From Halostella litorea (GTDB lineage Archaea > Halobacteriota > Halobacteria > Halobacteriales > Natronoarchaeaceae): DNA of 64,000 nucleotides. Made by a program: the position numbers and the translations under genes. Of this stretch, positions 1 through 64,000 are shown one piece after another (position 1 is the stretch's first letter; the number at the start of each line of letters is the position of its first letter). A model generated the notes under the pieces. It did not search any database. It saw only the letters and a list, made by a program, of their open reading frames with translations, and was not told where the DNA came from. The DNA lies in the NCBI RefSeq assembly GCF_004785955.1, contig NZ_ML214300.1, positions 885,789-949,788 of the forward strand, given 5' to 3'.

Positions 1-935
1 GACCGGCCGAGACCGCCGTCGACCAGTGTCTCGACCTCGGACCGGACGAGTCGGTCGCCGTCGTCACCGACGACAAGCGCCTGCCGATCGGCGAGTCGCT
101 GTACGAGGTCGCGAGCGAGGTCACCGACGACGCCGTGTTGCTCCGGTACCCGCCGGGCGACCAGCACGGCGAGGAGCCGCCCGCGCCGGTCGCCGCGGCG
201 ATGCGCGACGCCGACGCGTTCCTCGCGCCGACGACCAAGAGCATCAGCCACACCCGCGCCCGCGGCGACGCCTGCGAGGCCGGCGCGCGCGGCGCGACCC
301 TGCCGGGGATCACCGAGGAGGTGTTCCTGACCGGCCTCGACGCGGACTACGAGCGGATCCGCGCCGAGTGCGAGGCGATGCTGGGGAAGGTCGCCGACGC
401 CGACGAGGTGCGGGTCACCACGGAACTGGGCACCGACTTCACGGTCTACCCGGGCGAGCGCGAGTGGCGCGACGACCACGGACTGATCCGGGAGCCGGGG
501 TCGTTCTCGAACCTGCCCGCCGGCGAGGTGTTCGTCAGCCCCGAGACGGCCGAGGGGAGGTACGTCGTCGACGGGACGATGATGCCCCACGGCCTGCTCG
601 ACGACGGCGAGACGCTGACGTTCGACGTCGAGGACGGGCAGGTCACGTCGATCAGCGACGACGAGATCCGCGAGCAGGTCGAGACGGCCGCCGGGGAAGT
701 CGGCGACGCGGCGTACAACCTCGCGGAACTGGGCATCGGGACGAACGTCGCCGTCACCGAACTCGTCGGCTCCGTCCTGCTGGACGAGAAGGCGGCCGGC
801 ACCGTCCACGTCGCGCTCGGCGACGACGCCGGCATCGGCGGCGACACGGACGCGCCGATCCACCTGGACGGGATCATCCGCGACCCGACGGTGTACGTCG
901 ACGGCGAGCGGATCGAACTCCCCGACGGCGTCTGA
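1..935 (+). CDS. M29-like leucyl aminopeptidase, C-terminal part
   Basis: The gene runs off the left edge; the reading frame is open from base 3, so the N-terminus is missing. The visible part resembles metal-dependent M29 (AmpS/PepT-like) aminopeptidases, which remove N-terminal residues from peptides in the cytoplasm. Seen: the segment NLPAGEVFVSPE with its family Glu, the YNLAELGIGTN stretch, an EKAAGTVHVALG segment and the terminal IHLDGIIRDPTVYVDG segment, all of which carry metal-site residues in this family. The stop at 933-935 lies 36 bp before the next gene. The family call is good; substrate preference cannot be read. Confidence 0.82.
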   Translation, partial: PAETAVDQCLDLGPDESVAVVTDDKRLPIGESLYEVASEVTDDAVLLRYPPGDQHGEEPPAPVAAAMRDADAFLAPTTKSISHTRARGDACEAGARGATLPGITEEVFLTGLDADYERIRAECEAMLGKVADADEVRVTTELGTDFTVYPGEREWRDDHGLIREPGSFSNLPAGEVFVSPETAEGRYVVDGTMMPHGLLDDGETLTFDVEDGQVTSISDDEIREQVETAAGEVGDAAYNLAELGIGTNVAVTELVGSVLLDEKAAGTVHVALGDDAGIGGDTDAPIHLDGIIRDPTVYVDGERIELPDGV

Positions 936-971
936 CCGCGGCCTTTTCCTCGCCCGGCCCGTAGCGGGGGC

Positions 972-2120
972 ATGACCGACCGACGCACAGCCGCGCTCCC
1001 GCTCGCCGCGACCGCGGTCCTCCTGCTCGCCACCGGCCGGGCGCGTGCGCACGTCCGCTACGTCACCGAGGGGTCTGGCGACCCGGTCGACGCCGTCCGG
1101 TTCGTCGTACAGGTGCTCTCGACGCCGCTACACGCGGGGCTGTTTCTCGGCGGCGGCGCACTCGTCGCCGCGGCGGCGGCCGGCTACCTCCGCGTCCGCC
1201 CGGCGGCGTACGACCTGGCGGTCCTCCGCCGGACGCTCCACGAATACGTCGACCTCGTGCCGTGGATGCTCCGCCTGAGCGTCGGCCTCCCGCTGGTCGG
1301 CGCGGGCTTCGCGGGGTACTTCTTCAGCCCGGCGGTGCCCGCGACGACGCGGCTGTTCCAGGTGGTCGTCGGGTTCCTCCTGCTGTTCGGCCTCGCGACG
1401 CGGTTCGTCGCCGCGGTGGCGCTGGCGGCGTACCTCGCCCGCCTCGCCGTCGAGCCCCAGCTGTTGCTCGCGACCGAGTACGTCGGCGCGCTGCTCGGTA
1501 TCGTCCTCGTCGGGAGCGGCCGGCCCAGCGCGGACCAGATGTTCAAGGAGGTGGCCGAGGACGGCCGGACGATCTACTCCACGGTCGACCCGTTCCGCGG
1601 CCTCTCGAAGCGGGTCGACGCCGCCGTCTCGCCGTACGAGGACTACGCGGCGACGGCGGTCCGGGTGGCGCTGGGCGTCAACTTCGTCTACCTCGGCTTC
1701 GTCGAGAAGCTGCTGAACCCCGGCCGCGCCCTGCAGGTGGTCGCGAAGTACGACCTGACCGCGGTCGTCCCCGTCGAGCCCGGCCTCTGGGTCGTCGGGG
1801 CCGGCCTCGCGGAGATGACCCTCGGCGTCTTCCTGATTGCGGGGCTCTTTACCCGCGCCGGCGCGGCGGTCGCGTTCGTCCTGTTCACGACGACGCTGTT
1901 CGGCCTGCCGGACGACCCCGTGATCGCCCACATCTCGCTGTTCGGCCTCGCCTCGATGCTGTTCATCACGGGCAGCGGGCCGCTGGCGCTGGACAACTGG
2001 CTCAGCGGACGCACTGCGACCGTCGACACGTCGACGGCCGGCACCGAGGACCGGCCGGGCGGGGGCCCCGCCGCGTCGCCGGACGGAGGACCCGAACCCG
2101 GCGATTCCGGGGCGGACTGA
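972..2120 (+). CDS. DoxX-family integral membrane protein
   Basis: A 382-residue membrane protein starting with a hydrophobic signal-like or first membrane segment (residues about 7-25), followed by about eight further hydrophobic helices. The C-terminal half (GVNFVYLGFVEKLLNPG, then several helices) matches the DoxX/DoxD-like fold; the family is linked to quinone-associated redox and thiol stress, but no activity can be inferred here. The last 45 residues after the final helix are hydrophilic, rich in Gly, Pro and Asp, and probably cytoplasmic. It follows the aminopeptidase by 36 bp and precedes the zinc-finger gene by 48 bp, so co-transcription is possible. Confidence 0.75.
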   Translation: MTDRRTAALPLAATAVLLLATGRARAHVRYVTEGSGDPVDAVRFVVQVLSTPLHAGLFLGGGALVAAAAAGYLRVRPAAYDLAVLRRTLHEYVDLVPWMLRLSVGLPLVGAGFAGYFFSPAVPATTRLFQVVVGFLLLFGLATRFVAAVALAAYLARLAVEPQLLLATEYVGALLGIVLVGSGRPSADQMFKEVAEDGRTIYSTVDPFRGLSKRVDAAVSPYEDYAATAVRVALGVNFVYLGFVEKLLNPGRALQVVAKYDLTAVVPVEPGLWVVGAGLAEMTLGVFLIAGLFTRAGAAVAFVLFTTTLFGLPDDPVIAHISLFGLASMLFITGSGPLALDNWLSGRTATVDTSTAGTEDRPGGGPAASPDGGPEPGDSGAD

Positions 2121-2168
2121 CGCCGTCGACTCCGATCCCTTTTACGCTCACGGGGAGTACGACCCCCC

Positions 2169-2825
2169 ATGACTGACGTTTCCGAGCGGGTCCCGGCGAC
2201 GTGCCCGTCCTGCTCGCCCGACATCGAGACCGTCCACGAGGTGCTCAAACCCGGCGGACAGGTCACGGTCCGCTGCACGGAGTGCGACCACGTTCACAAG
2301 ACGACCATCGAGGAGCCGGAGGAGGTGACGCGCGACGTCGTCGTCTCGCAGGACGGCGAGTCCTTCACCGCGACCGTCGACGCCCCGCCCGAGGAGACCG
2401 TCGCGGTCGGCGAGGAGTTCGTCCTCGACACCGAGGAGGCGATCATGACGGTGCGGATCACCAGCCTGGAACTCGATGGGCAGCGCCGCGCCGACGAGGC
2501 CGCGATCGAGGACGTCGAGACGTTCTGGACCCGTGCGGTCGACAACGTGAGCGTCGACGCCACGATCCACCCGAAGGAGGGGACCGGGAACCGCGAGGAC
2601 ACCCGGAGCGTCGAGCTGTTCGTCCCCGGCGACTACGAGTTCGTCGTCGGCGCGGTCGAGGAACACGGCGACGAGGAGTTCGACGTCGAGGGGATCGTCG
2701 TCACGGACGACGCCGAGGGGTACGAGTTCGACAAGCTCGACTACGACGGGGACACGGCCATCGCGAAGGACATCAAGCGGCTGTACGGCCGCGACCGGAC
2801 CACGAGCGCCTGGTCGGCCTGGTGA
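2169..2825 (+). CDS. HVO_0476-family zinc-finger protein
   Basis: A 218-residue soluble acidic protein. The N-terminus carries a treble-clef-like zinc site, CPSC near residues 12-15 and CTEC near residues 38-41. An extended beta-rich region follows (EEVTRDVVVSQDGESF onward), containing a segment on 'ITSLELDGQRR' typical of the haloarchaeal HVO_0476 family. Function is unknown; a nucleic-acid or translation role is only a guess. It is separated by only 2 bp from the isoaspartyl methyltransferase downstream, which indicates a shared transcript and probably translational coupling. The ATG at 2169 has TTTTACG, a weak TATA-like sequence, about 28 bp upstream. Confidence 0.72.
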   Translation: MTDVSERVPATCPSCSPDIETVHEVLKPGGQVTVRCTECDHVHKTTIEEPEEVTRDVVVSQDGESFTATVDAPPEETVAVGEEFVLDTEEAIMTVRITSLELDGQRRADEAAIEDVETFWTRAVDNVSVDATIHPKEGTGNREDTRSVELFVPGDYEFVVGAVEEHGDEEFDVEGIVVTDDAEGYEFDKLDYDGDTAIAKDIKRLYGRDRTTSAWSAW

Positions 2826-2827
2826 CG

Positions 2828-3469
2828 ATGTTCGGGGGTGGGACCGACTACGAGGGGCGCCGGAACAAGCTCGTCGACCGGCTCGAACGACGTGTCGACG
2901 ACGAGCCGACGCTCGCGGCGATGCGGGCGGTGCCGCGCCACGAGTTCGTCCCGGAGCGCCGCCGGGACCGCGCCTACGAGGACCACCCGCTGCCGATCGC
3001 CGACGACCAGACGATCAGCGCGCCGCACATGGTCGCCATCATGACCGACCTGCTCGACCTCGCGCCCGGCGACGAGGTGCTGGAGGTCGGGACCGGCTGT
3101 GGCTACCACGCTGCCGTCACCGCCGAGGTGGTCGGCCCGGAGAACGTGTACAGCGTCGAGTACGGCGCTGAGCTCGCCGAAGGAGCGCGCGCGACGCTCG
3201 CGGATCTCGGGTACGGCGACGTCTCCGTCCGCCACGGCGACGGGCGCGAGGGCTGGGCCGAACACGCGCCGTACGACGCCGCGTACTTCACCTGCGCCGT
3301 CCCGTCGGTACCCGACGCCGTGGTCGAGCAGGTCCGGGACGGCGGCCGGGTCCTCGCGCCGGTCGGCACCCGCCGGCAGACGCTCCAGTTGCTCCGGAAG
3401 ACCGCGGACGGCGTGGAGCGCGAGGACCACGGCGGCGTCCGGTTCGTCACGCTCCGCGGCGACGACTGA
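2828..3469 (+). CDS. pcm: Protein-L-isoaspartate O-methyltransferase (canonical copy)
   Basis: A 213-residue cytoplasmic repair enzyme that methylates L-isoaspartyl residues in aged proteins using S-adenosylmethionine. Seen: the PIMT signature DDQTISAPHMVA (residues 59-70), and SAM motif I VLEVGTGCGYHAA (residues 84-96). The C-terminal beta region with APVGTRRQTLQLL is also typical. The ATG at 2828 lies 2 bp after the upstream stop and gives the standard family N-terminus. It heads a run with a second methyltransferase and a divergent PIMT paralogue (4457-5188). Adjacent PIMT paralogues occur in other haloarchaea. Confidence 0.92.
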   Translation: MFGGGTDYEGRRNKLVDRLERRVDDEPTLAAMRAVPRHEFVPERRRDRAYEDHPLPIADDQTISAPHMVAIMTDLLDLAPGDEVLEVGTGCGYHAAVTAEVVGPENVYSVEYGAELAEGARATLADLGYGDVSVRHGDGREGWAEHAPYDAAYFTCAVPSVPDAVVEQVRDGGRVLAPVGTRRQTLQLLRKTADGVEREDHGGVRFVTLRGDD

Positions 3470-3502
3470 CCGTTTTTGTCGCTCGGCCCCCAAGCCCGCC
3501 GC

Positions 3503-4435
3503 ATGCCGACACGAGACCGCGACGGACCGCCGGTGGAGACGGTCGCGCTGCTGTGGGCCGCCCGCGAGACCGGCGTGCTCGACGCGCTGCTGACCAGCGC
3601 CGACACGCCCGCCGACGTCGCCGACGAGACCGGCGTCACCGAGCGCGCGGCCCGGGTCGCCGTCGAGATGCTCGCCGCGGAGGGCTTCTTCGAGCGCGTC
3701 GGCGACGCCTACGAGCCGACGAACCGCGCGCTCGGCCTGCTCGCCAAGCGCGACGTGCGCTCGATCGGACGGCTCCCCCGGGAGATCGACCTGTTCGACG
3801 CGCTGGCCGCGCTCCCCGAAACCATGCGGACGGGCGACCCGCCGGCGCGGGCCGCCGACTGGACGCGGAACCGCCTCGGGGCCGTCGCCGCCACCGACGA
3901 GGCCGTCGTCCGCGCCTGCGTCACCGCCGCGGTTCGCGAGCGCCCGGACGCCGACCGCGTGCTGGACGTCGGCGGCGCCCCGGGCACGTACGCCGCCGAG
4001 TTCGCCACCCGCGGCTACGACGCCGCGCTCGCCGACCGGCCCGACGCGATCGAAGTCACCCGGCCGTTCCTGGCGACCGAGCCCGTGGAACTGGTCGAGT
4101 ACGAGTTCGGCGACGAACTCCCCGAGGCGGACCTCGCCTTCCTCCCGGCGCTCGCGACGCGGCTGGCCCCGGCCACCTACCGCGACTGCCTCGCCAGCGT
4201 ACACGACGCGCTCGCGCCCGACGGGGTCGTCGCCGCGGTCGACCGCCTCGCGGGGCGGTCGGCCGGCGCGACGGGCGCGGCGGTCGAGGCGCTGGCGACC
4301 GGCGGCGGCGGTACGTACGACGCCGACGACTACCGCACGTGGCTCGCCGACGCCGGCTTCGCGGGCGTCGGGGTTCGCGACGTGCCCGGTACCGACCGAC
4401 AGGTGGTAACCGGGACCAAGCGCGCGATTGATTAG
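3503..4435 (+). CDS. SAM-dependent methyltransferase with N-terminal winged helix
   Basis: A 310-residue protein built like small-molecule O-methyltransferases of the dimerising plant/actinobacterial type. Residues about 10-75 form a winged-helix dimerisation region (TPADVADETGVTERAARVAVEML, then a wing). The Rossmann domain has SAM motif I VLDVGGAPGTYAAEF near residue 153. The substrate is unknown. An upstream in-frame TTG at 3476 is ignored because the ATG at 3503 starts the conserved helix cleanly. It sits between two isoaspartyl methyltransferase genes in one orientation (33 bp and 21 bp spacers), suggesting a methyltransferase operon without showing a shared pathway. Confidence 0.78.
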   Translation: MPTRDRDGPPVETVALLWAARETGVLDALLTSADTPADVADETGVTERAARVAVEMLAAEGFFERVGDAYEPTNRALGLLAKRDVRSIGRLPREIDLFDALAALPETMRTGDPPARAADWTRNRLGAVAATDEAVVRACVTAAVRERPDADRVLDVGGAPGTYAAEFATRGYDAALADRPDAIEVTRPFLATEPVELVEYEFGDELPEADLAFLPALATRLAPATYRDCLASVHDALAPDGVVAAVDRLAGRSAGATGAAVEALATGGGGTYDADDYRTWLADAGFAGVGVRDVPGTDRQVVTGTKRAID

Positions 4436-4456
4436 CGTCGAGCCGGTACCTCGACT

Positions 4457-5188
4457 ATGGAACCCGTCGTACTGCGCGACGACATGGTCGACAGCCTCGA
4501 ACACGAGGCCAAGGGGGTCGTCCGGAGCGACCGCCTCAGCGTCGCCATGCGCGCGGTCCCCCGCCACGAGTTCGTCGGCGACGTACGCGGGGCGTACGCC
4601 GACACCGCCCACGAGCGGCTGGGGACGCGCGTCCTCGCACCGAGCACCGCCGCCCGCCTGCTGGAGGCGCTCGACGCCGAGCCGGGGGACTCCGTCCTCG
4701 TCGTCGGCGCCGGCGTCGGCTACACCGCCGCCGTACTGGCCGAGATCGTCGGCGAAGCCAACGTCCACGCGGTCGACATCACCCGCCGGGTCGTACTGGA
4801 GGCCCGCGGGAACCTCGCCGACGCCGGCTACGGCGGCGTGCTCGTCGACCGCCGCGACGGCGCGGACGGCCTGCCCGAGTACGCGCCGTTCGACCGGATC
4901 CTGCTGGAGGCCGCGGCGGTCAGCCCGCCCGACGCACTGGTCGACCAACTCGCCGACAGCGGGCGGCTCGTGATGCCCGTCGGATCGAACCAGCAGACGC
5001 TGACCGCCGTCGAAGGCGGCGATGAGACGGCGCTCGGGTCCGTCGCGTTCGCCCCGCTGCTGGTCGAGGGCGAGCAGGCGGGCGCTATCGAGCGCAACCG
5101 GACCGCCCGCGAGGACCGCGAGTTCGCCGAGCGCGAGGCCGAATCCCGCCGCGGCTGGGAGCGGGACTGGATCGACTGGGACGGGTGA
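4457..5188 (+). CDS. Divergent protein-L-isoaspartate methyltransferase paralogue
   Basis: A 243-residue PIMT-like protein. It shares the MRAVPRHEFV segment (residues 31-40) and C-terminal MPVGSNQQTLTAV with the canonical copy at 2828-3469. Two key places differ. The QTISxP substrate/active-site signature is replaced by GTRVLAPST (residues 56-64). SAM motif I reads VLVVGAGVGYTAA, lacking the acidic residue of VLEVGTG. It may bind SAM weakly, act on another substrate, or be a non-catalytic partner. The C-terminal 30 residues are a charged helix. The stop is 12 bp from the convergent gene at 5201-5647. Confidence 0.8.
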   Translation: MEPVVLRDDMVDSLEHEAKGVVRSDRLSVAMRAVPRHEFVGDVRGAYADTAHERLGTRVLAPSTAARLLEALDAEPGDSVLVVGAGVGYTAAVLAEIVGEANVHAVDITRRVVLEARGNLADAGYGGVLVDRRDGADGLPEYAPFDRILLEAAAVSPPDALVDQLADSGRLVMPVGSNQQTLTAVEGGDETALGSVAFAPLLVEGEQAGAIERNRTAREDREFAEREAESRRGWERDWIDWDG

Positions 5189-5200
5189 CGGCCGCCGCGC

Positions 5201-5647
5201 TCACTCCTCGACCACCAGTATCGCCGTGTTCGCCCGCCGGTCGACGTACTCGTCGCCGGACGGCGGCTTGATGTCGACCTCCAGTTCGCCCTCGTCCTGA
5301 TTCGGGCCGAGCGACGGTTCGACCGTCACCGTCGCCGAGCCGTCGTCCTCCGTCGTCGCCGTCTTCGTCCCCTCGAGGTCCGCCGTGTCACCGCGCACCA
5401 CCACCGTCGCGTCCGCCACGGGGTCGCCGTCCTCGTCGACGACCAGCACCTCGACGTCCTGGTCGCCGGGCGTCACGACGTCCGGCGACGGCTCGGCGTC
5501 GAGTTCGCTCACCGCGATCCCCCCGACGCCGGACAGCATGTTCATCATGACCCCGAGGCTGGCGACGCCGACGACCAGCGCGATGACGAGCCGGATCGGC
5601 AGTCCCTCGATGGCGCGTTCGTCGGCCGCGAATCGGTTCGTTCGCAT
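5201..5647 (-). CDS. Pilin-like exported protein with Ig-like domain (DUF7382-type)
   Basis: A 148-residue protein whose N-terminus, ERAIEGLPIRLVIALVVG, is the class III (type IV pilin-like) signal layout seen in many haloarchaeal secreted proteins: charged residues, a short loop, then a hydrophobic helix (residues about 18-45). The rest (residues 55-148) is an acidic beta domain resembling carboxypeptidase-regulatory/Ig-like repeats (DVEVLVVDEDGDPVADATVVV). It is probably exported and either anchored or assembled into a pseudopilus. I recall this as DUF7382-like but cannot verify that. It diverges from the ATPase gene at 5723 across a 75-bp spacer; the ATG at 5647 is the only start that includes the signal. 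Confidence 0.7.
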   Translation of the reverse strand: MRTNRFAADERAIEGLPIRLVIALVVGVASLGVMMNMLSGVGGIAVSELDAEPSPDVVTPGDQDVEVLVVDEDGDPVADATVVVRGDTADLEGTKTATTEDDGSATVTVEPSLGPNQDEGELEVDIKPPSGDEYVDRRANTAILVVEE

Positions 5648-5722
5648 GGCCCGCCCTGGTCCCGGTTTCGGATATAAACCCTCGTCCACGGGTTCAAGGG
5701 GGAAGCCGCGGCAACCCCCGCC

Positions 5723-6778
5723 GTGACCGACGTCATCGGCCGCTCGGCGGACGCAGGACCGACGGCGAACTTGGGGTCGTTTCGCGCCCGCGACGGGAGC
5801 CTCGGCGCGCCCTGCCGACTCGACGTGGACGGCCCGCACGCCGCGCTCGTCGTCGGCAAGCGCGGCTACGGCAAGTCCTACACGCTCGGCGTGCTCGCCG
5901 AGGAACTGGCCCGTACGCGGGGCGTCGCGCCCGTCGTCGTCGACCCGATGGGCGTGTTCGGCGGCCTCGCCGACGGCGCGGGCGACGTGGCCGCGGCCGT
6001 CGAGCCGACGCCTGCGGTCGCCGCCGACGCGGTCCCGCCACGGGCGTGGTGCGACATGCTGGACCTGAAGCCCTCGTCGGGACCGGGCGCGCTCGTCTGG
6101 CGGGCGGCCGCCGACGCCGGGACGCTCGCGGCGATGCGGCGTCGCGTCCGGGACGCCGACGCGCCGGACGCCCACCGCCGCGCGGCGCTGAACCACCTCG
6201 ACCTTGCCGACTCGTGGGACGTCTTTCACCCCGACGGCCTGACCGCCGCCGACGTCGCGACGGCCGGGGCGACCGTGCTGGACGTCTCCGGCCGCGACGC
6301 CGCGGCGATGAACGCCGTCGTCCGGGCCGTCGCGGCGGGGCTGTACGACGCGCGAGTGGCGGACGCCGTCGACCGCCTGCCGTGGCTCCTTGTCGACGAG
6401 GCCCACGCCTTCTTCGACGGCGTCGCGGCGCCGGCGCTCCGCCGACTGCTGACGCGGGGCCGACAGCCCGGCGTCAGCCTCGTCGCGGCGACGCAACGCC
6501 CCAGCGCGCTGCCCGACGTGGCCGTCTCGCAGGCCGACCTCGTGCTCGCCCATCGGCTCACCTCCCGTGCCGACCGCGACGCCCTCGAAGCGGCGCGGCC
6601 GTCGTACATGGGCGCGTCGTTCGGCGAGCGCACGCCGACCGACCCCGGCGAGGTGACGCTGGTCGACGACGCGACCGAGGCGGTCCACGCGGTGCGGGTC
6701 CGGGAGCGCGACACGTCCCACGGCGGTGCAAGCCCGCGGGCGAGTGCCGTCGCTGAGACAAGGTCGTCGGGTCACTAA
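5723..6778 (+). CDS. HerA/DUF87-type P-loop ATPase
   Basis: A 351-residue ATPase of the HerA/FtsK superfamily. Walker A is GKRGYGKS (residues 45-52) and Walker B is LLVDEAHAFF with D225/E226. The sensor-like RGRQPGVSLVAATQRPS stretch and the SQADLVLAHRLTSRADRDAL segment are typical of haloarchaeal DUF87 proteins. HerA homologues pump or remodel DNA with the NurA nuclease, but no nurA gene is adjacent. The N-terminal HAS-barrel is short. It starts at GTG 5723. The last 25 residues are low complexity. A role in conjugation/DNA translocation or in pilus biology with the divergent neighbour is inference. Confidence 0.78.
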   Translation: MTDVIGRSADAGPTANLGSFRARDGSLGAPCRLDVDGPHAALVVGKRGYGKSYTLGVLAEELARTRGVAPVVVDPMGVFGGLADGAGDVAAAVEPTPAVAADAVPPRAWCDMLDLKPSSGPGALVWRAAADAGTLAAMRRRVRDADAPDAHRRAALNHLDLADSWDVFHPDGLTAADVATAGATVLDVSGRDAAAMNAVVRAVAAGLYDARVADAVDRLPWLLVDEAHAFFDGVAAPALRRLLTRGRQPGVSLVAATQRPSALPDVAVSQADLVLAHRLTSRADRDALEAARPSYMGASFGERTPTDPGEVTLVDDATEAVHAVRVRERDTSHGGASPRASAVAETRSSGH

Positions 6779-6830
6779 CGCGCTACGCCGCCGGCCGGAC
6801 GCACCGCTGGGAAACGAGTTCCGAAGAAGC

Positions 6831-6902
6831 GCCCGAGGCGGGATTTGAACCCGCGTCACGACCGTGACAGGGTCGTATGATGGGCCACTACACCACCCGG
6901 GC
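6831..6902 (-). tRNA. tRNA-Asp (GTC), copy 1
   Basis: 72-nt cloverleaf on the minus strand. The acceptor GCCCGGG pairs with CTCGGGC (one G-T), the anticodon loop is CTGTCAC giving anticodon GTC, and the T-arm GCGGG TTCAAAT CCCGC is standard. No CCA is encoded. A TATA-like TTAATAAG lies at about 6933-6940 on the coding strand's upstream side. The sequence is identical to the copy at 7508-7579. Confidence 0.96.
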
Positions 6903-6930
6903 TTTCGAACGCAACTTCACCTTGCTGCGG

Positions 6931-6942
6931 GTCTTATTAAGG
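6931..6942 (-). promoter_or_regulatory. TATA box for tRNA-Asp copy 1
   Basis: On the minus strand this reads CCTTAATAAGAC, a good archaeal TATA element in GC-rich surroundings, about 30-35 bp upstream of the tRNA 5' end at 6902. It indicates that this tRNA copy has its own promoter rather than reading through from the endonuclease gene. Confidence 0.6.
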
Positions 6943-7015
6943 GGTGTCGATCTCGACTGCACGTGGTGGGCGTTGGCGTGAAACAACGGCGACCGCTACG
7001 GTCGGCTCATCCGGG

Positions 7016-7435
7016 TCAGCCGAACCGGTCCGACAGCGCGTAGTCGGCCGCCCAGTTGATCGCGGACGCCGGCGCGTTCGGATGGGGGTCTTCGACGCGC
7101 AACCGCATCTCGCCGGTCCCGGTGTCGCCGATCGGCACCCAGTACGCCGCCGCCGTGTCGGGGGAGTAGACGGCGTATGCGTCGACCTCTCCCTCCGTGT
7201 AATCCCTGTCTACGCGTTCGCCCCCGTCCACCGTAGACGTATAGAGGTTGAACCGAACCGTCCCATTCACCCAGTTTCCGGTTTTGCACTGTACCCTGTA
7301 CAGTTCGCCGCGTTCGTCGACGATGAGGTCGTACCGGTCGCTGTCCCCGAAGGGCACCGAGACGGAGACGCCGCTGCTCAGGAGTCGCTGTAAGAGGACC
7401 GCCTCCGTTTCGTCGCCCCGACGTGACGGATTCAT
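7016..7435 (-). CDS. PD-(D/E)XK endonuclease-like protein between twin tRNA-Asp genes
   Basis: A 139-residue protein of the small PD-(D/E)XK nuclease group often annotated as group I intron-associated or resolvase-like endonuclease. Catalytic pattern seen: E11 in the first helix, D36 in YDLIVD, then Q49-C-K51 in YRVQCKTG, the (E/Q)xK half of the site. The C-terminal part (VDAYAVYSPDTAAAYWVPI) fits the family core. No intron is visible in either flanking tRNA. The gene is transcribed in the same direction as both tRNA-Asp copies. It could be a mobile-DNA or repair nuclease; the target is unknown. Confidence 0.72.
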   Translation of the reverse strand: MNPSRRGDETEAVLLQRLLSSGVSVSVPFGDSDRYDLIVDERGELYRVQCKTGNWVNGTVRFNLYTSTVDGGERVDRDYTEGEVDAYAVYSPDTAAAYWVPIGDTGTGEMRLRVEDPHPNAPASAINWAADYALSDRFG

Positions 7436-7507
7436 GCGACGACGTTGCCGCGTCCCGGTACTTGAACGCCCGGACGGGGCGCTACGGCGTTCGTTCGTCG
7501 CAAAAGC

Positions 7508-7579
7508 GCCCGAGGCGGGATTTGAACCCGCGTCACGACCGTGACAGGGTCGTATGATGGGCCACTACACCACCCGGGC
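7508..7579 (-). tRNA. tRNA-Asp (GTC), copy 2
   Basis: A 72-nt minus-strand gene identical over its whole length to the copy at 6831-6902 (anticodon GTC, same arms, no encoded CCA). Sequence identity ends at the gene boundaries on both sides. An upstream TATA-like AAGTCTTAAGG lies at 7611-7620. The two copies form a 72-bp direct repeat enclosing about 605 bp. Confidence 0.96.
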
Positions 7580-7610
7580 AGAGCGCATCCTACCCTTTCC
7601 CGGTTGCAAC

Positions 7611-7621
7611 CTTAAGACTTT
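7611..7621 (-). promoter_or_regulatory. TATA box for tRNA-Asp copy 2
   Basis: Minus-strand AAGTCTTAAGG about 32-40 bp upstream of the tRNA 5' end. Together with the separate TATA of copy 1, it suggests both tRNA genes are independently expressed. Confidence 0.5.
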
Positions 7622-7806
7622 CCAAAGAAGACGGCGGCGTCCGTCCGACCGCTCCCCCGCCGTCGGCCGAATCCGTGCGAGTTCCCCACAAACGATTTAT
7701 ACCACAACGTCCTCCTTTCGGATGCCTGACCAGGAACATCGCCGCCGCAGACCGACCCGCGTTCGCCCCGGCTGCGTAGCTGTCGGTCCCGCTGCAGTTG
7801 GCAAGT

Positions 7807-7814
7807 CTTAAATC
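7807..7814 (+). promoter_or_regulatory. Promoter (TATA) of the RNA polymerase operon
   Basis: CTTAAATC in GC-rich sequence, 63 bp before the rpoH start codon, so the mRNA probably has a leader of about 35-40 nt. A second TATA-like TTTATACC lies at 7696-7703. The 297 bp between tRNA-Asp copy 2 and rpoH holds no convincing gene. Confidence 0.5.
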
Positions 7815-7876
7815 CTCCCCGTGTGTAACAGCCTGTAGTATCTCGTGACAGCAGCTTCTCCCCCGGTCAGACACAC

Positions 7877-8104
7877 ATGGTAGACGTAAGCCAACACAAC
7901 CTGGTACCCGAGCACAACGTCGTCGACGAGGACGCCGTCGACGAGGTGTTAGCAGAGTACGACATCAAACGGACGGACCTGCCCAAGATCAAACGCGCGG
8001 ACCCGGCGCTGCCCGACGAGGCCGAGGTCGGCAACGTGATCGAGATCGTCCGGGACTCCCGAACGACAGACCAAGCGGTCGTATACCGACTCGTCGTAGA
8101 ATAA
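7877..8104 (+). CDS. rpoH: DNA-directed RNA polymerase subunit H
   Basis: A 75-residue archaeal Rpo5 (equivalent to the C-terminal domain of eukaryotic Rpb5), part of the lower jaw of RNA polymerase. The family pattern is clear: N-LVPEHNVV, then [17 protein letters not shown], and the ending [14 protein letters not shown]. Length is normal. It is the first gene of the conserved archaeal rpoH-rpoB''-rpoB'-rpoA'-rpoA'' operon; the next start is 1 bp after its stop. Confidence 0.97.
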
Positions 8105-8105
8105 C

Positions 8106-9674
8106 ATGGAACGAGAAGATAGACGCGCCATCTCGAAGGAGTATTTCGGCAAGGAACGACTCGCAGAACACCACTACCGCTCGTTCAACGCCTTCCTGGG
8201 CCGCGGCATGCAGGAGGTCGTCGACGAGAAGGAGACCATCGACACGGACATCGGCGACAAGGAGGGCGAGGAGCCCGTCCACGTCGAACTGGGCGACGTC
8301 CGTGTCGTGACCCCGCGGGTGCGCGAGGCCGACGGCAGCGAGGAGCTGCTGTACCCACAGGAGGCCCGCCTGCGCAACATCACGTACGCCGCCCCGGTGT
8401 TCATGGAGATGAGCATCGTAAAGGGCGACCCCGAGGAGGGGGAGGACCGCGTGGTCGACAGCACCGAGACGAAGATCGGCCGGATGCCGGTCATGGTCGG
8501 CTCCGACAAGTGTAACATCGCCGGCTTCTCCGACGAGGAGCTCATCGAGATCGGCGAGGACCCGGCCGACCCCGGCGGCTACTTCATCGTCAACGGGAGC
8601 GAGCGGGTGCTGATGACCAGCGAGGACCTCGCGCCGAACAAGATCCTCGCGGAGTACGACACGAAGTACGGCGACGAGATCCAGGTCGCCAAGACGTTCT
8701 CCCAGCGCCGCGGGTACCGCGCGCTGGTGCTGACCGAGCGGACCCGCGACGGGCTGCTGGAGGTGTCGTTCCCGTCGGTGTCCGGCAGCATCAACTTCGT
8801 CACGCTCGTCCGGGCGCTCGGCCTGGAGTCCGACGAGGAGATCGTCCACCGCGTCTCCGACGACCCGGAGATCGTGAAGTTCATGCTGGAGAACCTGGAG
8901 GCCGCCGACGTCCAGACCGAGGAGGAGGCCATCGAGGAACTCGGCAAGCGCGTCGCCAGCGGCCAGGGGAAGAACTACCAGCTGAAACGCGCCAACTACG
9001 TCATCGACCGCTACCTCCTGCCCCATCTCCACGAGGAGGGCGTCGACGAGGAGGACGTGCGGATCAACAAGGCGTACTACCTCTGCCGGATGGCCGAGGC
9101 CTGCTTCGAGCTGGCGCTGGAGCGCCGCCAGCCCGACGACAAGGACCACTACGCCAACAAGCGGCTGAAGGTCAGCGGCGACCTGATGAAGGACCTGTTC
9201 CGGACGGCGCTGAACAAGCTCGCCCGGGACGTGAAGTACCAGCTCGAACGCGCCAACATGCGCAACCGCCAGCTCTCGGTCAACACCGTCGTCCGCTCGG
9301 ACGTGCTGACCGAGCGGCTCGAACACCCGATCGCGACGGGTAACTGGGTGGGCGGCCGCTCCGGCGTCTCGCAGCTGGTCGACCGGACGAACTTCATGGG
9401 CGTGCTGTCGCACCTCCGCCGGCTGCGTTCGCCGCTGTCCCGCTCGCAGCCCCACTTCGAGGCCCGCGACCTGCACGCGACCCAGTGGGGGCGCATCGGC
9501 CCCTCGGAGACCCCCGAGGGCCCGAACTGCGGTCTGGTGAAGAACTTCGCGCAGGCGATGGAGCTGTCACAGAACGTCGACGACGAACAGGAGCTGAAAC
9601 GGGAACTGGCGTCGATGGGTGTCGAGGGGATCCCCGGCATCGAGGGCGTCAGCCGACGGGCGGAGGGAGATTAA
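8106..9674 (+). CDS. rpoB2: DNA-directed RNA polymerase subunit B''
   Basis: A 522-residue N-terminal half of the second-largest polymerase subunit (Rpo2N), split from B' as in other haloarchaea. Recognisable parts: the protrusion/lobe start ([19 protein letters not shown]), the [17 protein letters not shown] segment, and the fork-loop end [16 protein letters not shown] near residue 465. It starts 1 bp after the rpoH stop and stops 1 bp before the B' ATG, so translation of the three is probably coupled. Confidence 0.97.
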
Positions 9675-9675
9675 C

Positions 9676-11508
9676 ATGAGCCAGCAACAACAGCGAGAGG
9701 CCAAGGTGTACGTCAACGGGAGCCTGGTCGGGACCCATCCGGACCCGCACCAGCTCGCCGAACAGATCCGGGAGGCGCGCCGCCGCGGCGACGTCAGCGA
9801 GATGGTCAACGTCTCCGTGAAGGACCGCACGCGCGAGGTCATCGTCAACGCCGACGCCGGGCGGGCGCGCCGCCCGCTGCTCGTCGTCGAGGACGGCGAG
9901 ACGCTCATCTCCGACGAGGAGATCGAGGCCGTCAAGGAGGGCAGCCTCGACTTCGACGACCTCGTCGACCACGGCTACGTCGAGTTCATCGACGCCGAGG
10001 AGGAGGAGGACATCTACGTCGCGGTCGACCGCGAGGACCTCAACGCCGACCACACGCACCTGGAGATCGACCCGCAACTCATCTTCAGCATCGGCTCGGG
10101 CATGATCCCGTACCCCGAGCACAACGCCAGCCCCCGGATTACCATGGGCGCGGGGATGATCAAGCAGTCGCTGGGCCTGCCGGCGGCGAACTACCGCATC
10201 CGGCCGGACACGCGCCAGCACCTCCTGCACTACCCGCAGCTCTCGATGGTCAAGACCCAGACCACCGAGCAGATCGGCTACGACGACCGGCCCGCCGCGC
10301 AGAACTTCGTCGTCGCCGTCATGTCCTACGAGGGGTTCAACATCGAGGACGCGCTGGTGATGAACGGCGGCTCGGTCGACCGCGCGCTCGCCCGCTCGCA
10401 CTTCCTGCGGACCTACGAGGGCGAGGAACGGCGCTACCCGGGCGGTCAGGAGGACCGCTTCGAGATCCCGAGCCAGGACGTCCGCGGCGCGCGCGGCGAG
10501 GACGCGTACACGCACCTCGACGACGACGGCCTGGTCAACCCCGAGACCAAGGTCGACGAGAACAGCGTCCTGCTCGGCAAGACCAGCCCGCCCCGGTTCC
10601 TGGAGGAGCCCGACGACATGGGCGGGCTCAGCCCGCAGAAACGCCGCGAGACGAGCGTGACGATGCGCAGCGGCGAGAGCGGCGTCGTCGACACCGTGAC
10701 GCTGATGGAGGGCGAGGACGGCTCGAAGCTCTCGAAGGTGTCGGTGCGCGACGAGCGCATCCCGGAACTCGGCGACAAGTTCGCCTCCCGGCACGGCCAG
10801 AAGGGCGTCGTCGGCCACATCGCGCCCCAGGAGGACATGCCGTTCACCGAGGAGGGGCTCGTGCCGGACCTCATCCTCAACCCGCACGCGCTGCCGTCGC
10901 GGATGACGGTCGGCCACGTGCTGGAGATGATCGGCGGGAAGGTCGGCGCGCTGGAGGGCCGCCGCGTCGACGGCACCCCCTTCACCGGCGAGGACGAGGA
11001 CGAACTCCGCGACGCGCTCTCCGAGAAGGGCTTCAAGTCCAGCGGGAAGGAGATCATGTACTCCGGCGTCACCGGCGAGAAGATCGAGGCCGAGATATTC
11101 GTCGGGACGATCTTCTACCAGAAGCTGTACCACATGGTCTCGAACAAGCTGCACGCCCGCTCGCGCGGGCCGGTGCAGGTGCTCACCCGCCAGCCGACCG
11201 AGGGCCGCGCCCGCGAGGGCGGCCTCCGCGTCGGCGAGATGGAACGGGACGTGCTCATCGGGCACGGCGCGGCGATGGCGCTGAAAGAGCGGCTGCTCGA
11301 CGAGTCCGACCGCGAGTTCATCCACGTCTGTGGCAACTGCGGGATGAGCGCGGTCGAGAACGTCGAGCAACAGCGCGTCTACTGTCCGAACTGCGGCGAG
11401 GAGACGGACGTCCACGAGATAGAGATGAGCTACGCGTTCAAGCTCCTGCTAGACGAGATGAAGGCGCTCGGCATCGCGCCGCGACTTGAACTGGAGGACG
11501 CAGTCTAA
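9676..11508 (+). CDS. rpoB1: DNA-directed RNA polymerase subunit B'
   Basis: A 610-residue C-terminal half of the B subunit (Rpo2C). Seen: the [15 protein letters not shown] segment, catalytic-centre Lys/Arg region and hybrid-binding domain, and a C-terminal zinc site CGNCG...CPNCG. The ATG at 9676 follows the B'' stop after one base and gives the usual start with [14 protein letters not shown]; an in-frame upstream start within B'' was discarded. Its stop is one base before the A' start codon. Confidence 0.97.
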
Positions 11509-11509
11509 G

Positions 11510-14470
11510 ATGGTCCGAAACCACTCACCCAAGGAGATCGGCGAAATCAGCTTCGGGCTGATGGACCCCGAGGAGTACCGCGACATGAGCGCCACGAAGA
11601 TCATCACCGCCGACACCTACGACGACGACGGGTTCCCCATCGACATGGGGCTGATGGACCCGCGCCTCGGCGTGATAGACCCCGGGCTGGAGTGCAAGAC
11701 CTGCGGCCAGCACTCCGGCTCCTGTAACGGCCACTTCGGCCACATCGAACTGGCCGCCCCGGTCATCCACGTGGGCTTCACGAAGCTCATCCGGCGGCTG
11801 CTGCGGGGCACCTGTCGGGAGTGCTCGCGGCTCGCGCTCACCGAGGACGAGAAGGCGGAGTTCCGCGACCAGCTCCAGACCACCATCGACCTGGGCAACG
11901 ACGTCAACGACGTGACCAAGGCGGCGATCCGCCAGGCCCGCAAGAAGGACCGCTGTCCCCACTGCGGCGAGGTCCAGTTCGACATCAACCACGAGAAGCC
12001 GACCACGTACTACGAGGTCCAGCAGGTCCTCTCCAGCGAGTACCCACAGAAGATCGCCGCCGCGATGCAGGACGAGGACGCCGAGGACGTGCCGAAGAAC
12101 CCCGGCGACCTCGCCGCTGAGACCGGCATCGACCGCTCGCGCGTCAGCGAGATCCTCTCGGGCGAGTTCCGCCCGCGCAAGGAGGACCGCAAGGCCATCG
12201 AGAAGGCCCTCGACCTCGACCTCACCGAGGAGGACATGAACAAGCTGATGCCCAGCGACATCCGGGACTGGTTCGAGGCGATTCCGGACGAGGACATCGA
12301 GGTGCTTGGCATCAACCCCGAGCGCTCGCGCCCCGAGTGGATGATCCTGACCGTGCTGCCGGTGCCGCCGGTGACGGCCCGTCCCTCGATCACGCTGGAC
12401 AACGGCCAGCGCAGCGAGGACGACCTCACCCACAAGCTGGTCGACATCATCCGCATCAACCAGCGGTTCATGGAGAACCGCGAGGCCGGCGCGCCCCAGC
12501 TCATCATCGAGGACCTCTGGGAGCTGCTGCAGTACCACGTCACGACGTTCATGGACAACGAGATCAGCGGCACGCCGCCCGCCCGCCACCGGTCGGGCCG
12601 CCCGCTGAAGACGCTGTCCCAGCGCCTCAAGGGCAAGGAGGGCCGCTTCCGCGGCTCGCTGTCCGGGAAGCGCGTGAACTTCTCGGCCCGGACCGTCATC
12701 TCCCCCGACCCGACGCTGTCGCTGAACGAGGTCGGCGTCCCCGACCGCGTCGCGACGGAGATGACCCAGACGATGAACGTCAACGAGCGCAACCTCGCCG
12801 ACGCCCGGCGCTACGTCGCCAACGGGCCGGAGAGCCACCCCGGCGCGAACTACGTGCGCCGGCCCGACGGCCGCCGCCTGAAGGTGACCGAGAAGAACTG
12901 CGAGGAACTGGCCGAGAAGGTCGAGGCCGGCTGGGAGGTGAACCGCCACATGATCGACGGCGACATCATCATCTTCAACCGCCAGCCGTCGCTCCACCGG
13001 ATGTCGATCATGGCCCACGAGGTGGTCGTGATGCCGTACAAGACGTTCCGGCTGAACACGACCGTCTGCCCGCCGTACAACGCCGACTTCGACGGCGACG
13101 AGATGAACATGCACGCCCTCCAGAACGAGGAGGCCCGTGCGGAGGCCCGCGTCCTGATGCGCGTACAGGAGCAGATCCTCTCGCCGCGGTTCGGCGAGAA
13201 CATCATCGGGGCGATTCAGGACCACATCTCCGGGACGCACCTGCTGACACACACCAACCCGCACTTCAACGAGACGCAGGCGCTCGACCTGCTGCGTGCG
13301 ACCCGCATCGACGAACTGCCCGAGCCGTCCGGCACCGAGGACGACGGCACGCCGTACTGGACGGGTCGGGATATCTTCTCGGAGCTGCTCCCCGACGACC
13401 TGAACCTGGAGTTCACCAGCGAGACCGGCGACACGGTCGTCATCCAGGACGGCGCGCTCACCGAGGGGACCATCGACGAGGGCGGCGTCGGCGCGTTCGG
13501 CGGCGAGGTCGTCGACACCATCGCGAAGGTGTACGGCAAGACCCGCGCCCGCCAGTTCATCAACGAGGTCGCGTCGCTGGCGATGCGCTCGATCATGCAC
13601 TTCGGCTTCTCGATAGGCATCGACGACGAGACGGTGCCCCAGGCCGCCGAGGAGCGCATCAACGAGACCATCGCCGACGCGAACGACCGCGTCGAGGAGC
13701 TGATCGAGACCTACGAGAACGGCGACCTCGAGTCGCTGCCGGGCCGCACCGTCGACGAGACGCTGGAGATGAAGATCATGCAGACGCTCGGCCGCGCCCG
13801 CGACAACGCGGGCGACATCGCCGAGGAGCACTTCGACGACGACAACCCGGCGGTCGTGATGGCCGAGTCCGGGGCCCGCGGGTCGCTGCTGAACCTCACC
13901 CAGATGGCCGGCTGCGTCGGCCAGCAGGCGGTCCGGGGCGAGCGCATCAACCGCGGCTACGAGGACCGCACCCTCAGCCACTACAAGCCCGACGACCTGT
14001 CGGCCGACGCCCACGGCTTCGTGCAGAACTCCTACACGAACGGCCTGACCCCGCGGGAGTTCTTCTTCCACGCGATGGGCGGCCGCGAGGGGCTGGTCGA
14101 CACGGCGGTCCGGACGTCGAAGTCCGGTTACCTCCAGCGCCGGCTCATCAACGCGCTCTCGGAACTGGAGACGCAGTACGACGGCACCGTCCGGGACACC
14201 AGCGACACGATCGTCCAGTTCGAGTTCGGCGAGGACGGCACCAGCCCGGTGAAGGTGTCCTCCGGCGACGAGAACGAGATCGACGTCGACAAGATCGCCG
14301 ACCGCGTCATCGAGGCCGAGTTCGACACCGACGACGCGCTCCAGGAGTTCCTCGGCGAGAAGCGCCCGTCGACGAACCTCTCGGAGCACGCCGACTCGCG
14401 GCGCTCCGACGAGGTCCCGCCGCGCAGCGAGCCGACCGCCCCCGCGGAACCCCAGGTGAACGATGACTGA
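11510..14470 (+). CDS. rpoA1: DNA-directed RNA polymerase subunit A'
   Basis: A 986-residue N-terminal part of the largest subunit (Rpo1N), carrying the catalytic Mg-binding loop [12 protein letters not shown] at residues 524-535. The N-terminal clamp has zinc ligands C62/C65/C72 with H75, and C102/C105/C149/C152. An unusual feature is a helix-turn-helix-like insert at residues about 196-236 ([19 protein letters not shown]). The start at 11510 is set by the [16 protein letters not shown]-terminus directly after the B' stop. Its end overlaps the A'' start by 8 bp. Confidence 0.97.
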
Positions 14471-15665
14471 GATAACCGACGACATCGAGGCCGTCGTGGA
14501 GGACACGGACCTCCCGAAGCGGCTGAAAGAGCAGGTGTACAGCACGGTCGAGGAGCGCGACGGCGTCACCGTCGAGCAGGCCGACCAGATCGCGAAGGCG
14601 GTCGAGACCCGCTACCTCGACACGCGCGTCGACCCGCTCGACCCCGTCGGCACCGTCTCCGCGCAGTCCATCGGGGAGCCCGGGACGCAGATGACGATGA
14701 ACACGTTCCACTACGCGGGCGTCGCGGAGATCGACGTGACACAGGGCCTGCCGCGGCTCATCGAGCTGGTGGACGCCCGGAAGACGCCGGACACGCCGAT
14801 GATGACGGTGTATCTGGAGGACGAGTTCGCGGCCGACCGCGAGCGCGCTCACGAGGTCGTCTGGGAGATCGAGGCGACGAAGATCCTCGCGCTGGGCGAC
14901 ATCTCGACGAACGTCGCGGACATGCGCGTCCAGATCGACCTCAACGAGGACACGCTCCAGGAGCGGTGGCCCCGGGTCGACAGCACCGAGGAGATCGCCA
15001 CGGAGATCGCCGGCATCATCGAGGACTCGCTGGGGGTCGACACGATCCAGCAGGGGACGAACGTCGAGTTCGGCCCCGAGGAGCCCAGCTACCGCGACCT
15101 GCTCCAGCTCGTCGAGGAGCTGCGTGACATCACGTTCAAGGGGATAGAGGAGGTGTCCCGCGTCGTCATCCGCAAGGAGGAGACCGACGAGGGCGAGGAG
15201 TTCATCCTCTACACCGAGGGGTCGGCGTTCGGCGACGTGCTCTCCATCGAGGGCGTCGACGCCTCCCGGACCACCTGCAACAACATCCACGAGATCTACC
15301 GCAACCTCGGCGTCGAGGCCGCCCGCGAGGCGATCATCGAGGAGACGATGGATACGCTGGAGGAGCAGGGCCTGGACGACGTGAACATCCGGCACCTGAT
15401 GCTGGTCGCCGACATCATGACCAACGAGGGGACCATCGAGTCCATCGGCCGCCACGGCATCTCCGGCTCGAAGGACTCCGTGCTGGCCCGGGCCGCGTTC
15501 GAGGTGACGGTCAACCACCTGCTCGACGCGGCGATCCACGGCGAGGTCGACGACCTCAACGGCGTCACCGAGAACGTCATCGTCGGCAAGCCGATCAAGC
15601 TCGGCACCGGCGACGTGGACCTGAAGATGGGCTCGTTCAGCCGCCAGTCCGAACAGGCCGACTGA
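14463..15665 (+). CDS. rpoA2: DNA-directed RNA polymerase subunit A''
   Basis: A 400-residue C-terminal part of the largest subunit (Rpo1C), containing the bridge-helix/trigger-loop region [20 protein letters not shown] near residues 60-80 and the C-terminal GSFSRQ ending. No intein or intron is present. A Shine-Dalgarno-like AGGTGA at 14454-14459 precedes the ATG, inside the overlap with A'. Its TGA shares a base with the next gene's ATG (15665), so the NusA-like protein is coupled to polymerase synthesis. Confidence 0.97.
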
Positions 15666-16099
15666 TGCCGACCCGCACCCTGACCGACGCCGCCCGCCAG
15701 TACATCGCCGCCTTCGAGACGGAGACGGGGGCGACGGCGCGGGACTGCGTCGTCCAGGAGCGCGACGGCGACGACCGCGTCGTCATCCTCGTGACGGCCG
15801 GCGAGATGGCCGAGGCGATCGGCCCGGGCGGCCAGCACGTCCGGCGCGTCGAGGAGGCGGTCGGCAGGGACGTGAAGCTGGTCGAGGACGCCGACACCGC
15901 CGAGGCGTTCGTCGCCAACGCGCTGTCGCCCGCCGCCGTCTACAACGTGACGGTGAGCGAGGACGACGAGACGGTCGCCTACGCCGAGGTCGCCGAGGAG
16001 GACACCGGCGCGGCGATCGGCGCGGACGGCGAGAACATCGCGGTGGCGCGGACGCTGGCGAAGCGCCACTACGACATCGACGACATCCAACTGGCGTAG
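15665..16099 (+). CDS. nusA: NusA-like KH-domain transcription factor
   Basis: A 144-residue archaeal NusA-type protein made only of two KH RNA-binding domains, without the S1 and N-terminal domains of bacterial NusA. Both KH GxxG-like loops are visible: AIGPGGQHVRRVEE (first domain, near residue 56) and AIGADGENIAVAR (second, near residue 118). It is presumed to bind nascent RNA during elongation or termination. Its place immediately after rpoA'' and before rpsL is the conserved archaeal order. The ATG overlaps the upstream stop by one base. Confidence 0.93.
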   Translation: MPTRTLTDAARQYIAAFETETGATARDCVVQERDGDDRVVILVTAGEMAEAIGPGGQHVRRVEEAVGRDVKLVEDADTAEAFVANALSPAAVYNVTVSEDDETVAYAEVAEEDTGAAIGADGENIAVARTLAKRHYDIDDIQLA

Positions 16100-16272
16100 C
16101 GGGCGTGCCCGCCCGAGGGGCAACAGCGGGTCGCCCTCAGACGACGCCTAACCGACGCTTTCCTCCCGAAACGCTCGCAGAACGGCTTAGTGGATCCCCG
16201 AAACGCCCTCAGATCCCGTAATCGACCCCGTTCGCGCTCCCTCAGCGCGTAACGGGCGCGACGAAAGGGGAC

Positions 16273-16280
16273 GCTTAAGT
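16273..16280 (+). promoter_or_regulatory. TATA box of rpsL-rpsG
   Basis: GCTTAAGT about 30 bp before the rpsL ATG, implying a leaderless or near-leaderless mRNA. The 207-bp spacer before rpsL, otherwise unstructured, gives rpsL-rpsG a promoter separate from the polymerase operon. Confidence 0.6.
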
Positions 16281-16306
16281 GGCTCCGTCAGCTACGGGCT
16301 GGTACT

Positions 16307-16735
16307 ATGGCAAACGGCAAGTACGCCGGGCGAAAGCTCAAGCGGGACCGCCAGAAGCGCCGGTGGTCCGACTCGGAGTACGCCCGACGCGAGCGCGGGC
16401 TCGAGGAGAAGTCCGACCCCCTCGAGGGCGCGCCGCAGGGCCGCGGCATCGTCCTGGAGAAGATCGGCATCGAGGCGAAACAGCCCAACTCCGCGATCCG
16501 GAAGTGTGTCCGGGTCCAGCTCATCAAGAACGGGAAGCAGGTCACCGCGTTCTGTCCCGGTGACGGCGCGATCTCGTTCATCGACGAGCACGACGAGGTC
16601 ACCATCGCCGGCATCGGCGGCGCGAAGGGTCGCGCGATGGGCGACATCGGTGGCGTGAACTACAAGGTCGAGAAAGTAAACGGCGTCTCGCTCATCGAAC
16701 TGGTGCGCGGGAACGCGGAGAAGCCGGTGCGATAA
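16307..16735 (+). CDS. rpsL: 30S ribosomal protein S12 (uS12)
   Basis: A 142-residue uS12, a decoding-centre protein of the small subunit. The family core [31 protein letters not shown] is clear, with the conserved PNSA loop that contacts 16S rRNA helix 44. The N-terminus [21 protein letters not shown] is archaeal. Length is normal. It is followed after 2 bp by rpsG, as in most archaea. Confidence 0.97.
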
Positions 16736-16737
16736 CC

Positions 16738-17355
16738 ATGGCGGCAGAAGAGGACCAGCCCGAGCCGGAGGAACCGGCGGGCACGGACGAGGAGACAGTC
16801 GGCGCGAAACTGTTCGGCCGCTGGGAGGTCACCGGCATCGAGTACGCCGACCCCTCCACCGAGCGGTACATCACGGTGACGCCGGTCGCCCACACGATGG
16901 GCCGCCACGCGTCCAAGCAGTTCCAGAAGTCCGAGATCTCGATCGTCGAGCGGCTCATCAACCGCCTGATGCAGACCGACGAGAACACGGGCAAGAAACA
17001 GCAGACGCTCAACATCGTCCGCGACGCGTTCGAGATCATCCACGAGCGGACCGACGAGAACCCCGTGCAGGTGCTCGTCACCGCCGTCGAGAACGCCGCG
17101 CCCCGGGAGGAGACCGTCCGCCTGAAGTACGGCGGGATCTCCGTCCCGAAGGCCGTCGACGTCGCGCCCCAGCGCCGCGTCGACCAGGCGCTGAAGTTCC
17201 TCGCTGAGGGCGTCTACGGCGCGTCGTTCAAGACGCCGACCGACGTCGAGGAAGCGCTGGCCGACCAGCTGCTCGGCGCGGCCAACTACGACGTCCAGAC
17301 GTACGCCATCAACCAGAAAGAGGAGAAGGAGCGCGTCGCCGCCGCAGCGCGGTAA
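16738..17355 (+). CDS. rpsG: 30S ribosomal protein S7 (uS7)
   Basis: A 205-residue uS7, a primary 16S rRNA-binding protein of the small-subunit head. It begins with an acidic extension of about 25 residues (EEDQPEPEEPAGTDEE), common in haloarchaea, then LFGRWEVTGIEYADPSTERYI and the core VLVTAVENAAPREETVRLKYGG. The C-terminus INQKEEKERVAAAAR is normal. T-rich pyrimidine sequence follows the stop. In many archaea aEF-2 comes next; here six genes intervene. Confidence 0.97.
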   Translation: MAAEEDQPEPEEPAGTDEETVGAKLFGRWEVTGIEYADPSTERYITVTPVAHTMGRHASKQFQKSEISIVERLINRLMQTDENTGKKQQTLNIVRDAFEIIHERTDENPVQVLVTAVENAAPREETVRLKYGGISVPKAVDVAPQRRVDQALKFLAEGVYGASFKTPTDVEEALADQLLGAANYDVQTYAINQKEEKERVAAAAR

Positions 17356-17365
17356 CGCCCGCAGT

Positions 17366-17384
17366 CTCTCTTCCGTTTTCTCGC
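17366..17384 (+). terminator. Possible terminator after rpsG
   Basis: CTCTCTTCCGTTTTCTC, a pyrimidine stretch with a T4 run just after the rpsG stop. Archaeal termination commonly uses such T-rich tracts. There is no hairpin, so support is modest. Confidence 0.35.
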
Positions 17385-17407
17385 CCCACCGAGCGCCGCC
17401 CGAACTG

Positions 17408-17424
17408 TTTGGTACGTTACCAAA
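17408..17424. promoter_or_regulatory. 17-bp inverted repeat upstream of MFS gene
   Basis: Perfect 7-bp arms TTTGGTA and TACCAAA separated by CGT. It lies 58 bp before the MFS start codon and 52 bp after rpsG, in the region where a promoter is expected. The size and symmetry fit an operator for a dimeric winged-helix regulator; no regulator gene is adjacent. Confidence 0.5.
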
Positions 17425-17481
17425 ACGGCGTTCAGGGAACGCTTTTTCCCCGTCCGGGAGAGGTCCCGGCCGTGACCAGTC

Positions 17482-18711
17482 GTGTGGCGTGACGCCGCCC
17501 CGCCGGTGCGAAGGTACTACGCCTACCAGGCGCTGTCGTCGGCGGGCTTTATCACCCCGATCTTCACGCTGTTCATGCTCGCCCGGGGGCTGTCCTACAG
17601 CGAGATAGCGACGCTGTCGGCGGTCGTCGCGGTGCTTGTGACGGTCGGCGAGATCCCGACCGGATACGTGGGCGATCGGGTCGGCCGCCGGAACAGCCTG
17701 GTCGCGAGCGCGGCCCTGCTGGTGTCGTCGCTGGTCGGGTTCGTGTGGGCGCGGTCGTTCCCCGCGTTCGTCCTCCTATACGCGCTGTGGGCGGTCGGGC
17801 TGACGTTCGCCTCGGGCAGCGACAGCGCGTGGCTGTACGACACGCTGGCGGCGCGCGGCGAGTCCGGCGCGTTCACGCGGGTCCGCGGACGGGGGCAGTC
17901 GGTCAGGCGCGGCGCGAGCGTCGTCACGATGATCGCCGGTGGGCTGCTGTACGCCGCCGACCCGACGGCCCCGTTCGTCGCGGCCGCGGCGGTGAACGCC
18001 CTCGGGATCCCGGTGTTGCTGTCGATGCCGCGAAACGAGGGGTACGCCGACGGGGCGGGCGACCGACTCACCGCCGCGGAGGCGGCCGGCGTGGTCCGGC
18101 GGGCGCTGACCCGGCCGGCGCTGCGCACGTTCCTCCTCTACGTCGGCCTCTTCTTCGGCGTCGTCTCGGCGTCGAACACGTACGTCCAGCCGGTGACCGT
18201 CGCCGTGCTGGAGGCTCACGTCGCCGCCCTCGGGGTCCCGGAGGAGGCGACGCTCGGCGTGCTGTACGCGGGCTTTACCGGCGTCGCCGGCGTCGCGAGC
18301 TACCACGCGGGGACGGTCGAGGACGCGCTGGGCGTCCGCCGCGCGGTGCTTTTCGTGCCGGTCGCCGTCGCCGCCGCGCTCGTCGTCCCGGCGTCGCTGT
18401 CGGCGGTCGCGCTCCCGGCGTTTTTCGCCATGCGGGCCGCCGACGCCCTGCTCCGGCCGATGGCGAGCGGCTACCTCAACGACCGCGTCGCGGGCGCGGG
18501 CCGGGCGACGGTGCTGTCGGCCGCGTCGATGGCGTACGCCGTCCTCCGGGTGCCGCTGATACTGGCCGGCGGGGTCGTCGCGGACGCCGCCGGGCCGCTG
18601 ACCGCAGTCGCCGGGTTCGGCGGGACCTTCCTCGTCGCGGCGGCGCTGCTCGGGCGCTTCGCCTCGCCCGTCGTGGCGGGGTCGCCGGGCGGCGTCGCCG
18701 AGGGGTCGTGA
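17482..18711 (+). CDS. MFS transporter
   Basis: A 409-residue membrane protein with about 12 hydrophobic segments and the MFS signature between helices 2 and 3, GYVGDRVGRRNSL (near residue 58). A second related loop lies after helix 8. It is probably a DHA1-like exporter or drug/solute antiporter of the cytoplasmic membrane; the substrate cannot be read. The start is GTG at 17482 (WRDAAPPVRRYYAYQ); no nearby ATG fits. The inverted repeat at 17408-17424 may control it. Next gene, 66 bp away, has its own TATA box. Confidence 0.82.
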   Translation: MWRDAAPPVRRYYAYQALSSAGFITPIFTLFMLARGLSYSEIATLSAVVAVLVTVGEIPTGYVGDRVGRRNSLVASAALLVSSLVGFVWARSFPAFVLLYALWAVGLTFASGSDSAWLYDTLAARGESGAFTRVRGRGQSVRRGASVVTMIAGGLLYAADPTAPFVAAAAVNALGIPVLLSMPRNEGYADGAGDRLTAAEAAGVVRRALTRPALRTFLLYVGLFFGVVSASNTYVQPVTVAVLEAHVAALGVPEEATLGVLYAGFTGVAGVASYHAGTVEDALGVRRAVLFVPVAVAAALVVPASLSAVALPAFFAMRAADALLRPMASGYLNDRVAGAGRATVLSAASMAYAVLRVPLILAGGVVADAAGPLTAVAGFGGTFLVAAALLGRFASPVVAGSPGGVAEGS

Positions 18712-18747
18712 CGGAAGGGCCGGGGGCGGCGGTTCGAGGCTGGAAAG

Positions 18748-18756
18748 TATTTAACG
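18748..18756 (+). promoter_or_regulatory. TATA box of sugar dehydrogenase gene
   Basis: GTATTTAAC centred about 26 bp before the ATG at 18778, the spacing of a leaderless haloarchaeal transcript. Confidence 0.6.
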
Positions 18757-18777
18757 CCGCTCGCCCACCGGTTCGAC

Positions 18778-20130
18778 ATGGACAGACGCTGGTCCCGTCG
18801 CCGTTTCGTCGCCGTCGCCGGAGCGGTCGGCCTGGCCGGATGTAGCTCGTCGGACTCCTCCACCACGAACACGACGAACCGGACCGAGACGACGGCGGAG
18901 CCGGAGCCGCCGGAGTACGACCTGTCGGTCGACCACGACGCCGAGTCGTGGGACCGGTACGACCCCGAGTGGGAGTCGCCCTCGACCTCCCCGCTGACCG
19001 GCGTGGGCTCGGAGGTGCTCGTCGAGAACCTCGAGATCCCGTGGGACCTCTCTTTCACCGGCAACGGGGAGGTGTTCATCACCGAGCGCGTCGGGCGGAT
19101 CAAGTCCTTCGCCGACGGCGAGGTACAGAACGTCACCGAACCGGTCGACGCCATCGACGCCGGATCGGTCGAGCCGGGCGAGGAGGAACAGACCTGGTGG
19201 ATCGAGGGCGGCGAGGGCGGTACCCTCGGCGTCGCCGCCCACCCCGAGTATCCGGACCCGCCGGTCGTCTACGCCTACTACACCTACCAGGACGGCGACG
19301 AGCGGTACAACAAGGTCGCCTACTTCGACGTGAGCGCGGACGACCCGAGCCGGCACGCCGGGACGCTCGTCGACGGCATCCCGGCCGACAACATCCACAA
19401 CGGCGGCCGGATCACGTTCGGCCCGGCGAACTACCTCTGGGTCGGCGCGGGCGACGCGGGACAGAAGTCGCTGGCCGGCGACCCCGAGACGCTCGCCGGG
19501 AAGATCCTCCGCCTGACGCCCGAGGGCGACCCCGCGCCGGACAACCCGGACGTCGGCGACCCCCGGGTGTACACGTACGGCCACCGCAACCCGCAGGGCA
19601 TCACGTTCCTCCCGGACGCGACCACCGTGATCGACGAGCACGGCCCGTCGGCCCACGACGAGGTGAACCACCTCGTGGCCGGCGACGACTACGGCTGGCC
19701 GGACGTGCGCACACGCGAGAAGTACGAGGCGAACGAGGACGTCCACCCGCCGCTGATGAACACCCCCCGTTCGATCGCGCCCAGCGGGTCGGTGTTCTAC
19801 ACGGGCGACGCGGTGCCGGAGTGGTCCAACCGCATGATAATCGGGACGCTGACCGGCCAGCGCATCCACGTCGTCACGCTCACGCCGGAGGGCGGGGAGC
19901 TCCCGCCCGCGGAGGACGGCACGCGCTTCGACGCCGGCTACTTCGACGACGCGTACACCGCCACCTCCCACCGGACGTTCGAGAACGAACTCGGCCGCAT
20001 CCGCCACGTCGAACAGGGGCCGAACGGCGAGCTGTACGCGATCACCTGCAACCGCGACGGCCGGTCGCGGGAGGGGTTCCCGACCGAGCAGGACGACGTG
20101 CTCGTCCGCTTCACGCCCGGCGGCGAGTGA
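18778..20130 (+). CDS. PQQ-dependent soluble aldose/glucose dehydrogenase-type lipoprotein
   Basis: A 450-residue exported protein. The N-terminus combines a Tat motif (SRRRF, residues 6-10) with a lipobox LAGC ending at Cys22, so it is folded before export and lipid-anchored outside. The body is the GSDH/sorbosone dehydrogenase propeller: LEIPWDLSFTGNGEVFITERVGRI (start of the first blade), GTLGVAAHPEYPD, the catalytic-region DNIHNGGRITFGP, and HRNPQGITF. It probably oxidises sugars with PQQ at the cell surface. No PQQ synthesis genes are nearby, so cofactor supply is open. Confidence 0.85.
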   Translation: MDRRWSRRRFVAVAGAVGLAGCSSSDSSTTNTTNRTETTAEPEPPEYDLSVDHDAESWDRYDPEWESPSTSPLTGVGSEVLVENLEIPWDLSFTGNGEVFITERVGRIKSFADGEVQNVTEPVDAIDAGSVEPGEEEQTWWIEGGEGGTLGVAAHPEYPDPPVVYAYYTYQDGDERYNKVAYFDVSADDPSRHAGTLVDGIPADNIHNGGRITFGPANYLWVGAGDAGQKSLAGDPETLAGKILRLTPEGDPAPDNPDVGDPRVYTYGHRNPQGITFLPDATTVIDEHGPSAHDEVNHLVAGDDYGWPDVRTREKYEANEDVHPPLMNTPRSIAPSGSVFYTGDAVPEWSNRMIIGTLTGQRIHVVTLTPEGGELPPAEDGTRFDAGYFDDAYTATSHRTFENELGRIRHVEQGPNGELYAITCNRDGRSREGFPTEQDDVLVRFTPGGE

Positions 20131-20142
20131 GGCGGCCGCGGG

Positions 20143-21018
20143 TCACCCGCGGCGCTCGGCCACGACGGCGGCGTCGGCGTCGACGGTGACCCGCAGTTCG
20201 TCGCCGTCGACCGCCACCGGCACCTCGACGCGGAGCGGGTCCGTCGAGACGGCCTCCGCGCGGGGCGTGACCGCCCAGTCGAGGTCCCAGAGCGCCGTCT
20301 CGGTCACGTCGATACCCCGCTCGTGGTGGAACGCGACGACCGCCGGGCGGAACAGGACGTGGGCCTCCACGTTGGCGAACATGCTCGTGTCGCAGCGGTC
20401 ACAGGCGTAGTGCACGCCGAAGGGGTAGACGTCGAGGACGTCCTCCGGGTCGCGGCGCAGCGTGCTCGTGATCGGCCCGTGACAGTTGGGACAGAAGCCG
20501 TCGACGACCGACCGGAACTCGTTGCGGGTCCAGCGCTCCGCCACGCGGGGCCACTCCTCGCGGGGGTACTCCTCGAACGCGCCGGGCGGCACTTCGAGCC
20601 GGATCACGTTCCGGTCGCAGTCGTCGCAGGCGACCCGGGCGTGCCACCCCTCGAAGTCGGCGGCGAGCGGGCCGCCACAGTGGGTGCAGTCGGCGTCGAC
20701 CGGGACGGGGTCGCTCTCGACCGCCTTCGTGTACTGGCCCGCCAGGACCGTCCCGACGACCCGTCGCCCAGCCGGGGTCAGCCGGTAGCCGTCCTCGTCC
20801 CTGGCGACGAACTGCCCGACCAGCCGGTCGAGGTGGTAGTTGAACTGCCCGCTGTCGGCGACGCCGACCGCCGCGCGGAGGTCGGCGAAGCCGAGTCGGC
20901 CGTCCGCGTCGGAGAGCGCCCGGAGCACGCCGAGGCGGGTGTCGTCGCCGAGCAGGCCGAAGGCGTCGTCGGCCGACACGTGCTCGACCACGCCGTCGTC
21001 TTCAGCGTCGTCCGTCAT
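20143..21018 (-). CDS. ArsR-like winged-helix protein with zinc ribbons
   Basis: A 291-residue probable transcription regulator. Residues about 15-90 form an ArsR-type winged helix (ADDAFGLLGDDTRLGVLRALSD, then FNYHLDRLVGQFV). The remainder has two zinc-ribbon-like pairs, CTHC/CDDC (near residues 112-137) and CPNC/CDRC (near 178-204), and a beta-rich C-terminal domain. This layout is common in haloarchaea, where it is often annotated as helix-turn-helix plus domains of unknown function. The ATG at 21018 lies 75 bp from the divergent HIT gene, so it might regulate that promoter region. Confidence 0.75.
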   Translation of the reverse strand: MTDDAEDDGVVEHVSADDAFGLLGDDTRLGVLRALSDADGRLGFADLRAAVGVADSGQFNYHLDRLVGQFVARDEDGYRLTPAGRRVVGTVLAGQYTKAVESDPVPVDADCTHCGGPLAADFEGWHARVACDDCDRNVIRLEVPPGAFEEYPREEWPRVAERWTRNEFRSVVDGFCPNCHGPITSTLRRDPEDVLDVYPFGVHYACDRCDTSMFANVEAHVLFRPAVVAFHHERGIDVTETALWDLDWAVTPRAEAVSTDPLRVEVPVAVDGDELRVTVDADAAVVAERRG

Positions 21019-21093
21019 GGCGACCGCTTGTTCGCGGGCCGACCTATCGCTTTCGGGAGGAGCGTTTTCACGGTTCGTCCCGTCGGTGCCGAC

Positions 21094-21498
21094 ATGAACG
21101 GGGACTGCGAGTTCTGTCGCGTCGTCCACGGGGAGTCGGACGTGGACCTGCTGTACGGGGACGACCGGACGGCCGCGTTTCTCGACCGCAACCCGGCGGT
21201 GCGGGGCCACACGCTGGTGGTGCCGAAGCGACACCGGGAGGAACTGCTCGTCGGCGACGGCTCGGTCGGGGTATGGCGGACGGTCCAGCGGGTTGCACGC
21301 GCCCTGGAGACGGTGCTCGACCCCGAGGGGTTCAGCACGTTCCACACCTCCGGGCCGCTGGTCGGCAACGTCGAGCACGCCCACGTCCACCTCCTCCCGC
21401 GGGAGGCCGACGATACGGTCCACATCGCGCTGGACCGGACGCCGCTGGGGGCCGACGCCGCGGATCGGCTCACGTCGCAGGTGCGCGCCGAACTGTGA
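21094..21498 (+). CDS. HIT-family nucleotide hydrolase
   Basis: A 134-residue HIT protein (Hint/Fhit-like), hydrolysing or transferring nucleotide phosphates in the cytoplasm. Zinc pair C5/C8 (CEFC) and the histidine triad EHAHVHLLPRE near residue 110 are present. The FLDRNPAVRGHTLVVPKRH segment is the family's nucleotide-binding start. Length is typical. It diverges from the winged-helix gene and is convergent with the HEXXH gene at 21536. Confidence 0.9.
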   Translation: MNGDCEFCRVVHGESDVDLLYGDDRTAAFLDRNPAVRGHTLVVPKRHREELLVGDGSVGVWRTVQRVARALETVLDPEGFSTFHTSGPLVGNVEHAHVHLLPREADDTVHIALDRTPLGADAADRLTSQVRAEL

Positions 21499-21535
21499 GC
21501 GCCGGCCGGCCGCGCCACGCGGTCCGACGGGGGGC

Positions 21536-22294
21536 TCAGTCCGCGGCCGCCGACCCGCCGCCGGCCGCGTAGTCGCGGGTCGCGTCGACGAGCGCCTTCC
21601 GGTACTCGCTCGTGTCGGGGTCGTCGGCGAGCGACCGGAAGCGGCGGCGGAACCGGTCGAGGTCGACGCCGGGCGCGTCCTCGGCGGCGGCCGCGGCCAG
21701 GTCGTACAGGCGGTGGTCCGACCCGACCAGGTCGTGGCGCTCGACCATCGCAAGCGCGAACGCGGCGTTGACCGCCGTGATCTCAGGGTCGGCCGCGGGG
21801 TCGGCCGGGAGCGACACGCCGCCGGGCGGCCGCCCGGGCGCATCGGCGAGCGCGCGGGCCAGGCTCGATTCGAGGAAGGCGACGAGTTTGTCCGGCGGGC
21901 CGACGGAGAGCGTGATGTCGTCGGCGTAGATGTCCTTCATGTGGTTGGCGATCTGGTAGCAGTGCGTGAGGCGGCGGCGCTCGACGGACTTACCCGCCAG
22001 CGCGAGGTACAGCGCCTCCTCCGTCGACTGGGTGTGGGAGGGGTGGCCCGCCTCGTGGCGGCGCATGTGGGCGTACTCGTGGAGCGCGAGTTCGCGGGCC
22101 ATCGCGCTCGTCGCCGCCTGCCGGGAGATGTTCAGGGTGTGGTGGTCGTCGTGGTGGCCGGTCCAGGTCCGCTCGTCCGGGTCCTCGCGGACGCGGACGC
22201 GCACCGGCCGGGCGAGGTCGTACTCCGTCTCGAACAGGTCCCGCGCGCCGAGAAACGGCGCGGCGGGACCCGGACCCTGCACGCGAACGTCCAT
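21536..22294 (-). CDS. HEXXH-containing protein (DUF5781-like)
   Basis: A 252-residue haloarchaeal protein that I associate, from memory, with DUF5781. It contains [11 protein letters not shown] with H72-E73-xx-H76, the zinc-metallopeptidase pattern; a candidate third ligand (H80, E81 or H84) lies just downstream, in a spacing unlike gluzincins. The N-terminal region has a His-rich GHHDDHH segment (residues 47-52). The C-terminal half is helical. No signal peptide or membrane segment is seen, so it is probably cytoplasmic. Peptidase activity is plausible but unproven. The ATG at 22294 has a short AT-rich stretch upstream. Confidence 0.6.
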
Positions 22295-22337
22295 GTCTAC
22301 GCGTACCAGGGTGCGGAGCGATATGACTCTTGCCCCG

Positions 22338-23417
22338 CTATCGGGCCGCCGGCGCGCGCTCGGCGTCGGTGACCAGCCGCCGGACGCCGTCGACGTCGAG
22401 CACGAAGTCGGCGCCGAAAGCGGAGGCCGGCGTCCCGAAGCCGTCGGGCGCGTCGCCCGACAGCGTCCGCTCGGCGGCCGCGACGGCCGTCTCGGTCGTC
22501 AGGTCGTACGGGTCGGGCGTCGCCAGGCGCGCTGCCACGCGGTTCCCGGCGTCGTCGGCCACCTCACCGTGGATGCGGACGGTGCCTTTCGCGCGCTCCC
22601 GATCCGTGGGGCCGGAGACGGCGGCGTCGACCACGGCGGTCAGCGCGGACTGGACCGGGCCGGCCGCGAAAAGCGGCAGGAGCGGCGCGCTCCAGCGCAG
22701 CGCCCGCACGGCGGCCCGCGGCATCGCGGCGTACACATCGATATTCGGGATGCCGGTCGTGTAGTACGCCGAGGAGACGTCGCCCCAGGGGACGGTTGCC
22801 GCGAGTGCCGGCCCGTCGCCGAAGTCGAACTCGCGGGTCCGCCACGCCGGCGGCACGTCGGTGACGACCCCGTTACGCCGGACCGCCCCGCCCCGGGGCA
22901 GCCCGCGGATCATCGACTTCATCGTCCCCGGCGAGGCCGACCCGAACCCGTCGATGGCAAGCGTGAGCCGCGTGGCCGAGCGCAGTTGCGACTCCAGATA
23001 CGCCGCGAGGCAGTCGGTCGCCGCCACGTCGAACCCGACGCCGGGGAGCAGCGAGACGCCCGCGCGCTCGGCCTCGCGGTCGCGCTCGGCGACCCACTCG
23101 ATGACGTCGAGTTCGCCGGTCAGGTCGAGGTAGTCGGTGCCCGTCGCCAGACACGCTCGCACGAGGGGCTCCGTCGTCGCGGCGAACGGGCCGGCGCAGT
23201 TGAGGACGGCGTCGGCGTCGGCGACCGCGTCGCAGACGACGCCGGGGTAGTCCAGCCCGAACACCCGGTGGGCGAGGCCCAACTCCGTCGCCTGTTGCTC
23301 CACCGCCGCGGCGTCCCTGCCGGCGACCGTCGGGTCCAGCCCGCGCTCCGTCGCCGCGTCGGTTATCAGTTCCCCCGTGTAGCCGTACGACCCGTAGACG
23401 AGCAGTTCCCCGGCCAT
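22338..23417 (-). CDS. Saccharopine dehydrogenase-like NAD(P)-binding oxidoreductase
   Basis: A 359-residue Rossmann protein of the saccharopine-dehydrogenase/trans-acting enoyl reductase family. N-terminal [15 protein letters not shown] is the nucleotide-binding loop (GxYGYTG). [35 protein letters not shown] is the typical second half of the domain. In the family such proteins act on acyl or lipid substrates; here the substrate is unknown. The ATG at 23417 is preferred over an upstream in-frame TTG because it begins directly before the first beta strand. The C-terminal 30 residues resemble cap elements. Confidence 0.83.
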
Positions 23418-23603
23418 GGAGCCACCTACGACGGGCGCGTTCAAAACTGTGGCTCGCAGGCGGGGCGCGTCGCCCGCGCGCCGAAGCGTCGGCTGAGCCA
23501 GTCAGGAACCCGTCAAATCCCCGCGCTGACCCCGTGTTTCGGCCTGCCACACCCCGCGAACGAAACACTACCCTTTTCACCCCGCTGGCGATATGGGAAC
23601 GTA

Positions 23604-25793
23604 ATGGGCCGACGCAAGAAGATCGTCGAACAGTGTGAACGGCTGATGGACGAGCCGGAGCAGATCCGGAACATCGCCATCGCCGCACACGTCGACCACG
23701 GCAAGACGACACTGACGGACAACCTGCTCGCCGGCGCGGGCATGATCTCCGACGAGACGGCCGGGGAACAGCTCGCCATGGACACCGAGGAGGACGAGCA
23801 GGAGCGCGGCATCACCATCGACGCCGCCAACGTGTCGATGACCCACGAGTACGAGGACGACGACTACCTCATCAACCTCATCGACACGCCGGGCCACGTC
23901 GACTTCGGCGGCGACGTGACCCGCGCGATGCGCGCCGTCGACGGCGCGCTCGTGGTGGTCGACGCCGTCGAGGGCGCGATGCCCCAGACGGAGACGGTGC
24001 TGCGCCAGGCGCTGCGCGAGGGCGTCAAGCCGACCCTGTTCATCAACAAGGTCGACCGCCTCATCTCGGAGCTCCAGGAGGGCCCCGAGGAGATGCAGGA
24101 GCGCCTGCTGGCGGTCATCCGCGAGGTCAACGACCTCATCCGCGGCATGACCGAGGAGATGGACGACATCGACGAGGACTGGACCGTCTCCGTCGAGGGC
24201 GGCACGGTCGGGTTCGGCTCCGCCCTGTACAAGTGGGGCGTCTCCTTCCCGTCGATGCAGCGCACCGGGATGGACTTCGGCGACATCATGGACCTGGAGC
24301 GCTCGGACAAGCGCCAGGAGCTCCACGAGCGGACGCCGCTGTCCGACGTCGTGCTCGACATGGTCTGTGAGCACTTCCCGAACCCCGTCGACGCCCAGCC
24401 CCGTCGTATCCCGCGCATCTGGCGCGGCGACGCCGACTCCGAGCTGGCCGACACGATGCGGCTGGTCGACGAGGAGGGCGAGGTCGTCCTGATGGTCACC
24501 GACATCGGCGTCGACCCCCACGCGGGGGAGATCGCCGCGGGCCGCGTCTTCTCCGGCACGCTGGAGAAGGGCCAGGAGCTGTACGTCTCCGGCACCGCCG
24601 GCAAGAACCGGATCCAGAGCGTCGGCATCTACATGGGCGGCGAGCGCGAGGAGGTCGACCGCGTCCCCGCCGGCAACATCGCCGCCGTCACCGGCCTGAA
24701 GGACGCCATCGCCGGCTCGACGGTGTCCAGCGTCGAGATGACGCCGTTCGAGTCCATCGAGCACATCTCGGAGCCGGTCATCACGAAGTCCATCGAGGCC
24801 AAGAACATGGACGACCTGCCGAAGCTCATCGAGACGCTCCGCCAGGTGTCCAAGGAGGACCCGACGATCCAGATCGAGATCAACGAGGACACGGGCGAGC
24901 ACCTCATCAGCGGACAGGGCGAACTCCACCTCGAAGTCCAGACCCAGCGCATCGAGCGCAACCAGGGCATCCCGGTCAACACCGGTGAGCCGATCGTCGT
25001 GTTCCGCGAGGCCCCCCAGCAGGCGACCGAGGAGGTCGAGGGCATCTCGCCGAACCGCCACAACCGCTTCTACATCTCGCTGCAGCCGCTCAACGAGGAT
25101 ATCGTCGAGAAGATCCAGCTCGGCGACGTGTCGATGAACATGCCCGAGCAGGAGCGCCGCGAGGCCCTGCAGGAGGCCGGCATGGACAAGGACACGTCCC
25201 AGAACGTCGAGCACATCCACGGGACGAACATCCTCATCGACGACACGAAGGGTATCCAGCACCTCAACGAGACGATGGAGCTCGTCATCGAGGGGCTGGA
25301 GGAGGCGCTGGACGACGGCCCGCTGGCCAACGAGCCGGTTCAGGGCTCGCTCATCCGCCTCCACGACGCCCGGCTCCACGAGGACACCATCCACCGCGGT
25401 CCGGCGCAGGTCATCCCGGCCGTCCGCGAGGCCGTCCACCGCGCGCTCATCCGCGCGGAGGTCCGCCTGCTCGAACCGATTCAGGACGTCCGCATCGACG
25501 TCCCCAACGAGTACATGGGCTCGGCCTCCGGCGAGATCCAGGGTCGCCGCGGCCGCGTCGACGACATGTACCAGGAGGGCGACCTGATGGTCGTCGAGGG
25601 CGTCGCGCCCGTCGAGGAGATGATCGGCTTCTCCAGCGACATCCGCTCGGCCACCGAGGGCCGCGCGTCCTGGAACACCGAGAACGCCGGGTTCCAGGTC
25701 ATGGCCGACAACCTCCAGCGCGACCAGATCATGGAGATCCGCGAGCGCAAGGGGATGAAGCTGGAGCTGTCCGAAGCGGTCGACTACATCTAA
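23604..25793 (+). CDS. fusA: Translation elongation factor aEF-2
   Basis: A 729-residue ribosomal translocase GTPase. G1 is HVDHGKTT (residues 29-36), switch [10 protein letters not shown] is next, and G4 NKVDR follows. Domain IV contains [12 protein letters not shown] with His597 in the position modified to diphthamide in archaea and eukaryotes. Length and the [23 protein letters not shown] start are archaeal. Third-position GC is very high. It follows rpsG in many archaeal genomes but is here about 6.2 kb away. No clear TATA box is seen in the preceding 100 bp. Confidence 0.97.
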
Positions 25794-25803
25794 CCCGCGG
25801 TAC

Positions 25804-25822
25804 CGTTCTCCCGTTTTCCCGC
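25804..25822 (+). terminator. Possible terminator after aEF-2
   Basis: TTCTCCCGTTTTCCCG just after the aEF-2 stop, a T-rich pyrimidine tract of the kind that ends archaeal transcripts. No stable hairpin is seen. Confidence 0.35.
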
Positions 25823-25964
25823 CGGTCAGCCGCGCTTACCGCGCGCTAATCCGGCCTTACCGCCCGTTTCGAGCGGGGCGTACCGAAACGGTCGGCGGGG
25901 TTTATTCGCCGACCCGTCGTCTCACTCACCGACGCTGCCCACGCCGGGGTCAGCGGTGATATTC

Positions 25965-27023
25965 ATGAGAGACAACAACACGCCGGACCGACGACCGACG
26001 GGCGAACCCGACCGACGAGGCGACCCGAACCGACCCGAGTTCCGGGAGGACCCGGGCTCGACACGGCACCGCGGCGGGAGGGCGGAGCAACCGGGCCAGC
26101 AGCCCCCGAGCGGCGGCCAGGGGCCGACCGACCAGCACGGCGGACGCCCCCGGAGCGGGCACCCCGAGGCGTCCGCACCGCCGCAACGACAGCCCGAGTC
26201 ACGGCCGCCGGGGTCCGGCGGCGGCGCGGGCGGACGGGGGTTCCAGGAGCCCCAGGGGCCGGCCGGTCCCCGCCAAGGGGCGAGGGAGCCGCGTAATCCC
26301 GGAGGGAACCGAAGCGCCGGCAGGGGGAGAGCCGGCGGGGAGAGCTACGACGGCGGCCGCGACCGTCGCGGGCAGGGACCGCCCGACGGCGGTCGTGAGG
26401 CACCTCCAGCCGGTGCGGCCGGCCCACAGCCGACCCGACAGGCAGCGGGCGGCCAATCCGGGACGCGACAGTCCGGACACGCGGAGGCGGGACCGCCGGT
26501 CGCGGAGCCACGGGCCGGCGCGCCCCAGTCCGCGGCGGCCGGGCGGCCGACCGGAATGTCCCAGCAGCCGGGCGGGCCGGCACGGCGGATTCCGATCGAG
26601 CCGGTCGAGGCCGAGCGGCTGTCGACGGACGACGTCGTCACCGCGGACCCCGACACGCCCGTCGCGACGGTGGTCGCCATGCTGGCCGAGCGGGACGTCG
26701 GGACGGTCGTCGTCACCGAGGACGACCGCCCGGTCGGGATCATCACGGACCGGCACATCGCGCTCGCCCTGGAGGAGACGCCGGACCTGACCGAGCGCGC
26801 CGTCGAGTCGGTGATGGAAGAGAGCCCCGTCACCGTCGGCGCGGACGTCGACCTGTCCGACGCCGTCGGGACGCTGCGGGAACACGACATCCGCCGGGTG
26901 CCGGTCGTCGACGACGACGGGCGGCTGTCGGGGATCCTCTCGCTGGACGACGTGCTGGTCGTCCTCGCCGACGAACTGTCCTCGGCCGTCGACGTGATCG
27001 AATCGCAGTCGCCGCGGTACTGA
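25965..27023 (+). CDS. CBS-pair protein with long disordered Gly/Pro/Gln/Arg-rich N-terminus
   Basis: A 352-residue protein in two parts. Residues 1-205 have no predicted fold: they are dominated by G, P, R, Q and D/E, with repeated RGG-, GGR- and PQG-like words and almost no large hydrophobic residues. Residues about 215-340 are two CBS motifs (STDDVVTADPDTPVATVVAML; PVTVGADVDLSDAVGTLREHDIRRVPVVDDDGRL), usually adenosine-nucleotide sensors. The Arg-rich tail is unusual for an acidic haloarchaeal proteome. An alternative start at Met198 (26556) would give a minimal CBS protein, so the N-terminal part needs support. A TATA-like GTTTATTC lies at 25903-25910. Confidence 0.7.
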   Translation: MRDNNTPDRRPTGEPDRRGDPNRPEFREDPGSTRHRGGRAEQPGQQPPSGGQGPTDQHGGRPRSGHPEASAPPQRQPESRPPGSGGGAGGRGFQEPQGPAGPRQGAREPRNPGGNRSAGRGRAGGESYDGGRDRRGQGPPDGGREAPPAGAAGPQPTRQAAGGQSGTRQSGHAEAGPPVAEPRAGAPQSAAAGRPTGMSQQPGGPARRIPIEPVEAERLSTDDVVTADPDTPVATVVAMLAERDVGTVVVTEDDRPVGIITDRHIALALEETPDLTERAVESVMEESPVTVGADVDLSDAVGTLREHDIRRVPVVDDDGRLSGILSLDDVLVVLADELSSAVDVIESQSPRY

Positions 27024-27085
27024 GCGGGCACGCGGCAACACGGGCGGGACCGGCCTGACGGCAGCCGAGCCGGGCACCCGACCGC

Positions 27086-27304
27086 TCAGCCGGGCAGGAC
27101 CCGGTCGTAGAACGCGTCGATCCGCTCGTTGTACCGCCCGCCACCCTCGATCCCCCACGGGTACCGGGAGAAGTAGTACATGCTCGCGAGGACGGTGCCG
27201 ATGGTGATCGCGTAGCCCGGCGCGACGGCGCTGACGACGAACGTCGAACTGCCGGCGATCAGGCCGGCGACCAGCACGTCGAGCAGCTGCCTGAGTGCTG
27301 ACAT
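27086..27304 (-). CDS. Small two-helix membrane protein
   Basis: A 72-residue protein with two adjacent hydrophobic segments (residues about 8-28 and 31-46), then a conserved-looking aromatic tail SRYPWGIEGGGRYNERIDAFYD. No known domain is recognised. It is probably a haloarchaeal membrane protein of unknown role. It stands alone, convergent with the CBS gene (62 bp) and divergent from the ACT/homoserine dehydrogenase unit. Confidence 0.55.
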   Translation of the reverse strand: MSALRQLLDVLVAGLIAGSSTFVVSAVAPGYAITIGTVLASMYYFSRYPWGIEGGGRYNERIDAFYDRVLPG

Positions 27305-27413
27305 ACGCGGGCGTTGGAGCGGGAGGGAGTAGACGCTTCGGCTCCCGGCGAGCGCCGAGGCCGGCGCGTGTACGAGCGGCCGCCGGACGGCGGAGAGAAT
27401 TGCGAATGGGTGA

Positions 27414-27422
27414 ACTCTTTAG
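27414..27422 (+). promoter_or_regulatory. TATA-like element before ACT/homoserine dehydrogenase unit
   Basis: ACTCTTTAG; a transcript starting 25-28 bp further on would begin at or next to the ATG at 27446, which opens a 13-codon reading frame rather than the ACT gene. Confidence 0.4.
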
Positions 27423-27445
27423 CCGGCGGGACAGAGAGAGGGCAC

Positions 27446-27487
27446 ATGAACATGTACGTCGTACGGGGTGGGTCCCGTGGCGGATGA
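27446..27487 (+). other. Candidate 13-codon upstream open reading frame
   Basis: ATG at 27446 followed by 12 sense codons (MNMYVVRGGSRGG) and TGA at 27485-27487, overlapping the start of the ACT gene in another frame. The TATA at 27414-27422 would place the mRNA 5' end at this ATG. It could be a leaderless leader peptide that terminates at the ACT start, or chance. Confidence 0.3.
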
Positions 27488-28055
27488 CACCGAACCCGGC
27501 GTCGACGGGGGGCGGCAGGGCGACGACGCCGTCGCCGGCGTCCGCTCGTACACCGTCCGGCTGGAGCTGGTCGACGAGCCCGGCGAACTGCTCCGGACGC
27601 TCCAGCCGATCGCGGACAACGGCGGCAACCTGCTCTCGATCTTCCATGAGCGGGGGAACCTCACGCCGCGGGGGCACATCCCCGTCGAGGTCGACCTCGA
27701 GTGCACGCCCGACCGGTTCGACGTCATCGTCGCGGCGCTGCGGGACGCCGGCGTCAACGTCATCCAGGCCGGCGCGGAGCGGTACAGCGAGGAGATGACC
27801 GTCCTGCTCGTCGGCCACCTCATCGACACCGACCTCTCGGACACGCTGAACCGGATCGAGGAGTGCTCGGGCGCGTCGGTCGCGGACATCTCGCTGTCGT
27901 CGCCCGAGGGGACCGCCGACGCGTCGGCCGCGCGGCTCCGGCTGGCCGTCGAGTCCGGCCGCGTCGACGACGTGCTGGCGGCGATGCGGTCGGTCGCCGA
28001 GGACAAGGACCTGCGGGTCATCGAGCCGCTCACCGGCGGGGGTGAGGCGGCGTGA
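27477..28055 (+). CDS. ACT-domain amino-acid-binding protein upstream of homoserine dehydrogenase
   Basis: A 192-residue protein with a clear N-terminal ACT domain (YTVRLELVDEPGELLRTLQPIADNGGNLLSIFHERGN, residues about 25-60) and a second ACT-like half after GAERYSEEMTVLLVGHLI. ACT domains bind amino acids and control biosynthetic enzymes. Its end overlaps the homoserine dehydrogenase start by 4 bp (GTGA), so it is probably a regulator or subunit of that enzyme. Start: GTG 27477 is preferred, GTG 27468 is possible; there is no ATG in frame. Confidence 0.82.
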   Translation: MADDTEPGVDGGRQGDDAVAGVRSYTVRLELVDEPGELLRTLQPIADNGGNLLSIFHERGNLTPRGHIPVEVDLECTPDRFDVIVAALRDAGVNVIQAGAERYSEEMTVLLVGHLIDTDLSDTLNRIEECSGASVADISLSSPEGTADASAARLRLAVESGRVDDVLAAMRSVAEDKDLRVIEPLTGGGEAA

Positions 28056-29002
28056 AGCTCGCGGTGCTGGGGGCAGGTGCGGTCGGCCGCTCGGTCGTCG
28101 AACTCGCGGGCGAGTACGGCCACACCGTGACCGCGGTCGCCGACTCCGGGAGCGCGGCGGTCGACCCCGACGGGATCGACGCCGATGCGGTGGTGGCCCG
28201 CAAGGAACGGGAGGGCGTCGTCGGCGACGGCGACCCCGACGACGCGCTCGCCGCGGAGTACGACGCGCTCGTCGAGGCGACCCCGACGACGCTCGGCGAC
28301 GCACAGCCCGGCTTCGGCCACGTCCGGGCGGCCCTGGAGCGGGACCGCCACGTCGTGCTGGCGAACAAGGGGCCGGTCGCCGAGCGCTACGGCGACCTGC
28401 GCGCGCTCGAACGCGAGAGCGCGGGCGACGCCCTGTTCGAGGCGACCGTCGGCGGCGCGATCCCCGTCCTGTCGACTATCGCCGACTTCGGGCCGTCGAA
28501 GGTCACCGCCGCCCGCGGCGTGTTGAACGGGACGGCCAACTTCGTCCTCTCCCGGATGGCCGCGGAGGGGCTGGACTACGAGCACGTGCTCGCGGAGGCC
28601 CAGGACCTGGGCGTCGCGGAGGCCGACCCCTCCTTCGACGTGAACGGCACGGACGCGGCGCTGAAATGCGTCATCCTCGCGAACGTCCTCTCGGACGACG
28701 ACGTCGTGTACTCGCTGGACGACGCCGCGGTCGAGGGGATCACGGACGTGCCCGGGAGCGCGCTCGAACTCGCCGCCGAGGACGGCCGCACGGTGCGGCT
28801 CATCGGCGAGGCCGCGGCCGACGGCGTCCGCGTCGGGCCGCGGCTCGTCCCCGAGAACGGCACGCTCGCGGTGACGGGCACGCGCAACATCGTCCAGCTG
28901 GAGACCGAACACGCCGGCAGGCTGAACGTCAGCGGGCGCGGTGCCGGCGGCCCGGAGACGGCGACCGCGGTGCTGGCCGACGTCGGCCGCCTCGGGCGCT
29001 GA
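28052..29002 (+). CDS. hom: Homoserine dehydrogenase
   Basis: A 316-residue NAD(P)-dependent enzyme reducing aspartate semialdehyde to homoserine for threonine and methionine synthesis. Seen: Rossmann loop VLGAGAVGRSV (residues 5-15), VVLANKGPVAERY (the catalytic Lys region), GGAIPVL, NGTANFVLSRM, and the catalytic segment AEADPSFDVNGTDAALK. It has no C-terminal ACT domain; that function may be supplied by the overlapping upstream ACT protein. It starts at GTG 28052, with GGTGAG as ribosome-binding sequence inside the upstream gene. Confidence 0.92.
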   Translation: MKLAVLGAGAVGRSVVELAGEYGHTVTAVADSGSAAVDPDGIDADAVVARKEREGVVGDGDPDDALAAEYDALVEATPTTLGDAQPGFGHVRAALERDRHVVLANKGPVAERYGDLRALERESAGDALFEATVGGAIPVLSTIADFGPSKVTAARGVLNGTANFVLSRMAAEGLDYEHVLAEAQDLGVAEADPSFDVNGTDAALKCVILANVLSDDDVVYSLDDAAVEGITDVPGSALELAAEDGRTVRLIGEAAADGVRVGPRLVPENGTLAVTGTRNIVQLETEHAGRLNVSGRGAGGPETATAVLADVGRLGR

Positions 29003-29089
29003 CCCCCCGGCCGACCCCCGCAGATCCGTGTGACAGGTAACCAAACCGCCGGACGGCGTCGGTGTGGGGGGCGTACGGTATCGAAATGG

Positions 29090-29097
29090 TTTTAACC
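29090..29097 (+). promoter_or_regulatory. TATA box of tuf-rpsJ
   Basis: TTTTAACC, about 52 bp before the aEF-1alpha ATG, implying a leader of roughly 25 nt. Confidence 0.6.
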
Positions 29098-29145
29098 GCT
29101 TCCGCCGAAAGAGTCCGATATAGCGCCTCTGCGCGTGAGATACCA

Positions 29146-30414
29146 ATGAGCGAAGACAAACCGCACCAGAACCTGGCCATCATCGGCCACGTCGACCACG
29201 GCAAGAGCACACTCGTAGGGCGACTCCTCTACGAGACGGGGAGCGTTCCCGAGCACGTCATCGAGCAGCACAAGGAAGAAGCGGAGCAGAAGGGCAAGGG
29301 CGGCTTCGAGTTCGCCTACGTCATGGACAACCTCGCCGAGGAGCGCGAGCGCGGCGTCACCATCGACATCGCCCACCAGGAGTTCGACACCGACGAGTAC
29401 TACTTCACCATCGTCGACTGTCCGGGCCACCGTGACTTCGTGAAGAACATGATCACGGGCGCGTCCCAGGCCGACAACGCCGTCCTCGTCGTCGCCGCCG
29501 ACGACGGCGTCGCCCCCCAGACCCAGGAGCACGTGTTCCTGGCCCGCACGCTCGGCATCAACGAACTGATCGTCGGCGTCAACAAGATGGACCTCGTCGA
29601 CTACGGCGAGGACGAGTACAAGCAGGTCGTCTCCGAGGTCGAGGACCTCCTCAAGCAGGTCCAGTTCAACACCGAGGACGCCAGCTTCATCCCGATCTCC
29701 GCCTTCGAGGGCGACAACATCGCCGAGGAGAGCGAGAACACGGACTGGTACGACGGCGAGATCCTGCTGGAGGCCCTCAACGGTCTCGAGGAGCCGGAGC
29801 CGCCGACGGACGCGCCGCTCCGCCTCCCGATCCAGGACGTCTACACCATCGACGGCATCGGTACGGTGCCGGTCGGCCGCGTCGAGACGGGGATGCTCAA
29901 CACGGGCGACAACGTCTCGTTCCAGCCCAGCGACGAGGGCGGCGAGGTCAAGACCATCGAGATGCACCACGAGGAGGTGCCCCAGGCCGGCCCCGGCGAC
30001 AACGTCGGGTTCAACGTCCGCGGCATCGGCAAGGACGACATCCGCCGCGGCGACGTCTGTGGCCCCGCCGACGACCCGCCGTCGGTCGCCGAGACGTTCC
30101 AGGCGCAGGTCATCGTCATGCAGCACCCGAGCGTGATCACCGCGGGCTACACCCCGGTGTTCCACGCCCACACCGCACAGGTCGCCTGTACGATCGAGTC
30201 TATCGACAAGAAGATGGACCCGTCCTCCGGCGAGGTCGCCGAGGAGAACCCCGACTTCATCCAGAGCGGCGACGCCGCCATCGTCACGGTGCGCCCGCAG
30301 AAGCCGCTCAGCATCGAGTCGTCCCAGGAGATCCCGGAACTCGGCTCCTTTGCCATCCGCGACATGGGTCAGACCATCGCGGCCGGCAAAGTGCTGAGCG
30401 TCAACGAGAGCTAA
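29146..30414 (+). CDS. tuf: Translation elongation factor aEF-1alpha
   Basis: A 422-residue GTPase delivering aminoacyl-tRNA to the ribosome. G1 GHVDHGKS is at residues 14-21, [12 protein letters not shown] is switch II, and NKMD is G4. Domains II and III show GRVETGML and the archaeal ending [16 protein letters not shown]. The ATG at 29146 gives the usual haloarchaeal [13 protein letters not shown] start; in-frame upstream codons lie in the promoter. The next gene, rpsJ, begins 1 bp after its stop. Confidence 0.97.
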
Positions 30415-30415
30415 G

Positions 30416-30724
30416 ATGCAGCAGGCACGCGTCCGCCTCGCGGGCACCAACCCCGAGGACCTGGACGACATCACCGCCGACGTCCGGGAGATCGCAAACA
30501 AGACCGGCGTCTCGATGTCCGGTCCGATCCCGCTCCCGACGAAGACGCTGGAGATCCCGACCCGCAAGTCCCCGGACGGCGAGGGGACCGCGACGTGGGA
30601 GCACTGGGAGATGCGCGTCCACAAGCGCCTGATCGATCTGGACGCGGACGAGCGCGCGCTGCGCCAGCTCATGCGCATCCAGGTGCCGAACGACGTCAGC
30701 ATCGAGATCGTCCTCGAGGACTGA
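30416..30724 (+). CDS. rpsJ: 30S ribosomal protein S10 (uS10)
   Basis: A 102-residue uS10, a small-subunit head protein. The archaeal features are clear: [65 protein letters not shown]. Normal length. It overlaps nothing but follows tuf by one base, the near-universal archaeal tuf-rpsJ arrangement, so translation coupling is expected. Confidence 0.97.
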
Positions 30725-30806
30725 GTCGGTCGGCGTCTTCTCACCGGCGCTTTCCCCGGCGACAGCGTCGCGTACCGTTTTGTGTCGCCGCGTCGTTCCC
30801 TCCGGT

Positions 30807-31430
30807 ATGCGGAAGTTCCTCGCGAAGAGCCCGACGGTCGACACCCTGCTCGTCTTCGCCGTCGTCTTCCTCGCACAGCGGCTGCTCGCGCTGCTCGCCC
30901 CGCCCGCCGTGGACGTGTTCGCGCTCGCCCCGCCGCTCGACGTCCGGCCGTGGACCGTCGTCACCAGCGTTTACGCTCACAGCGACCTCTCGCATCTGTT
31001 GGCAAACAGCGTCGCCCTCGCGTTCGTCGGCCTCCCGCTTGAACGCACGACCACCCCGTTTCGCTTCCACCTGTTTTTCATCAGCACCGGCGCGACCGCC
31101 GGCGTCGTTCAGGTCGCGACCAAGAGCCTGGTCGCCGAACCCGTCCCCGTGCTCGGTGCCAGCGGGGCCGTCTTCGCCATGCTCGGCTACGTGCTCACGG
31201 GCAACCGGATCGCGAGCGGCCTCCTCGCCCGGCTCGACCTCGGTCCCGGCGCGCAGCTGGCGTCGTTCGCCGGCCTCGCGGCGGTCGTCACCGTCGCCAC
31301 CGGCTCGCCCGGCGTCGCGCTCGTCGCCCACTTCACCGGCTTCCTCGTCGGGCTGGTCGCCGGGCGGCTCGGCGTCCTCGACGTCAGCCGGGGCACCCGC
31401 CGCCGTCGGGAAAACACAACCTACAAATAA
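30807..31430 (+). CDS. Rhomboid-family intramembrane serine protease
   Basis: A 207-residue membrane protein with about six hydrophobic helices. Catalytic dyad positions are visible: Ser119 in GASGAVFAML and His175 in VAHFTGFLVG. The oxyanion-region HSDLSHLLAN has His58, His63 and Asn67, matching the HxxxxHxxxN rhomboid pattern. It cleaves other membrane proteins within the bilayer; targets are unknown. The ATG at 30807 is chosen over an upstream in-frame codon because it immediately precedes the first helix and is 82 bp after rpsJ. It ends 24 bp before tRNA-Ala. Confidence 0.86.
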   Translation: MRKFLAKSPTVDTLLVFAVVFLAQRLLALLAPPAVDVFALAPPLDVRPWTVVTSVYAHSDLSHLLANSVALAFVGLPLERTTTPFRFHLFFISTGATAGVVQVATKSLVAEPVPVLGASGAVFAMLGYVLTGNRIASGLLARLDLGPGAQLASFAGLAAVVTVATGSPGVALVAHFTGFLVGLVAGRLGVLDVSRGTRRRRENTTYK

Positions 31431-31454
31431 CCACGCCGGGCTACGTGTTGATGC

Positions 31455-31526
31455 GGGCTCGTAGATCAGTGGCAGATCGCTTCCTTCGCAAGGAAGAGGC
31501 CCCGGGTTCAAATCCCGGCGAGTCCA
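31455..31526 (+). tRNA. tRNA-Ala (CGC)
   Basis: 72-nt cloverleaf: acceptor GGGCTCG with CGAGTCC (one G-T), D-arm GATC/GATC, anticodon stem CTTCC/GGAAG with loop TTCGCAA (anticodon CGC, reading GCG), T-arm CCGGG TTCAAAT CCCGG. No encoded CCA and no intron. Its 3' end marks the start of an AT-richer accessory segment, as expected for an integration hotspot, but I found no second copy of the 3' end within 3 kb. Confidence 0.95.
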
Positions 31527-31715
31527 TACCGGATTTCTTACATTTCGAGTTCCCCGCTTAGTCCCCTCTACAGGGTACTGGCGCGGAATCTTACAACACC
31601 AGTCAAGGAAACAGAAACACCTCTCCGGAGTGAGTCCTGTAGGAGCCGGCTTCCACCCCGACGCCGTCCCGGCCTCAGTCGAAGGATCCACTCCTGAAGA
31701 TGCGAAGAAAACGAG

Positions 31716-32102
31716 GTGGTCAACGTGAGCCACGACGCTCACGCCGCCGCGAGAGCGCCGTCGAAGAACTGCCTCAACTGCGGCGCACGCGCATCCAAAC
31801 GCTTCCGGCGTGTCCACGGAGACCAAGACGACCGCGCGCACCGCTGCCCCGAGTGTGACTGCTGGGCACGCCTTCACGCGGGTTCCGCTGCCGGACGCGA
31901 CGTCGGTTAACTGGTCGCCGCTGCTCGGCAGGTTCTCCAGCGCGAAGACCTCACGCTCGAGCAACGTCGAGAGATCGCCGAGAGTCTGTCAACCCGCGCC
32001 GTCGAATTCGATGTCTCGGCCGAGGTGGCCGTTGAAAAAGATCCGTTACCATGTGGAGTTCTGGATCACTTGGTCGCAGGATCCAAAATTCTCCGGCAGT
32101 AG
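31716..32102 (+). pseudogene. Zinc-finger gene interrupted by an in-frame stop (DUF7563-like)
   Basis: The first part (31716-31910, 64 residues from GTG) has a small zinc-ribbon pattern, CLNC...HRCPEC, with RASKRFRRVHGDQDD between the pairs, similar to tiny haloarchaeal DUF7563-type proteins (family name from memory). It stops at TAA 31908-31910. The same frame then stays open to TAG 32100-32102 and encodes a plausible acidic helical stretch (LQREDLTLEQRREIAESL, VEFDVSAEVAVEKDP). Either one longer gene was broken, or a short zinc protein is followed by the tail of another gene. No ATG is found for the second part. Confidence 0.45.
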
Positions 32103-32168
32103 GTGATTGTAGTTCTGATCTATCGGAAAAGGACGATAGATCACAAGGACGCGGGATCGCAACCAGAC

Positions 32169-33656
32169 CTAGCTCCAAGCCACAATCCCATCTGCGCTGA
32201 ACGTGTAGAGTGTCCCATCAGCAACAGCGATATCGGAATGAGATTCCACAGGTCCGAAGGAGCCTTTGACATCCCCGTTTTCGCGATCGATTACCGCGAC
32301 TTCAGAGTTTTCACGCTCTTGTGATGGCCTGACGTGAGCGTAGAGATGGTCATTATCGACGATCATGGGGGTAAACACACGAGCGTACGTTCCAATCTGG
32401 GATCGCCATACTACGGAGCCATCGCTCCGATCTAATGCAACGAGGTTATGTCCAGTATAGAGCTGTTCTCGCCACCTCTCGGTGTCTTCCTGTGAAATTG
32501 TCATGTCCTCCGGAGTCAAAAACCCAAGTCCGTAATAGACGTGGTCGCGGTCGACCGTCACAAACGATGTACCGCCAGCACCAATAGCGTCATCGATAGC
32601 GTCTGTCTCATACGCGTGTGTCCACTGTTCACTCCCATCCTCGATCGATAGAGCGTATATCTTCCGGTCCGGTATGCCCAGAGCTTCGGCGGTGTCCTCG
32701 CGGGAACTCCTCTGGGAAATATACACAGTATCGTCAACTATCGTCGGTATCGGAGATATCGAATGAGCTATTTCTTCCGTCCACTTTACCGACCCGTCCT
32801 CCGTATTCAGAACGGTCAGTTGCTTATTTCCGTCAGACCCAGCGACCCCGGAATTATACACTGCAATCGCGTTGTTCCCGACAGATGGAATCAGCTGGTT
32901 GGGAGAGATCTCTCGGCTCCATTTTTCACTCCCATCAGACGTTGAAACCGCGAGTACCTGTCCTTCGGTAAAGACGTACAATACACCATCATGGACCACT
33001 GGATAATATCCACCATGTGCTACTCCAGGAAAGTCTGTTTGCCAACCTATCTCTCCGTTTTCCCGCGACAGCGATGCGAAGTGGAGTTTTTCGCTGTCCT
33101 CACTGCTACTGCCCCAAACTACATATAGATTGTTCGGACCGAGACACCTAGTCGGCGACCGGGTCGCATCGGATCGGACCCCACCCTCTTGTTCAACGAT
33201 AGTACGCCGCCAGCGCTCGCTCCCATCTTCGCGGGAGAGCGAATATGCATACAGTTTGAATTTCGGGGGGTCACTTTCATATGGGGACGCATTCCCCGAG
33301 ACCTCATACATCGCATTGTCCCCGATTAGCGGTGCTAGGGGGTTCTGGGGTAAAATAATTCCATCTCGAAGTGAGGCGGTGAAGCTATGAGTTGCGTCAG
33401 CAGTCGGTCCACCGGATAAACTGAGCCCCGCGTTTGCTGACGATCCGTGTCGACTGGGCCATTCAGATGTCCCCAATTTCGATTCTTCTGAATCCGATTC
33501 GGAGTCCCCGGATTCTGATGTATTCACCATCGATTCTTCTGAATCCGATTCGGGGCTCTCGGAGCCTGATGAATCTGTACTCTGACATCCGGCTAGCAAT
33601 CCGATCCCGGCACTACTGGCCAGCAAAAACTCCCTCCGAGATCCATGGTATCCCAT
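32169..33656 (-). CDS. Tat-exported PQQ-like beta-propeller lipoprotein
   Basis: A 495-residue surface lipoprotein. The Tat motif RREFL (residues 7-11) and lipobox LAGC (Cys about residue 24) give a folded, lipid-anchored exported protein. Residues about 28-65 are a Ser/Glu/Asp-rich linker with an internal repeat. The rest is a PQQ/BamB-like eight-bladed propeller with repeated DGSEKW, DGSVKW and DGSVVW motifs and 'VYIS/LYVF' strands. No dehydrogenase residues are certain; a ligand-binding or scaffolding role is as likely. DNA is clearly less GC-rich than its neighbours, suggesting recent transfer. A TATA-like TTTATTGG lies about 28 bp upstream. Confidence 0.8.
   Translation of the reverse strand: MGYHGSRREFLLASSAGIGLLAGCQSTDSSGSESPESDSEESMVNTSESGDSESDSEESKLGTSEWPSRHGSSANAGLSLSGGPTADATHSFTASLRDGIILPQNPLAPLIGDNAMYEVSGNASPYESDPPKFKLYAYSLSREDGSERWRRTIVEQEGGVRSDATRSPTRCLGPNNLYVVWGSSSEDSEKLHFASLSRENGEIGWQTDFPGVAHGGYYPVVHDGVLYVFTEGQVLAVSTSDGSEKWSREISPNQLIPSVGNNAIAVYNSGVAGSDGNKQLTVLNTEDGSVKWTEEIAHSISPIPTIVDDTVYISQRSSREDTAEALGIPDRKIYALSIEDGSEQWTHAYETDAIDDAIGAGGTSFVTVDRDHVYYGLGFLTPEDMTISQEDTERWREQLYTGHNLVALDRSDGSVVWRSQIGTYARVFTPMIVDNDHLYAHVRPSQERENSEVAVIDRENGDVKGSFGPVESHSDIAVADGTLYTFSADGIVAWS
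33481..33553. repeat. Two direct 22-bp repeats in the lipoprotein linker
   Basis: The 22-bp unit beginning GATTCTTCTGAATCC occurs at 33481-33502 and 33532-33553, inside the Ser/Asp/Glu-rich linker of the lipoprotein gene. It encodes an ESDSEES-type repeat on the minus strand and looks like an in-gene duplication that can change linker length. Confidence 0.75.
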
Positions 33657-33975
33657 GCGAAAATGACTGAATAAATAGAGTCCAATAAATTCTTTCTTCT
33701 ATACCAACATGAGCGACAGCCTTCAACTCCAACGCGTACGTGGATGACCGCATCCACACTCACTAGAATGTGTTCTTAAAATCCAGCCTTTTCGCCCAGT
33801 CTGGGCACTTACTCCAGTTCCTGTCTGGGTGGGACTATCTAAGATGGAGGTGATTTCCTGAAATACCAATGGATTGAATTCATCGACATCTATGGTTGGC
33901 GACTTTCGTTTAGTATAGAAAAAACGATGACGGCGCGCAGGCGCTGGAAGGTGGAAGCGCACCGTGCGGGCAGCT
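33657..33975. other. 319-bp intergenic stretch without a supported gene
   Basis: AT-richer sequence between the divergent-facing start of the lipoprotein gene and the end of the aminotransferase gene. It contains the lipoprotein promoter (TATA-like CCAATAAAT, 33682-33690). A 79-codon minus-strand frame at 33723-33962 has no recognisable domain or good start context and is not annotated. Confidence 0.6.
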
Positions 33976-35136
33976 TTACAGGAGCGCGGTTTCGACGCGC
34001 TCCCCGAGTTCCTCCAGCCGTTCGACGGGTTCGTTGCTGAACACGATCCGGACGTACTGGTCGCTGTTCTCGTCGCCCCAGTGGCGCATCGGCGTCGCGG
34101 CGACCTTGCTCTCCTCCAAGAGGAGGTCCGACGCGGTCGCGGAGTCGTAGCCCAGTTCCTCGACGTTCATCAACTGCATCCAGCCGCCCTTCGAGGGGAT
34201 CGTGGTGACGCCGACGTCCCGGAGCTGTTCGGTCACGGTGTCGCGCCGCCGCTGGAGTTCGGGGACGTACTCGGACGGTTCGAAGTCGGACTCGAGGGCC
34301 GCCAGCGCCCCGGCCTGCCCGATCCCGCCCGGCGTCGTCGTGTTGTAGATGTGCGTTCGGGCGGCGTCGTCCATGAACTCCTCGGGGCCGACGACCCAGC
34401 CGACGCGCCAGCCGATCATGCCGTAGGACTTCGTGACGGAGCCGGCGATCACCGTCCGCTCGGCCATCCCCGGGATGGAGGACGGGTGGATCAGCGGGAG
34501 GTCGTCGAACAGGACGGACTCCCAGATGGCGTTGTAGAGCAGCCAGACGTCGTGTTGCTGGCAGACCTCGCTGATGGTCTCCCACTCGTCGCGGTTCAAC
34601 ACGGCCCCGGACGGCATCGACGGGTTGACCAGCAGGAGGACCTCGGTGTCGTCGGTGACTGTCTCGCGGAGCGCGTCGACGTCGAGCCGCCACTCGTCGC
34701 CGGCGTTCTCGTAGGGGACGAACGACGGCTCCCCGCCGGCAAGGCGCGTCCGGTTTATCATGCCGGCGTAGATGGGGTCGGTGAGGACGACCTCGTCCCC
34801 GGGGTCGATCATCGCGAGCAGCGAGTCGAGCACGCTCTCGCCCGTGCTACAGGTGATGACGACGTTCTCGGCGTCGTAGTCGTGGCCCGAGCGCTCGTTG
34901 GTCTGCTCGGCCACGGCCGCGCGGAGGTCCTCCTTGCCGATGAACGGGAGGTAGCTGTTGGCGTCGAACGTACCGACGGCGTCCCGGGTGGCGGCTTTCA
35001 CCTCCTCGGGCAGGAGTTCCGCCATCAGGTTCACGTCGAGGTTCTCGAGGCGCAGGACCTCCGGGTCGTCACCGGCGGCGTCGGCGACGTCGTCGATGTC
35101 GAACCCGGGGACGTCCTGTAATCGGTCAGTTGTCAT
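33976..35136 (-). CDS. Fold-type I aminotransferase-like protein with altered PLP-site residues
   Basis: A 386-residue protein of the class I/II aminotransferase family. The Schiff-base lysine is present as Lys236 in SVTKSYGMIGWRVGW, with Arg244 in the usual phosphate-side place. Three normally fixed residues differ. The NPxNPTG loop reads NPSMPSG (Met174 for Asn). The DExY motif after VWLL reads YNAIWE, so the Asp that pairs with the PLP ring nitrogen is Asn202 and the Tyr is Trp205. The ATG at 35136 follows a TATA-like CTTTGTATC. It may be a lyase, racemase or specialised transaminase; substrate unknown. Confidence 0.8.
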   Translation of the reverse strand: MTTDRLQDVPGFDIDDVADAAGDDPEVLRLENLDVNLMAELLPEEVKAATRDAVGTFDANSYLPFIGKEDLRAAVAEQTNERSGHDYDAENVVITCSTGESVLDSLLAMIDPGDEVVLTDPIYAGMINRTRLAGGEPSFVPYENAGDEWRLDVDALRETVTDDTEVLLLVNPSMPSGAVLNRDEWETISEVCQQHDVWLLYNAIWESVLFDDLPLIHPSSIPGMAERTVIAGSVTKSYGMIGWRVGWVVGPEEFMDDAARTHIYNTTTPGGIGQAGALAALESDFEPSEYVPELQRRRDTVTEQLRDVGVTTIPSKGGWMQLMNVEELGYDSATASDLLLEESKVAATPMRHWGDENSDQYVRIVFSNEPVERLEELGERVETALL

Positions 35137-35262
35137 ACGTTGACAGTGGCCAGTACGCGGATACAAAGTTCTTTTCCGATTTCTAACAATATTTATCAAC
35201 TCCATCCCGTCAGGAGCCGACCGCACCGGCAGGTTTTCGCCCCGCGAGGCGTATCACCGGGC

Positions 35263-35922
35263 ATGGAGACGCCGACGCTGTACGTCGTTCGCAACGAGGT
35301 CGACGCCGACTGCGAGTACCACTGCGACGCGCTCGCGTCGCACTTCCCGGACGCGGCGGAGATCGACTTCGCGCGCGGCGAGCGGTTCGACCCGGCAGAC
35401 GCGGACGGCGTCGTCCTCACCGGCAGCACCGCGGGCGTGTACGAGGCCGACGACCGGCCGTGGATCGACGACCAGGCGGCGCTGGTCCGCGACCTCGTGG
35501 ACCGCTCGGTGCCGACGCTGGGGGTCTGTTTCGGCCACCAGGTCGTCAACGCGGCGCTCGGCGGCACCGTCGAGGCGGTCGGCACGACGGCCCGCCTCGT
35601 CGAGGCGGACCTGACCGACGACCCACTGTTCGACGGCGTCGCGCCGGTCGTCCCGGCCGTCCACGGCGACGTGGTCACCGAGCCGGGGGAGGGGATGGAG
35701 GTCGTCGCGTCGGCACCCCACGCCCGGACGTTCGGGACGCGCCACCGGACCGCGCCGCTGTGGACCGTCCAGTTCCACCCGGAGTTCGGGGCCGAACACC
35801 GCGAGCGCCTCGCCGACGACTTCGACTGGGAGCGGACCGACCTGTCGTTCGCCGACGCGACGACGGGGCGCGTCTTCGAGAACTTCCGCCGGCTCGCGGC
35901 CGAGGCGGGGGCGGACGCCTGA
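35263..35922 (+). CDS. Class I glutamine amidotransferase-like protein
   Basis: A 219-residue stand-alone GATase1 domain of the GMP-synthase-like type. The nucleophile elbow is GVCFGHQ (Cys89) and the His-Glu pair is in VQFHPEFG near residue 166. The N-terminal LYVVRNEVDADCEYH and VLTGSTAGVYEADDRPWI parts fit the family. It could be a peptidase or amidase of the same fold, such as a gamma-glutamyl hydrolase-like enzyme; no synthetase partner is adjacent. The ATG at 35263 is preferred to upstream in-frame starts that lie in AT-rich promoter sequence. It is convergent with the sulfatase gene (10 bp). Confidence 0.82.
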   Translation: METPTLYVVRNEVDADCEYHCDALASHFPDAAEIDFARGERFDPADADGVVLTGSTAGVYEADDRPWIDDQAALVRDLVDRSVPTLGVCFGHQVVNAALGGTVEAVGTTARLVEADLTDDPLFDGVAPVVPAVHGDVVTEPGEGMEVVASAPHARTFGTRHRTAPLWTVQFHPEFGAEHRERLADDFDWERTDLSFADATTGRVFENFRRLAAEAGADA

Positions 35923-35932
35923 CCGGCGGCCC

Positions 35933-37477
35933 TCAGTTCAGCCCGAGGCGCTCGTACTGGCCGTCGGGCGCGCCGAGGTCGTCCAGCGCGTCGACGAGCA
36001 GGCCGCGCATGCGCTCGGCCGCGGCCGGGTCGCCGCAGTCGGCCAGGTTCTCGGTCTGCTCGGGGTCCTCGCGGGTGTCGAACAGCAGCGGCTCCGCGTG
36101 CTGCCGGAACGACGGCGCGGCGTAGCGCCACACCGGAGACTCCGCGTACGGCAGGAACTTGCCGGCCTCGGCGTCGACCTTCGGCTCGCGCGGCAGCGGG
36201 AACCCGCGGGCGTTCATCATCCCCGCCGAGAAGCAGTCGGCGTCGACCGACGGGTCGCAGGGGTGGAGGTAGGCGTACCGGCCGTCGGTGACGCAGACCG
36301 ACGACCCCCAGTAGCCGTACAGCGCGCTGTCGCGGACGCCGTCGGCCTCGCCGGCGAGCAGCGGGGCGAGGCTCCGGCCGTGGGTCCCCTCGGGCACGTC
36401 GGCGTCGAGGGCGTCCAGCACGGTCGGGTACAGGTCCACGGCGGAGGTGAGCGCGTCGACGCGCTCGCCGTTGCGCTCGCCGTCGGGGTGGCGGACGAAC
36501 AGCGGCGTCCGGGCCAGCACGTCGTAGCAGGGGGGCTCGTTCTTCCCGACCCAGCCGTGCTCGCCGAGGAAGAAGCCGTGGTCGCTGGTGACGACGACCA
36601 TCGTGTCGTCCCACAGGTCGCCGTCGTCCAGCGCGTCGAGCACGCGGCCGAACCAGCGGTCGACCATCGTCACCTTCCCGGCGAACTGCGCGCGGACGAA
36701 GTCGAGTTCGCGGTCGGTCAGTTCGCTTTGCCCCTCGTCGACCGGCCCGTAGTAGGGCCAGAACGGGAGGTCCGGGTCGGTCGGATCCTCGTCGGTGTAC
36801 ATCGACGCGTACGGCTCGGGGCAGTGGAACGGCTCGTGGACGTCGAAGCTGTCGACGTAGAGGAACCAGTCGTCCCGGTCGGTCCCGCGGAGCCACTCGG
36901 CGGCCCGCGAGAGGACGCGCGGCCCGAAGAAGTCGGCCTCGTCGGCGTCGGGGTCGTCGAGCCCCAGCGCCGCGGCGTTCCGGGGGTAGGCGGCCCGGTT
37001 GACGTAGCCAACGCCGCGCGGGTCGTCGGTCTCGGGGTCGAGCGACTGGGCGAGGAGCCGGTCGTCCGGGTCCCGCGGCGCGGTGCGCCAGGCGTCGTAC
37101 TCGTGGCCCCGCAGGAAGTCGAAGCCGTTGAAGTCCTCGTAGTAGCCGTGGCTCCCGTGCTGGAAGTAGTGGTAGTGGTCGGTGACGAGGTGGGTCAGGA
37201 CGCCCTCCCGCCGGGCGAGTTCCGGGACCGTCTCGTCGAACGGCTCGGTCGGCCCCCACGGCCGCCAGAGGAACTCCCGCGTCCCGGTCAGCCACTCCCG
37301 GCGGGCCGGCATGCACGGGAGGCTGCCGGCGTAGTGCGCGTCGAACGTCGCCGCCCGCTCGGCGAAGCGGTCCAGGTTGTCCGTCTCGACCGGCCGGTCG
37401 AGACAGCGCGGCGCGTCGCGGTAGGCGGTGAGGAAGTCGCGGCGCAGGCTGTCGATGGAGAGCAGGAGGACGTTCAT
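35933..37477 (-). CDS. Sulfatase with Cys-type nucleophile motif
   Basis: A 514-residue alkaline-phosphatase-superfamily sulfatase without signal peptide. The canonical motif CxPxR is present (Cys55-Met-Pro57-Ala-Arg59, followed by WLTGT), so the Cys could be converted to formylglycine. Other metal/active-site parts: LLLSIDSLRRD at the N-terminus and VVVTSDHGFFLGEHGWVGK near residue 290-310. It hydrolyses sulfate esters, perhaps of glycans or lipids. Its start overlaps the DUF1450-like gene by 4 bp, so the two are translationally coupled. No maturase gene is nearby. Confidence 0.87.
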   Translation of the reverse strand: MNVLLLSIDSLRRDFLTAYRDAPRCLDRPVETDNLDRFAERAATFDAHYAGSLPCMPARREWLTGTREFLWRPWGPTEPFDETVPELARREGVLTHLVTDHYHYFQHGSHGYYEDFNGFDFLRGHEYDAWRTAPRDPDDRLLAQSLDPETDDPRGVGYVNRAAYPRNAAALGLDDPDADEADFFGPRVLSRAAEWLRGTDRDDWFLYVDSFDVHEPFHCPEPYASMYTDEDPTDPDLPFWPYYGPVDEGQSELTDRELDFVRAQFAGKVTMVDRWFGRVLDALDDGDLWDDTMVVVTSDHGFFLGEHGWVGKNEPPCYDVLARTPLFVRHPDGERNGERVDALTSAVDLYPTVLDALDADVPEGTHGRSLAPLLAGEADGVRDSALYGYWGSSVCVTDGRYAYLHPCDPSVDADCFSAGMMNARGFPLPREPKVDAEAGKFLPYAESPVWRYAAPSFRQHAEPLLFDTREDPEQTENLADCGDPAAAERMRGLLVDALDDLGAPDGQYERLGLN

Positions 37478-37662
37478 CGGTCGACCCGGTCGAGGACCGC
37501 CGCGTGGGACTCGCCGGTCACGACGCGCCCGTCGACGACGAGGAACGGCCCCGCGTAGCACCGGCCACAGCGGTCGAGACAGGCCGCCTCGCGGGTATCG
37601 TCCCGGGCTGCGAGCCGGTCACGCGCCGCCCCGTCGACGTTGGTGAGACAGTACTCGATCAC
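37474..37662 (-). CDS. DUF1450-like Cys-rich small protein coupled to sulfatase
   Basis: A 62-residue protein like the YuzB/DUF1450 family: MIEYCLTNVDG, then a CLDRCGRCYAGPFLVVDG motif with Cys28, Cys32 and Cys35. The arrangement resembles a thioredoxin-fold (2Fe-2S) ferredoxin stub, but a cluster is not shown. Its stop overlaps the sulfatase start (37474-37477), so it is co-translated with that enzyme. A redox, metal or thiol role connected with the Cys-type sulfatase is only an inference. Confidence 0.72.
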   Translation of the reverse strand: MIEYCLTNVDGAARDRLAARDDTREAACLDRCGRCYAGPFLVVDGRVVTGESHAAVLDRVDR

Positions 37663-37778
37663 GGTGGCAACGGTTCACGCCCCGGCGCAAAAGGGTACTT
37701 ACCAACTCCTGTCGGCGGGCGTTCCGGGCGGGACAGCGACTCGGCCGGCCCGCGTCGAACCGCCGCCGGTCCGCGCCG

Positions 37779-39236
37779 TTACTGCAGGTAGCCCAACTGT
37801 TCCAGTTGCTCCTGTCGCCCGGCGTCGATGTCGACCTCGCCGTCTGCGTCGGCGGCCTCGAAGGAGTCGAGCCACCTGTCGAGGACGGACTCCAGTTGTT
37901 CGGCGCGTTCGGGCCGGCGGCGGACCAGGTCGCGCTGCTCCCCGGGGTCGTCGGCGACGCTGTACAGTTCCCGGGAGCCGTCGGAGCCCCTGACCAGCTT
38001 GTGCTCCGCCGTGCGGACGGCCCGGAGCGAGCGGTCGTACTCGTACACCTCGGGAGGCAGGTCGTCGACGTGTTCCTCCAGCGCCGCCATCGACGGCTGC
38101 GGTTCGAGGTACTCGGCGAACACGTGCTCGTTCGGGTCGGCGTCCGCGTCGGGGTGGACCGACCGCCCCTGGAACCCGTCGCGGGCCGCGGGCGCGGCGA
38201 CGTCGGCCGCGTCGAGCAGCGTCGGCGGCATGTCGACGAGGCTCACCAGCCGGTCGTCCTCGCCGCGGCCCTGGAACGCGCCGCCGGCGACGACCAGCGG
38301 GACGTGCAGCAGCGTGTCGTACAGGCAGTACTGGTGGTCCATCAGCCCGTGCTCGCCGAAGTTCTCGCCGTGGTCGCCGACGAGGACGAACACAGTGTCG
38401 TCCCACTCGCCGGCGGCTTCGAGCGCCGCGCGCAGGCGGGCGAGGTGCTCGTCGAGGTACGCGATCTCCGCGCGGTAGAGCCCGCGGAGGGCCGCGAAGT
38501 CCCGGTCGCTCAGTTCGACGTGGCCGGCGAGGTACTCCCAGGGCTCCTGGGGCACGTCCATCGCCGCCTCGTAGCTCATCCCGTCGGGGAGGAACCGCTC
38601 GGCGAGGCGCTTGGGTGGGCGGTACTCCAAGTGCGGTTCGAGGTAGTTGGCGAAGAGGAAGAACGGGTCGTCGCGCTCCCGTTCGGCGAGCCAGTTCTCG
38701 ACCCACGCGGTCGCCCGCTTTGCGCCCTCGTCACCCCGCTCACGGACGAGGGTCCGGTAGACGGCGTTGGCCGCGTTCGCCAGCGGGTTGCCGTCGAACA
38801 GCTTCCGGCCCGCCGCGCGGAGCCGGCTCTCCTCGGTCACCTCGACGAGTTCGCCCATCGCCGTCTCGGACTGGACGTACTGCCAGGTCTGGTGGAACTC
38901 GTCGAAGCCGCGGGCGAACCCGCCCTCCTGGCTGATCCACGTGTTGCCCGACACCCCTGCGGTGTCGTAGCCGGCCGCGTGGAACAGCTCCGGCAGCGTC
39001 GTCCGGTCGGCGTCCAGCCGTTCGTGGCCGGCGTGTGCGCCGTGTTTCGACGGGTACTGGCCGGTGAACAGCGAGCCGTGCGAGGGGAGGGTCCACGGTG
39101 CCGGCGCGACCGCTCGCGTGAACGTCGTCCCCCGCGCTCCCAGGTCGGTTATCGTCGGTGCCACGTCCGGTCGCAGTGCGTCGTCGTACCGCGTCGTGTC
39201 CGCGACGACGAGCACCACGTTCGTCCCCCCACCCAT
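37779..39236 (-). CDS. Sulfatase-like hydrolase with Thr in the nucleophile position
   Basis: A 485-residue alkaline-phosphatase-superfamily protein lacking a signal peptide. N-terminal VVLVVADTTRYD carries the first metal Asp. At the nucleophile place the CxPxR motif is replaced by TLPSH (Thr49-Leu-Pro51-Ser-His53, followed by GSLFTG), so no formylglycine is expected; Thr is the nucleophile in related phospho-transferases and diesterases. FVLVGDHGENFGEHG near residue 290 holds the remaining metal ligands. Function could be sulfatase, phosphatase or phosphotransferase on surface glycans. A TATA-like AATATTAACC lies at 39263-39272, about 30 bp upstream. Confidence 0.82.
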   Translation of the reverse strand: MGGGTNVVLVVADTTRYDDALRPDVAPTITDLGARGTTFTRAVAPAPWTLPSHGSLFTGQYPSKHGAHAGHERLDADRTTLPELFHAAGYDTAGVSGNTWISQEGGFARGFDEFHQTWQYVQSETAMGELVEVTEESRLRAAGRKLFDGNPLANAANAVYRTLVRERGDEGAKRATAWVENWLAERERDDPFFLFANYLEPHLEYRPPKRLAERFLPDGMSYEAAMDVPQEPWEYLAGHVELSDRDFAALRGLYRAEIAYLDEHLARLRAALEAAGEWDDTVFVLVGDHGENFGEHGLMDHQYCLYDTLLHVPLVVAGGAFQGRGEDDRLVSLVDMPPTLLDAADVAAPAARDGFQGRSVHPDADADPNEHVFAEYLEPQPSMAALEEHVDDLPPEVYEYDRSLRAVRTAEHKLVRGSDGSRELYSVADDPGEQRDLVRRRPERAEQLESVLDRWLDSFEAADADGEVDIDAGRQEQLEQLGYLQ

Positions 39237-39262
39237 GTCGATATCAGGTACGATAATGCCAC

Positions 39263-39272
39263 GGTTAATATT
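39263..39272 (-). promoter_or_regulatory. TATA box of the Thr-type sulfatase gene
   Basis: Minus-strand AATATTAACC, 27-36 bp before the start codon at 39236, in an AT-rich island (39240-39340) that also has three scattered GATATC words. It implies a leaderless mRNA. Confidence 0.55.
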
Positions 39273-39460
39273 TTTGCCACGTGCCAGATATCGGGAACGA
39301 CGGATGTGGTTTTCAGTTAGTAATAATTCTGATATCGAGGCCGGGGGGCGGTTTCGGCGCGGCGCGGCGCTGGCCGGCGGCCGCTGAGAACTATCGGCCC
39401 GCGGAGGTGGCGGGGAAAGCCCGGATTACCGGCCCCGAAACGGCGGGATTCGGTCCGGGC

Positions 39461-40738
39461 TCAGTCGTCGTCAACGACCTCGATCCCGCGGCTGTTGACC
39501 GCGTCGGGGTCGAGGCCGACCTCCTGGAGGAAGTCCTTGTACTCGCGCTCGCAGGACTCGGCCTCCTTCTGGCGGTCGGAGGCGCGGTCACACAGCGCGA
39601 CCAGGTCCTCGGGCACGTCGTTGGTGTAGACGATCCAGTGGTTGATGAGGTCGCTGAGCCGGCGGATCGGGCTGGTGAAGTGGCCGTATATCTCGAAGTT
39701 CAGCGCGTGGTGGCCGCCGAACGGGTCGTTCATGTACTTCGCCCGGGGCATCACCTTCATCACGGCCCACTGGATCTTGTCGAGTTGACGGTCGGGGGCC
39801 TCCTCCAGGGTCGCGTTGACGGCCTTCCGCGGGTCGTCCCACGCCGCGCCGGGGATCGAGACGCCGTTTAGGTCCTGGATCTCCCGGAGCGCCTCGTCCC
39901 ACTCGTCCGGGCTGGGCTGGGGGTGGACGCGGTACATCGCCTCGACGCCGCGGTCCCACATCAGCTCGTGCGTGACGGCCTTGTTCGCCTTCAGCATGCA
40001 CTCCTCGATGATGGTGTGGGCGCGGTCCCGTCGCGGGTTGAGCACGAGGCTGCCGTCGTCCTTGCGCTGCTCGTGCATCCGGTCGGCCAGTTTGAAGACG
40101 AGCGATATCTCGTCGTGGAGGTGGGAGTCGGGGTCGTCGAGCCGGTCCTCGGCCTGCGTGTAGGTGAGCCGCTCGTCGCTCTCGATGACGGACTTGTAGA
40201 TGTCGATGGTCTCGTAGGAGAGCGTCTCCTTGTCGAGGTGCATCTCGACGGTGTGGGCCAGCCGGTCCTCGTTGGGCACGAGCGAGCAGACCGTCTCGGC
40301 CAGCACCGGCGGGAGCATGTGGACCGTGTAGCCCGGCAGGTAGACGGTGTTGCCGCGCTCGACGGCCTCCTCCCACATCGCCGTGTCGGGGTTGACGTAG
40401 TGGGTCACGTCGGCGATGTGGACCCACAGCACGAACTCGTCGTCCCGCTCCTCGACGCTGATGGCGTCGTCGAAGTCCTGGGCGTCGATGGGGTCGACGG
40501 TCCACGTCGTCATCTCCCGGAGGTCCTCGCGCTCGTCGACCTCGTCCTGTATCTCCTGGGTGATCCCCTCCGTGCGTTCCTCGGCCTCGTCAAGCACTTC
40601 CTGCGGGAAGCCGTCGCGGATCTCGAATTTCTCGAAGAGCTCCTCCCGCTTGTTCTCCAGGTGGCGGGCCATCTCCTCGTCGATCTCGACGGGTCCCTGC
40701 GCCTCGGCGGTGCCCGCCTCGGCTTGCGAGTCGCTCAT
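39461..40738 (-). CDS. rnr: RNase R-type 3'-5' exoribonuclease (RNB domain)
   Basis: A 425-residue exoribonuclease of the RNase II/R family consisting almost only of the catalytic RNB domain. The signature DPIDAQDFDDAIS (residues about 82-94) carries the Mg-binding aspartates, and the family ending HFTSPIRRLSDLINH is present near residue 365. Cold-shock and S1 RNA-binding domains of bacterial RNase R are absent, as reported for haloarchaeal homologues. The N-terminal 60 residues are a charged helical extension. A TATA-like GGTTAAC lies about 28 bp before the start. Confidence 0.9.
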   Translation of the reverse strand: MSDSQAEAGTAEAQGPVEIDEEMARHLENKREELFEKFEIRDGFPQEVLDEAEERTEGITQEIQDEVDEREDLREMTTWTVDPIDAQDFDDAISVEERDDEFVLWVHIADVTHYVNPDTAMWEEAVERGNTVYLPGYTVHMLPPVLAETVCSLVPNEDRLAHTVEMHLDKETLSYETIDIYKSVIESDERLTYTQAEDRLDDPDSHLHDEISLVFKLADRMHEQRKDDGSLVLNPRRDRAHTIIEECMLKANKAVTHELMWDRGVEAMYRVHPQPSPDEWDEALREIQDLNGVSIPGAAWDDPRKAVNATLEEAPDRQLDKIQWAVMKVMPRAKYMNDPFGGHHALNFEIYGHFTSPIRRLSDLINHWIVYTNDVPEDLVALCDRASDRQKEAESCEREYKDFLQEVGLDPDAVNSRGIEVVDDD

Positions 40739-40806
40739 GCCCTGGGGTACGGGGGTCGCACAGTTAACCTATCGGGTACGCGCGTCGACCGGGAGAGGCC
40801 GCTGGA

Positions 40807-41100
40807 CTACTGTTCCTCCAGCGTGCCGTACCGCTCCTCGACGGTCGCGCTGTACCACTGCAGAAACTCCGCGCGGCCGCGTTCGCCGGCGTCTACGTCC
40901 ACGAGCAGGTCCTCGAGCTCGTCCCGCGGCTGGTGACAGAGCTCGCGGTAGCAGGGCTTGCAGAGGTACTCGAACTCCTTGCCCTCGCGCTCCCAGCGGT
41001 CGCCGTACTTGTCGTATTCCCGCGCGTCCGACCGGCGGACCGAGTCCCCGCAGGCGATGCAGGTCTCCGTCTCGTCCCGGTCTGTCCGGGAGGACCACAT
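40807..41100 (-). CDS. Small zinc-ribbon protein (DUF7562-like)
   Basis: A 97-residue acidic protein with one zinc site, CIAC (residues about 14-17) and CKPC (near 47-50), then a helical tail (RDELEDLLVDVDAGERGRAEFLQWYSATVEERY). It resembles conserved haloarchaeal proteins that I recall as DUF7562; function unknown. A TATA-like CTAAGTA upstream gives leaderless spacing. It is upstream of RNase R in the same orientation, with 68 bp between. Confidence 0.65.
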   Translation of the reverse strand: MWSSRTDRDETETCIACGDSVRRSDAREYDKYGDRWEREGKEFEYLCKPCYRELCHQPRDELEDLLVDVDAGERGRAEFLQWYSATVEERYGTLEEQ

Positions 41101-41201
41101 ACCCGTACTGTAGGCGGGATCGTACTTAGCCCTTTTCGGGTCGAATCGTGACAGGACCCGACTGACGGCGGCGGCCGGGGGCGGCCGCCGCGGGAACGGG
41201 C

Positions 41202-41209
41202 GATTTATG
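41202..41209 (+). promoter_or_regulatory. TATA box of PUA gene
   Basis: GATTTATG, 25-32 bp before ATG 41234. The in-frame ATG at 41207 lies inside this TATA element and therefore cannot be the start of the mRNA's coding region; this decides the start. Confidence 0.6.
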
Positions 41210-41233
41210 CGCGCCGCGGTGTTTCCCCCGTCC

Positions 41234-41713
41234 ATGCAGGTCAAGTCCCGGCACCACCTCCGGAGCGACGAGATCGCCGAGATCGAGGACCACGTCGCGG
41301 CACAGCTGGACGTGGCGATCGACGGCGACACGTACGAGCTCGTCGAGTTCGAGGACAGCGACGACGAGCTCGTGCTGGTCGACGGCGAGCCCGCGGTGCT
41401 GTACGTCGACGAGGAGCCGTTCCTGACGGTTCGGGGCGCAAACGAGTACCCGCCGGAGAACCGCGTCGTCACCGTCGACGCCGGCGCGGTGTCGTTCGTC
41501 AGCGACGGCGCGGACGTGATGCGCCCCGGCATCGTCGAGGCTGACGCGGACATCGAGCCGGGCGACCTGGTCGCGGTCGCCGAGGAGTCACACGGCAAGG
41601 TGCTGGCGATCGGCCGCGCGAAGACCGACGGGTCGGACATGGTCGGCGACAGCGGCAAGGTCGTCGGGTCGATCCACCACGTCGGCGACGACCTCTACGA
41701 GTTCACCGCCTGA
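41234..41713 (+). CDS. PUA-domain RNA-binding protein
   Basis: A 159-residue protein with an N-terminal pre-PUA region (MQVKSRHHLRSDEIAEIEDHVA) and a C-terminal PUA domain: VTVDAGAVSFVSDGADVMRPGIVEADADIEPGDLVAVAEESHGKVLAIGRA. This is the MCT-1/Tma20-like archaeal arrangement, which binds RNA and in eukaryotes works in translation re-initiation and recycling. A tRNA or ribosome role is likely but not proven. Start chosen at 41234 because the upstream ATG overlaps the TATA box. Confidence 0.82.
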   Translation: MQVKSRHHLRSDEIAEIEDHVAAQLDVAIDGDTYELVEFEDSDDELVLVDGEPAVLYVDEEPFLTVRGANEYPPENRVVTVDAGAVSFVSDGADVMRPGIVEADADIEPGDLVAVAEESHGKVLAIGRAKTDGSDMVGDSGKVVGSIHHVGDDLYEFTA

Positions 41714-41724
41714 GACCGGTCGCC

Positions 41725-42450
41725 TCACTCCGCCTCGTCCGTGCTGTCCTCGTCGTACGCGTCCTCGTAGCGGTCCATCGCCATCTCGTACCCCTCGACC
41801 GCGCGCTCGTAGGTCGCCCGGAGGTCCGCGACCGGCGTCTCCGTCGCGTCGACCCGCAGGTCGTTGAAGTACGGGTCGACCGGCGGGTCCTCGGTGGTCT
41901 CCACGATCAGCGCCGCGCTCTGGATGTGGAGCTCCTCGCGCTTGTCGCCGCCCTCGGCGTGGCCCGCGGCCAGCGCGTCGATGAGGCGCTCGGCGAGGGG
42001 CGCGTCGGCGGGGCCGCCGTCGGCCGGAGCACCCGTCTCGTAGGCCGCCGCCGTCTCGTCGACCACGGCCTCGCCGGTGAGCAGGTTGCCCGCGACGGTG
42101 TAGCCGTCGCCCTCGACGTGGCCGAACCAGCCGCTGCACTCCTCGCCGGAGAACGCGAACGTGCCCTCCGCGCCGACGCCGTGGAGCTGGCGCTGGGGCG
42201 CGCCGTCGTCGGCGTTCAGCAGCGACTGCAGCGCGTCATCGACGGCCAGGCCGTCGTCCATGTACTCGATCCCCTTCCGGCCGAGGTCGATGTTGACGAG
42301 GCTCTGCGTGGCGACCGCGCCGTTCTCGCTGGCGAACGGACACATCGTCCCCACGCTCGGCAGCCGCGTCGTGACGGCGACGCCAAAGCGCGTCTGCTCG
42401 TCGCCGTCCTCGTCCGTGTACTCCTCCCGAACGCAGATGCTGAACGTCAC
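41725..42450 (-). CDS. DUF1028-family (Ntn-hydrolase-like) protein
   Basis: A 241-residue protein of the DUF1028 group, predicted Ntn-type hydrolases. N-terminal MTFSICVRE, then RFGVAVTTRLPSVGTMCPFASENGAVATQSLVN and the GYTVAGNLLTG segment fit the family. The usual family start 'TFSI' supports GTG 42450; an upstream in-frame TTG (42477) lies in the TATA-like region. The C-terminal 60 residues are a charged helix. Substrate unknown. It is convergent with the PUA gene at 11 bp. Confidence 0.75.
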   Translation of the reverse strand: MTFSICVREEYTDEDGDEQTRFGVAVTTRLPSVGTMCPFASENGAVATQSLVNIDLGRKGIEYMDDGLAVDDALQSLLNADDGAPQRQLHGVGAEGTFAFSGEECSGWFGHVEGDGYTVAGNLLTGEAVVDETAAAYETGAPADGGPADAPLAERLIDALAAGHAEGGDKREELHIQSAALIVETTEDPPVDPYFNDLRVDATETPVADLRATYERAVEGYEMAMDRYEDAYDEDSTDEAE

Positions 42451-42542
42451 GTCGGGGGAGTCGGGGCTGTGACGCAAAAAGCTCCGCCTCCCGGAACTGT
42501 CTGACGCAAGAACTATACTCGCTCCGCCGGTGACCTACCCCT

Positions 42543-42902
42543 ATGGGACTGATGAGCAAGATCCTCGGGGGCAGCGACAGCCGCTCGACCGGGGACTACG
42601 TCGAACTCGACCCCGCCGACTTCGACGCCGCGTCCAGCGAGGCGGCGATGTCGGTCCACATCGCCGAGATATCGGGGAAGGAGGACGTGATGGACATCAA
42701 AGACGCCGTCTACGACGGCGACCTGGTCATCGCCGACATCACGCGGCTCCGGACCGAGGACCCGACCGCCGAACACATCACCGACGAACTCCGACAGGTC
42801 GCCGAGGAGGTCGGCGGCGACATCGTCCAGAAGGGCGACGACGGCATCATCGTCACGCCGACCGGCGTCCGGATCAGCCGGGAGAAGCTGGGCGTCCGGT
42901 AG
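42543..42902 (+). CDS. sepF: Cell-division protein SepF
   Basis: A 119-residue archaeal SepF, the membrane anchor of FtsZ in archaea that divide with FtsZ. An N-terminal amphipathic helix (MGLMSKILGG) for membrane binding is followed by a linker and the SepF core: SVHIAEISGKEDVMDIKDAVYDGDLVIADITRL and GGDIVQKGDDGIIVTPTGVRIS. Length is normal. A TATA-like ACTATACT at 42512-42519 gives leaderless spacing. No other division gene is adjacent. Confidence 0.92.
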   Translation: MGLMSKILGGSDSRSTGDYVELDPADFDAASSEAAMSVHIAEISGKEDVMDIKDAVYDGDLVIADITRLRTEDPTAEHITDELRQVAEEVGGDIVQKGDDGIIVTPTGVRISREKLGVR

Positions 42903-42980
42903 GGCGAACCGGCGGCTGGTCGGCGTAGACGGCTCGGTTCGACCGGAAGCGAAGTTCGGCGGTAGAAGTTGCCGGCAGTA

Positions 42981-43373
42981 TCAGGCGTCGACGTCGTGGT
43001 CGGGGTCATCCTCGACCGCGCGCTTCATCGACTCGCGGCGCGACTTGGCGTCGCGACCGGTCGCTTCGAGCAGGAAGTCGTTTTTCGCGTCGACCGCGTC
43101 GGCCGCGGCGTCGGCGTTGCCCTCCGCGATGACGTCCTCGGCGTCGCGCTCCTCGAAGTGGACGGCGAGCTTGTCCTTCTTGCTGCCGTACTCGGCCGCG
43201 CCGACGATGATGCGGTCGAAGACGGGGTTGTCGGGGTCGCCGACGACGTAGAGGTCGTTGCCCTCGTAGTCCTCAGTGCCGGTGATCTCGCCGAAGTAGT
43301 CCTCGACGGTGGCCTCCATGTCCGGCACCCGTTCCTCGAGATACTCGCCGCGACGCATCTTGTACTCCTTCAT
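42981..43373 (-). CDS. DUF5611-like haloarchaeal protein
   Basis: A 130-residue acidic protein beginning MKEYKMRRGEYLEERVPDMEATVEDYFGEI, with an alpha/beta pattern and a charged C-terminal tail. It resembles conserved archaeal proteins I recall as DUF5611; no catalytic motif or membrane segment is visible. Function is unknown. The C-terminal tail is Asp/Ala-rich. Its neighbour at 43414 runs in the same direction, 40 bp upstream, so they may share a transcript. Confidence 0.68.
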   Translation of the reverse strand: MKEYKMRRGEYLEERVPDMEATVEDYFGEITGTEDYEGNDLYVVGDPDNPVFDRIIVGAAEYGSKKDKLAVHFEERDAEDVIAEGNADAAADAVDAKNDFLLEATGRDAKSRRESMKRAVEDDPDHDVDA

Positions 43374-43413
43374 GCGTGAAGTGATACAGGGGGGGAGGTT
43401 TACCCTTTTCGCG

Positions 43414-44346
43414 TTAGCGCTCGCGCTCGGTGATGTAGCCGTGCTTGCACTCCGGGCAGATGTCGCCGGCCCGGAGCGACGACCGGTCGGCCGGCGTGAC
43501 CTGCTCGCACTCGGGGCAGAAGAACTCGGTGTCGACCTCGGTGGTGTCGGCGGGCGCGTCGGGCGAGGGGGCCGTGCCGGCGCTGGTGATGCCGGTGTCG
43601 GCCGGCTCCGAACCGCCGACCGTCTCCTCGCCGGCGACGTCGGCCGCGTCCGCGTCGACCTCGGGCGTCAGCCCGCCGCCGCCGAACTCCACGTCGGCGT
43701 CCCCGTCGCTCAGTTCGGCGTCGTACCCCTGGTCCTCGCCGCGTTGCTCCGGCCACTTCGTCGGCGAGTCGGCCGGCTCCGGCTCCCCCGTGTCGTCGGA
43801 GTCGGGCCACTGGCCGTACTCGCGGTCGGGCGCCGGCTCCTCGTCGGTCTCGTCGAGGATCACGCCGTCGTCGTCCGCGGGGTCGGCCGCGTCGGCGGGC
43901 TCGCCCGGCGCGTCCTCGGCCTCCGTCACCGCGTCCGCCGCGGTATCGGTCCCGCCGGCGTCGTCCGGTTCGGCCGCGCTTTCGTCCAGGATCTCGGCGT
44001 CGTCGCCGTCCGCCGGCGGCTCGGCGTCGGCGCTCGCCGACGCGTCGGCTGGCGCGCCGTCCGGGGCGTCCGCCGTGGCCGTGTCGGCCGCCGGCGTCGG
44101 GTCGGCCGCGGTGGCCGCGTCGGCCGCCTCCCCCTGGGACCCCTCGCCGGCCGGGTCGGGGGTCGACCCCGACCGGTCCAGCGTGGTCACGTTCGTGTTC
44201 TCGCTGACGAGTTTCGTCTCGCCACACCGGCCGCACGTCCGGACCTCCCGGACGGTCTCTACCACCTCGCTCCCCTGTTCCTCGCGCTCGCGCTCGACCT
44301 CGGTCTCGCCGAAGTCGTGCCCGAGCAGCGAACACCTGAGACCCAT
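43414..44346 (-). CDS. Protein with zinc sites at both ends of a 170-residue acidic linker (DUF7093-like)
   Basis: A 310-residue protein. The N-terminus MGLRCSLLGHDFGETEVERE and CGRCGETK (near residues 38-41) form one zinc site. Residues about 65-270 are a disordered Ala/Asp/Glu/Pro/Thr tract with repeats of ILDESAAEPDD-type words. The C-terminus has a second zinc ribbon, CPECE and CPECKHG, near 281-303. I recall the N-terminal part as DUF7093-like. It could tether two partners or nucleic acids; function unknown. Both zinc ends are conserved-looking while the linker is low complexity. Confidence 0.65.
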   Translation of the reverse strand: MGLRCSLLGHDFGETEVEREREEQGSEVVETVREVRTCGRCGETKLVSENTNVTTLDRSGSTPDPAGEGSQGEAADAATAADPTPAADTATADAPDGAPADASASADAEPPADGDDAEILDESAAEPDDAGGTDTAADAVTEAEDAPGEPADAADPADDDGVILDETDEEPAPDREYGQWPDSDDTGEPEPADSPTKWPEQRGEDQGYDAELSDGDADVEFGGGGLTPEVDADAADVAGEETVGGSEPADTGITSAGTAPSPDAPADTTEVDTEFFCPECEQVTPADRSSLRAGDICPECKHGYITERER

Positions 44347-44402
44347 CGTGCCTGCATATCCAACGTAGGGATGAAAAGGCTACTGCTTGGGCGGATCAGG
44401 GG

Positions 44403-44415
44403 ATAATAGTAAATC
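44403..44415 (+). promoter_or_regulatory. TATA region of winged-helix gene
   Basis: AT-rich ATAATAGTAAATC 23-35 bp before ATG 44438, typical leaderless spacing. It also separates this gene from the divergent zinc-site gene. Confidence 0.5.
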
Positions 44416-44437
44416 CCACCCTCACAAAGTAGCACCC

Positions 44438-44737
44438 ATGAGAGCAAAGCGGGAGTACCGCGACCGGGACGCGGTCGAGGTCTCGGTACTCGACGCCCTC
44501 GTCGACCGGAGCGACGACGGGATGACGGTGTTCGAGCTCCGGTCGCACGTCGAGGCGGACATCGACGACCTGGAGGGGGCGCTGGCGACCCTGAAGGAGG
44601 AAGAGCTGATAACCGTCGACGAGAACGGGGACCGGACGGTGATCATGCCCGACGACCGCGTCGTGCCGGAGCCCGGGGAGCACGTCGCCGAGGAGGAGAG
44701 CTTCATCGACCGGGTGCGCGACCGCCTCCCGTTCTGA
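44438..44737 (+). CDS. Small winged-helix protein (DUF6432-like)
   Basis: A 99-residue protein with a winged-helix fold: SVLDALVDRSDDGMTVFELRSHVEADIDDLEGALATLKEEELITVDENGDRTVI. The tail VPEPGEHVAEEESFIDRVRDRLPF is conserved-looking. It resembles DUF6432 haloarchaeal proteins (from memory). It probably binds DNA or another protein. Eighty-four bp separate it from the downstream YgfZ-like gene. Confidence 0.7.
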   Translation: MRAKREYRDRDAVEVSVLDALVDRSDDGMTVFELRSHVEADIDDLEGALATLKEEELITVDENGDRTVIMPDDRVVPEPGEHVAEEESFIDRVRDRLPF

Positions 44738-44820
44738 GCGGACCGCCCGGCCGCGGGAGCCGGCGGGCCACAGCGGGGGGGATAGGGAGGCTTTTCCGCC
44801 AGCCTCCCCCACGGGGACGT

Positions 44821-45903
44821 ATGACGGTCATCGAGTCGGTCCACGCGGACCACGACGCGACCTTCGGCGAGCGGGGCGGCCGCCGCGTCGCCCTGGAGTA
44901 CGGCCGCCGCGAGCGGGAACACCGCGCGGCCCGGAAGGTCGTCGGGGTCACCGAGATGGCGTACGGCGTCGTCGTCGTCACGGGCGACGACCGCGTCGAC
45001 TACGTCGACAACGCCGTCTCGAACCGCGTCCCCGACGCCGACGGCGAGGGGGTCTACGCCCTCCTGCTGGACCCGCAGGGCGGCATCGAGACGGACATGT
45101 ACGTCTACAACGCCGGGGACAGGCTCCTGCTTTTCACGCCGCCCGGCCGCGCCCGCCCGCTGGCCGAGGAGTGGTCGGAGAAGGTGTTCATCGAGGACGT
45201 CGAGATAGCCGTCGCGACCGACGATTTCGGCACCTTCGGCGTCCACGGCCCGAAGGCGACCGAGAAGGTCGCCAGCGTCCTCAACGGCGCGGCGTCGCCC
45301 GACGAGCGGCTCACGTTCGTCCGCGGGTCGATGGGCGACGCGGGCGTCACCGTCGTCCGGACGGACGCGCTCGCCGGCGAGGAGGGGTACGAGGTGATCT
45401 GCGCCGCGGGCGACGCCGGCGAGGTCTTCGACACGCTGGTGAACCACGGCCTCAACGCCGCGCCGTTCGGCCGGCGGACGTGGGAGGCGCTCACGCTCGA
45501 AGCGGGGACGCCCCTGTTCGAGACGGAACTGGAGGGGCGGATCCCGAACGTCGTCGGCCTCCGCAACGCGCTGGACTTCGAGAAGGGCTGTTACGTCGGC
45601 CAGGAGGTCGTCTCCCGCGTCGAGAACCGCGGGCGGCCGAGCCAGCGCCTCGTCGGGCTCCGACCCGACGCCCTCCCGGAGGCCGGCGCGGCCGTGTTCG
45701 CCGGCGACGAGGCCGTCGGGGAGGTGACCCGCGCCGCCGAGAGCCCGATGCTCGACGCGCCGCTGGCGCTGGCTCTGGTCGACTTCGACGCGCCGGGGGA
45801 CGGCCTCGCCGTCCGCGTCGACGGCGAGGAACTGCCCGCCGAGCGGGTCGACCTGCCGTTCGTCGAGGGGAGCGACCGGTCGGCGCGGCTGCCGGCGTAC
45901 TGA
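44821..45903 (+). CDS. YgfZ/GcvT-like folate-binding protein
   Basis: A 360-residue protein of the aminomethyltransferase fold. The YgfZ signature KGCYVGQEVVSR (near residue 257) distinguishes it from true GcvT; YgfZ uses folate to support certain iron-sulfur enzymes. Seen as well: FGVHGPKATEKVASVLNG and RTWEALTLEAGTPLFETELEGRIP. No other glycine-cleavage genes are nearby, which favours the YgfZ reading. The C-terminal beta barrel is complete. It ends 125 bp before the KaiC-family gene. Confidence 0.86.
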   Translation: MTVIESVHADHDATFGERGGRRVALEYGRREREHRAARKVVGVTEMAYGVVVVTGDDRVDYVDNAVSNRVPDADGEGVYALLLDPQGGIETDMYVYNAGDRLLLFTPPGRARPLAEEWSEKVFIEDVEIAVATDDFGTFGVHGPKATEKVASVLNGAASPDERLTFVRGSMGDAGVTVVRTDALAGEEGYEVICAAGDAGEVFDTLVNHGLNAAPFGRRTWEALTLEAGTPLFETELEGRIPNVVGLRNALDFEKGCYVGQEVVSRVENRGRPSQRLVGLRPDALPEAGAAVFAGDEAVGEVTRAAESPMLDAPLALALVDFDAPGDGLAVRVDGEELPAERVDLPFVEGSDRSARLPAY

Positions 45904-45923
45904 GCCCGGAGCCCCGCCGCCGG

Positions 45924-45942
45924 TTTCGGTTCGAAACCGAAA
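45924..45942. promoter_or_regulatory. 19-bp inverted repeat upstream of the KaiC/LOV kinase operon
   Basis: Perfect 8-bp arms TTTCGGTT and AACCGAAA around CGA, in the spacer between the YgfZ-like and KaiC-like genes, about 57 bp upstream of the KaiC TATA box. The placement suggests a regulator site for the operon; it could alternatively be part of the end of the preceding transcript, but no T tract follows. Confidence 0.55.
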
Positions 45943-45998
45943 CGGTGGGAAGAGTTGGGATCGTTTCAATTACGCGGCTGACAGCTTCGGGCAATAAA

Positions 45999-46008
45999 CT
46001 ATATTAAA
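45999..46008 (+). promoter_or_regulatory. TATA box of KaiC/LOV kinase operon
   Basis: CTATATTAAA, 21-30 bp before ATG 46029, the strongest TATA element in the window; predicts a leaderless mRNA. Confidence 0.7.
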
Positions 46009-46028
46009 CCTGCGGCAAATAGATCCGT

Positions 46029-47483
46029 ATGGATTCTGACGTGACGGGCCGCGTCGGGACCGGGATCGCCGACCTCGACGCGGTCCTGAACGGCGGCCTC
46101 GTCCCGGGTCGGGCGTACACGGTCCGCGGGGAGCCCGGCACGGGGAAGTCGATCCTCGGGATGCACTTCCTGACGGCCGCGCCGGACGACGCCGCGCTGT
46201 ACATCAACCTGGAGGAGTCGACGGCCAACGTCCGCGAGAACGCCGCGTCGCTCGGGATCGACCTCTCCGACGTGGCGTTTTGCGACCTGAGCCCCGAGTC
46301 GGACTACTTCCGGGACAACCGGTCGTACGACCTCTTCGACCCGGACGAGGTCGAGGGCGAGGCGGTGAGCGACCGCATCGGCGAGGCGATAGAGGCGACC
46401 GACCCGGACCGGGTGTTTCTGGACCCCGCGACCCACCTCCGGCAGTTCGCCGCCGACGAGTCCCGGTTCCGCAAGGAGATGGCGTCGCTCCGGCGGTTCC
46501 TCGCCGAGCGGGACGCGACCGTCCTCTTTGCGACCCAGCCGACCACGGCACACTCCGACGAGACGCTCCAGTTCCTCACCGACGGGACGATCGAGCTCAA
46601 CCGCGGCTCGAAGGGACGCACGGTAGAGGTGACGAAGTTCCGGGGCAGCGGCTACCGGGGCGGCGAGCACACGCTCGAGATATCGGGCGAGGGGATGCGG
46701 GTCTACCCCAAGCTTGCCCCCGGCGACCACGACCGGACGTTCAAGCCGGACCCGATCTCCTCGGGCGTTCCCGAACTCGACGCGATGCTGTCAGGCGGCC
46801 TCGAACGCGGCACCGTCTCGGTCATCAGCGGCTCGCCGGGCGTCGGCAAGACGACGACCGCGGCCCACTTCGCCGCGGAGGCGGCGGCCCGCGGCGAGCG
46901 GGCGGCGCTCTACCTCTTCGAGGAGGCGGCCGAGACGTTCCGCCACCGCTCGCGGTCGATCGGCCTGCCCGTCGAGGACCGGGAGGCCGACGGCACGCTG
47001 GAGACGGAGGAGGTGGAACCCCTGGCGCTCTCGCCGGACGTGTTCGCCGCCAACGTCCGGACGGCGGTCGAGGAGCGCGACGTAGAGGTCGTCGTGATCG
47101 ACGGCATCTCCGGCTACCGGATGTCGATCCTCGGCGACGAGACCGGGCTGTTGCGGGAGCTCCACGCGCTCTGTCGCTACCTCCGGAACATGGGCGTCAC
47201 CGTCGTCCTCGTCGACGACATCGACTCGGTCACCGGCGAGTTCCAGCCCACGTCCCGGCGGATCAGCTACCTCGCGGACAACATCGTCTTCCTCCGGTAC
47301 ATCGAGTACCAGGGGGAGATCCGGAAGGCGGTCGGCGTCCTGAAAAAGCGGGTGAGCGACTTCGAGCCGACGCTCCGCCGGTTCAGGATCACCGGGGACG
47401 GGCTTGCGATCGGCGAACCGCTCACCGGGCTCCGGGGCATCCTCACGGGGACGCCGGAGTGGACGGACGACGATGGCTCGTAG
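46029..47483 (+). CDS. Double-domain KaiC/RadA-family ATPase
   Basis: A 484-residue protein with two RecA-like domains, the KaiC layout. CI: Walker A GEPGTGKS (residues 34-41) and LEES after the next strand. CII: Walker A GSPGVGKT (268-275) and FEEAAETF with the KaiC Glu pair. The C-terminal part (YIEYQGEIRKAVGVLKKRVSDFEPTLRRF) aligns with KaiC CII. At the KaiC phosphosite region it reads RISYLADNI: Ser413 is kept but the following Thr is Tyr414. Known archaeal homologues are signalling ATPases. Its last 11 bp overlap the LOV kinase start; the pair probably works together. Confidence 0.88.
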   Translation: MDSDVTGRVGTGIADLDAVLNGGLVPGRAYTVRGEPGTGKSILGMHFLTAAPDDAALYINLEESTANVRENAASLGIDLSDVAFCDLSPESDYFRDNRSYDLFDPDEVEGEAVSDRIGEAIEATDPDRVFLDPATHLRQFAADESRFRKEMASLRRFLAERDATVLFATQPTTAHSDETLQFLTDGTIELNRGSKGRTVEVTKFRGSGYRGGEHTLEISGEGMRVYPKLAPGDHDRTFKPDPISSGVPELDAMLSGGLERGTVSVISGSPGVGKTTTAAHFAAEAAARGERAALYLFEEAAETFRHRSRSIGLPVEDREADGTLETEEVEPLALSPDVFAANVRTAVEERDVEVVVIDGISGYRMSILGDETGLLRELHALCRYLRNMGVTVVLVDDIDSVTGEFQPTSRRISYLADNIVFLRYIEYQGEIRKAVGVLKKRVSDFEPTLRRFRITGDGLAIGEPLTGLRGILTGTPEWTDDDGS

Positions 47484-49560
47484 CGACGACCCGGCGAAGC
47501 TGCTGGCCGTCCTCGGCGACGCCCGGAACCGGGAACTGCTGGTCGAGTGGCTCCGGGGGACCGGCTGGGAGGTCACGGTCTCGGAGACGGTGACGGCGGG
47601 CGAGTGGGACCTCTGTCTCGTCGACGACCGGGGGCTCGCCGCCAACGTGGACGTGCTCCGGGCGCGCAAGGCGGACGCCGCGCCCGTCTCGCTGCCGGCC
47701 GTCCTCGTGACGCGTGACCCCACCGACGTCTCTGACCACCCGGTCGACGACCAGATCGCGATCCCGACGCGGAAGCGGTTCCTCCGCCGCCGCATCGAGA
47801 CGCTCCTGCGGACGCGTGACCTCTCGGTCCAGCTGCGGTCCAGCCGCGAACGGTACCGCCGGCTCGTCGAGTGTCTCCCGGAGGCGCTTTTGATCGTCGT
47901 CGACGGGCGGATCGAGTACGCGAACGCCGCCGCCACCGACCTCCTCGGCGCGGGGACCGTCAAGGAACTCGTCGACCGGCCGTTCGACCGATACGTCGAC
48001 GTCGGCGGGGCTGGGGACGCCGCGTCGCTGGCCGCCGCCGCCACGCGGGCGTCCTTCGAGGAGGTCGAGATCCACCCCGTTGCCGGCGAGCGGCGGCTGG
48101 GCGAACTCGCCGCGGTCCGGATCGTCCACGAGGGCCGGCCGGCGACGCAGGTCATCCTCCGGGACCTGACCGCCCGACGCGAGCGCGAGACGCGCCTCCG
48201 GCTGTACGAGCGCGCGCTCGACGAGACGATTCAGGGCGTCACCATCGCGGACGCCGAGCAGGACGACCTGCCGGTCATCTACGCGAACGAGGCGTTCACC
48301 CGGATCACGGGGTACGACATGGCGGACGTCCTCGGGCGCAACTGCCGGTTCCTCCAGGGGCCGGACACCGACCCGGACACCGTCGACCGCATCCGCGAGG
48401 CGATAGCGGCCGCGGAGCCGGTCTCCGTCGAGATCCGCAACTACCGGGCGGACGGCACCCGGTTCTGGAACGCGCTCGACGTCGCGCCGATACGGGACGC
48501 GGACGGCGACGTGACCCACTACATCGGCCTCCAGCGTGACGTGACGGAGCGAAAGGAACGCGAGCGGGCGCTGGAGCGCTACGAGACCGTCGTCCAGACG
48601 GCCGCCGACGCCATCTACGTCCTCGACGGCGACGACACGATAGTCGAGGTCAACGACGCGCTGACCTCTCTCACCGGCCGGTCGCGGGGGACGCTCCTCG
48701 GGGCGACGCTCGACGCGTTCCTCGACCCGGCCGACGTCCCCGCCTGCCGGCTGGACCCCGACGAGTCCGTCACCGAGCGGACGGTCGAGGTCGAAGTCGC
48801 CACCCGGACGGGGAAACGGCGGCACTGCGAGGTGACCGTTGCCCCGCTCCCCGGCGAGTCGTTCCACGGGACCGTCGGCGTGGTCCGGGACATCTCGAAC
48901 CGCCGGCGGCGCGAGCAGCAACTCTCCGTCCTCGACCGGGTGCTGCGACACAACCTCCGGAACAAGATGACGGTGATCTGCGGGCGGGCCGAGATGATGG
49001 ACGAGAACACCCCGCCCGAGGAGGTCCGCGACCACGCCAGGACGATCCAGAGCACCGGCGAGGACCTGCTCTCGCTCAGCGAGACTGCCCGGTCGGTCCA
49101 GTCGATCATCGACGAGGACGGGGGCGGGACCCGCGAACTCGACCTGTCGCCGCTCGTCCGGACCACGGTCGCGGCGTTGCGGGACCGCTATCCGAACGCC
49201 GAGATCGCGACCGACGTCCCCGACGAGGCGACCGTGCGTGCCCACGACTCGGTCATCACCGCGCTGAGCGAGGTCGTCGAGAACGCGATCGTCCACAACG
49301 ACAGCGACGTCCCCCGCGTCACCGTGGAGGTGACGGTGGGGGCCGACACGGTCGCCGTCGAGGTCGCCGACAACGGGCCGGGGATCCCCGACAGCGAACT
49401 CGACGTGCTGTCCACGGACCTCGAGACGCCGCTCGAACACACCGACCGCCTTGGGCTCTGGCTCATCCGTTGGGCGCTCAGCCGCTCCGACGGCACCATC
49501 TCCTTCGAGGGGAACGAGCCCCGGGGCACGGTCACGCGGATCGAGTTCGGGAGGCCGTAA
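47473..49560 (+). CDS. LOV/PAS sensor histidine kinase
   Basis: A 695-residue cytoplasmic kinase without membrane segments. Domains in order: degenerate receiver-like region (1-110), PAS (about 125-235), LOV (245-360), PAS (365-475), phospho-acceptor helix with His493 in VLRHNLRNKM, and ATPase domain (560-690; N box ENAIVHND, G1 DNGPGIPD). The LOV core is complete: GRNCRFLQG with adduct Cys291, Asn323, Asn333, Gln354. A blue-light flavin sensor is therefore likely. The ATG at 47473 overlaps the KaiC-like gene by 11 bp; no response regulator follows, and no light receptor of another type is adjacent. Confidence 0.92.
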   Translation: MARSDDPAKLLAVLGDARNRELLVEWLRGTGWEVTVSETVTAGEWDLCLVDDRGLAANVDVLRARKADAAPVSLPAVLVTRDPTDVSDHPVDDQIAIPTRKRFLRRRIETLLRTRDLSVQLRSSRERYRRLVECLPEALLIVVDGRIEYANAAATDLLGAGTVKELVDRPFDRYVDVGGAGDAASLAAAATRASFEEVEIHPVAGERRLGELAAVRIVHEGRPATQVILRDLTARRERETRLRLYERALDETIQGVTIADAEQDDLPVIYANEAFTRITGYDMADVLGRNCRFLQGPDTDPDTVDRIREAIAAAEPVSVEIRNYRADGTRFWNALDVAPIRDADGDVTHYIGLQRDVTERKERERALERYETVVQTAADAIYVLDGDDTIVEVNDALTSLTGRSRGTLLGATLDAFLDPADVPACRLDPDESVTERTVEVEVATRTGKRRHCEVTVAPLPGESFHGTVGVVRDISNRRRREQQLSVLDRVLRHNLRNKMTVICGRAEMMDENTPPEEVRDHARTIQSTGEDLLSLSETARSVQSIIDEDGGGTRELDLSPLVRTTVAALRDRYPNAEIATDVPDEATVRAHDSVITALSEVVENAIVHNDSDVPRVTVEVTVGADTVAVEVADNGPGIPDSELDVLSTDLETPLEHTDRLGLWLIRWALSRSDGTISFEGNEPRGTVTRIEFGRP

Positions 49561-49696
49561 CCCCGGGGTGCCGGCTGTCCAAACGTTTACCCCGGAAGCC
49601 GCGGCCAGCGCCGCCGTGCTCTGACCCGTCGCCGCGGAGCGGTGAGGCGGGTGTGCGGTCGGCCGCTCCGCGCCCGAACGGACCGCCTGTTCGCCC

Positions 49697-50776
49697 CTAC
49701 GAGAGCAGCGTCCGGAGGTGCTCCCGCGAGAACACCGACGTGGGCCGGTCCATGTGGACGCCGATCTCCCCCGAGAGCGCCCGCAGCCCCGCGTGCTGGA
49801 CCGGCTCCGGGAGCGAGTACGCCCGGCGGAGCCAGTGGCCCAGCCGTATCTCCCGCGATAGCTCGTCCCGCCAGGCCCGCTCGTAGGCCTGCAGCGTCGA
49901 CGGCTCGGTCGGGTCGACCGTCCGGACGGCGTGGTCCGCGCAGGTCATCCCATAGAGGATCCCGCCGCCGGTGAAGGGCTTGGTCTGGGCCGCCGCGTCG
50001 CCGAGCAGGAACCCCCGCGTGCTCGTCACGCGATCCGGCGGGCCGACCGGGATCGCACCCGAACAGCGGCGGTGCGGGTCGACGCCGTACGCCTCGACCA
50101 GCGCGTCGAACCGCGCGCCCACGTCGTCGCCCGGCGGGGCCGCAAGCCCGTACTCCACGCCGGCGTTCCCCCGCGGGATGCGCCACGCGAAAAAGCGCGG
50201 CGCGGTGAGGTGGACGTCGACGAACTCGCCGTCGTCGGCCGCGGCGTCGAACCCCAGCACGCCGTGGAGCAGTTCGTCCGGCTCCGACAGGTGGAGTTCG
50301 TCCCGGACGCGCGACCGCGGGCCGTCGCAGCCGGCGACCATCCGCGCCGCGAACGTCTCCGTGCCGTCCGGCCCGCGCGCCGTCACCTCCACGCGGTCGT
50401 GGTACTCGTCGACGGCGGTGACGGTGTGTTCCTCGCGCAGGTCAGCGCCCGCGTCCCGCGCCAGCCCCGCGAGGTGGCGGTCCAGCCCCACGCGGTCGAT
50501 GACGTTCGACACGGCCTCCTGCTTGTAGAAGCGGTGCGCGTCGCTGCCGGGGCCGCCGACGTGGAAGCGCGCGCCCACGATCTCGTTCTGGAGGAGGTCG
50601 TCGCGCGCGTCCGGGGCGGTGAAGTCCCAGACGTCGGTGCTGACGTGCCCGGAACAGGCCAGCGGCTCGCCGACCGTCCCCTGCTCCAGCGCCAGCACGT
50701 CGTGGCCCGCCTCGGCGGCCCGGCGGGCGAACCGCGACCCGGCGGGGCCGGCGCCGACGACGACGAAGTCGTACAT
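49697..50776 (-). CDS. Geranylgeranyl reductase-family flavoprotein
   Basis: A 359-residue FAD-dependent oxidoreductase. FAD-binding loop VVGAGPAGSRFARRAAEAGHDVLALEQ at the N-terminus, ACSGHVS cofactor segment, and the second motif RGFLLGDAAAQTKPFTGGGILYGM near residue 250. The family reduces the isoprenoid chains of archaeal lipids or related prenyl compounds; this copy is shorter than the main digeranylgeranyl-glycerophospholipid reductases and may act on a carotenoid or menaquinone side chain. The ATG at 50776 precedes the first strand. It is convergent with the kinase gene and shares its direction with the BNR gene. Confidence 0.85.
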   Translation of the reverse strand: MYDFVVVGAGPAGSRFARRAAEAGHDVLALEQGTVGEPLACSGHVSTDVWDFTAPDARDDLLQNEIVGARFHVGGPGSDAHRFYKQEAVSNVIDRVGLDRHLAGLARDAGADLREEHTVTAVDEYHDRVEVTARGPDGTETFAARMVAGCDGPRSRVRDELHLSEPDELLHGVLGFDAAADDGEFVDVHLTAPRFFAWRIPRGNAGVEYGLAAPPGDDVGARFDALVEAYGVDPHRRCSGAIPVGPPDRVTSTRGFLLGDAAAQTKPFTGGGILYGMTCADHAVRTVDPTEPSTLQAYERAWRDELSREIRLGHWLRRAYSLPEPVQHAGLRALSGEIGVHMDRPTSVFSREHLRTLLS

Positions 50777-50826
50777 GTCAGTACGGTCGACGGGCGGCGG
50801 TAAATCCTTCCCGGTCGCCGAGCGGG

Positions 50827-51819
50827 TCAGTCGACGACGACCAGGCCGCGGCAGGTGTCCCCGTCGAACCGCTCCCACGGCACGGGGACGCGCTCCCAGC
50901 CGTCGCCCGCGTCCGGCGTGCGGTAGAGCCCGCGGTTCGTCGCCGCGAAGCACTCGCCGGCCGCCGTGCCCGACGCCAGCACCGCGCGGACGACGCCCTC
51001 GCCCGCGGGGAACCCGTCGAGCCGCTCCCACGAGCCGCCGCGCTTGCGGTAGAGGTACGACTCCGCCCGCGACGCGGTGTGGGCCGCCGACGCGCCGCTG
51101 GCGGCCGACAGGAGCACCGTCTCGGGGTCGGCCGGGTCCAGCGCGAGGCTCCAGCAGTAGCGGTGGTCGAGGCCGTCCTGCGGGTGGTCCCAGGTCTCGC
51201 CGCCGTCGCGCGTCTCGGCGTAGCCGTCGCCCGCGGCGCTCCAGGCGCGGTCCGGCGCGTCGGGATGCGTCGCAAGCGTGTGGTTGTCGCGGCGCGACCC
51301 CGGTGGACGTTCCTGCCACGTCTCGCCGCCGTCCTCGGTGAGCACCAGCGCGCCGGCCTCGATGCCGACGTACAGCCGGTCGGCGTCGTGGGGGTCCGGC
51401 TCGACCCACCGGACGTGGTGCGTGTCCGGCCGCGGCGGGAACGACCACTCGCCGGCCGACGGCAGGTCGGTCAGGCCGCCGACGCGCGTCCACGAGTCGC
51501 CGCCGTCCGTCGAGCGGTAGAGCCGCGACGGCTCGGTTCCGGCGTACACGACGTCGGGGTCGTGTGGCGAGACGGCCACCGAGAGGACGGCGTCCTGATC
51601 GATGGCGTCCGCGCCGACGCGCTCGAACGACTCGCCGCCGTCGGTCGTCCGGTGGAGCCCGTCGCCGAACGTGCCGACGAACGCCCTGTCGGGGACCGCC
51701 TGCGACGCGTCGACGCACTCCAGGTCGTACCCGTCCAGTCGACGGGCGTCGATCCACTCCGCGCCCTCCCGTTCGGCGACCACGAGGGCGTCCCGCATCG
51801 CGGCGTACACGGTCGTCAT
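50827..51819 (-). CDS. BNR/WD40-like propeller protein
   Basis: A 330-residue soluble protein of repeated beta-propeller blades with Asp-box-like words: TTDGGESFERV, STDGGDSWTRV, TEDGGETWQER, TRDGGETWDHP and TPDAGDGWERV. These are the sialidase/VPS10-type BNR repeats, which shape a scaffold, not proof of glycosidase activity. No signal peptide is seen. ATG 51819 is preferred over an in-frame start 27 bp upstream. It probably shares a transcript with the flavoprotein downstream (50-bp spacer). Confidence 0.8.
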   Translation of the reverse strand: MTTVYAAMRDALVVAEREGAEWIDARRLDGYDLECVDASQAVPDRAFVGTFGDGLHRTTDGGESFERVGADAIDQDAVLSVAVSPHDPDVVYAGTEPSRLYRSTDGGDSWTRVGGLTDLPSAGEWSFPPRPDTHHVRWVEPDPHDADRLYVGIEAGALVLTEDGGETWQERPPGSRRDNHTLATHPDAPDRAWSAAGDGYAETRDGGETWDHPQDGLDHRYCWSLALDPADPETVLLSAASGASAAHTASRAESYLYRKRGGSWERLDGFPAGEGVVRAVLASGTAAGECFAATNRGLYRTPDAGDGWERVPVPWERFDGDTCRGLVVVD

Positions 51820-51903
51820 GGGCGGGCGTAGGAGACGGACCGACAAAGGGCTATGCTGAAACGGATTCCTGAAAGAAGCGAGAGGGGAACGCGAAGGCGC
51901 TGC

Positions 51904-54855
51904 TCAGTCGTCGCTCGGCGCCTTCACCGGCTCCTTGCGCTGGCCGCGCGGGCCGTCGAGGTCCACGTCGGGGAGGAGGTCCCGGAGGTAGCGCCCGGTG
52001 TGGGAGCCGTCGTTTCGCGCGACGGCCTCGGGCGTGCCGGTGGCGACGATCTCGCCGCCGTTCTCGCCGCCCTCGGGGCCGAGGTCGACGATGTTGTCGG
52101 CGTTTTTCACGAGGTCGAGCTCGTGTTCGACGACGACGACGGTGTTCCCGTTGTCGACGAGGCGCTGGAGCACCTCGATGAGCTTGCGCTCGTCGGCGGA
52201 GTGCAGGCCGGTCGTCGGCTCGTCCAGCAGGTACAGCGTGTCGCCGGTCTGCTTTTTCCCGAGTTCCTCGGCGAGCTTGATGCGCTGGGCCTCGCCGCCC
52301 GACAGCGTCGTCGAGGGCTGACCGAGCTTCATGTAGTCAAGCCCGACGTCCTTCAGCAACTGGAGCCGCCGGGAGAGGCGGGTGTCGGCCTCGAAGAAGT
52401 CGTAGGCCTCCTCGACGCTCATCTCCAGCACGTCGGCGATCGTCTTGCCCTTGTACGTGACGTCCAGCGTCTCGTCGTTGTAGCGCGCGCCGTCGCACTC
52501 CTCGCAGGGGACGTACACGTCCGAGAGGAAGTTCATCTCGATCTTGACGGTGCCCTGCCCGCCACACTCCTCGCAGCGGCCGCCTTTCACGTTGAACGAG
52601 AAGCGGCCCTTCTCGTAGCCCCGTTGCTTGGAGAGTTTCGTCTCGGCGAACAGTTCGCGGATGTAGTCGAACACGTCCGTGTACGTCGCGGGGTTCGACC
52701 GCGGCGTGCGCCCGATGGGGCTCTGGTCGATGAGCCGAACGGTCTCGATCTCGTCGACGCCGTCGATCCCGTCGTGGTCGCCGGGGTCGACCGAGTGGTT
52801 GTCGTTCATCTCGCGGGCCAGGCCCTTGTAGAGGATCTCGTGCATCAGCGTCGACTTGCCGGAGCCGGAGACGCCCGTGATGGCCGTGAAACAGCCCACC
52901 GGGATCTCGACGTCGAGGTCGGCGAGGTTGTGCTGGCGCGCGCCGCGGACGGTGAGCGCGCCGTCCGGTTCGCGGCGCTTCTCGGGGACGGGGATCTGCT
53001 TGCGCCCCGCGAGGTAGTCGCCGGTGATCGAGTCCTCGCAGTCGATCACCTCGTCGGTGGTGCCCTGCACGACGACCTCGCCGCCGCGCTTGCCGGGACC
53101 GGGGCCCATGTCGACGACGTTGTCGGCGCGGCGCATCGTCTCCTCGTCGTGCTCGACGACGATCAGCGTGTTGCCGAGGTCGCGCAGTTCCTCCAACGTG
53201 TTCAGCAGGCGGTCGTTGTCGCGCTGGTGGAGGCCGATGGAGGGCTCGTCGAGCACGTAGAGCACGCCGACGAGGCCGGAGCCGATCTGGGTGGCGAGGC
53301 GGATGCGCTGGCTCTCGCCGCCCGACAGCGTCGCCGCCTCGCGGTCCAGCGTCAGGTACTCCAGGCCGACCTCGGTCATGAACCCGAGGCGGGCGCGGAT
53401 CTCCTTCAGTATCTCCTCGGCGATCTTGCGGTCGCGGTCGGACAGGCCCGCCTCCATCTCCTCGAAGTGGTCGAGGGCGTCGCCGATGCTCATGCGGTTG
53501 ACCTCGGTGATCGACGAGTCGTCGACGAGGACGGCGCGGGAGGCCGGCTTGAGGCGCGTGCCGTCGCAGGCCGGGCACTCGGTGACGGTCATGTAGTCCT
53601 CGATGTGGTCCCGCGTGCTGTCGCTGTCCGTCTCGACGTGGCGGCGCTCCAGGTTGGGGATGACGCCCTCGAACGGCTTGGTCTTGCGGCGGACGCCGTT
53701 GCTCGTCTGGCGCTTGAACACCACGTCCTCCGTGGTGCCGTAGAGGAAGGCGTCCTGCACGTCGGGGGCAAGCTCCTCGAACGGCGTCTCGACGCTGACG
53801 CCGAAGTGCTCGGCGACCGCGTCGAGGCGGGTGCGGTAGTACGAGCGGTTGTAGCTCCAGGCCTCGAAGGCGTTCTTCAGCGGCTTCGAGGGGTCCTGGA
53901 GGACAAGATCCTCGGAGACCTCTTTCGTCTCGCCGATCCCCTCGCACTCCGGACACGCGCCGTGGGGGCTGTTGAACGAGAACGAGCGGGTCTCGATCTC
54001 CGGGAGGTCGATCCCGCAGTGGGTGCAGGCCAGATCCTCGGAGAACTCGACGACGAGGCGGTCGTCCGTCTCGCCCGCGAGGTCGCCGGTCGAGCGGGCC
54101 TTCGTCCCGCCGAGTTCGGCGTCCTCCGGCGGGTCCGGCAGGATGACCTTGAGGACGCCGTCGGCCTCCTCCAGGGCAGTCTCGACGCTGTCGGCGATCC
54201 GCGAGCGCGCGTCCGGCGCGACCGTCACGCGGTCGACGATCACGTCTATCGTGTGGTCGTAGTTCTCGTCCAGTTCGGGCCGGTCCATCGTGAGGTCGTA
54301 GCGCTCGCCGTCGACCTCGACGCGGCTGTACCCCTCGCTCACGAGTTCGTCGAACCGGTCCTCGAACGCGCCCTTCTGGTCGCGGACGACCGGCGCGGCG
54401 AGCTTTGCGCGCGTCCCCTCGGGGAGTTCGAGCAGGCGCGTCACCATCTGCTGGGCGGACTGCTCGCCGACCTCGCGGCCGCACTCGGGACAGTGGGGCG
54501 TCCCGACGCGGGCGTACAGCAGGCGGAGGTAGTCGTGGAGTTCGGTGACCGTCCCCACCGTCGACCGGGGGTTGTTCGCGGCGTTCTTCTGGTCGATGGA
54601 GATAGCCGGCGAGAGCCCCTCGACGGTCTCGACCTGCGGCTTGTCCATCTGCCCGAGGAAGTTGCGGGCGTACGCCGACAGCGACTCGATGTAGCGGCGC
54701 TGCCCCTCGGCGTACACCGTCTCGAACGCGAGTGAGGACTTGCCCGACCCCGACAGCCCCGTCACGACGTTGAACTGCTCGCGGGGGATCTCGATGTCGA
54801 GGTCTTTGAGGTTGTTCTCCTCGGCCCCTCGGACCTCGATGTAGTCCTTGCTCAT
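51904..54855 (-). CDS. uvrA: Excinuclease ABC subunit UvrA
   Basis: A 983-residue DNA-damage recognition ATPase. Two ABC modules: Walker A GLSGSGKSSLAF near residue 34 and GVSGSGKSTLMHE near 665. ABC signatures LSGGESQRIRLA and LSGGEAQRIKLA, Walker B YVLDEPSIGLHQRD and YLLDEPTTGLH. Zinc pairs CTHC/CPEC and the CEEC/CEEC modules are present. Haloarchaea use bacterial-type UvrABC excision repair; no uvrB or uvrC is in the window. The start ATG 54855 gives the standard SKDYIEVRGAEENNLKDLD N-terminus. Strongly conserved and complete. Confidence 0.97.
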   Translation of the reverse strand: MSKDYIEVRGAEENNLKDLDIEIPREQFNVVTGLSGSGKSSLAFETVYAEGQRRYIESLSAYARNFLGQMDKPQVETVEGLSPAISIDQKNAANNPRSTVGTVTELHDYLRLLYARVGTPHCPECGREVGEQSAQQMVTRLLELPEGTRAKLAAPVVRDQKGAFEDRFDELVSEGYSRVEVDGERYDLTMDRPELDENYDHTIDVIVDRVTVAPDARSRIADSVETALEEADGVLKVILPDPPEDAELGGTKARSTGDLAGETDDRLVVEFSEDLACTHCGIDLPEIETRSFSFNSPHGACPECEGIGETKEVSEDLVLQDPSKPLKNAFEAWSYNRSYYRTRLDAVAEHFGVSVETPFEELAPDVQDAFLYGTTEDVVFKRQTSNGVRRKTKPFEGVIPNLERRHVETDSDSTRDHIEDYMTVTECPACDGTRLKPASRAVLVDDSSITEVNRMSIGDALDHFEEMEAGLSDRDRKIAEEILKEIRARLGFMTEVGLEYLTLDREAATLSGGESQRIRLATQIGSGLVGVLYVLDEPSIGLHQRDNDRLLNTLEELRDLGNTLIVVEHDEETMRRADNVVDMGPGPGKRGGEVVVQGTTDEVIDCEDSITGDYLAGRKQIPVPEKRREPDGALTVRGARQHNLADLDVEIPVGCFTAITGVSGSGKSTLMHEILYKGLAREMNDNHSVDPGDHDGIDGVDEIETVRLIDQSPIGRTPRSNPATYTDVFDYIRELFAETKLSKQRGYEKGRFSFNVKGGRCEECGGQGTVKIEMNFLSDVYVPCEECDGARYNDETLDVTYKGKTIADVLEMSVEEAYDFFEADTRLSRRLQLLKDVGLDYMKLGQPSTTLSGGEAQRIKLAEELGKKQTGDTLYLLDEPTTGLHSADERKLIEVLQRLVDNGNTVVVVEHELDLVKNADNIVDLGPEGGENGGEIVATGTPEAVARNDGSHTGRYLRDLLPDVDLDGPRGQRKEPVKAPSDD

Positions 54856-55033
54856 CTACGCGTTGCCAGGGACCCGGGGCGTGAAACCCTGTCGGTTCCG
54901 GGGCCACGCTCCGGCGACGCCGACACGTCAGTCCCCGATCCGGTCCGGCCGAATCCCGATCCGGACCGACCGGTGTTTCGCGCCCGGAAACACGCCGGGG
55001 GCGTTTAAGCGTCGCCGCCGAGAGGGTCCGACC

Positions 55034-55609
55034 ATGCGCGACGCCTACGACATCAGCGGGGTCGAACTCACAGACGACCGCTACACCGTCGACCAGTCGC
55101 TGGTCCGGAACAAGTACAAGGCGACCGATTCGGCGGGGAACGTCGTCCTCCGGGGCAAGCAGAAGATGTTCAAGATGAAAGAGGAGTTCCCGTTCGTCGA
55201 CGCCGACGGGGACGAGGTATTCACCGTGAAGGCGGGCGGCATCATCGACGTCGCCGGCAACTACGTCCTCTCGGACGCTCGGACGGGGACGAACCTGGTG
55301 ATCCTCGACAACGACTACTCGATCTTCCGGGACGTCTGGACGATCCGCGACGCCGACACCGAGGAACCCCTGGCGACGATCTCCTCCCGCGGCGCGCTGA
55401 CGACGCTCGCCCGGAACCTCCTGCCGTTCGGCGAGATCATCCCCCACAGGTACGAGATAGCCGACGCGAACGGCGACCACGTCGGCACCATCGACGGGCA
55501 GTTCTCGCTGCGCGACCGCTACGAGATCGCTATCGACGACGCGAGCGACGTGCCGAAGGAGCCGATCGTGGCCGCCGCGATGGTGATCGACGCGATACAG
55601 GACCACTAG
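55034..55609 (+). CDS. LURP-one-related/scramblase-like protein
   Basis: A 191-residue protein of the LURP-one/Tubby-like fold: KYKATDSAGNVVLRGKQKMFKMKEEFPFVDADGDEVFTV, then repeated strand motifs with IIDVAGNYVLSDARTG and RDVWTIRDADTEEPLATI. The C-terminal AAAMVIDAIQDH is a hydrophobic helix typical of this family, where a lipid or membrane role is suspected in bacteria and plants. Function in archaea unknown. The ATG at 55034 is used since upstream in-frame codons lack coding conservation. It is divergent from uvrA across 178 bp. Confidence 0.78.
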   Translation: MRDAYDISGVELTDDRYTVDQSLVRNKYKATDSAGNVVLRGKQKMFKMKEEFPFVDADGDEVFTVKAGGIIDVAGNYVLSDARTGTNLVILDNDYSIFRDVWTIRDADTEEPLATISSRGALTTLARNLLPFGEIIPHRYEIADANGDHVGTIDGQFSLRDRYEIAIDDASDVPKEPIVAAAMVIDAIQDH

Positions 55610-55752
55610 GGCGGCGCGGCCGACGCCGGCCTCCGGTCGGGACGGACCTCGATAGGGGGCTCGGACGGGCCGACACGCCGCCGCGTTCCGCCGATTCCCG
55701 CCGGCCGGCAAGCCCCGTACGCTTTTGTCGGGTCCCTGTGTATCCGCCGAAC

Positions 55753-56202
55753 ATGGCAATCGACACGATTCTCCTCGCGGTCGGGGCGAAAGACGAGGAC
55801 CGCGCCGAGCGGCTGGCCGACGCGGTCGCGGAAGTGGCCGGGCCGACGGGCGCGACCGTCGTCCTCGCCCACGTGTTCACGGACGACGAGTACGACACGG
55901 TGCTCGACAGGCTCGACTTCGGGCCGACCGACGACACCTCGCCGGACGAGGTCGCGACCCGGCACGCGACGATCCGGGAGATCGCGTCGCTGCTGGACGA
56001 CGCCGGCGTCGACTACGAGACCCGCGGCGCCGTCGGCGAGCACGGCGAGACGATCGTGAACCTGGCGAAGGAGGTCGGGGCCGACCGCGTCGTCGTCGGC
56101 GGCCGCCGCCGCTCCCCGACCGGCAAGGCCGTGTTCGGGAGCGTCGCCCAGGAAGTGATGCTGTCCTGCCCCTGCCCCGTGACGTTCGTCCGGGACGAGT
56201 GA
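55753..56202 (+). CDS. Universal stress protein (UspA family)
   Basis: A 149-residue UspA fold: TILLAVGAKDEDRAERLADAV at the start and an ATP-binding-type end, VVVGGRRRSPTGKAVFGSVAQEVMLSCPCPVTFV, with the GxxGxxxxGS-like loop. The first-strand Asp common in ATP-binding Usp proteins is Ala. Its role is general stress response or nucleotide binding. Complete, normal length. Confidence 0.88.
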   Translation: MAIDTILLAVGAKDEDRAERLADAVAEVAGPTGATVVLAHVFTDDEYDTVLDRLDFGPTDDTSPDEVATRHATIREIASLLDDAGVDYETRGAVGEHGETIVNLAKEVGADRVVVGGRRRSPTGKAVFGSVAQEVMLSCPCPVTFVRDE

Positions 56203-56271
56203 CGCGGCCCGTCCCGGTGGTTCGGCCGTCGCCGGGTCCGCAGTGCTAACCGCGACGGATGGGCCGACCGC

Positions 56272-56670
56272 CTACCGGTCGGCCCGCTCCTTCCACTCGG
56301 CCTCCTGCCGGCGTTCTCGGACGTGGCGGACGCCGCCGGCGAGCCGCTCGCGGGCACGTTCCTCGAAGTCCTCGTAGGGCGCGAGGAACGCCCCCTCGTA
56401 CTCCTCCAGCAGGTCGTACGTCCAGCGGTCCTCGAACACGCCCCGCGGGAGGTGCTCGTCGCGGACCTCGTCGGCCAGGTCGTCGTACCCGCAGTCCCGG
56501 AGCGCCGCCTCGGCGTCGTCCAAGTGGTCGAGCGCGTGGCCGGTCGCGTGGTGGAACTCGACGAAACGGCCCCTGGCGCGCTGGAGCCACTCCAGGGCGA
56601 GTTCGACCTCGTGGGCGGCCGCCGCCTCCGCCTCGCTGACATCGTCGGTGGTGGGGACGTCGTCTCCCAT
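56272..56670 (-). CDS. Uncharacterised helical acidic protein
   Basis: A 132-residue protein not recognised as a known family. It is almost entirely helical with many Glu, Asp and Arg: VELALEWLQRARGRFVEFHHATGHALDHLDDAEAALRDCG. A heptad-like pattern in the first half may form a coiled coil. No signal, membrane segment or metal motif is clear, though an HHATGH cluster is present. It lies between the UspA gene and the AIM24-like gene, convergent with UspA. Confidence 0.6.
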   Translation of the reverse strand: MGDDVPTTDDVSEAEAAAAHEVELALEWLQRARGRFVEFHHATGHALDHLDDAEAALRDCGYDDLADEVRDEHLPRGVFEDRWTYDLLEEYEGAFLAPYEDFEERARERLAGGVRHVRERRQEAEWKERADR

Positions 56671-56759
56671 ACCGTGCGTAACGGTACCACGCCCGTTAGC
56701 TGTCGGGGGCGCTGCCGCCCCGTCCGGACGTTTAAGTCCGTTGACGCGGACGTTCGCGT

Positions 56760-57476
56760 ATGGACCACGAGGTTCGACACCGGCCCTCCTTTGCCCTCCT
56801 CGACGTGTCGCTTGAGCGGGGCGAGTCGATCACCGCGGAGGCGGGCGCGATGGTGTCACACTCCGACGGGATCGACATCACGACCGACAGGGGGGACAGC
56901 GGCGGCTTCCTGCAGTCGGTCAAGCGTTCGATGTTCGGCGGCGAGTCGTTCTTCCGGAACACGTTCGAGGCGACCGAGCGGGGACACGTCACGCTCGCCC
57001 CGCCGCTGCCCGGCGACGTCGTCCACCGGGAACTGACCTCGGAGACGCTGTACGTGCAGTCGGGGTCGTACCTCGCCGCCGACAGGGGGATGGAGTTGGA
57101 CACGAAGTTCGGCGGGGCCCGGACGTTCTTCGGCGGCGAGGGGCTGTTCCTCCTCGAACTGACGGGCACGGGCGACGCGTTCCTGTCGAGTTACGGCGCG
57201 GTCGAGCCCGTCTCGCTCGACGTCGGCGAGACGTACGTCGTCGACACCGGCCACATCGTCGCGTTCGAGGACGGCCTCTCGTTCGACGTGCGGAAGGTCG
57301 GCGGGCTGAAGTCGACGCTGTTCAGCGGTGAAGGGTTCGTCTGCGAGTTCGAGGGGCCGGGGACGGTGTGGCTCCAGTCCCGCAGCCAGGACGCCTTCCT
57401 CTCGTGGCTCGTCCCGCAGCTCCCGTCCGGCGGCGGCGACGGCGACGACGACGGCGTCCAGTTCTCGTTCGGGTAG
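56760..57476 (+). CDS. AIM24/TIGR00266-family protein
   Basis: A 238-residue beta-sandwich protein of the AIM24 family. N-terminal FALLDVSLERGESITAEAGAMVSHSDGIDI and repeated GLFLLELTGTGDAFLSSYGAVEPV motif are typical. The family's role is unclear; mitochondrial and bacterial members affect membrane organisation. No signal peptide. C-terminal tail Gly/Asp-rich. TATA-like TTTAAGT lies just 28 bp upstream at 56730-56736, leaderless spacing. A ROK kinase gene follows after 55 bp. Confidence 0.83.
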   Translation: MDHEVRHRPSFALLDVSLERGESITAEAGAMVSHSDGIDITTDRGDSGGFLQSVKRSMFGGESFFRNTFEATERGHVTLAPPLPGDVVHRELTSETLYVQSGSYLAADRGMELDTKFGGARTFFGGEGLFLLELTGTGDAFLSSYGAVEPVSLDVGETYVVDTGHIVAFEDGLSFDVRKVGGLKSTLFSGEGFVCEFEGPGTVWLQSRSQDAFLSWLVPQLPSGGGDGDDDGVQFSFG

Positions 57477-57495
57477 CCCGCCGACCGCGAACGGG

Positions 57496-57504
57496 CTAAT
57501 TAAG
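57496..57504 (+). promoter_or_regulatory. TATA box of ROK kinase gene
   Basis: CTAATTAAG, 28-36 bp before ATG 57532, separating the ROK gene from the AIM24-like gene transcriptionally. Confidence 0.6.
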
Positions 57505-57531
57505 TGGCGGCGCGTTCCCCTCTCAACCAGA

Positions 57532-58506
57532 ATGGGTAACTACGCGGGCGTCGACCTCGGCGCGACGAACGTCCGGGCGGTCGTCGCCGACGACGAGGGA
57601 CGGATCCTCGGCGCGCACCGGCAGAACACCCCGCAGGGGCCGACGGGGATCGCGGTCACCGAGGCCGTCCTCTCGGCGCTACGGACGGCCTGCGAGGAGG
57701 CCGACGTCGACCCGGAGAGCATCCGTGCGGCGGGGATCGGCTCCATCGGGCCGCTCGACCTGGCCGAGGGGACGGTCGAGAACCCGGCGAACCTCCCGGA
57801 CACGATCGACACGATCCCGCTGACCGGGCCGGTCGCACAGTTGATAGACGACGAGGAGGTGTACCTCCACAACGACACCATCGCCGGCGTCATCGGCGAG
57901 CGGTTCCACAGCGACCGCAACCCCGACGACATGGTGTATCTCACCATCTCCAGCGGCATCGGCGCGGGCGTCACCGTCGACGGGAACGTCCTCTCGGGGT
58001 GGGACGGCAACGCCGGCGAGGTCGGCCACATGGTCGTCGACCCACAGGGCCACCTCACCTGCGGCTGCGGCAAGGACGGCCACTGGGAGGCGTACTGCTC
58101 GGGCAACAACATCCCCCGGTACGCGCGGCTCCTCCACGAGGAGGACCCCGTCGACACGGCGCTGCCGGTCGACGACCCCGACTTCTCGGCCGCGGACGTG
58201 TTCGCCCACGCCGGCGAGGACACGTTCGCCGACCACGTCATCGACCAGGTCGCCCACTGGAACGCGATGGGCGTCGCCAACATCATCCACGCGTACGCCC
58301 CCCTCGTCATCTACGTGGGCGGGGCCGTCGCGCTCAACAACGAGGAACTCGTCCTCGACCCCATCCGCGAGCGCCTCGACGACATGGTGTTTACCAACCT
58401 CCCGGAAGTGTCGCTGACGACCCTCGGCGACGACGTGGTGGTCCAGGGGGCGCTCGCGAGCGCGATGACCCGGGGGACGGGCGATCGGTCGCGAATGCGG
58501 AATTAA
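57532..58506 (+). CDS. ROK-family sugar kinase (glucokinase-like)
   Basis: A 324-residue ATP-dependent kinase, probably phosphorylating glucose or a related sugar. ATP-binding start GVDLGATNVRAVVAD; sugar/catalytic segment SSGIGAGVTVDGNVLSGWDGNAGEVGHM. The ROK zinc motif is CGCGKDGHWEAYC: the usual third Cys (GCxE) is His184-like, so the zinc site is modified. The EVGH dyad and C-terminal YVGGAVAL loop are complete. It is preceded by its own TATA box and has no adjacent transport gene. Confidence 0.86.
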   Translation: MGNYAGVDLGATNVRAVVADDEGRILGAHRQNTPQGPTGIAVTEAVLSALRTACEEADVDPESIRAAGIGSIGPLDLAEGTVENPANLPDTIDTIPLTGPVAQLIDDEEVYLHNDTIAGVIGERFHSDRNPDDMVYLTISSGIGAGVTVDGNVLSGWDGNAGEVGHMVVDPQGHLTCGCGKDGHWEAYCSGNNIPRYARLLHEEDPVDTALPVDDPDFSAADVFAHAGEDTFADHVIDQVAHWNAMGVANIIHAYAPLVIYVGGAVALNNEELVLDPIRERLDDMVFTNLPEVSLTTLGDDVVVQGALASAMTRGTGDRSRMRN

Positions 58507-58589
58507 GCGCTCGCGGCTAGCGCTCGGACGGGGAAGCTATACGACCCGACGGGCGCGCCGCCGGTCGAAAACGATCCACCGCCGGACAG

Positions 58590-58598
58590 TTTTATTAC
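58590..58598 (+). promoter_or_regulatory. TATA box of LVIVD-repeat gene
   Basis: TTTTATTAC, 22-30 bp before ATG 58620. It argues against the in-frame GTG at 58605, which would lie too close to the TATA element. Confidence 0.65.
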
Positions 58599-58619
58599 AG
58601 GTCGGTGCTACGTGGGGGT

Positions 58620-60134
58620 ATGGAGTCCCCCCGAAACCGACGCCTCCTCCGGAGAAGCGTGCTGAAAGCGACCGGTGCCGCGGGTATCGCGGCGGCCGTG
58701 CCCGCGGCGACCGCCGCCGACACGAGCCAGGAGGACGGCTACGAACCGATCGGACGGTACGACATCCCGAACGCGAAGGAACTGGTGATGGGCGAGGACG
58801 GGACGACCGCCTACGTCGCGCTCACCGACGGGTTCGCGACCTTCGACCTCTCGGACCCGGCGTCACCGGAACTGCTCACCGAGCAGCGCGGGCTACAGCC
58901 CGAGGGCGAAAGCGGCCCGCTCCAGCAGATATACGACGTGAAACAGGACGGCGACTCGATGATCGTCGTCGGCCCGGCGAACAGCGGCAACGTCTCCGGC
59001 TTCTTCACCGTCGACGTCAGCTCCCCCGCCGACGCCACCGTCGAGTCGTTCTACCGGACGGAGTTCCCCATTCACAACTCCTATCTCGACGGGTCGCACG
59101 CCTACCTGACGGGCAACGACGGCGAGGGGAACCCGATGGTTGTCGTCGACATCGAGTCCCAGGAGGAGGTCGGCCGCTGGTCGCAACTGGAGTACGACGA
59201 GGGGTACGCCGAGGTGCCCGTGGGCCGGCGCTCGCTCCACGACATCTACGTCCAGGACGACCGCGCGTACCTCGCGTACTGGGACACGGGGACGTGGGTG
59301 CTCGACGTGAGCGACCCGACGAGCCCCGAATACGTCACTCACTTCAGCGACTACGAGCTGTCGGAGCTCCAGGGGTCGGGGTCCCAGCTCGCCGGCTACG
59401 AGCCGGAGGGCAACGACCACTACGTCCAGCCCAACGCCGACGGCACCGTCGTCGCCGTCGGCGGGGAGTCGTGGGACATCAACGGCAACGGTTCGGGCGG
59501 CCCCAGCGGCATCGACTTCTGGGACATCTCCGACCCCGACTCGCCCGAGCGGCTGGCGACGATCGAGCCCGAGGAGTCCGACAGCAACGCCTACCAGGGC
59601 GGGACGTGGACGACCTCCCACAACTTCGACTGGGTCGGCGACCGGCTGTACACGTCGTGGTACAACGGCGGCGTCAAGCTGTTCGACGTGAGCGATCCGG
59701 CAAGCCCCGAGCAACTGGCGTGGTGGCGCCAGCCCGACGAGACGAGCTTCTGGACGGCCCAGGCGGCCGTCGAGGGCGAGTTCTTCGCGGCGACCAGCCT
59801 CGGCACGGGGCTGGAGAACACCGACGCCGCGGCGGTGTTTACGTTCCCCGACGAGGCCGGCGAGCAGGCGAACGCGCCGTCGCTCGTCGAGGACGGCTCC
59901 GGGTCCGAGCCGACGACCACCACGACTTCGATGGACGGGACGACGACCACGACGGGCATGGACGGGTCGACCACGACCGCTGACGGCGGGACCACGGCGG
60001 ACGACGGGAACAGCGGGAGCGGCGGCAGCGACGACACGGAGGAGGACAGCGACGGCGGTGGGATGCCCGGCTTCGGCGTCGGCGCGGCGCTGGCCGGCCT
60101 CGGCCTCGGCCTGCGTCGCCTCCGCCGGGACTGA
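58620..60134 (+). CDS. Tat-exported LVIVD-repeat protein with PGF-CTERM anchor
   Basis: A 504-residue surface protein. N-terminal RRSVLKATGAAGIAAAVPAATA is a Tat-like signal. The body has LVIVD-type propeller blades (TFDLSDPASPELL, VLDVSDPTSPEYV, LFDVSDPASPEQL). A Thr/Ser/Gly/Asp stalk (residues about 430-475) precedes GMPGFGVGAALAGLGLGLRRLRRD: PGF motif, helix and basic tail, the signal for archaeosortase A processing and lipid attachment in haloarchaea. It is thus probably displayed on the S-layer-side surface. Ligand unknown. GTG 58605 is the less likely alternative start. Confidence 0.85.
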   Translation: MESPRNRRLLRRSVLKATGAAGIAAAVPAATAADTSQEDGYEPIGRYDIPNAKELVMGEDGTTAYVALTDGFATFDLSDPASPELLTEQRGLQPEGESGPLQQIYDVKQDGDSMIVVGPANSGNVSGFFTVDVSSPADATVESFYRTEFPIHNSYLDGSHAYLTGNDGEGNPMVVVDIESQEEVGRWSQLEYDEGYAEVPVGRRSLHDIYVQDDRAYLAYWDTGTWVLDVSDPTSPEYVTHFSDYELSELQGSGSQLAGYEPEGNDHYVQPNADGTVVAVGGESWDINGNGSGGPSGIDFWDISDPDSPERLATIEPEESDSNAYQGGTWTTSHNFDWVGDRLYTSWYNGGVKLFDVSDPASPEQLAWWRQPDETSFWTAQAAVEGEFFAATSLGTGLENTDAAAVFTFPDEAGEQANAPSLVEDGSGSEPTTTTTSMDGTTTTTGMDGSTTTADGGTTADDGNSGSGGSDDTEEDSDGGGMPGFGVGAALAGLGLGLRRLRRD

Positions 60135-60245
60135 GCCCGGCGACCCGCAGACCGGCCGCGTCATCCGCTGAACGTCACGATCGTTCCTGCGAACCGGCCG
60201 CGGAGATCCAAACCTTCCCGTACCTGGAGCGCGTACCGGCGAGCG

Positions 60246-60623
60246 ATGACCATCGGCTCACCTGAAGACCCCGACTCCGAGGAACCCCTCGCGGAGCGGA
60301 TCGAGACGTGGCTCGTCCAGCAGATGCCGATCATCAAGATGCACGGCGGGACGAGTTCCGTCCGGAAGGCCGACCCGGAGACGGGCGAGGTCGTCGTCGA
60401 ACTCGGCGGCGGCTGTGCGGGCTGTTCCGTCAGCGAGGTCACCTCGGGCAACATCGAGGCGGACCTGCTCAAGTGGCCCGAGGTCGAGGAGGTGACGGTG
60501 CGGGTCCCCGAGTCCGGCGAGAGCTTCGGCGTCGACCAGGCCGAGAGCGTCATGGGGATCGACCGCACCGAAGGGGGACGGGGCGACTGGGGGTCGTCGA
60601 ACCCCGGCAAGGACCACCTGTAG
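60246..60623 (+). CDS. NifU C-terminal-like Fe-S scaffold protein
   Basis: A 125-residue protein with a NifU-type domain: GEVVVELGGGCAGCSVSEVTSGNIEADLLKWPEVEEVTV. Cys57 and Cys60 form the CxxC used for transient Fe-S cluster binding. The N-terminus is acidic, and the C-terminus is a Gly/Arg/Asp tail. A role in cluster assembly is likely; no suf genes are adjacent. The gene is convergent with the RNase gene at 60651 with a 27-bp spacer. Confidence 0.86.
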   Translation: MTIGSPEDPDSEEPLAERIETWLVQQMPIIKMHGGTSSVRKADPETGEVVVELGGGCAGCSVSEVTSGNIEADLLKWPEVEEVTVRVPESGESFGVDQAESVMGIDRTEGGRGDWGSSNPGKDHL

Positions 60624-60650
60624 GGCCGGACGGCGGCCACACCCCCGCCG

Positions 60651-62063
60651 TCAGAGCGCGCGCTCGACCGCCGACGCCACGCTTCTCGCCTTCTCGGCCA
60701 GCGCCTCGGAGACGTGCCCGGCCTCGACGGCCGCCGCGAGTTCGTCCTCGTCGACGACCGACACCTCGCCGTCCGGCCGCTTGATCACGTCGACGTGGAG
60801 GTCGACGTACCGGATCCCGTCGGGGAACACCTCGACCGGCGTGCAGACGTTGACGTAGGTCCCCTTCCGCTCGCCGTCCTCGCCGCGGTAGACCGTGGGG
60901 TACCACCAGCGCCCCTCAGTTATCTTCGTGATGGCGGCGTCGCCGCGCTCCCGCTCCGTGCCGAGCGCGTCGTACGTGCCGCTGCCGCGGATCGTCCGTC
61001 TGACCGTCAGCTTCCCGTCCGGGTCGAAGTCGGTCACCTCGCCCTCACCCAGCGTGTAGCAGCGGCCGTCGGGCTTCCCGTGGACGATGGCCAGGTCGTC
61101 GCCCTCCCCCGGCCCGTACTGCTCGGCGACGGCGCCGAACGGGAACTCGCGGTCCGCCAGCGCCGCGGCGTCGACGACGCTCTCCACGAAGTCGACGGCC
61201 GAACTCGCGGCGCGGTGGGCCGCCTTCGTCCGGTGGTGGCCCGGCATCGTCGTCTCGACGGCGCGGCGCGCCGCGTCCAGTTCGAACCGGCACTCGCGGC
61301 CGAACCACACCCACCGCGTCGCGTACGGCGCGGCGACGGCCGACGGCGCGTCGCCGTCGGGCGCGTCCGCTATCTCCTCTCCGAGCGCGGCGGCGCGGTC
61401 GGCGGCCGCGTCGAGCGCCTCGCCCAGCGCGTCCATGTCGGCGTCCGCGGCCGCCCGCTCCCAGCGGACGCCCCAGCCGTCCGGCGGGTCGGCCGGCAGC
61501 AGTTCCGTCGTGCGGACGAGTTCGGTCGCACGCTCGCCGGACGCGGCGGCCGAGACGCCGTCCCGCGCCCGCGAGAGCGTGACGAGGCCGCCCGGCAGTT
61601 CCACGTCGGTGCCCAGCAGCGGCCGGTCGTCGCTCCACGGCGGGGCGGGTTCGCGGACCTGCACGCGGAGTTCATCGCCGTCGTCGACGTAGCCGTCGAC
61701 TTTCCGGAAGGGGAGGAATCCCTCGCGGTCGCCGTCGAGCGAGACGACCGCGCCGCTGCCGAGCGTCTCGGTGACGCGGCCGTCGAAGGTGGCCCCGAGC
61801 GCGGCCGCGTCCGGCCAGACGAACGCGTCGCGGCCGACCGCACCGAGGTCGTCGGCGACGGCCGCGGCCGCGTCGGGCGCGCCCGAGACCGACACGCCCT
61901 GCCTGTCGTCTGTCGTGTCGACCCGGGCGTCCGCCGGGGCGGCCGCGAACGCCGCGTCGAACCGGCGGCGGATCGGCGGCGACGCCTGGACCACGTCGAA
62001 GCCGTCGCGGAGGCGCTCGGTGAGGGCGGTGGCGTAGATGCCGCGGACGCGAACGCTCGTCAT
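60651..62063 (-). CDS. FAU-1-type ribonuclease/AU-binding protein (DUF402)
   Basis: A 470-residue RNA-binding enzyme of the FAU-1 family, related to the S1/RNase E-G N-terminus with a DUF402 domain. N-terminal VRVRGIYATALTERLRDG and an S1-like strand region (VVSLDGDREGFLPFRKVDG) precede the C-terminal DUF402 (TITEGRWWYPTVYRG-type WWYP segment, YVNVCTPVEVFPDGIRYVDLHVDVI). Archaeal FAU-1 binds AU-rich RNA and is linked to rRNA processing. Its start overlaps the upstream DUF7532-like gene by 4 bp, so they are translationally coupled. Confidence 0.84.
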   Translation of the reverse strand: MTSVRVRGIYATALTERLRDGFDVVQASPPIRRRFDAAFAAAPADARVDTTDDRQGVSVSGAPDAAAAVADDLGAVGRDAFVWPDAAALGATFDGRVTETLGSGAVVSLDGDREGFLPFRKVDGYVDDGDELRVQVREPAPPWSDDRPLLGTDVELPGGLVTLSRARDGVSAAASGERATELVRTTELLPADPPDGWGVRWERAAADADMDALGEALDAAADRAAALGEEIADAPDGDAPSAVAAPYATRWVWFGRECRFELDAARRAVETTMPGHHRTKAAHRAASSAVDFVESVVDAAALADREFPFGAVAEQYGPGEGDDLAIVHGKPDGRCYTLGEGEVTDFDPDGKLTVRRTIRGSGTYDALGTERERGDAAITKITEGRWWYPTVYRGEDGERKGTYVNVCTPVEVFPDGIRYVDLHVDVIKRPDGEVSVVDEDELAAAVEAGHVSEALAEKARSVASAVERAL

Positions 62064-62437
62064 TCCAGGCGCTCGCGCGAGTCCGCGAACCGGACCCGGT
62101 CGTGGACCGTCGGCCCGAGCGTCAGTTCGACGAGCCCGTCGTCGAGCACGCGGCCGTCCTCGACGTAGACGCCCCAGGAGTCGAACCGGAGCCAGCCCCG
62201 CAACTCGTCGGCGTGGGTCGTCAGGTCGAGGTAGTCGACGGCGTGCTCGGGGTAGTCGCTCGCGGAGTGGGCCATCTCCATGTCGGAGTACACCGTCTCG
62301 CGTCCGTCGAAAAACGCCTCCAGGTCGGCGGCGGCCTCGCGGGTCGACTCGACGACGGCCTCCGAGGCGGCCGCGAGGGCGTCGTCGTCGAGGCCGGCCT
62401 CGCGGAGCGCCCGCTGCGTGCGCTGGTCGAAGTGCAT
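62060..62437 (-). CDS. DUF7532-like protein coupled to FAU-1 gene
   Basis: A 125-residue acidic protein beginning MHFDQRTQRALREAGLDDDALAAASEAVVESTREAAADLEAFF, with an alpha-helical half and a beta ending (LRFDSWGVYVEDGRVLDDGLVELTLGP). I recall this as the haloarchaeal DUF7532 family. Function unknown. The 4-bp stop/start overlap with the FAU-1-type gene suggests the two act together, perhaps in RNA processing; that is inference only. Confidence 0.7.
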   Translation of the reverse strand: MHFDQRTQRALREAGLDDDALAAASEAVVESTREAAADLEAFFDGRETVYSDMEMAHSASDYPEHAVDYLDLTTHADELRGWLRFDSWGVYVEDGRVLDDGLVELTLGPTVHDRVRFADSRERLE

Positions 62438-62495
62438 GCCGTACGCTTCGCGGGCCGGGGATTTGAACAGTCCGGAACGGCGTCTCGGCTCCGAA

Positions 62496-62678
62496 TCAGT
62501 CGTCGGCCGGCACGTCGCCGGTCCAGTTCGCGGCGGCGGCCGTGGGCTCCGGGTCCACGGTCACCTGTTCGTCCTCCGTTTCCGTCTCCGTCTCGGCCTC
62601 GTTCGCTGTCTCTTCCTCGTCCTCTCGGTCCGGTGTCGGCGGCGACGAGTAGTGGATCCCCCTGCTATTGCTGAACAT
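62496..62678 (-). CDS. Small very acidic protein
   Basis: A 60-residue protein with a core of Glu/Asp/Thr repeats (EDEEETANEAETETETEDEQ) and an ending NWTGDVPADD. No domain is recognised. A minus-strand TATA-like GTGCTTAACAC (62703-62713) lies about 28 bp upstream of ATG 62678, which supports expression and leaderless initiation. It diverges from the PrsW-type gene. Confidence 0.5.
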   Translation of the reverse strand: MFSNSRGIHYSSPPTPDREDEEETANEAETETETEDEQVTVDPEPTAAAANWTGDVPADD

Positions 62679-62753
62679 GGAGTTGGCTCTCGGGGTGCTT
62701 CGGTGTTAAGCACCCCCCTAAAACACGTAATGGTATTTTATGGCATGGAATAT

Positions 62754-62760
62754 GTATAAG
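62754..62760 (+). promoter_or_regulatory. TATA box of PrsW-type protease gene
   Basis: GTATAAG, 40-46 bp before ATG 62800; predicts a leader of about 18 nt. An in-frame ATG at 62740 lies upstream of this box and is rejected as start. Confidence 0.55.
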
Positions 62761-62799
62761 GGCCAAAGCGTTACACGCGCCCCAGTCGTACGGACGGGT

Positions 62800-63807
62800 A
62801 TGCCACCCGGACGAGACCCCGTCGAGCGCGCCTCGGACGGCTCGCGGGACCTCTACGACGTGACGCGCTGGGAGCCACGGACGGCCGTCGACAGGCTCGC
62901 CGTGGCGATCCACGGCAGCCTCCGCCCCCTCCTCCGGTGGGTGCTGATACTGCTCGGCGTGGCCCTGCTGGTCGCGCTGGTCGCGCTCGGGGCGCTCGGC
63001 GACGTCCGCGACCCGGCCGTGTGGGGCTTCGTGGCGCTGTCGGCCGTGCCGGCGCTGCTGCTCGCGGCGTACGTCAGGCGGATCGACGTGACCAGCGACG
63101 AACCGCTCCGCCTGCTCGGCTCCACGTTCATCCTCGGCGTGCTGTTCGCCGGCTTCGCCGGGGTCCTGAACGACTTCGGGAGCGCACTGCAGGCGTTCGA
63201 GTTCGGGTCGCTCGGCCTCGGCACCGCGCTGTTTTTCTACCTCGTCGTCGGCCCGGTCGAGGAGACGGTGAAGCTGCTGGCGGTTCGGCTCCACGCGTAC
63301 CGCAGCGACCGCTTCGACTCCGTCGTCGACGGCGCGGTGTACGGGGCCGCCGCCGGCCTCGGCTTCGCCACCATCGAGAACGCGCTGTACATCGCCCGGT
63401 TCGCGGAGGACGGCGGCGTGTTCAGCATCACGTTCGTCCGGGCGCTGGCCGGGCCGGGCCACGTCGTCTACTCCGGCATCGCCGGCTACTACCTCGGCCT
63501 CGCGAAGTTCAACCGCGAGAGCGCCGGCCCCATCGTCGTGAAGGGGCTGCTGATCGCGGCGTTCGTCCACGCCACGTACAACGTCACGGTCGGGGTCGCG
63601 CCGGGTGCGATCGCCGACGCGACCGACCTCTCGATGGGCCTCTCCTTCGTGGCCTACGTCGCCCTCTACGTCGGCGCGGCCGGTTACTACCTCTACCGGA
63701 AGATAGACCGCTACCGGGACGCCTACGAGGCGCTCGGCGCCGACGAGGAGCAGGCCGCCGACGCGTCGCCGGAGCGGGCGGAGTTCGACGGGTCGATCCG
63801 GGACTGA
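62800..63807 (+). CDS. PrsW-family intramembrane metalloprotease
   Basis: A 335-residue membrane protein with about eight hydrophobic segments. PrsW motifs are complete: E154-E155-xx-K158 in PVEETVKL, E193-N194 in ATIENALY, His221 in GPGHVVYSG and His257 in AAFVHATYN, the predicted metal/catalytic residues. The family performs site-1 cleavage of membrane anchors in bacteria; archaeal substrates are unknown. N-terminal 40 residues and the C-terminal 40 residues are hydrophilic. The start at 62800 is set by the TATA box. It is convergent with the riboflavin synthase gene. Confidence 0.88.
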   Translation: MPPGRDPVERASDGSRDLYDVTRWEPRTAVDRLAVAIHGSLRPLLRWVLILLGVALLVALVALGALGDVRDPAVWGFVALSAVPALLLAAYVRRIDVTSDEPLRLLGSTFILGVLFAGFAGVLNDFGSALQAFEFGSLGLGTALFFYLVVGPVEETVKLLAVRLHAYRSDRFDSVVDGAVYGAAAGLGFATIENALYIARFAEDGGVFSITFVRALAGPGHVVYSGIAGYYLGLAKFNRESAGPIVVKGLLIAAFVHATYNVTVGVAPGAIADATDLSMGLSFVAYVALYVGAAGYYLYRKIDRYRDAYEALGADEEQAADASPERAEFDGSIRD

Positions 63808-63818
63808 CGGGGACGGAA

Positions 63819-64000
63819 CTAGTACCCGTCGACTAGCTGCTCGGCGTACTTGGCGATCACGTCCACCTCGACGTTGACGGGGTCGCCCGGCTCCTTGTCC
63901 GACAGCGTCGTCAGGTCGTACGTCGTCGGGACGACCGCGACGGTGAACGTCCCCTCGCCACGCTCGGCCACCGTCAGGCTGATCCCGTCCAGCGACACCG
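63819..64000 (-). CDS. Riboflavin synthase, C-terminal end (partial)
   Basis: The gene runs off the right edge; only the last about 60 codons are visible, ending with TAG (complement of 63819-63821). The sequence reads SLDGISLTVAERG...TFTVAVVPTTYDLTTLSD...GDPVNVEVDVIAKYAEQL, which matches the second lumazine-binding repeat of the bacterial-type homotrimeric riboflavin synthase (alpha chain). This enzyme dismutates two lumazines to riboflavin. The 11-bp spacer to the convergent PrsW-type gene holds nothing. The N-terminus cannot be judged. Confidence 0.85.
   Translation of the reverse strand, partial: VSLDGISLTVAERGEGTFTVAVVPTTYDLTTLSDKEPGDPVNVEVDVIAKYAEQLVDGY

Follow-up and report, generated by a model that had tools for sequence, protein, structure and literature searches.

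An aminotransferase-fold protein with replaced PLP contacts, carried in a haloarchaeal insert, belongs to a wider family that may run another reaction

What does a protein with the fold of an aminotransferase do when the residues that contact the ring of its cofactor have been exchanged? The question is raised by a gene in the window, the whole stretch of 64,000 nucleotides from the haloarchaeon Halostella litorea that was analysed here, for whose product replaced pyridoxal phosphate (PLP) contacts and possibly a reaction other than transamination had been predicted from the letters of the DNA. The features on which the argument turns are these:

33976 to 35136, minus strand: coding sequence for a fold-type-I aminotransferase-like protein with altered PLP contacts, 386 aa, ATG at 35136
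34615 to 34617, minus strand: codon of Met174 (in ordinary relatives an Asn that contacts the PLP ring)
34531 to 34533, minus strand: codon of Asn202 (in ordinary relatives the Asp that protonates the PLP pyridine nitrogen)
34522 to 34524, minus strand: codon of Trp205 (in ordinary relatives Tyr)
34429 to 34431, minus strand: codon of Lys236, the Schiff-base lysine, kept
34405 to 34407, minus strand: codon of Arg244, the phosphate-binding Arg, kept
34048 to 34050, minus strand: codon of Arg363, the Arg for the substrate carboxylate, kept
31455 to 31526, plus strand: tRNA-Ala (CGC), at whose 3' end the accessory segment starts
31527 to 35223, no strand: accessory segment with the family gene and the gene of a PQQ-repeat lipoprotein; genome G006 of the same genus (locus L156) has the flanking genes without it
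32169 to 33656, minus strand: PQQ_2 beta-propeller lipoprotein, carried by that segment, with a GC content of 52.6%

The Pfam profile PF00155 (Aminotran_1_2) matches the protein at 177.1 bits against a cut-off of 19.7, in a genome that holds ten such matches, and its AlphaFold2 model (pLDDT 94.0, pTM 0.93), like that of a bacterial relative considered below, has the standard architecture of fold type I, with Z about 49 to two solved aminotransferases; both models are of monomers without ligand. The nearest of these structures are the DapC-like aminotransferase Rv0858c of M. tuberculosis (2o0r, Z 49.7 over 379 residues) and the aromatic/aspartate aminotransferase of Pyrococcus horikoshii (1dju and 1gd9, Z 49.4 to 1gd9 over 377 residues), with which the window protein has in common the Lys, the phosphate Arg and the carboxylate Arg, but at 28-30% identity and with the Asp, Tyr and Asn contacts and several residues of the substrate shell replaced. 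Translation of the minus-strand frame confirms that Lys236 and Arg244 are kept, and with them the residue numbering of the original prediction. Among the features of a class I aminotransferase the sequence thus has Lys236 and Arg363 and lacks the N1 Asp, the ring Asn and the ring Tyr, whose places are taken by Asn202, Met174 and Trp205. A shift in the alignment that would restore the Asp, raised at the outset as a way for the claim to fail, was looked for and rejected: the region aligns to solved aminotransferases without a gap, with Asp under Asn202 and Tyr under Trp205, and a subgroup of the protein's own family has Asp in that very column.

How unusual these exchanges are can be judged from ordinary PF00155 relatives, of which 35 were tried and 34 retained (L005 gave no match), 6 from the same genome, 27 from genomes of the same phylum and 1 from a plasmid. 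At positions 174, 202, 205, 236, 244 and 363 they have Asn, Asp, Tyr, Lys, Arg and Arg in 34 of 34 cases, so the claims that Asn202 stands for Asp, that Trp205 stands for Tyr and that the loop NPSMPSG places Met where Asn belongs all hold. Passages of the literature agree with these controls, describing the Asp as conserved in aminotransferases, where it keeps N1 protonated, and the ring-contacting Asn and Tyr as about 90% conserved in class I (PMC9309667), and stating that Lys, Asp and Arg are invariant across the alignment of the superfamily (PMC5986058). Further shell positions that are near-fixed in the controls are changed in the family to which the window protein belongs (Gly33 to Leu, Pro35 to Thr, Tyr320 to Ser, Gly350 to Met and Phe353 to Trp), the window itself having Val35 and Met320. 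It is well supported by these sequence comparisons that the protein is probably no ordinary aminotransferase.

That family is bacterial for the most part of what was sampled. Plasmid records contain bacterial relatives of the window protein at 38-48% identity, and a scan of genome contigs with the patterns LRLENLD[TV][DN] and [RG]MIGWR[VI]G gave 476 relatives, the best 80 of which were kept as loci. The alignment had 86 rows (the window and 85 others), or 82 once four sequences shorter than 370 aa (L041, L043, L070 and L093) were dropped. Owing to the scan patterns, Arg244 and both motifs are partly selected for, and positions 174, 202, 205 and 236 are unselected. In the 82 members, position 174 is Met in 51, Phe in 14, Ile in 13, Thr in 2, and Leu and Val in one each, and in none is it Asn; position 202 is Asn in 43, Asp in 24, Trp in 13 and Leu in 2, a share of Asn that is biased towards the window by the choice of the best 80 of 476; and position 205 is Met in 68, Phe in 7, Leu in 4, and Trp, Ala and Tyr in one each. 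Lys236 is present in 67 of 82 and replaced by another residue in 15, and no member that has Asn or Asp at 202 lacks it (67 of 67). Position 244 is Arg in 78 and Lys in 4, and Arg363 is found in 82 of 82. In another 21 loci, some of which may come from genomes already in the count, position 174 is always Met or Ile, 202 Asn or Asp, 205 Met and 236 Lys.

The Asn/Trp/Met triple, suggested as a search key for homologues, is accordingly real in the window and fails as a rule of the family, in which what stays constant is the absence of Asn from position 174 and of Tyr from position 205 (with the exception of the 1 Tyr in 82); Trp205 itself occurs only in the window and in its relative from Haloarchaeobius sp. 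FL176. The marks that do define the family are 174 not Asn, 205 not Tyr, LRLENLD, MIGWR, Trp319, Trp353 and Arg363, all of which the window has. No characterised member was found in PDB sequences, NCBIfam or the open-licence literature, and two annotated members (L038 and L039) are labelled 'pyridoxal phosphate-dependent aminotransferase'.

In a tree made by a quick method and with long outgroup branches, the family is monophyletic with respect to eight ordinary aminotransferases (SH-aLRT 100), and at position 202 its starred branches force at least three changes per label between Asn and Asp. The dN/dS value is 0.04 between the window and the FL176 copy and 0.08-0.17 in six pairs of Lys-bearing members. 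Taken as sequence evidence, these values and the alignment indicate that the replacements are real, family-wide and maintained by purifying selection. A few copies look damaged: that of the M. avium plasmid pP7a (L041, 5800-6905) has split frames and lies beside IS3-family transposases, and two from Gemmatimonadota (L164 and L175) each have one in-frame TAA.

By the labels of the tree, which covers the best 80 of 476 contig relatives, the family spans about 15 bacterial phyla, and it is sparse wherever it was counted, with the centre genome included: 3 of 396 genomes in Actinomycetota (E 1e-130) and, at E 1e-110, 19 of 200 in Gemmatimonadota, 3 of 398 in Pseudomonadota and 1 of 149 in the order to which a Saprospiraceae member belongs. 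The only archaeal members among those sampled are in the window's genome and in FL176; in the window's order the family is present in 1 of 195 genomes (E 1e-60) and in its genus in 1 of 5, in both cases the window's own. The archaeal pair is placed outside the bacteria on a branch with a support of 81, unstarred, so that the direction of transfer is read from the distribution, by which the gene most likely came to its haloarchaeal host by lateral transfer. The FL176 copy is 93% identical to that of the window, has unrelated flanks and is without its first 64 residues, the missing N-terminal part not being found within its locus, L043. An IS-like element with matching inverted ends (L043, 8040-9030) abuts residue 65 of that gene. 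Given this truncation at an IS boundary, the archaeal gene may be in the course of being lost.

In the window the family gene is cargo of a segment inserted at tRNA-Ala. The original prediction had put the gene at the border of an accessory segment, and the comparison with G006 bears this out, as about 31527-35223, directly behind the tRNA, is missing there. The order in G006 is EF-1alpha, rpsJ, rhomboid, tRNA-Ala, GATase, two sulfatases and an RNase-like gene, names that were given by eye except for GATase and the tRNA. No att-like repeat of the tRNA 3' end was found at the far border of the segment at up to 3 mismatches. Several smaller observations belong to this region. The PQQ-repeat lipoprotein (32169-33656) has its 52.6% GC in a window of 70% GC, and relatives of it were found in 2 of 193 other genomes searched in the class. 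The tRNA-Ala differs from its G006 copy (L156, about 10654-10725) on both sides of the anticodon stem in a compensated manner, as though the tRNA had been partly exchanged. To the eye, the short stretch 31700-31920 inside the insert resembles part of a small protein rich in cysteine, of zinc-ribbon-like type. Elsewhere in the window, two tRNA-Asp genes with the same anticodon (6829-6902 and 7506-7579) are separated by about 600 bases.

What reaction, then, might such a protein carry out? It is plausible that the window protein runs a reaction other than transamination. The reading we favour, and to which we would give an even chance, is that a branch with a rebuilt shell still binds PLP, has taken up a non-transaminase chemistry at Calpha and was carried by lateral transfer into the insert linked to tRNA-Ala. 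The family would be an uncharacterised monophyletic branch of fold type I in which both the cofactor shell and the substrate shell have been rebuilt, with all three polar ring contacts lost in the window protein. In its Lys-bearing members PLP would still be linked to Lys236 as a Schiff base, gripped by the phosphate cup and stacked on Tyr123, and the substrate would be an amino acid with its carboxylate on Arg363. With Asn at 202, N1 would be unprotonated, and O3' would be without its Asn and Tyr partners; the quinonoid electron sink that fast transamination needs should consequently be weak, and the likeliest chemistry would be a Calpha reaction that makes little demand on such a sink, such as alpha,beta-elimination, retro-aldol cleavage or racemisation. 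The interchange of Asn and Asp at 202 can be argued to mean that the family's reaction does not depend on N1 protonation. The same facts, Asp in 24 of 82 and several switches between the two residues, leave room for the view that Asn202 may simply be permitted there, without having been selected for an unusual reaction.

Among PLP enzymes, alanine racemase and the lyases of fold type II function while the pyridine nitrogen is unprotonated, but these have different folds and an Arg or Ser at N1 where the window protein has Asn. A comparison within fold type I is offered by the D168 mutants of the L-threonine aldolase of Aeromonas jandaei, in which Asn replaces the N1 Asp and aldol chemistry remains, although they are engineered, much slower and otherwise normal in their active site, and the aldolase is no relative of the window protein at the level of the family (PMC5986058). 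In that work the D168N exchange takes kcat/Km for L-allo-threonine down from 1.7e4 to 20, and the enzyme is much slower and not redirected; the D168 mutants still form the external aldimine and form no internal aldimine, and the authors regard aldol chemistry as less reliant on N1 protonation than transamination (PMC5986058).

A different possibility, which we hold to be doubtful though worth serious attention, is that the family has freed itself from PLP, and that what has been rebuilt around Arg363 is a small-molecule pocket that would serve to bind or sense a ligand or to run a reaction through a lysine imine. The strangest members of the family are in fact not the window protein but are elsewhere, in a bacterial clade without the Lys, which on this reading would be the end state. 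All 15 of the members without Lys236 have Trp or Leu at 202 and form one clade of single origin (SH-aLRT 97), hereafter the W clade, which keeps the phosphate Arg, Arg363, Tyr123 and the family-specific pocket residues and is under purifying selection, with dN/dS of 0.06-0.18 in nine pairs, similar to the Lys-bearing pairs. An AlphaFold2 model of one such protein, L107, has the same fold (pLDDT 91.9, pTM 0.91). The idea that W-clade proteins pair as subunits with a Lys-bearing copy was considered and rejected: 36 of the 80 contig loci were checked, and each of the 36 genomes has one family copy, so none of them has an active copy beside which these proteins could be companions or dead partners. 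We infer that in the Lys-less clade the same pocket is put to use without PLP, and, the O3' contacts being gone in all clades, it is conceivable, at the same modest level of belief, that the family at large is leaving PLP and that the pocket around the carboxylate Arg is its conserved business end. Against this, Lys236 in 67 of 67 members outside the W clade and Arg or Lys at the phosphate position in 82 of 82 are hard to explain without a Schiff base to PLP. If the departure from PLP were real, the Lys-less clade would be a PLP-free enzyme or receptor derived from a PLP enzyme.

It is unlikely that the protein is simply an ordinary, perhaps slow, aminotransferase that accommodates Asn or Asp, Met and Trp at these positions. 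The closest solved structures and most of the matching NCBIfam models are aminotransferases, and Asp recurs in 24 of 82 members; however, the equivalents of Asn and Tyr are replaced across the family while all contacts are kept in the 34 controls, and the conservation of these residues in class I and of Lys, Asp and Arg in the superfamily, as stated in the passages cited above (PMC9309667; PMC5986058), argues in the same direction. The match to the DapC-like model PRK07777 (NF005855) is at 205.8 bits, under its equivalog cut-off of 553. A PLP cyclase akin to GntC or VioD, forming a ring derived from arginine, seems very improbable. GntC, the L-enduracididine cyclase (NF041364), shares fold type I and has a non-transaminase chemistry; it is the window protein's best NCBIfam match and is matched by 82 of 82 members with E up to 0.001, but the window's 228.1 bits lie under the equivalog cut-off of 415, and GntC, in the passages of its description, keeps an Asp (D186) for N1 protonation (PMC10367076). 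A decaying pseudogene whose contact residues have drifted is barely credible for the window copy, for although it lies in the insert of one archaeon and its FL176 counterpart is cut at an IS boundary, its frame is full-length, the dN/dS to that counterpart disfavours decay and replacements of the same kind are found in intact bacterial members.

The N1 Asp and the Lys are termed invariant in this superfamily by the literature (PMC5986058; PMC9309667). In this natural family the former varies among Asn, Asp and Trp, and one clade has dropped the latter. It offers natural variants with which to ask what each PLP contact is for, and new amino-acid chemistry can probably be found in it.

The genes around the family members might have been expected to name a substrate, but no conserved partner emerged among 120 near and 121 far genes, where the commonest Pfam families reach 3 of the near and at most 4 of the far; nor were PLP-family genes clearly commoner near than far. 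The near set leaves out a family-fragment ORF in L070, and the gene calls, taken as longest ORFs, are noisy in high-GC loci. Single loci, read by eye and with Pfam, have a Cys/Met PLP enzyme (L061 and L082), a threonine-dehydratase-like PALP protein (L111), a PALP protein, which we take to be OrtB, with pyrroline-5-carboxylate reductase (L053), arginase and PhzF (L047), an Asp/Glu racemase (L112) or a gamma-glutamyltranspeptidase (L059), as well as FCD-GntR and other HTH regulators. One neighbouring ORF (L081, 4171-5610) encodes an aldo/keto reductase fused to a RidA (Ribonuc_L-PSP) domain, and relatives of it lie near the family gene in 12 Gemmatimonadota loci.

Follow-up and report, generated by a model that had tools for sequence, protein, structure and literature searches.

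The overlapping kaiC and histidine kinase genes of Halostella litorea are a case of a known and ancient two-gene module. With moderate probability they represent a light-equipped haloarchaeal branch of that widespread module, in which a KaiC independent of KaiA and KaiB would be accompanied by a kinase that docks to it, light and the state of KaiC jointly controlling that one kinase. This reading draws on a receiver-like domain, termed pREC below, that stands beside KaiC in 81 of 85 haloarchaeal loci and is nearly absent where this KaiC is lacking, on the enrichment of LOV domains among the partners of KaiC, on a bacterial precedent for co-transcription, and on the response of the cir genes to light in Haloferax volcanii (PMC3941300).

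The genes lie in a stretch of 64,000 nt, referred to here as the window, that corresponds to positions 885,789-949,788 (forward strand) of contig NZ_ML214300.1 in assembly GCF_004785955.1. Their features are collected in Table 1, and the coordinates and residues given in the original prediction all hold on re-checking. The 11-bp overlap is real, positions 47473-47483 being common to both open reading frames, and it leaves no intergenic room for a second promoter. The position of a TATA-like element ahead of kaiC is that expected of, and suggests, a leaderless haloarchaeal transcript; an AT-rich, TATA-like element is found at a comparable distance from kaiC in many relatives.

Table 1 Features of the kaiC-kinase locus and of its neighbors. 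Coordinates are positions in the window.
Feature	Coordinates	Strand	Evidence
GcvT-type aminomethyltransferase gene, upstream syntenic neighbor, outside the module	44821..45903	+	synteny
TATA-like element (tatatta), ~26 bp 5' of the kaiC ATG	46000..46006	+	sequence
kaiC, 484-aa ATPase of the KaiC family with two KaiC domains, an S-Y phosphosite profile and no KaiA-binding tail	46029..47483	+	Pfam, structure match, alignment
Walker A of CI, GEPGTGKS, residues 34-41	46128..46151	+	sequence, alignment
Walker A of CII, GSPGVGKT, residues 268-275	46830..46853	+	sequence, alignment
S413-Y414, position of S431-T432 in cyanobacterial KaiC	47265..47270	+	alignment
11-bp overlap, kaiC stop / kinase start	47473..47483	+	sequence
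Kinase gene, pREC-PAS-LOV-PAS histidine kinase, 695 aa, ATG at 47473	47473..49560	+	ORF, Pfam, fold prediction
pREC, kinase residues 1-124, KaiC-partner domain, predicted receiver fold	47473..47844	+	alignment, AlphaFold2, Foldseek
PAS domain 1, ends approximate	47848..48186	+	Pfam
LOV domain	48208..48582	+	Pfam, structure match, residue check
LOV C291	48343-48345	+	letter-by-letter check
LOV N323	48439-48441	+	letter-by-letter check
LOV N333	48469-48471	+	letter-by-letter check
LOV Q354	48532-48534	+	letter-by-letter check
PAS domain 3, ends approximate	48586..48912	+	Pfam
Phospho-acceptor His493, in RHNLRNK	48949..48951	+	residue check
HATPase_c catalytic domain	49249..49548	+	Pfam
FAD oxidoreductase, BNR/sortilin-type protein and UvrA genes, convergent neighbors outside the module	49697..54855	-	synteny

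The double-domain KaiC-like ATPase that had been predicted is borne out by two PF06745 stretches, each with its Walker A motif (residues 34-41 and 268-275). Over its whole length the protein matches KaiC structures (best PDB match 8zn5, E 3e-57). Both Walker A motifs and the catalytic Glu pairs are kept among its aligned relatives, and with these intact and two KaiC domains it belongs to the double-domain KaiC superfamily. The Ser-Tyr pair at the position of S431-T432 is invariant among 20 aligned relatives. Judged by model score, phosphosites, tail and the kaiA and kaiB genes, the protein is probably not a clock KaiC of the KaiABC kind. Against the clock-KaiC model (NCBIfam TIGR02655, circ_KaiC) it scores 148.6 bits, below the cut-off of 546; the clock phosphosite pair is not kept, T432 being replaced by Tyr; and in the alignment the protein ends just past the CII core, so that the KaiA-binding C-terminal tail is absent. 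Neither KaiA nor KaiB was found when the H. litorea genome was searched, and none of 17 relatives gave a KaiB above cut-off. The idea of a KaiC and kinase signaling unit that does without KaiA and KaiB is therefore supported, and the pair is conserved far beyond this genome.

The same five features (score, Tyr for T432, missing tail, no KaiA, no KaiB) count against taking the pair for a timer, in which KaiC autophosphorylation on the Ser-Tyr pair would act as an hourglass or clock that receives light, and delivers its output, through the LOV kinase. Such a timer has been proposed for a bacterial kaiC-kinase pair (PMC3164672), KaiC of other archaea autophosphorylates without KaiA (PMC5520375), and cir transcripts follow light-dark cycles (PMC3941300), but no free-running rhythm for this KaiC family was found in the searchable literature, and I consider this account very unlikely. 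Nothing in the analysis points to a demonstrated clock.

KaiC of this subfamily occurs in 227 of the 392 genomes of the order Halobacteriales. The neighborhoods of 84 further haloarchaeal loci were compared with that of the window, giving a set of 85. In 81 of them, and in 36 of 37 genera, KaiC adjoins a gene whose product starts with a receiver-like domain, proportions that lean to the window's own clade, since genomes and loci were picked by similarity to its KaiC. The 81 partners consist of 61 histidine kinases (against about 1.4 adjacent kinases per 85 loci expected by chance), 11 GAF-BAT-HTH_10 regulators and 9 short ORFs without a recognized output domain, some of which are weak receiver matches. 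The pair is found also in bacteria, at 43-51% KaiC identity, among them the cyanobacteria Nostoc and Brasilonema as well as Chloroflexi, Actinoplanes and Gemmatimonadetes. The prediction would have fallen had the pair existed in this genome alone, with random neighbors elsewhere, and the recurrence of the pair in the survey excludes this. No adjacent response regulator and no conserved third operon gene were found at the compared loci.

The module itself is not new. De Luca et al. (2011; PMC3164672) described a kaiC of the S-Y type followed by a specific histidine kinase with a receiver-like N-terminus, within a "dark-blue" kaiC-kinase group having an S-Y/T-Y/S-F profile and no kaiB. They found the genes of Ramlibacter tataouinensis, Rta_04330 (KaiC) and Rta_04340 (kinase), to be co-transcribed, and proposed that the kinase binds KaiC and that the pair is a possible hourglass (PMC3164672). 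The window shares with the Ramlibacter pair the S-Y-type phosphosites, the want of a kaiB, and a kinase directly downstream with a receiver-like N-terminus. It differs in being haloarchaeal, in its inserted LOV domain and in the predicted receiver fold of its N-terminal domain, the domains being likened to that of Ramlibacter (RtaNt) by description. In H. volcanii, cirC adjoins a kinase annotated as "fixL", and cir transcripts respond to light-dark cycles (2014, PMC3941300). CirC, again likened by description, is like the window protein a double-domain haloarchaeal KaiC (52.7 kDa) beside a kinase; the gene upstream of cirC is orc2, unlike in the window (PMC3941300). The original prediction could not say whether this exact pair had been described; the two precedents, of 2011 and 2014, show that such a pair had been.

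The N-terminal domain of the kinase belongs to a family of which 115 domains were aligned; it had been missed by the original prediction. The position of the phosphorylated Asp is kept (D51) but the catalytic Lys and the acidic pair are lost, hence the name pseudo-receiver (pREC). Its AlphaFold2 model has a confident receiver-like fold (pLDDT 95), the neighbors of that model in the PDB by Foldseek are receivers (TM up to 0.78), and a profile search also places the domain with receivers. The Pfam model Response_reg matches 4 of 84 members and leaves the pREC of the window unmatched. The domain is thus predicted to have the receiver fold but to fall short of a full response-regulator receiver. 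De Luca et al. suggested a SasA/KaiB-like fold for RtaNt (PMC3164672); such a fold is unsupported for the haloarchaeal domain, whose Foldseek matches are receivers.

The distribution of pREC was examined in 26 genomes. Of 25 strong matches, 23 have a KaiC of this family no more than about 1.2 kb away, and all 22 KaiC loci have a neighboring pREC, one of them weak. Among the eight genomes that lack this KaiC, a single strong pREC was found. Two strong pREC genes in the 26 genomes have no KaiC neighbor, which counts against the favored explanation. Since pREC is nearly restricted to the surroundings of this KaiC, it is the best candidate for the domain by which the partner docks. The same pREC stands ahead of either histidine kinase cores or GAF-BAT-HTH_10 outputs, and it is therefore the constant element, with sensors and outputs varying behind it.

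Two further lines of evidence for docking were considered, and neither amounts to proof. Divergence of pREC correlates with that of KaiC more strongly than does divergence of the kinase core over all pairs (r of 0.56 versus 0.32), which is supportive, but among LOV partners alone the two domains follow KaiC equally well, and domain-specific co-evolution does not discriminate there. A natural fusion of KaiC and pREC was sought among the compared loci and none was found.

The near-absence of pREC where this KaiC is absent counts also against the notion that the genes are merely co-expressed neighbors, the kinase an ordinary light or redox sensor and KaiC having a separate target such as archaella, pili or DNA. 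In H. volcanii, the single-domain KaiC relatives CirA and CirD do have roles in cell shape and motility (PMC13286277). Set against this, the neighborhood persists in archaea and bacteria alike and in both co-directional and divergent arrangements, and I give the notion little credence.

The remainder of the kinase is much as predicted. The LOV core is complete (GRNCRFLQ, with C291, N323, N333 and Q354 all in place), Pfam finds one further PAS domain before it and one after it, and His493 is present in RHNLRNK. The best solved relatives of the LOV domain are those of blue-light histidine kinases and of YtvA. With Cys, Asn, Asn and Gln in a LOV-type PAS domain, the protein has the residues of a LOV photoreceptor and may be taken as a putative one. 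HATPase_c scores 49.5 bits, clearly above the Pfam cut-off, HisKA lies below its own (20.0 versus 26.9), and HATPase_c together with the phospho-acceptor His mark the protein as a histidine kinase. Neither of two whole-protein NCBIfam equivalogs is reached by it, YtvA_fam (170.2 versus a cut-off of 250) or BluLightHisKinLov (144.5 versus 450), and the domain search matched no membrane domain in it. Like YtvA-type LOV proteins and blue-light-activated histidine kinases, it joins a complete LOV core to a histidine kinase output; it is unlike them in its two additional PAS domains, its pREC and its KaiC partner.

LOV partners are concentrated in two clades of the KaiC tree. The window KaiC falls in a clade of 29 rows (SH-aLRT 98), in which 27 of the 29 partners are LOV-type and co-directional. 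In the second clade, of 20 rows (SH-aLRT 99) from Halorubrum and others, the kinases are divergently transcribed and nearly all have LOV. Within the 26 genomes, 8 of 22 KaiC partners have a LOV-type domain, compared to 52 of about 707 other histidine kinases (Fisher p = 1.7e-4). The adduct position in the 36 LOV-type partners of the 85 loci is occupied by Cys in 25, Pro in 9, Met in 1 and Phe in 1. Nearly all LOV partners of the divergent clade keep Cys. The partners of the window KaiC's closest relatives by identity have Pro instead and keep the residues N, N and Q, and most Pro forms make up one subclade that arose inside the Cys-bearing LOVs. Since Cys is missing from some LOV-type partners, the KaiC-kinase pair does not invariably sense light: light input is a recurrent option of it. 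The predicted light sensing thus stands for the kinase of the window, as a prediction from its complete set of Cys and flavin-contact residues, and does not extend to the pair in general. The loss of Cys in the related subclade counts against the favored explanation.

It also lends some substance to another view, that the LOV-type domain is a flavin sensor of redox state or oxygen and responds to light incidentally if at all, both the Cys and the Pro forms acting via reduction of the flavin, and KaiC and kinase still making up one module. A haloarchaeal BAT protein whose LOV domain has Pro at the adduct position, as do some KaiC-partner LOVs, is a flavin-binding protein responsive to reduction (PMC4682037), and the Pro forms beside the closest KaiC relatives, with N, N and Q intact, constitute a single clade within Cys-bearing LOVs; replacements of Cys by Met, Phe and His are found too. 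Yet Cys is kept by most haloarchaeal LOV-type partners (25 of 36), including that of the window and nearly all those of the divergent clade, and the LOV core of the window matches photoactive LOV kinases. I regard the redox sensor as a serious but unlikely alternative.

In the favored explanation, control by light and by KaiC, KaiC would form a hexamer whose conformation follows its ATP/ADP state and the phosphorylation of S413/Y414. The kinase would be cytosolic and would dock to the double-ring ATPase, its pREC binding KaiC and relaying the state of KaiC to the kinase core, the direction of control thus supposed. The LOV domain, between pREC and core, would respond to blue light by forming a flavin-cysteine adduct and so bias the same core, and phosphate from His493 would pass to a separately encoded response regulator as target. 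It is plausible, as originally predicted, that the kinase combines light and the state of KaiC in a single output.

Cyanobacterial KaiABC with SasA and CikA resembles the window in coupling the double-domain KaiC fold to a histidine kinase. CikA carries a pseudo-receiver, which binds KaiB, and SasA docks through a KaiB-like domain. The window is unlike that system in having no KaiA or KaiB, S-Y rather than S-T, and a clock-KaiC score far under the cut-off. KaiC-like ATPases are reportedly (Makarova 2017, as cited in PMC5847659) signaling hubs of archaea, joined with two-component parts. LOV proteins of haloarchaea from Lake Diamante have REC/PAS-LOV-HK architectures in which the residue at the adduct position is Cys or Pro/Phe, in an account that makes no mention of KaiC (PMC12202551). 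The searchable literature yielded no haloarchaeal pair of KaiC and LOV and no KaiC-like protein with a LOV domain histidine kinase, nor is such a pair described in a review covering KaiC, the LOV domain and archaea. Three things look new within that literature: the existence of haloarchaeal clades equipped with LOV, the almost exclusive occurrence of pREC beside this KaiC, and the swapping of histidine kinase and HTH_10 outputs behind pREC.

The locus bears on the part of KaiC in archaeal day/night control and on the link of KaiC to signaling without KaiA or KaiB, supplying a candidate light input and a candidate KaiC docking domain. A KaiC free of KaiA and KaiB might have its state both sensed and, under blue light, set through the pREC-LOV kinase. 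This would be an archaeal light-entrained timing device or day/night switch in which the same pREC plug drives a kinase in some lineages and an HTH_10 transcription factor in others, a proposal that I think distinctly speculative. Natural variants, which differ in LOV residue (Cys or Pro), in output (kinase or HTH_10) and in gene orientation (co-directional or divergent), could separate the roles of light and KaiC in tractable haloarchaea.

The locus is old in the KaiC clade of the window. The GcvT-type gene lies upstream in 13 of 28 compared loci of that clade, and the downstream convergent FAD oxidoreductase, BNR/sortilin-type and uvrA genes are syntenic in 8-12. A recent mobile insertion of the pair was considered for this clade and rejected, the gcvT-like, FAD, BNR and uvrA neighbors being common to 8-13 loci from several families. 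The shared neighbors are all upstream of the pair or convergent to it. Within the genus of the window, at least two complete genomes are without this KaiC, and one relative has a KaiC of the divergent clade instead.

The same predicted pseudo-receiver (pREC) found in the kinase partners of KaiC may also be joined to direct transcription output: several kaiC loci of relatives (L054, L056, L057, L059, L066, L072, L076, L080, L085, L087 and L089) have 3' of kaiC a pREC-GAF-BAT-HTH_10 protein, with no kinase, that I consider a putative DNA-binding regulator. The partners in Halospina (L144), Halomonas (L145) and Halothiobacillus (L159), about 770-900 codons long, begin with pREC and gave no histidine kinase (HK) or HTH_10 match. 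Two strong pREC domains (genome:contig:position G316:C1:1296158 and G024:C1:1910185) lack an adjoining KaiC of the window's family and are possible trans partners; the reading frame of the former also carries a LOV-type domain (1297004).

The LOV-type domains of the KaiC partners in L033-L036, L038-L040, L067 and L074 have proline in place of the adduct cysteine but mostly retain the N, N and Q residues, and they are candidates for natural Cys-less LOV domains.

The window's non-clock KaiC subfamily extends to the cyanobacteria Nostoc, Aphanothece, Brasilonema and Rhizonema (L124, L128, L131, L136), with about 48% identity to the haloarchaeal KaiC and accompanied by its own REC-HK.

Elsewhere in the window, GC falls to 0.52 within 32000-34000, as compared to 0.70 for the genome, and two tRNA-Asp genes lie about 600 bp apart.

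Other features of the window
Feature	Position	Strand	Remark
tRNA-Asp (GTC), first of two	6829-6902	-	
tRNA-Asp (GTC), second of two	7506-7579	-	
tRNA-Ala	31455-31526		near beta-propeller gene of low-GC segment
PQQ/BamB-type beta-propeller protein	32169-33656	-	inside low-GC segment
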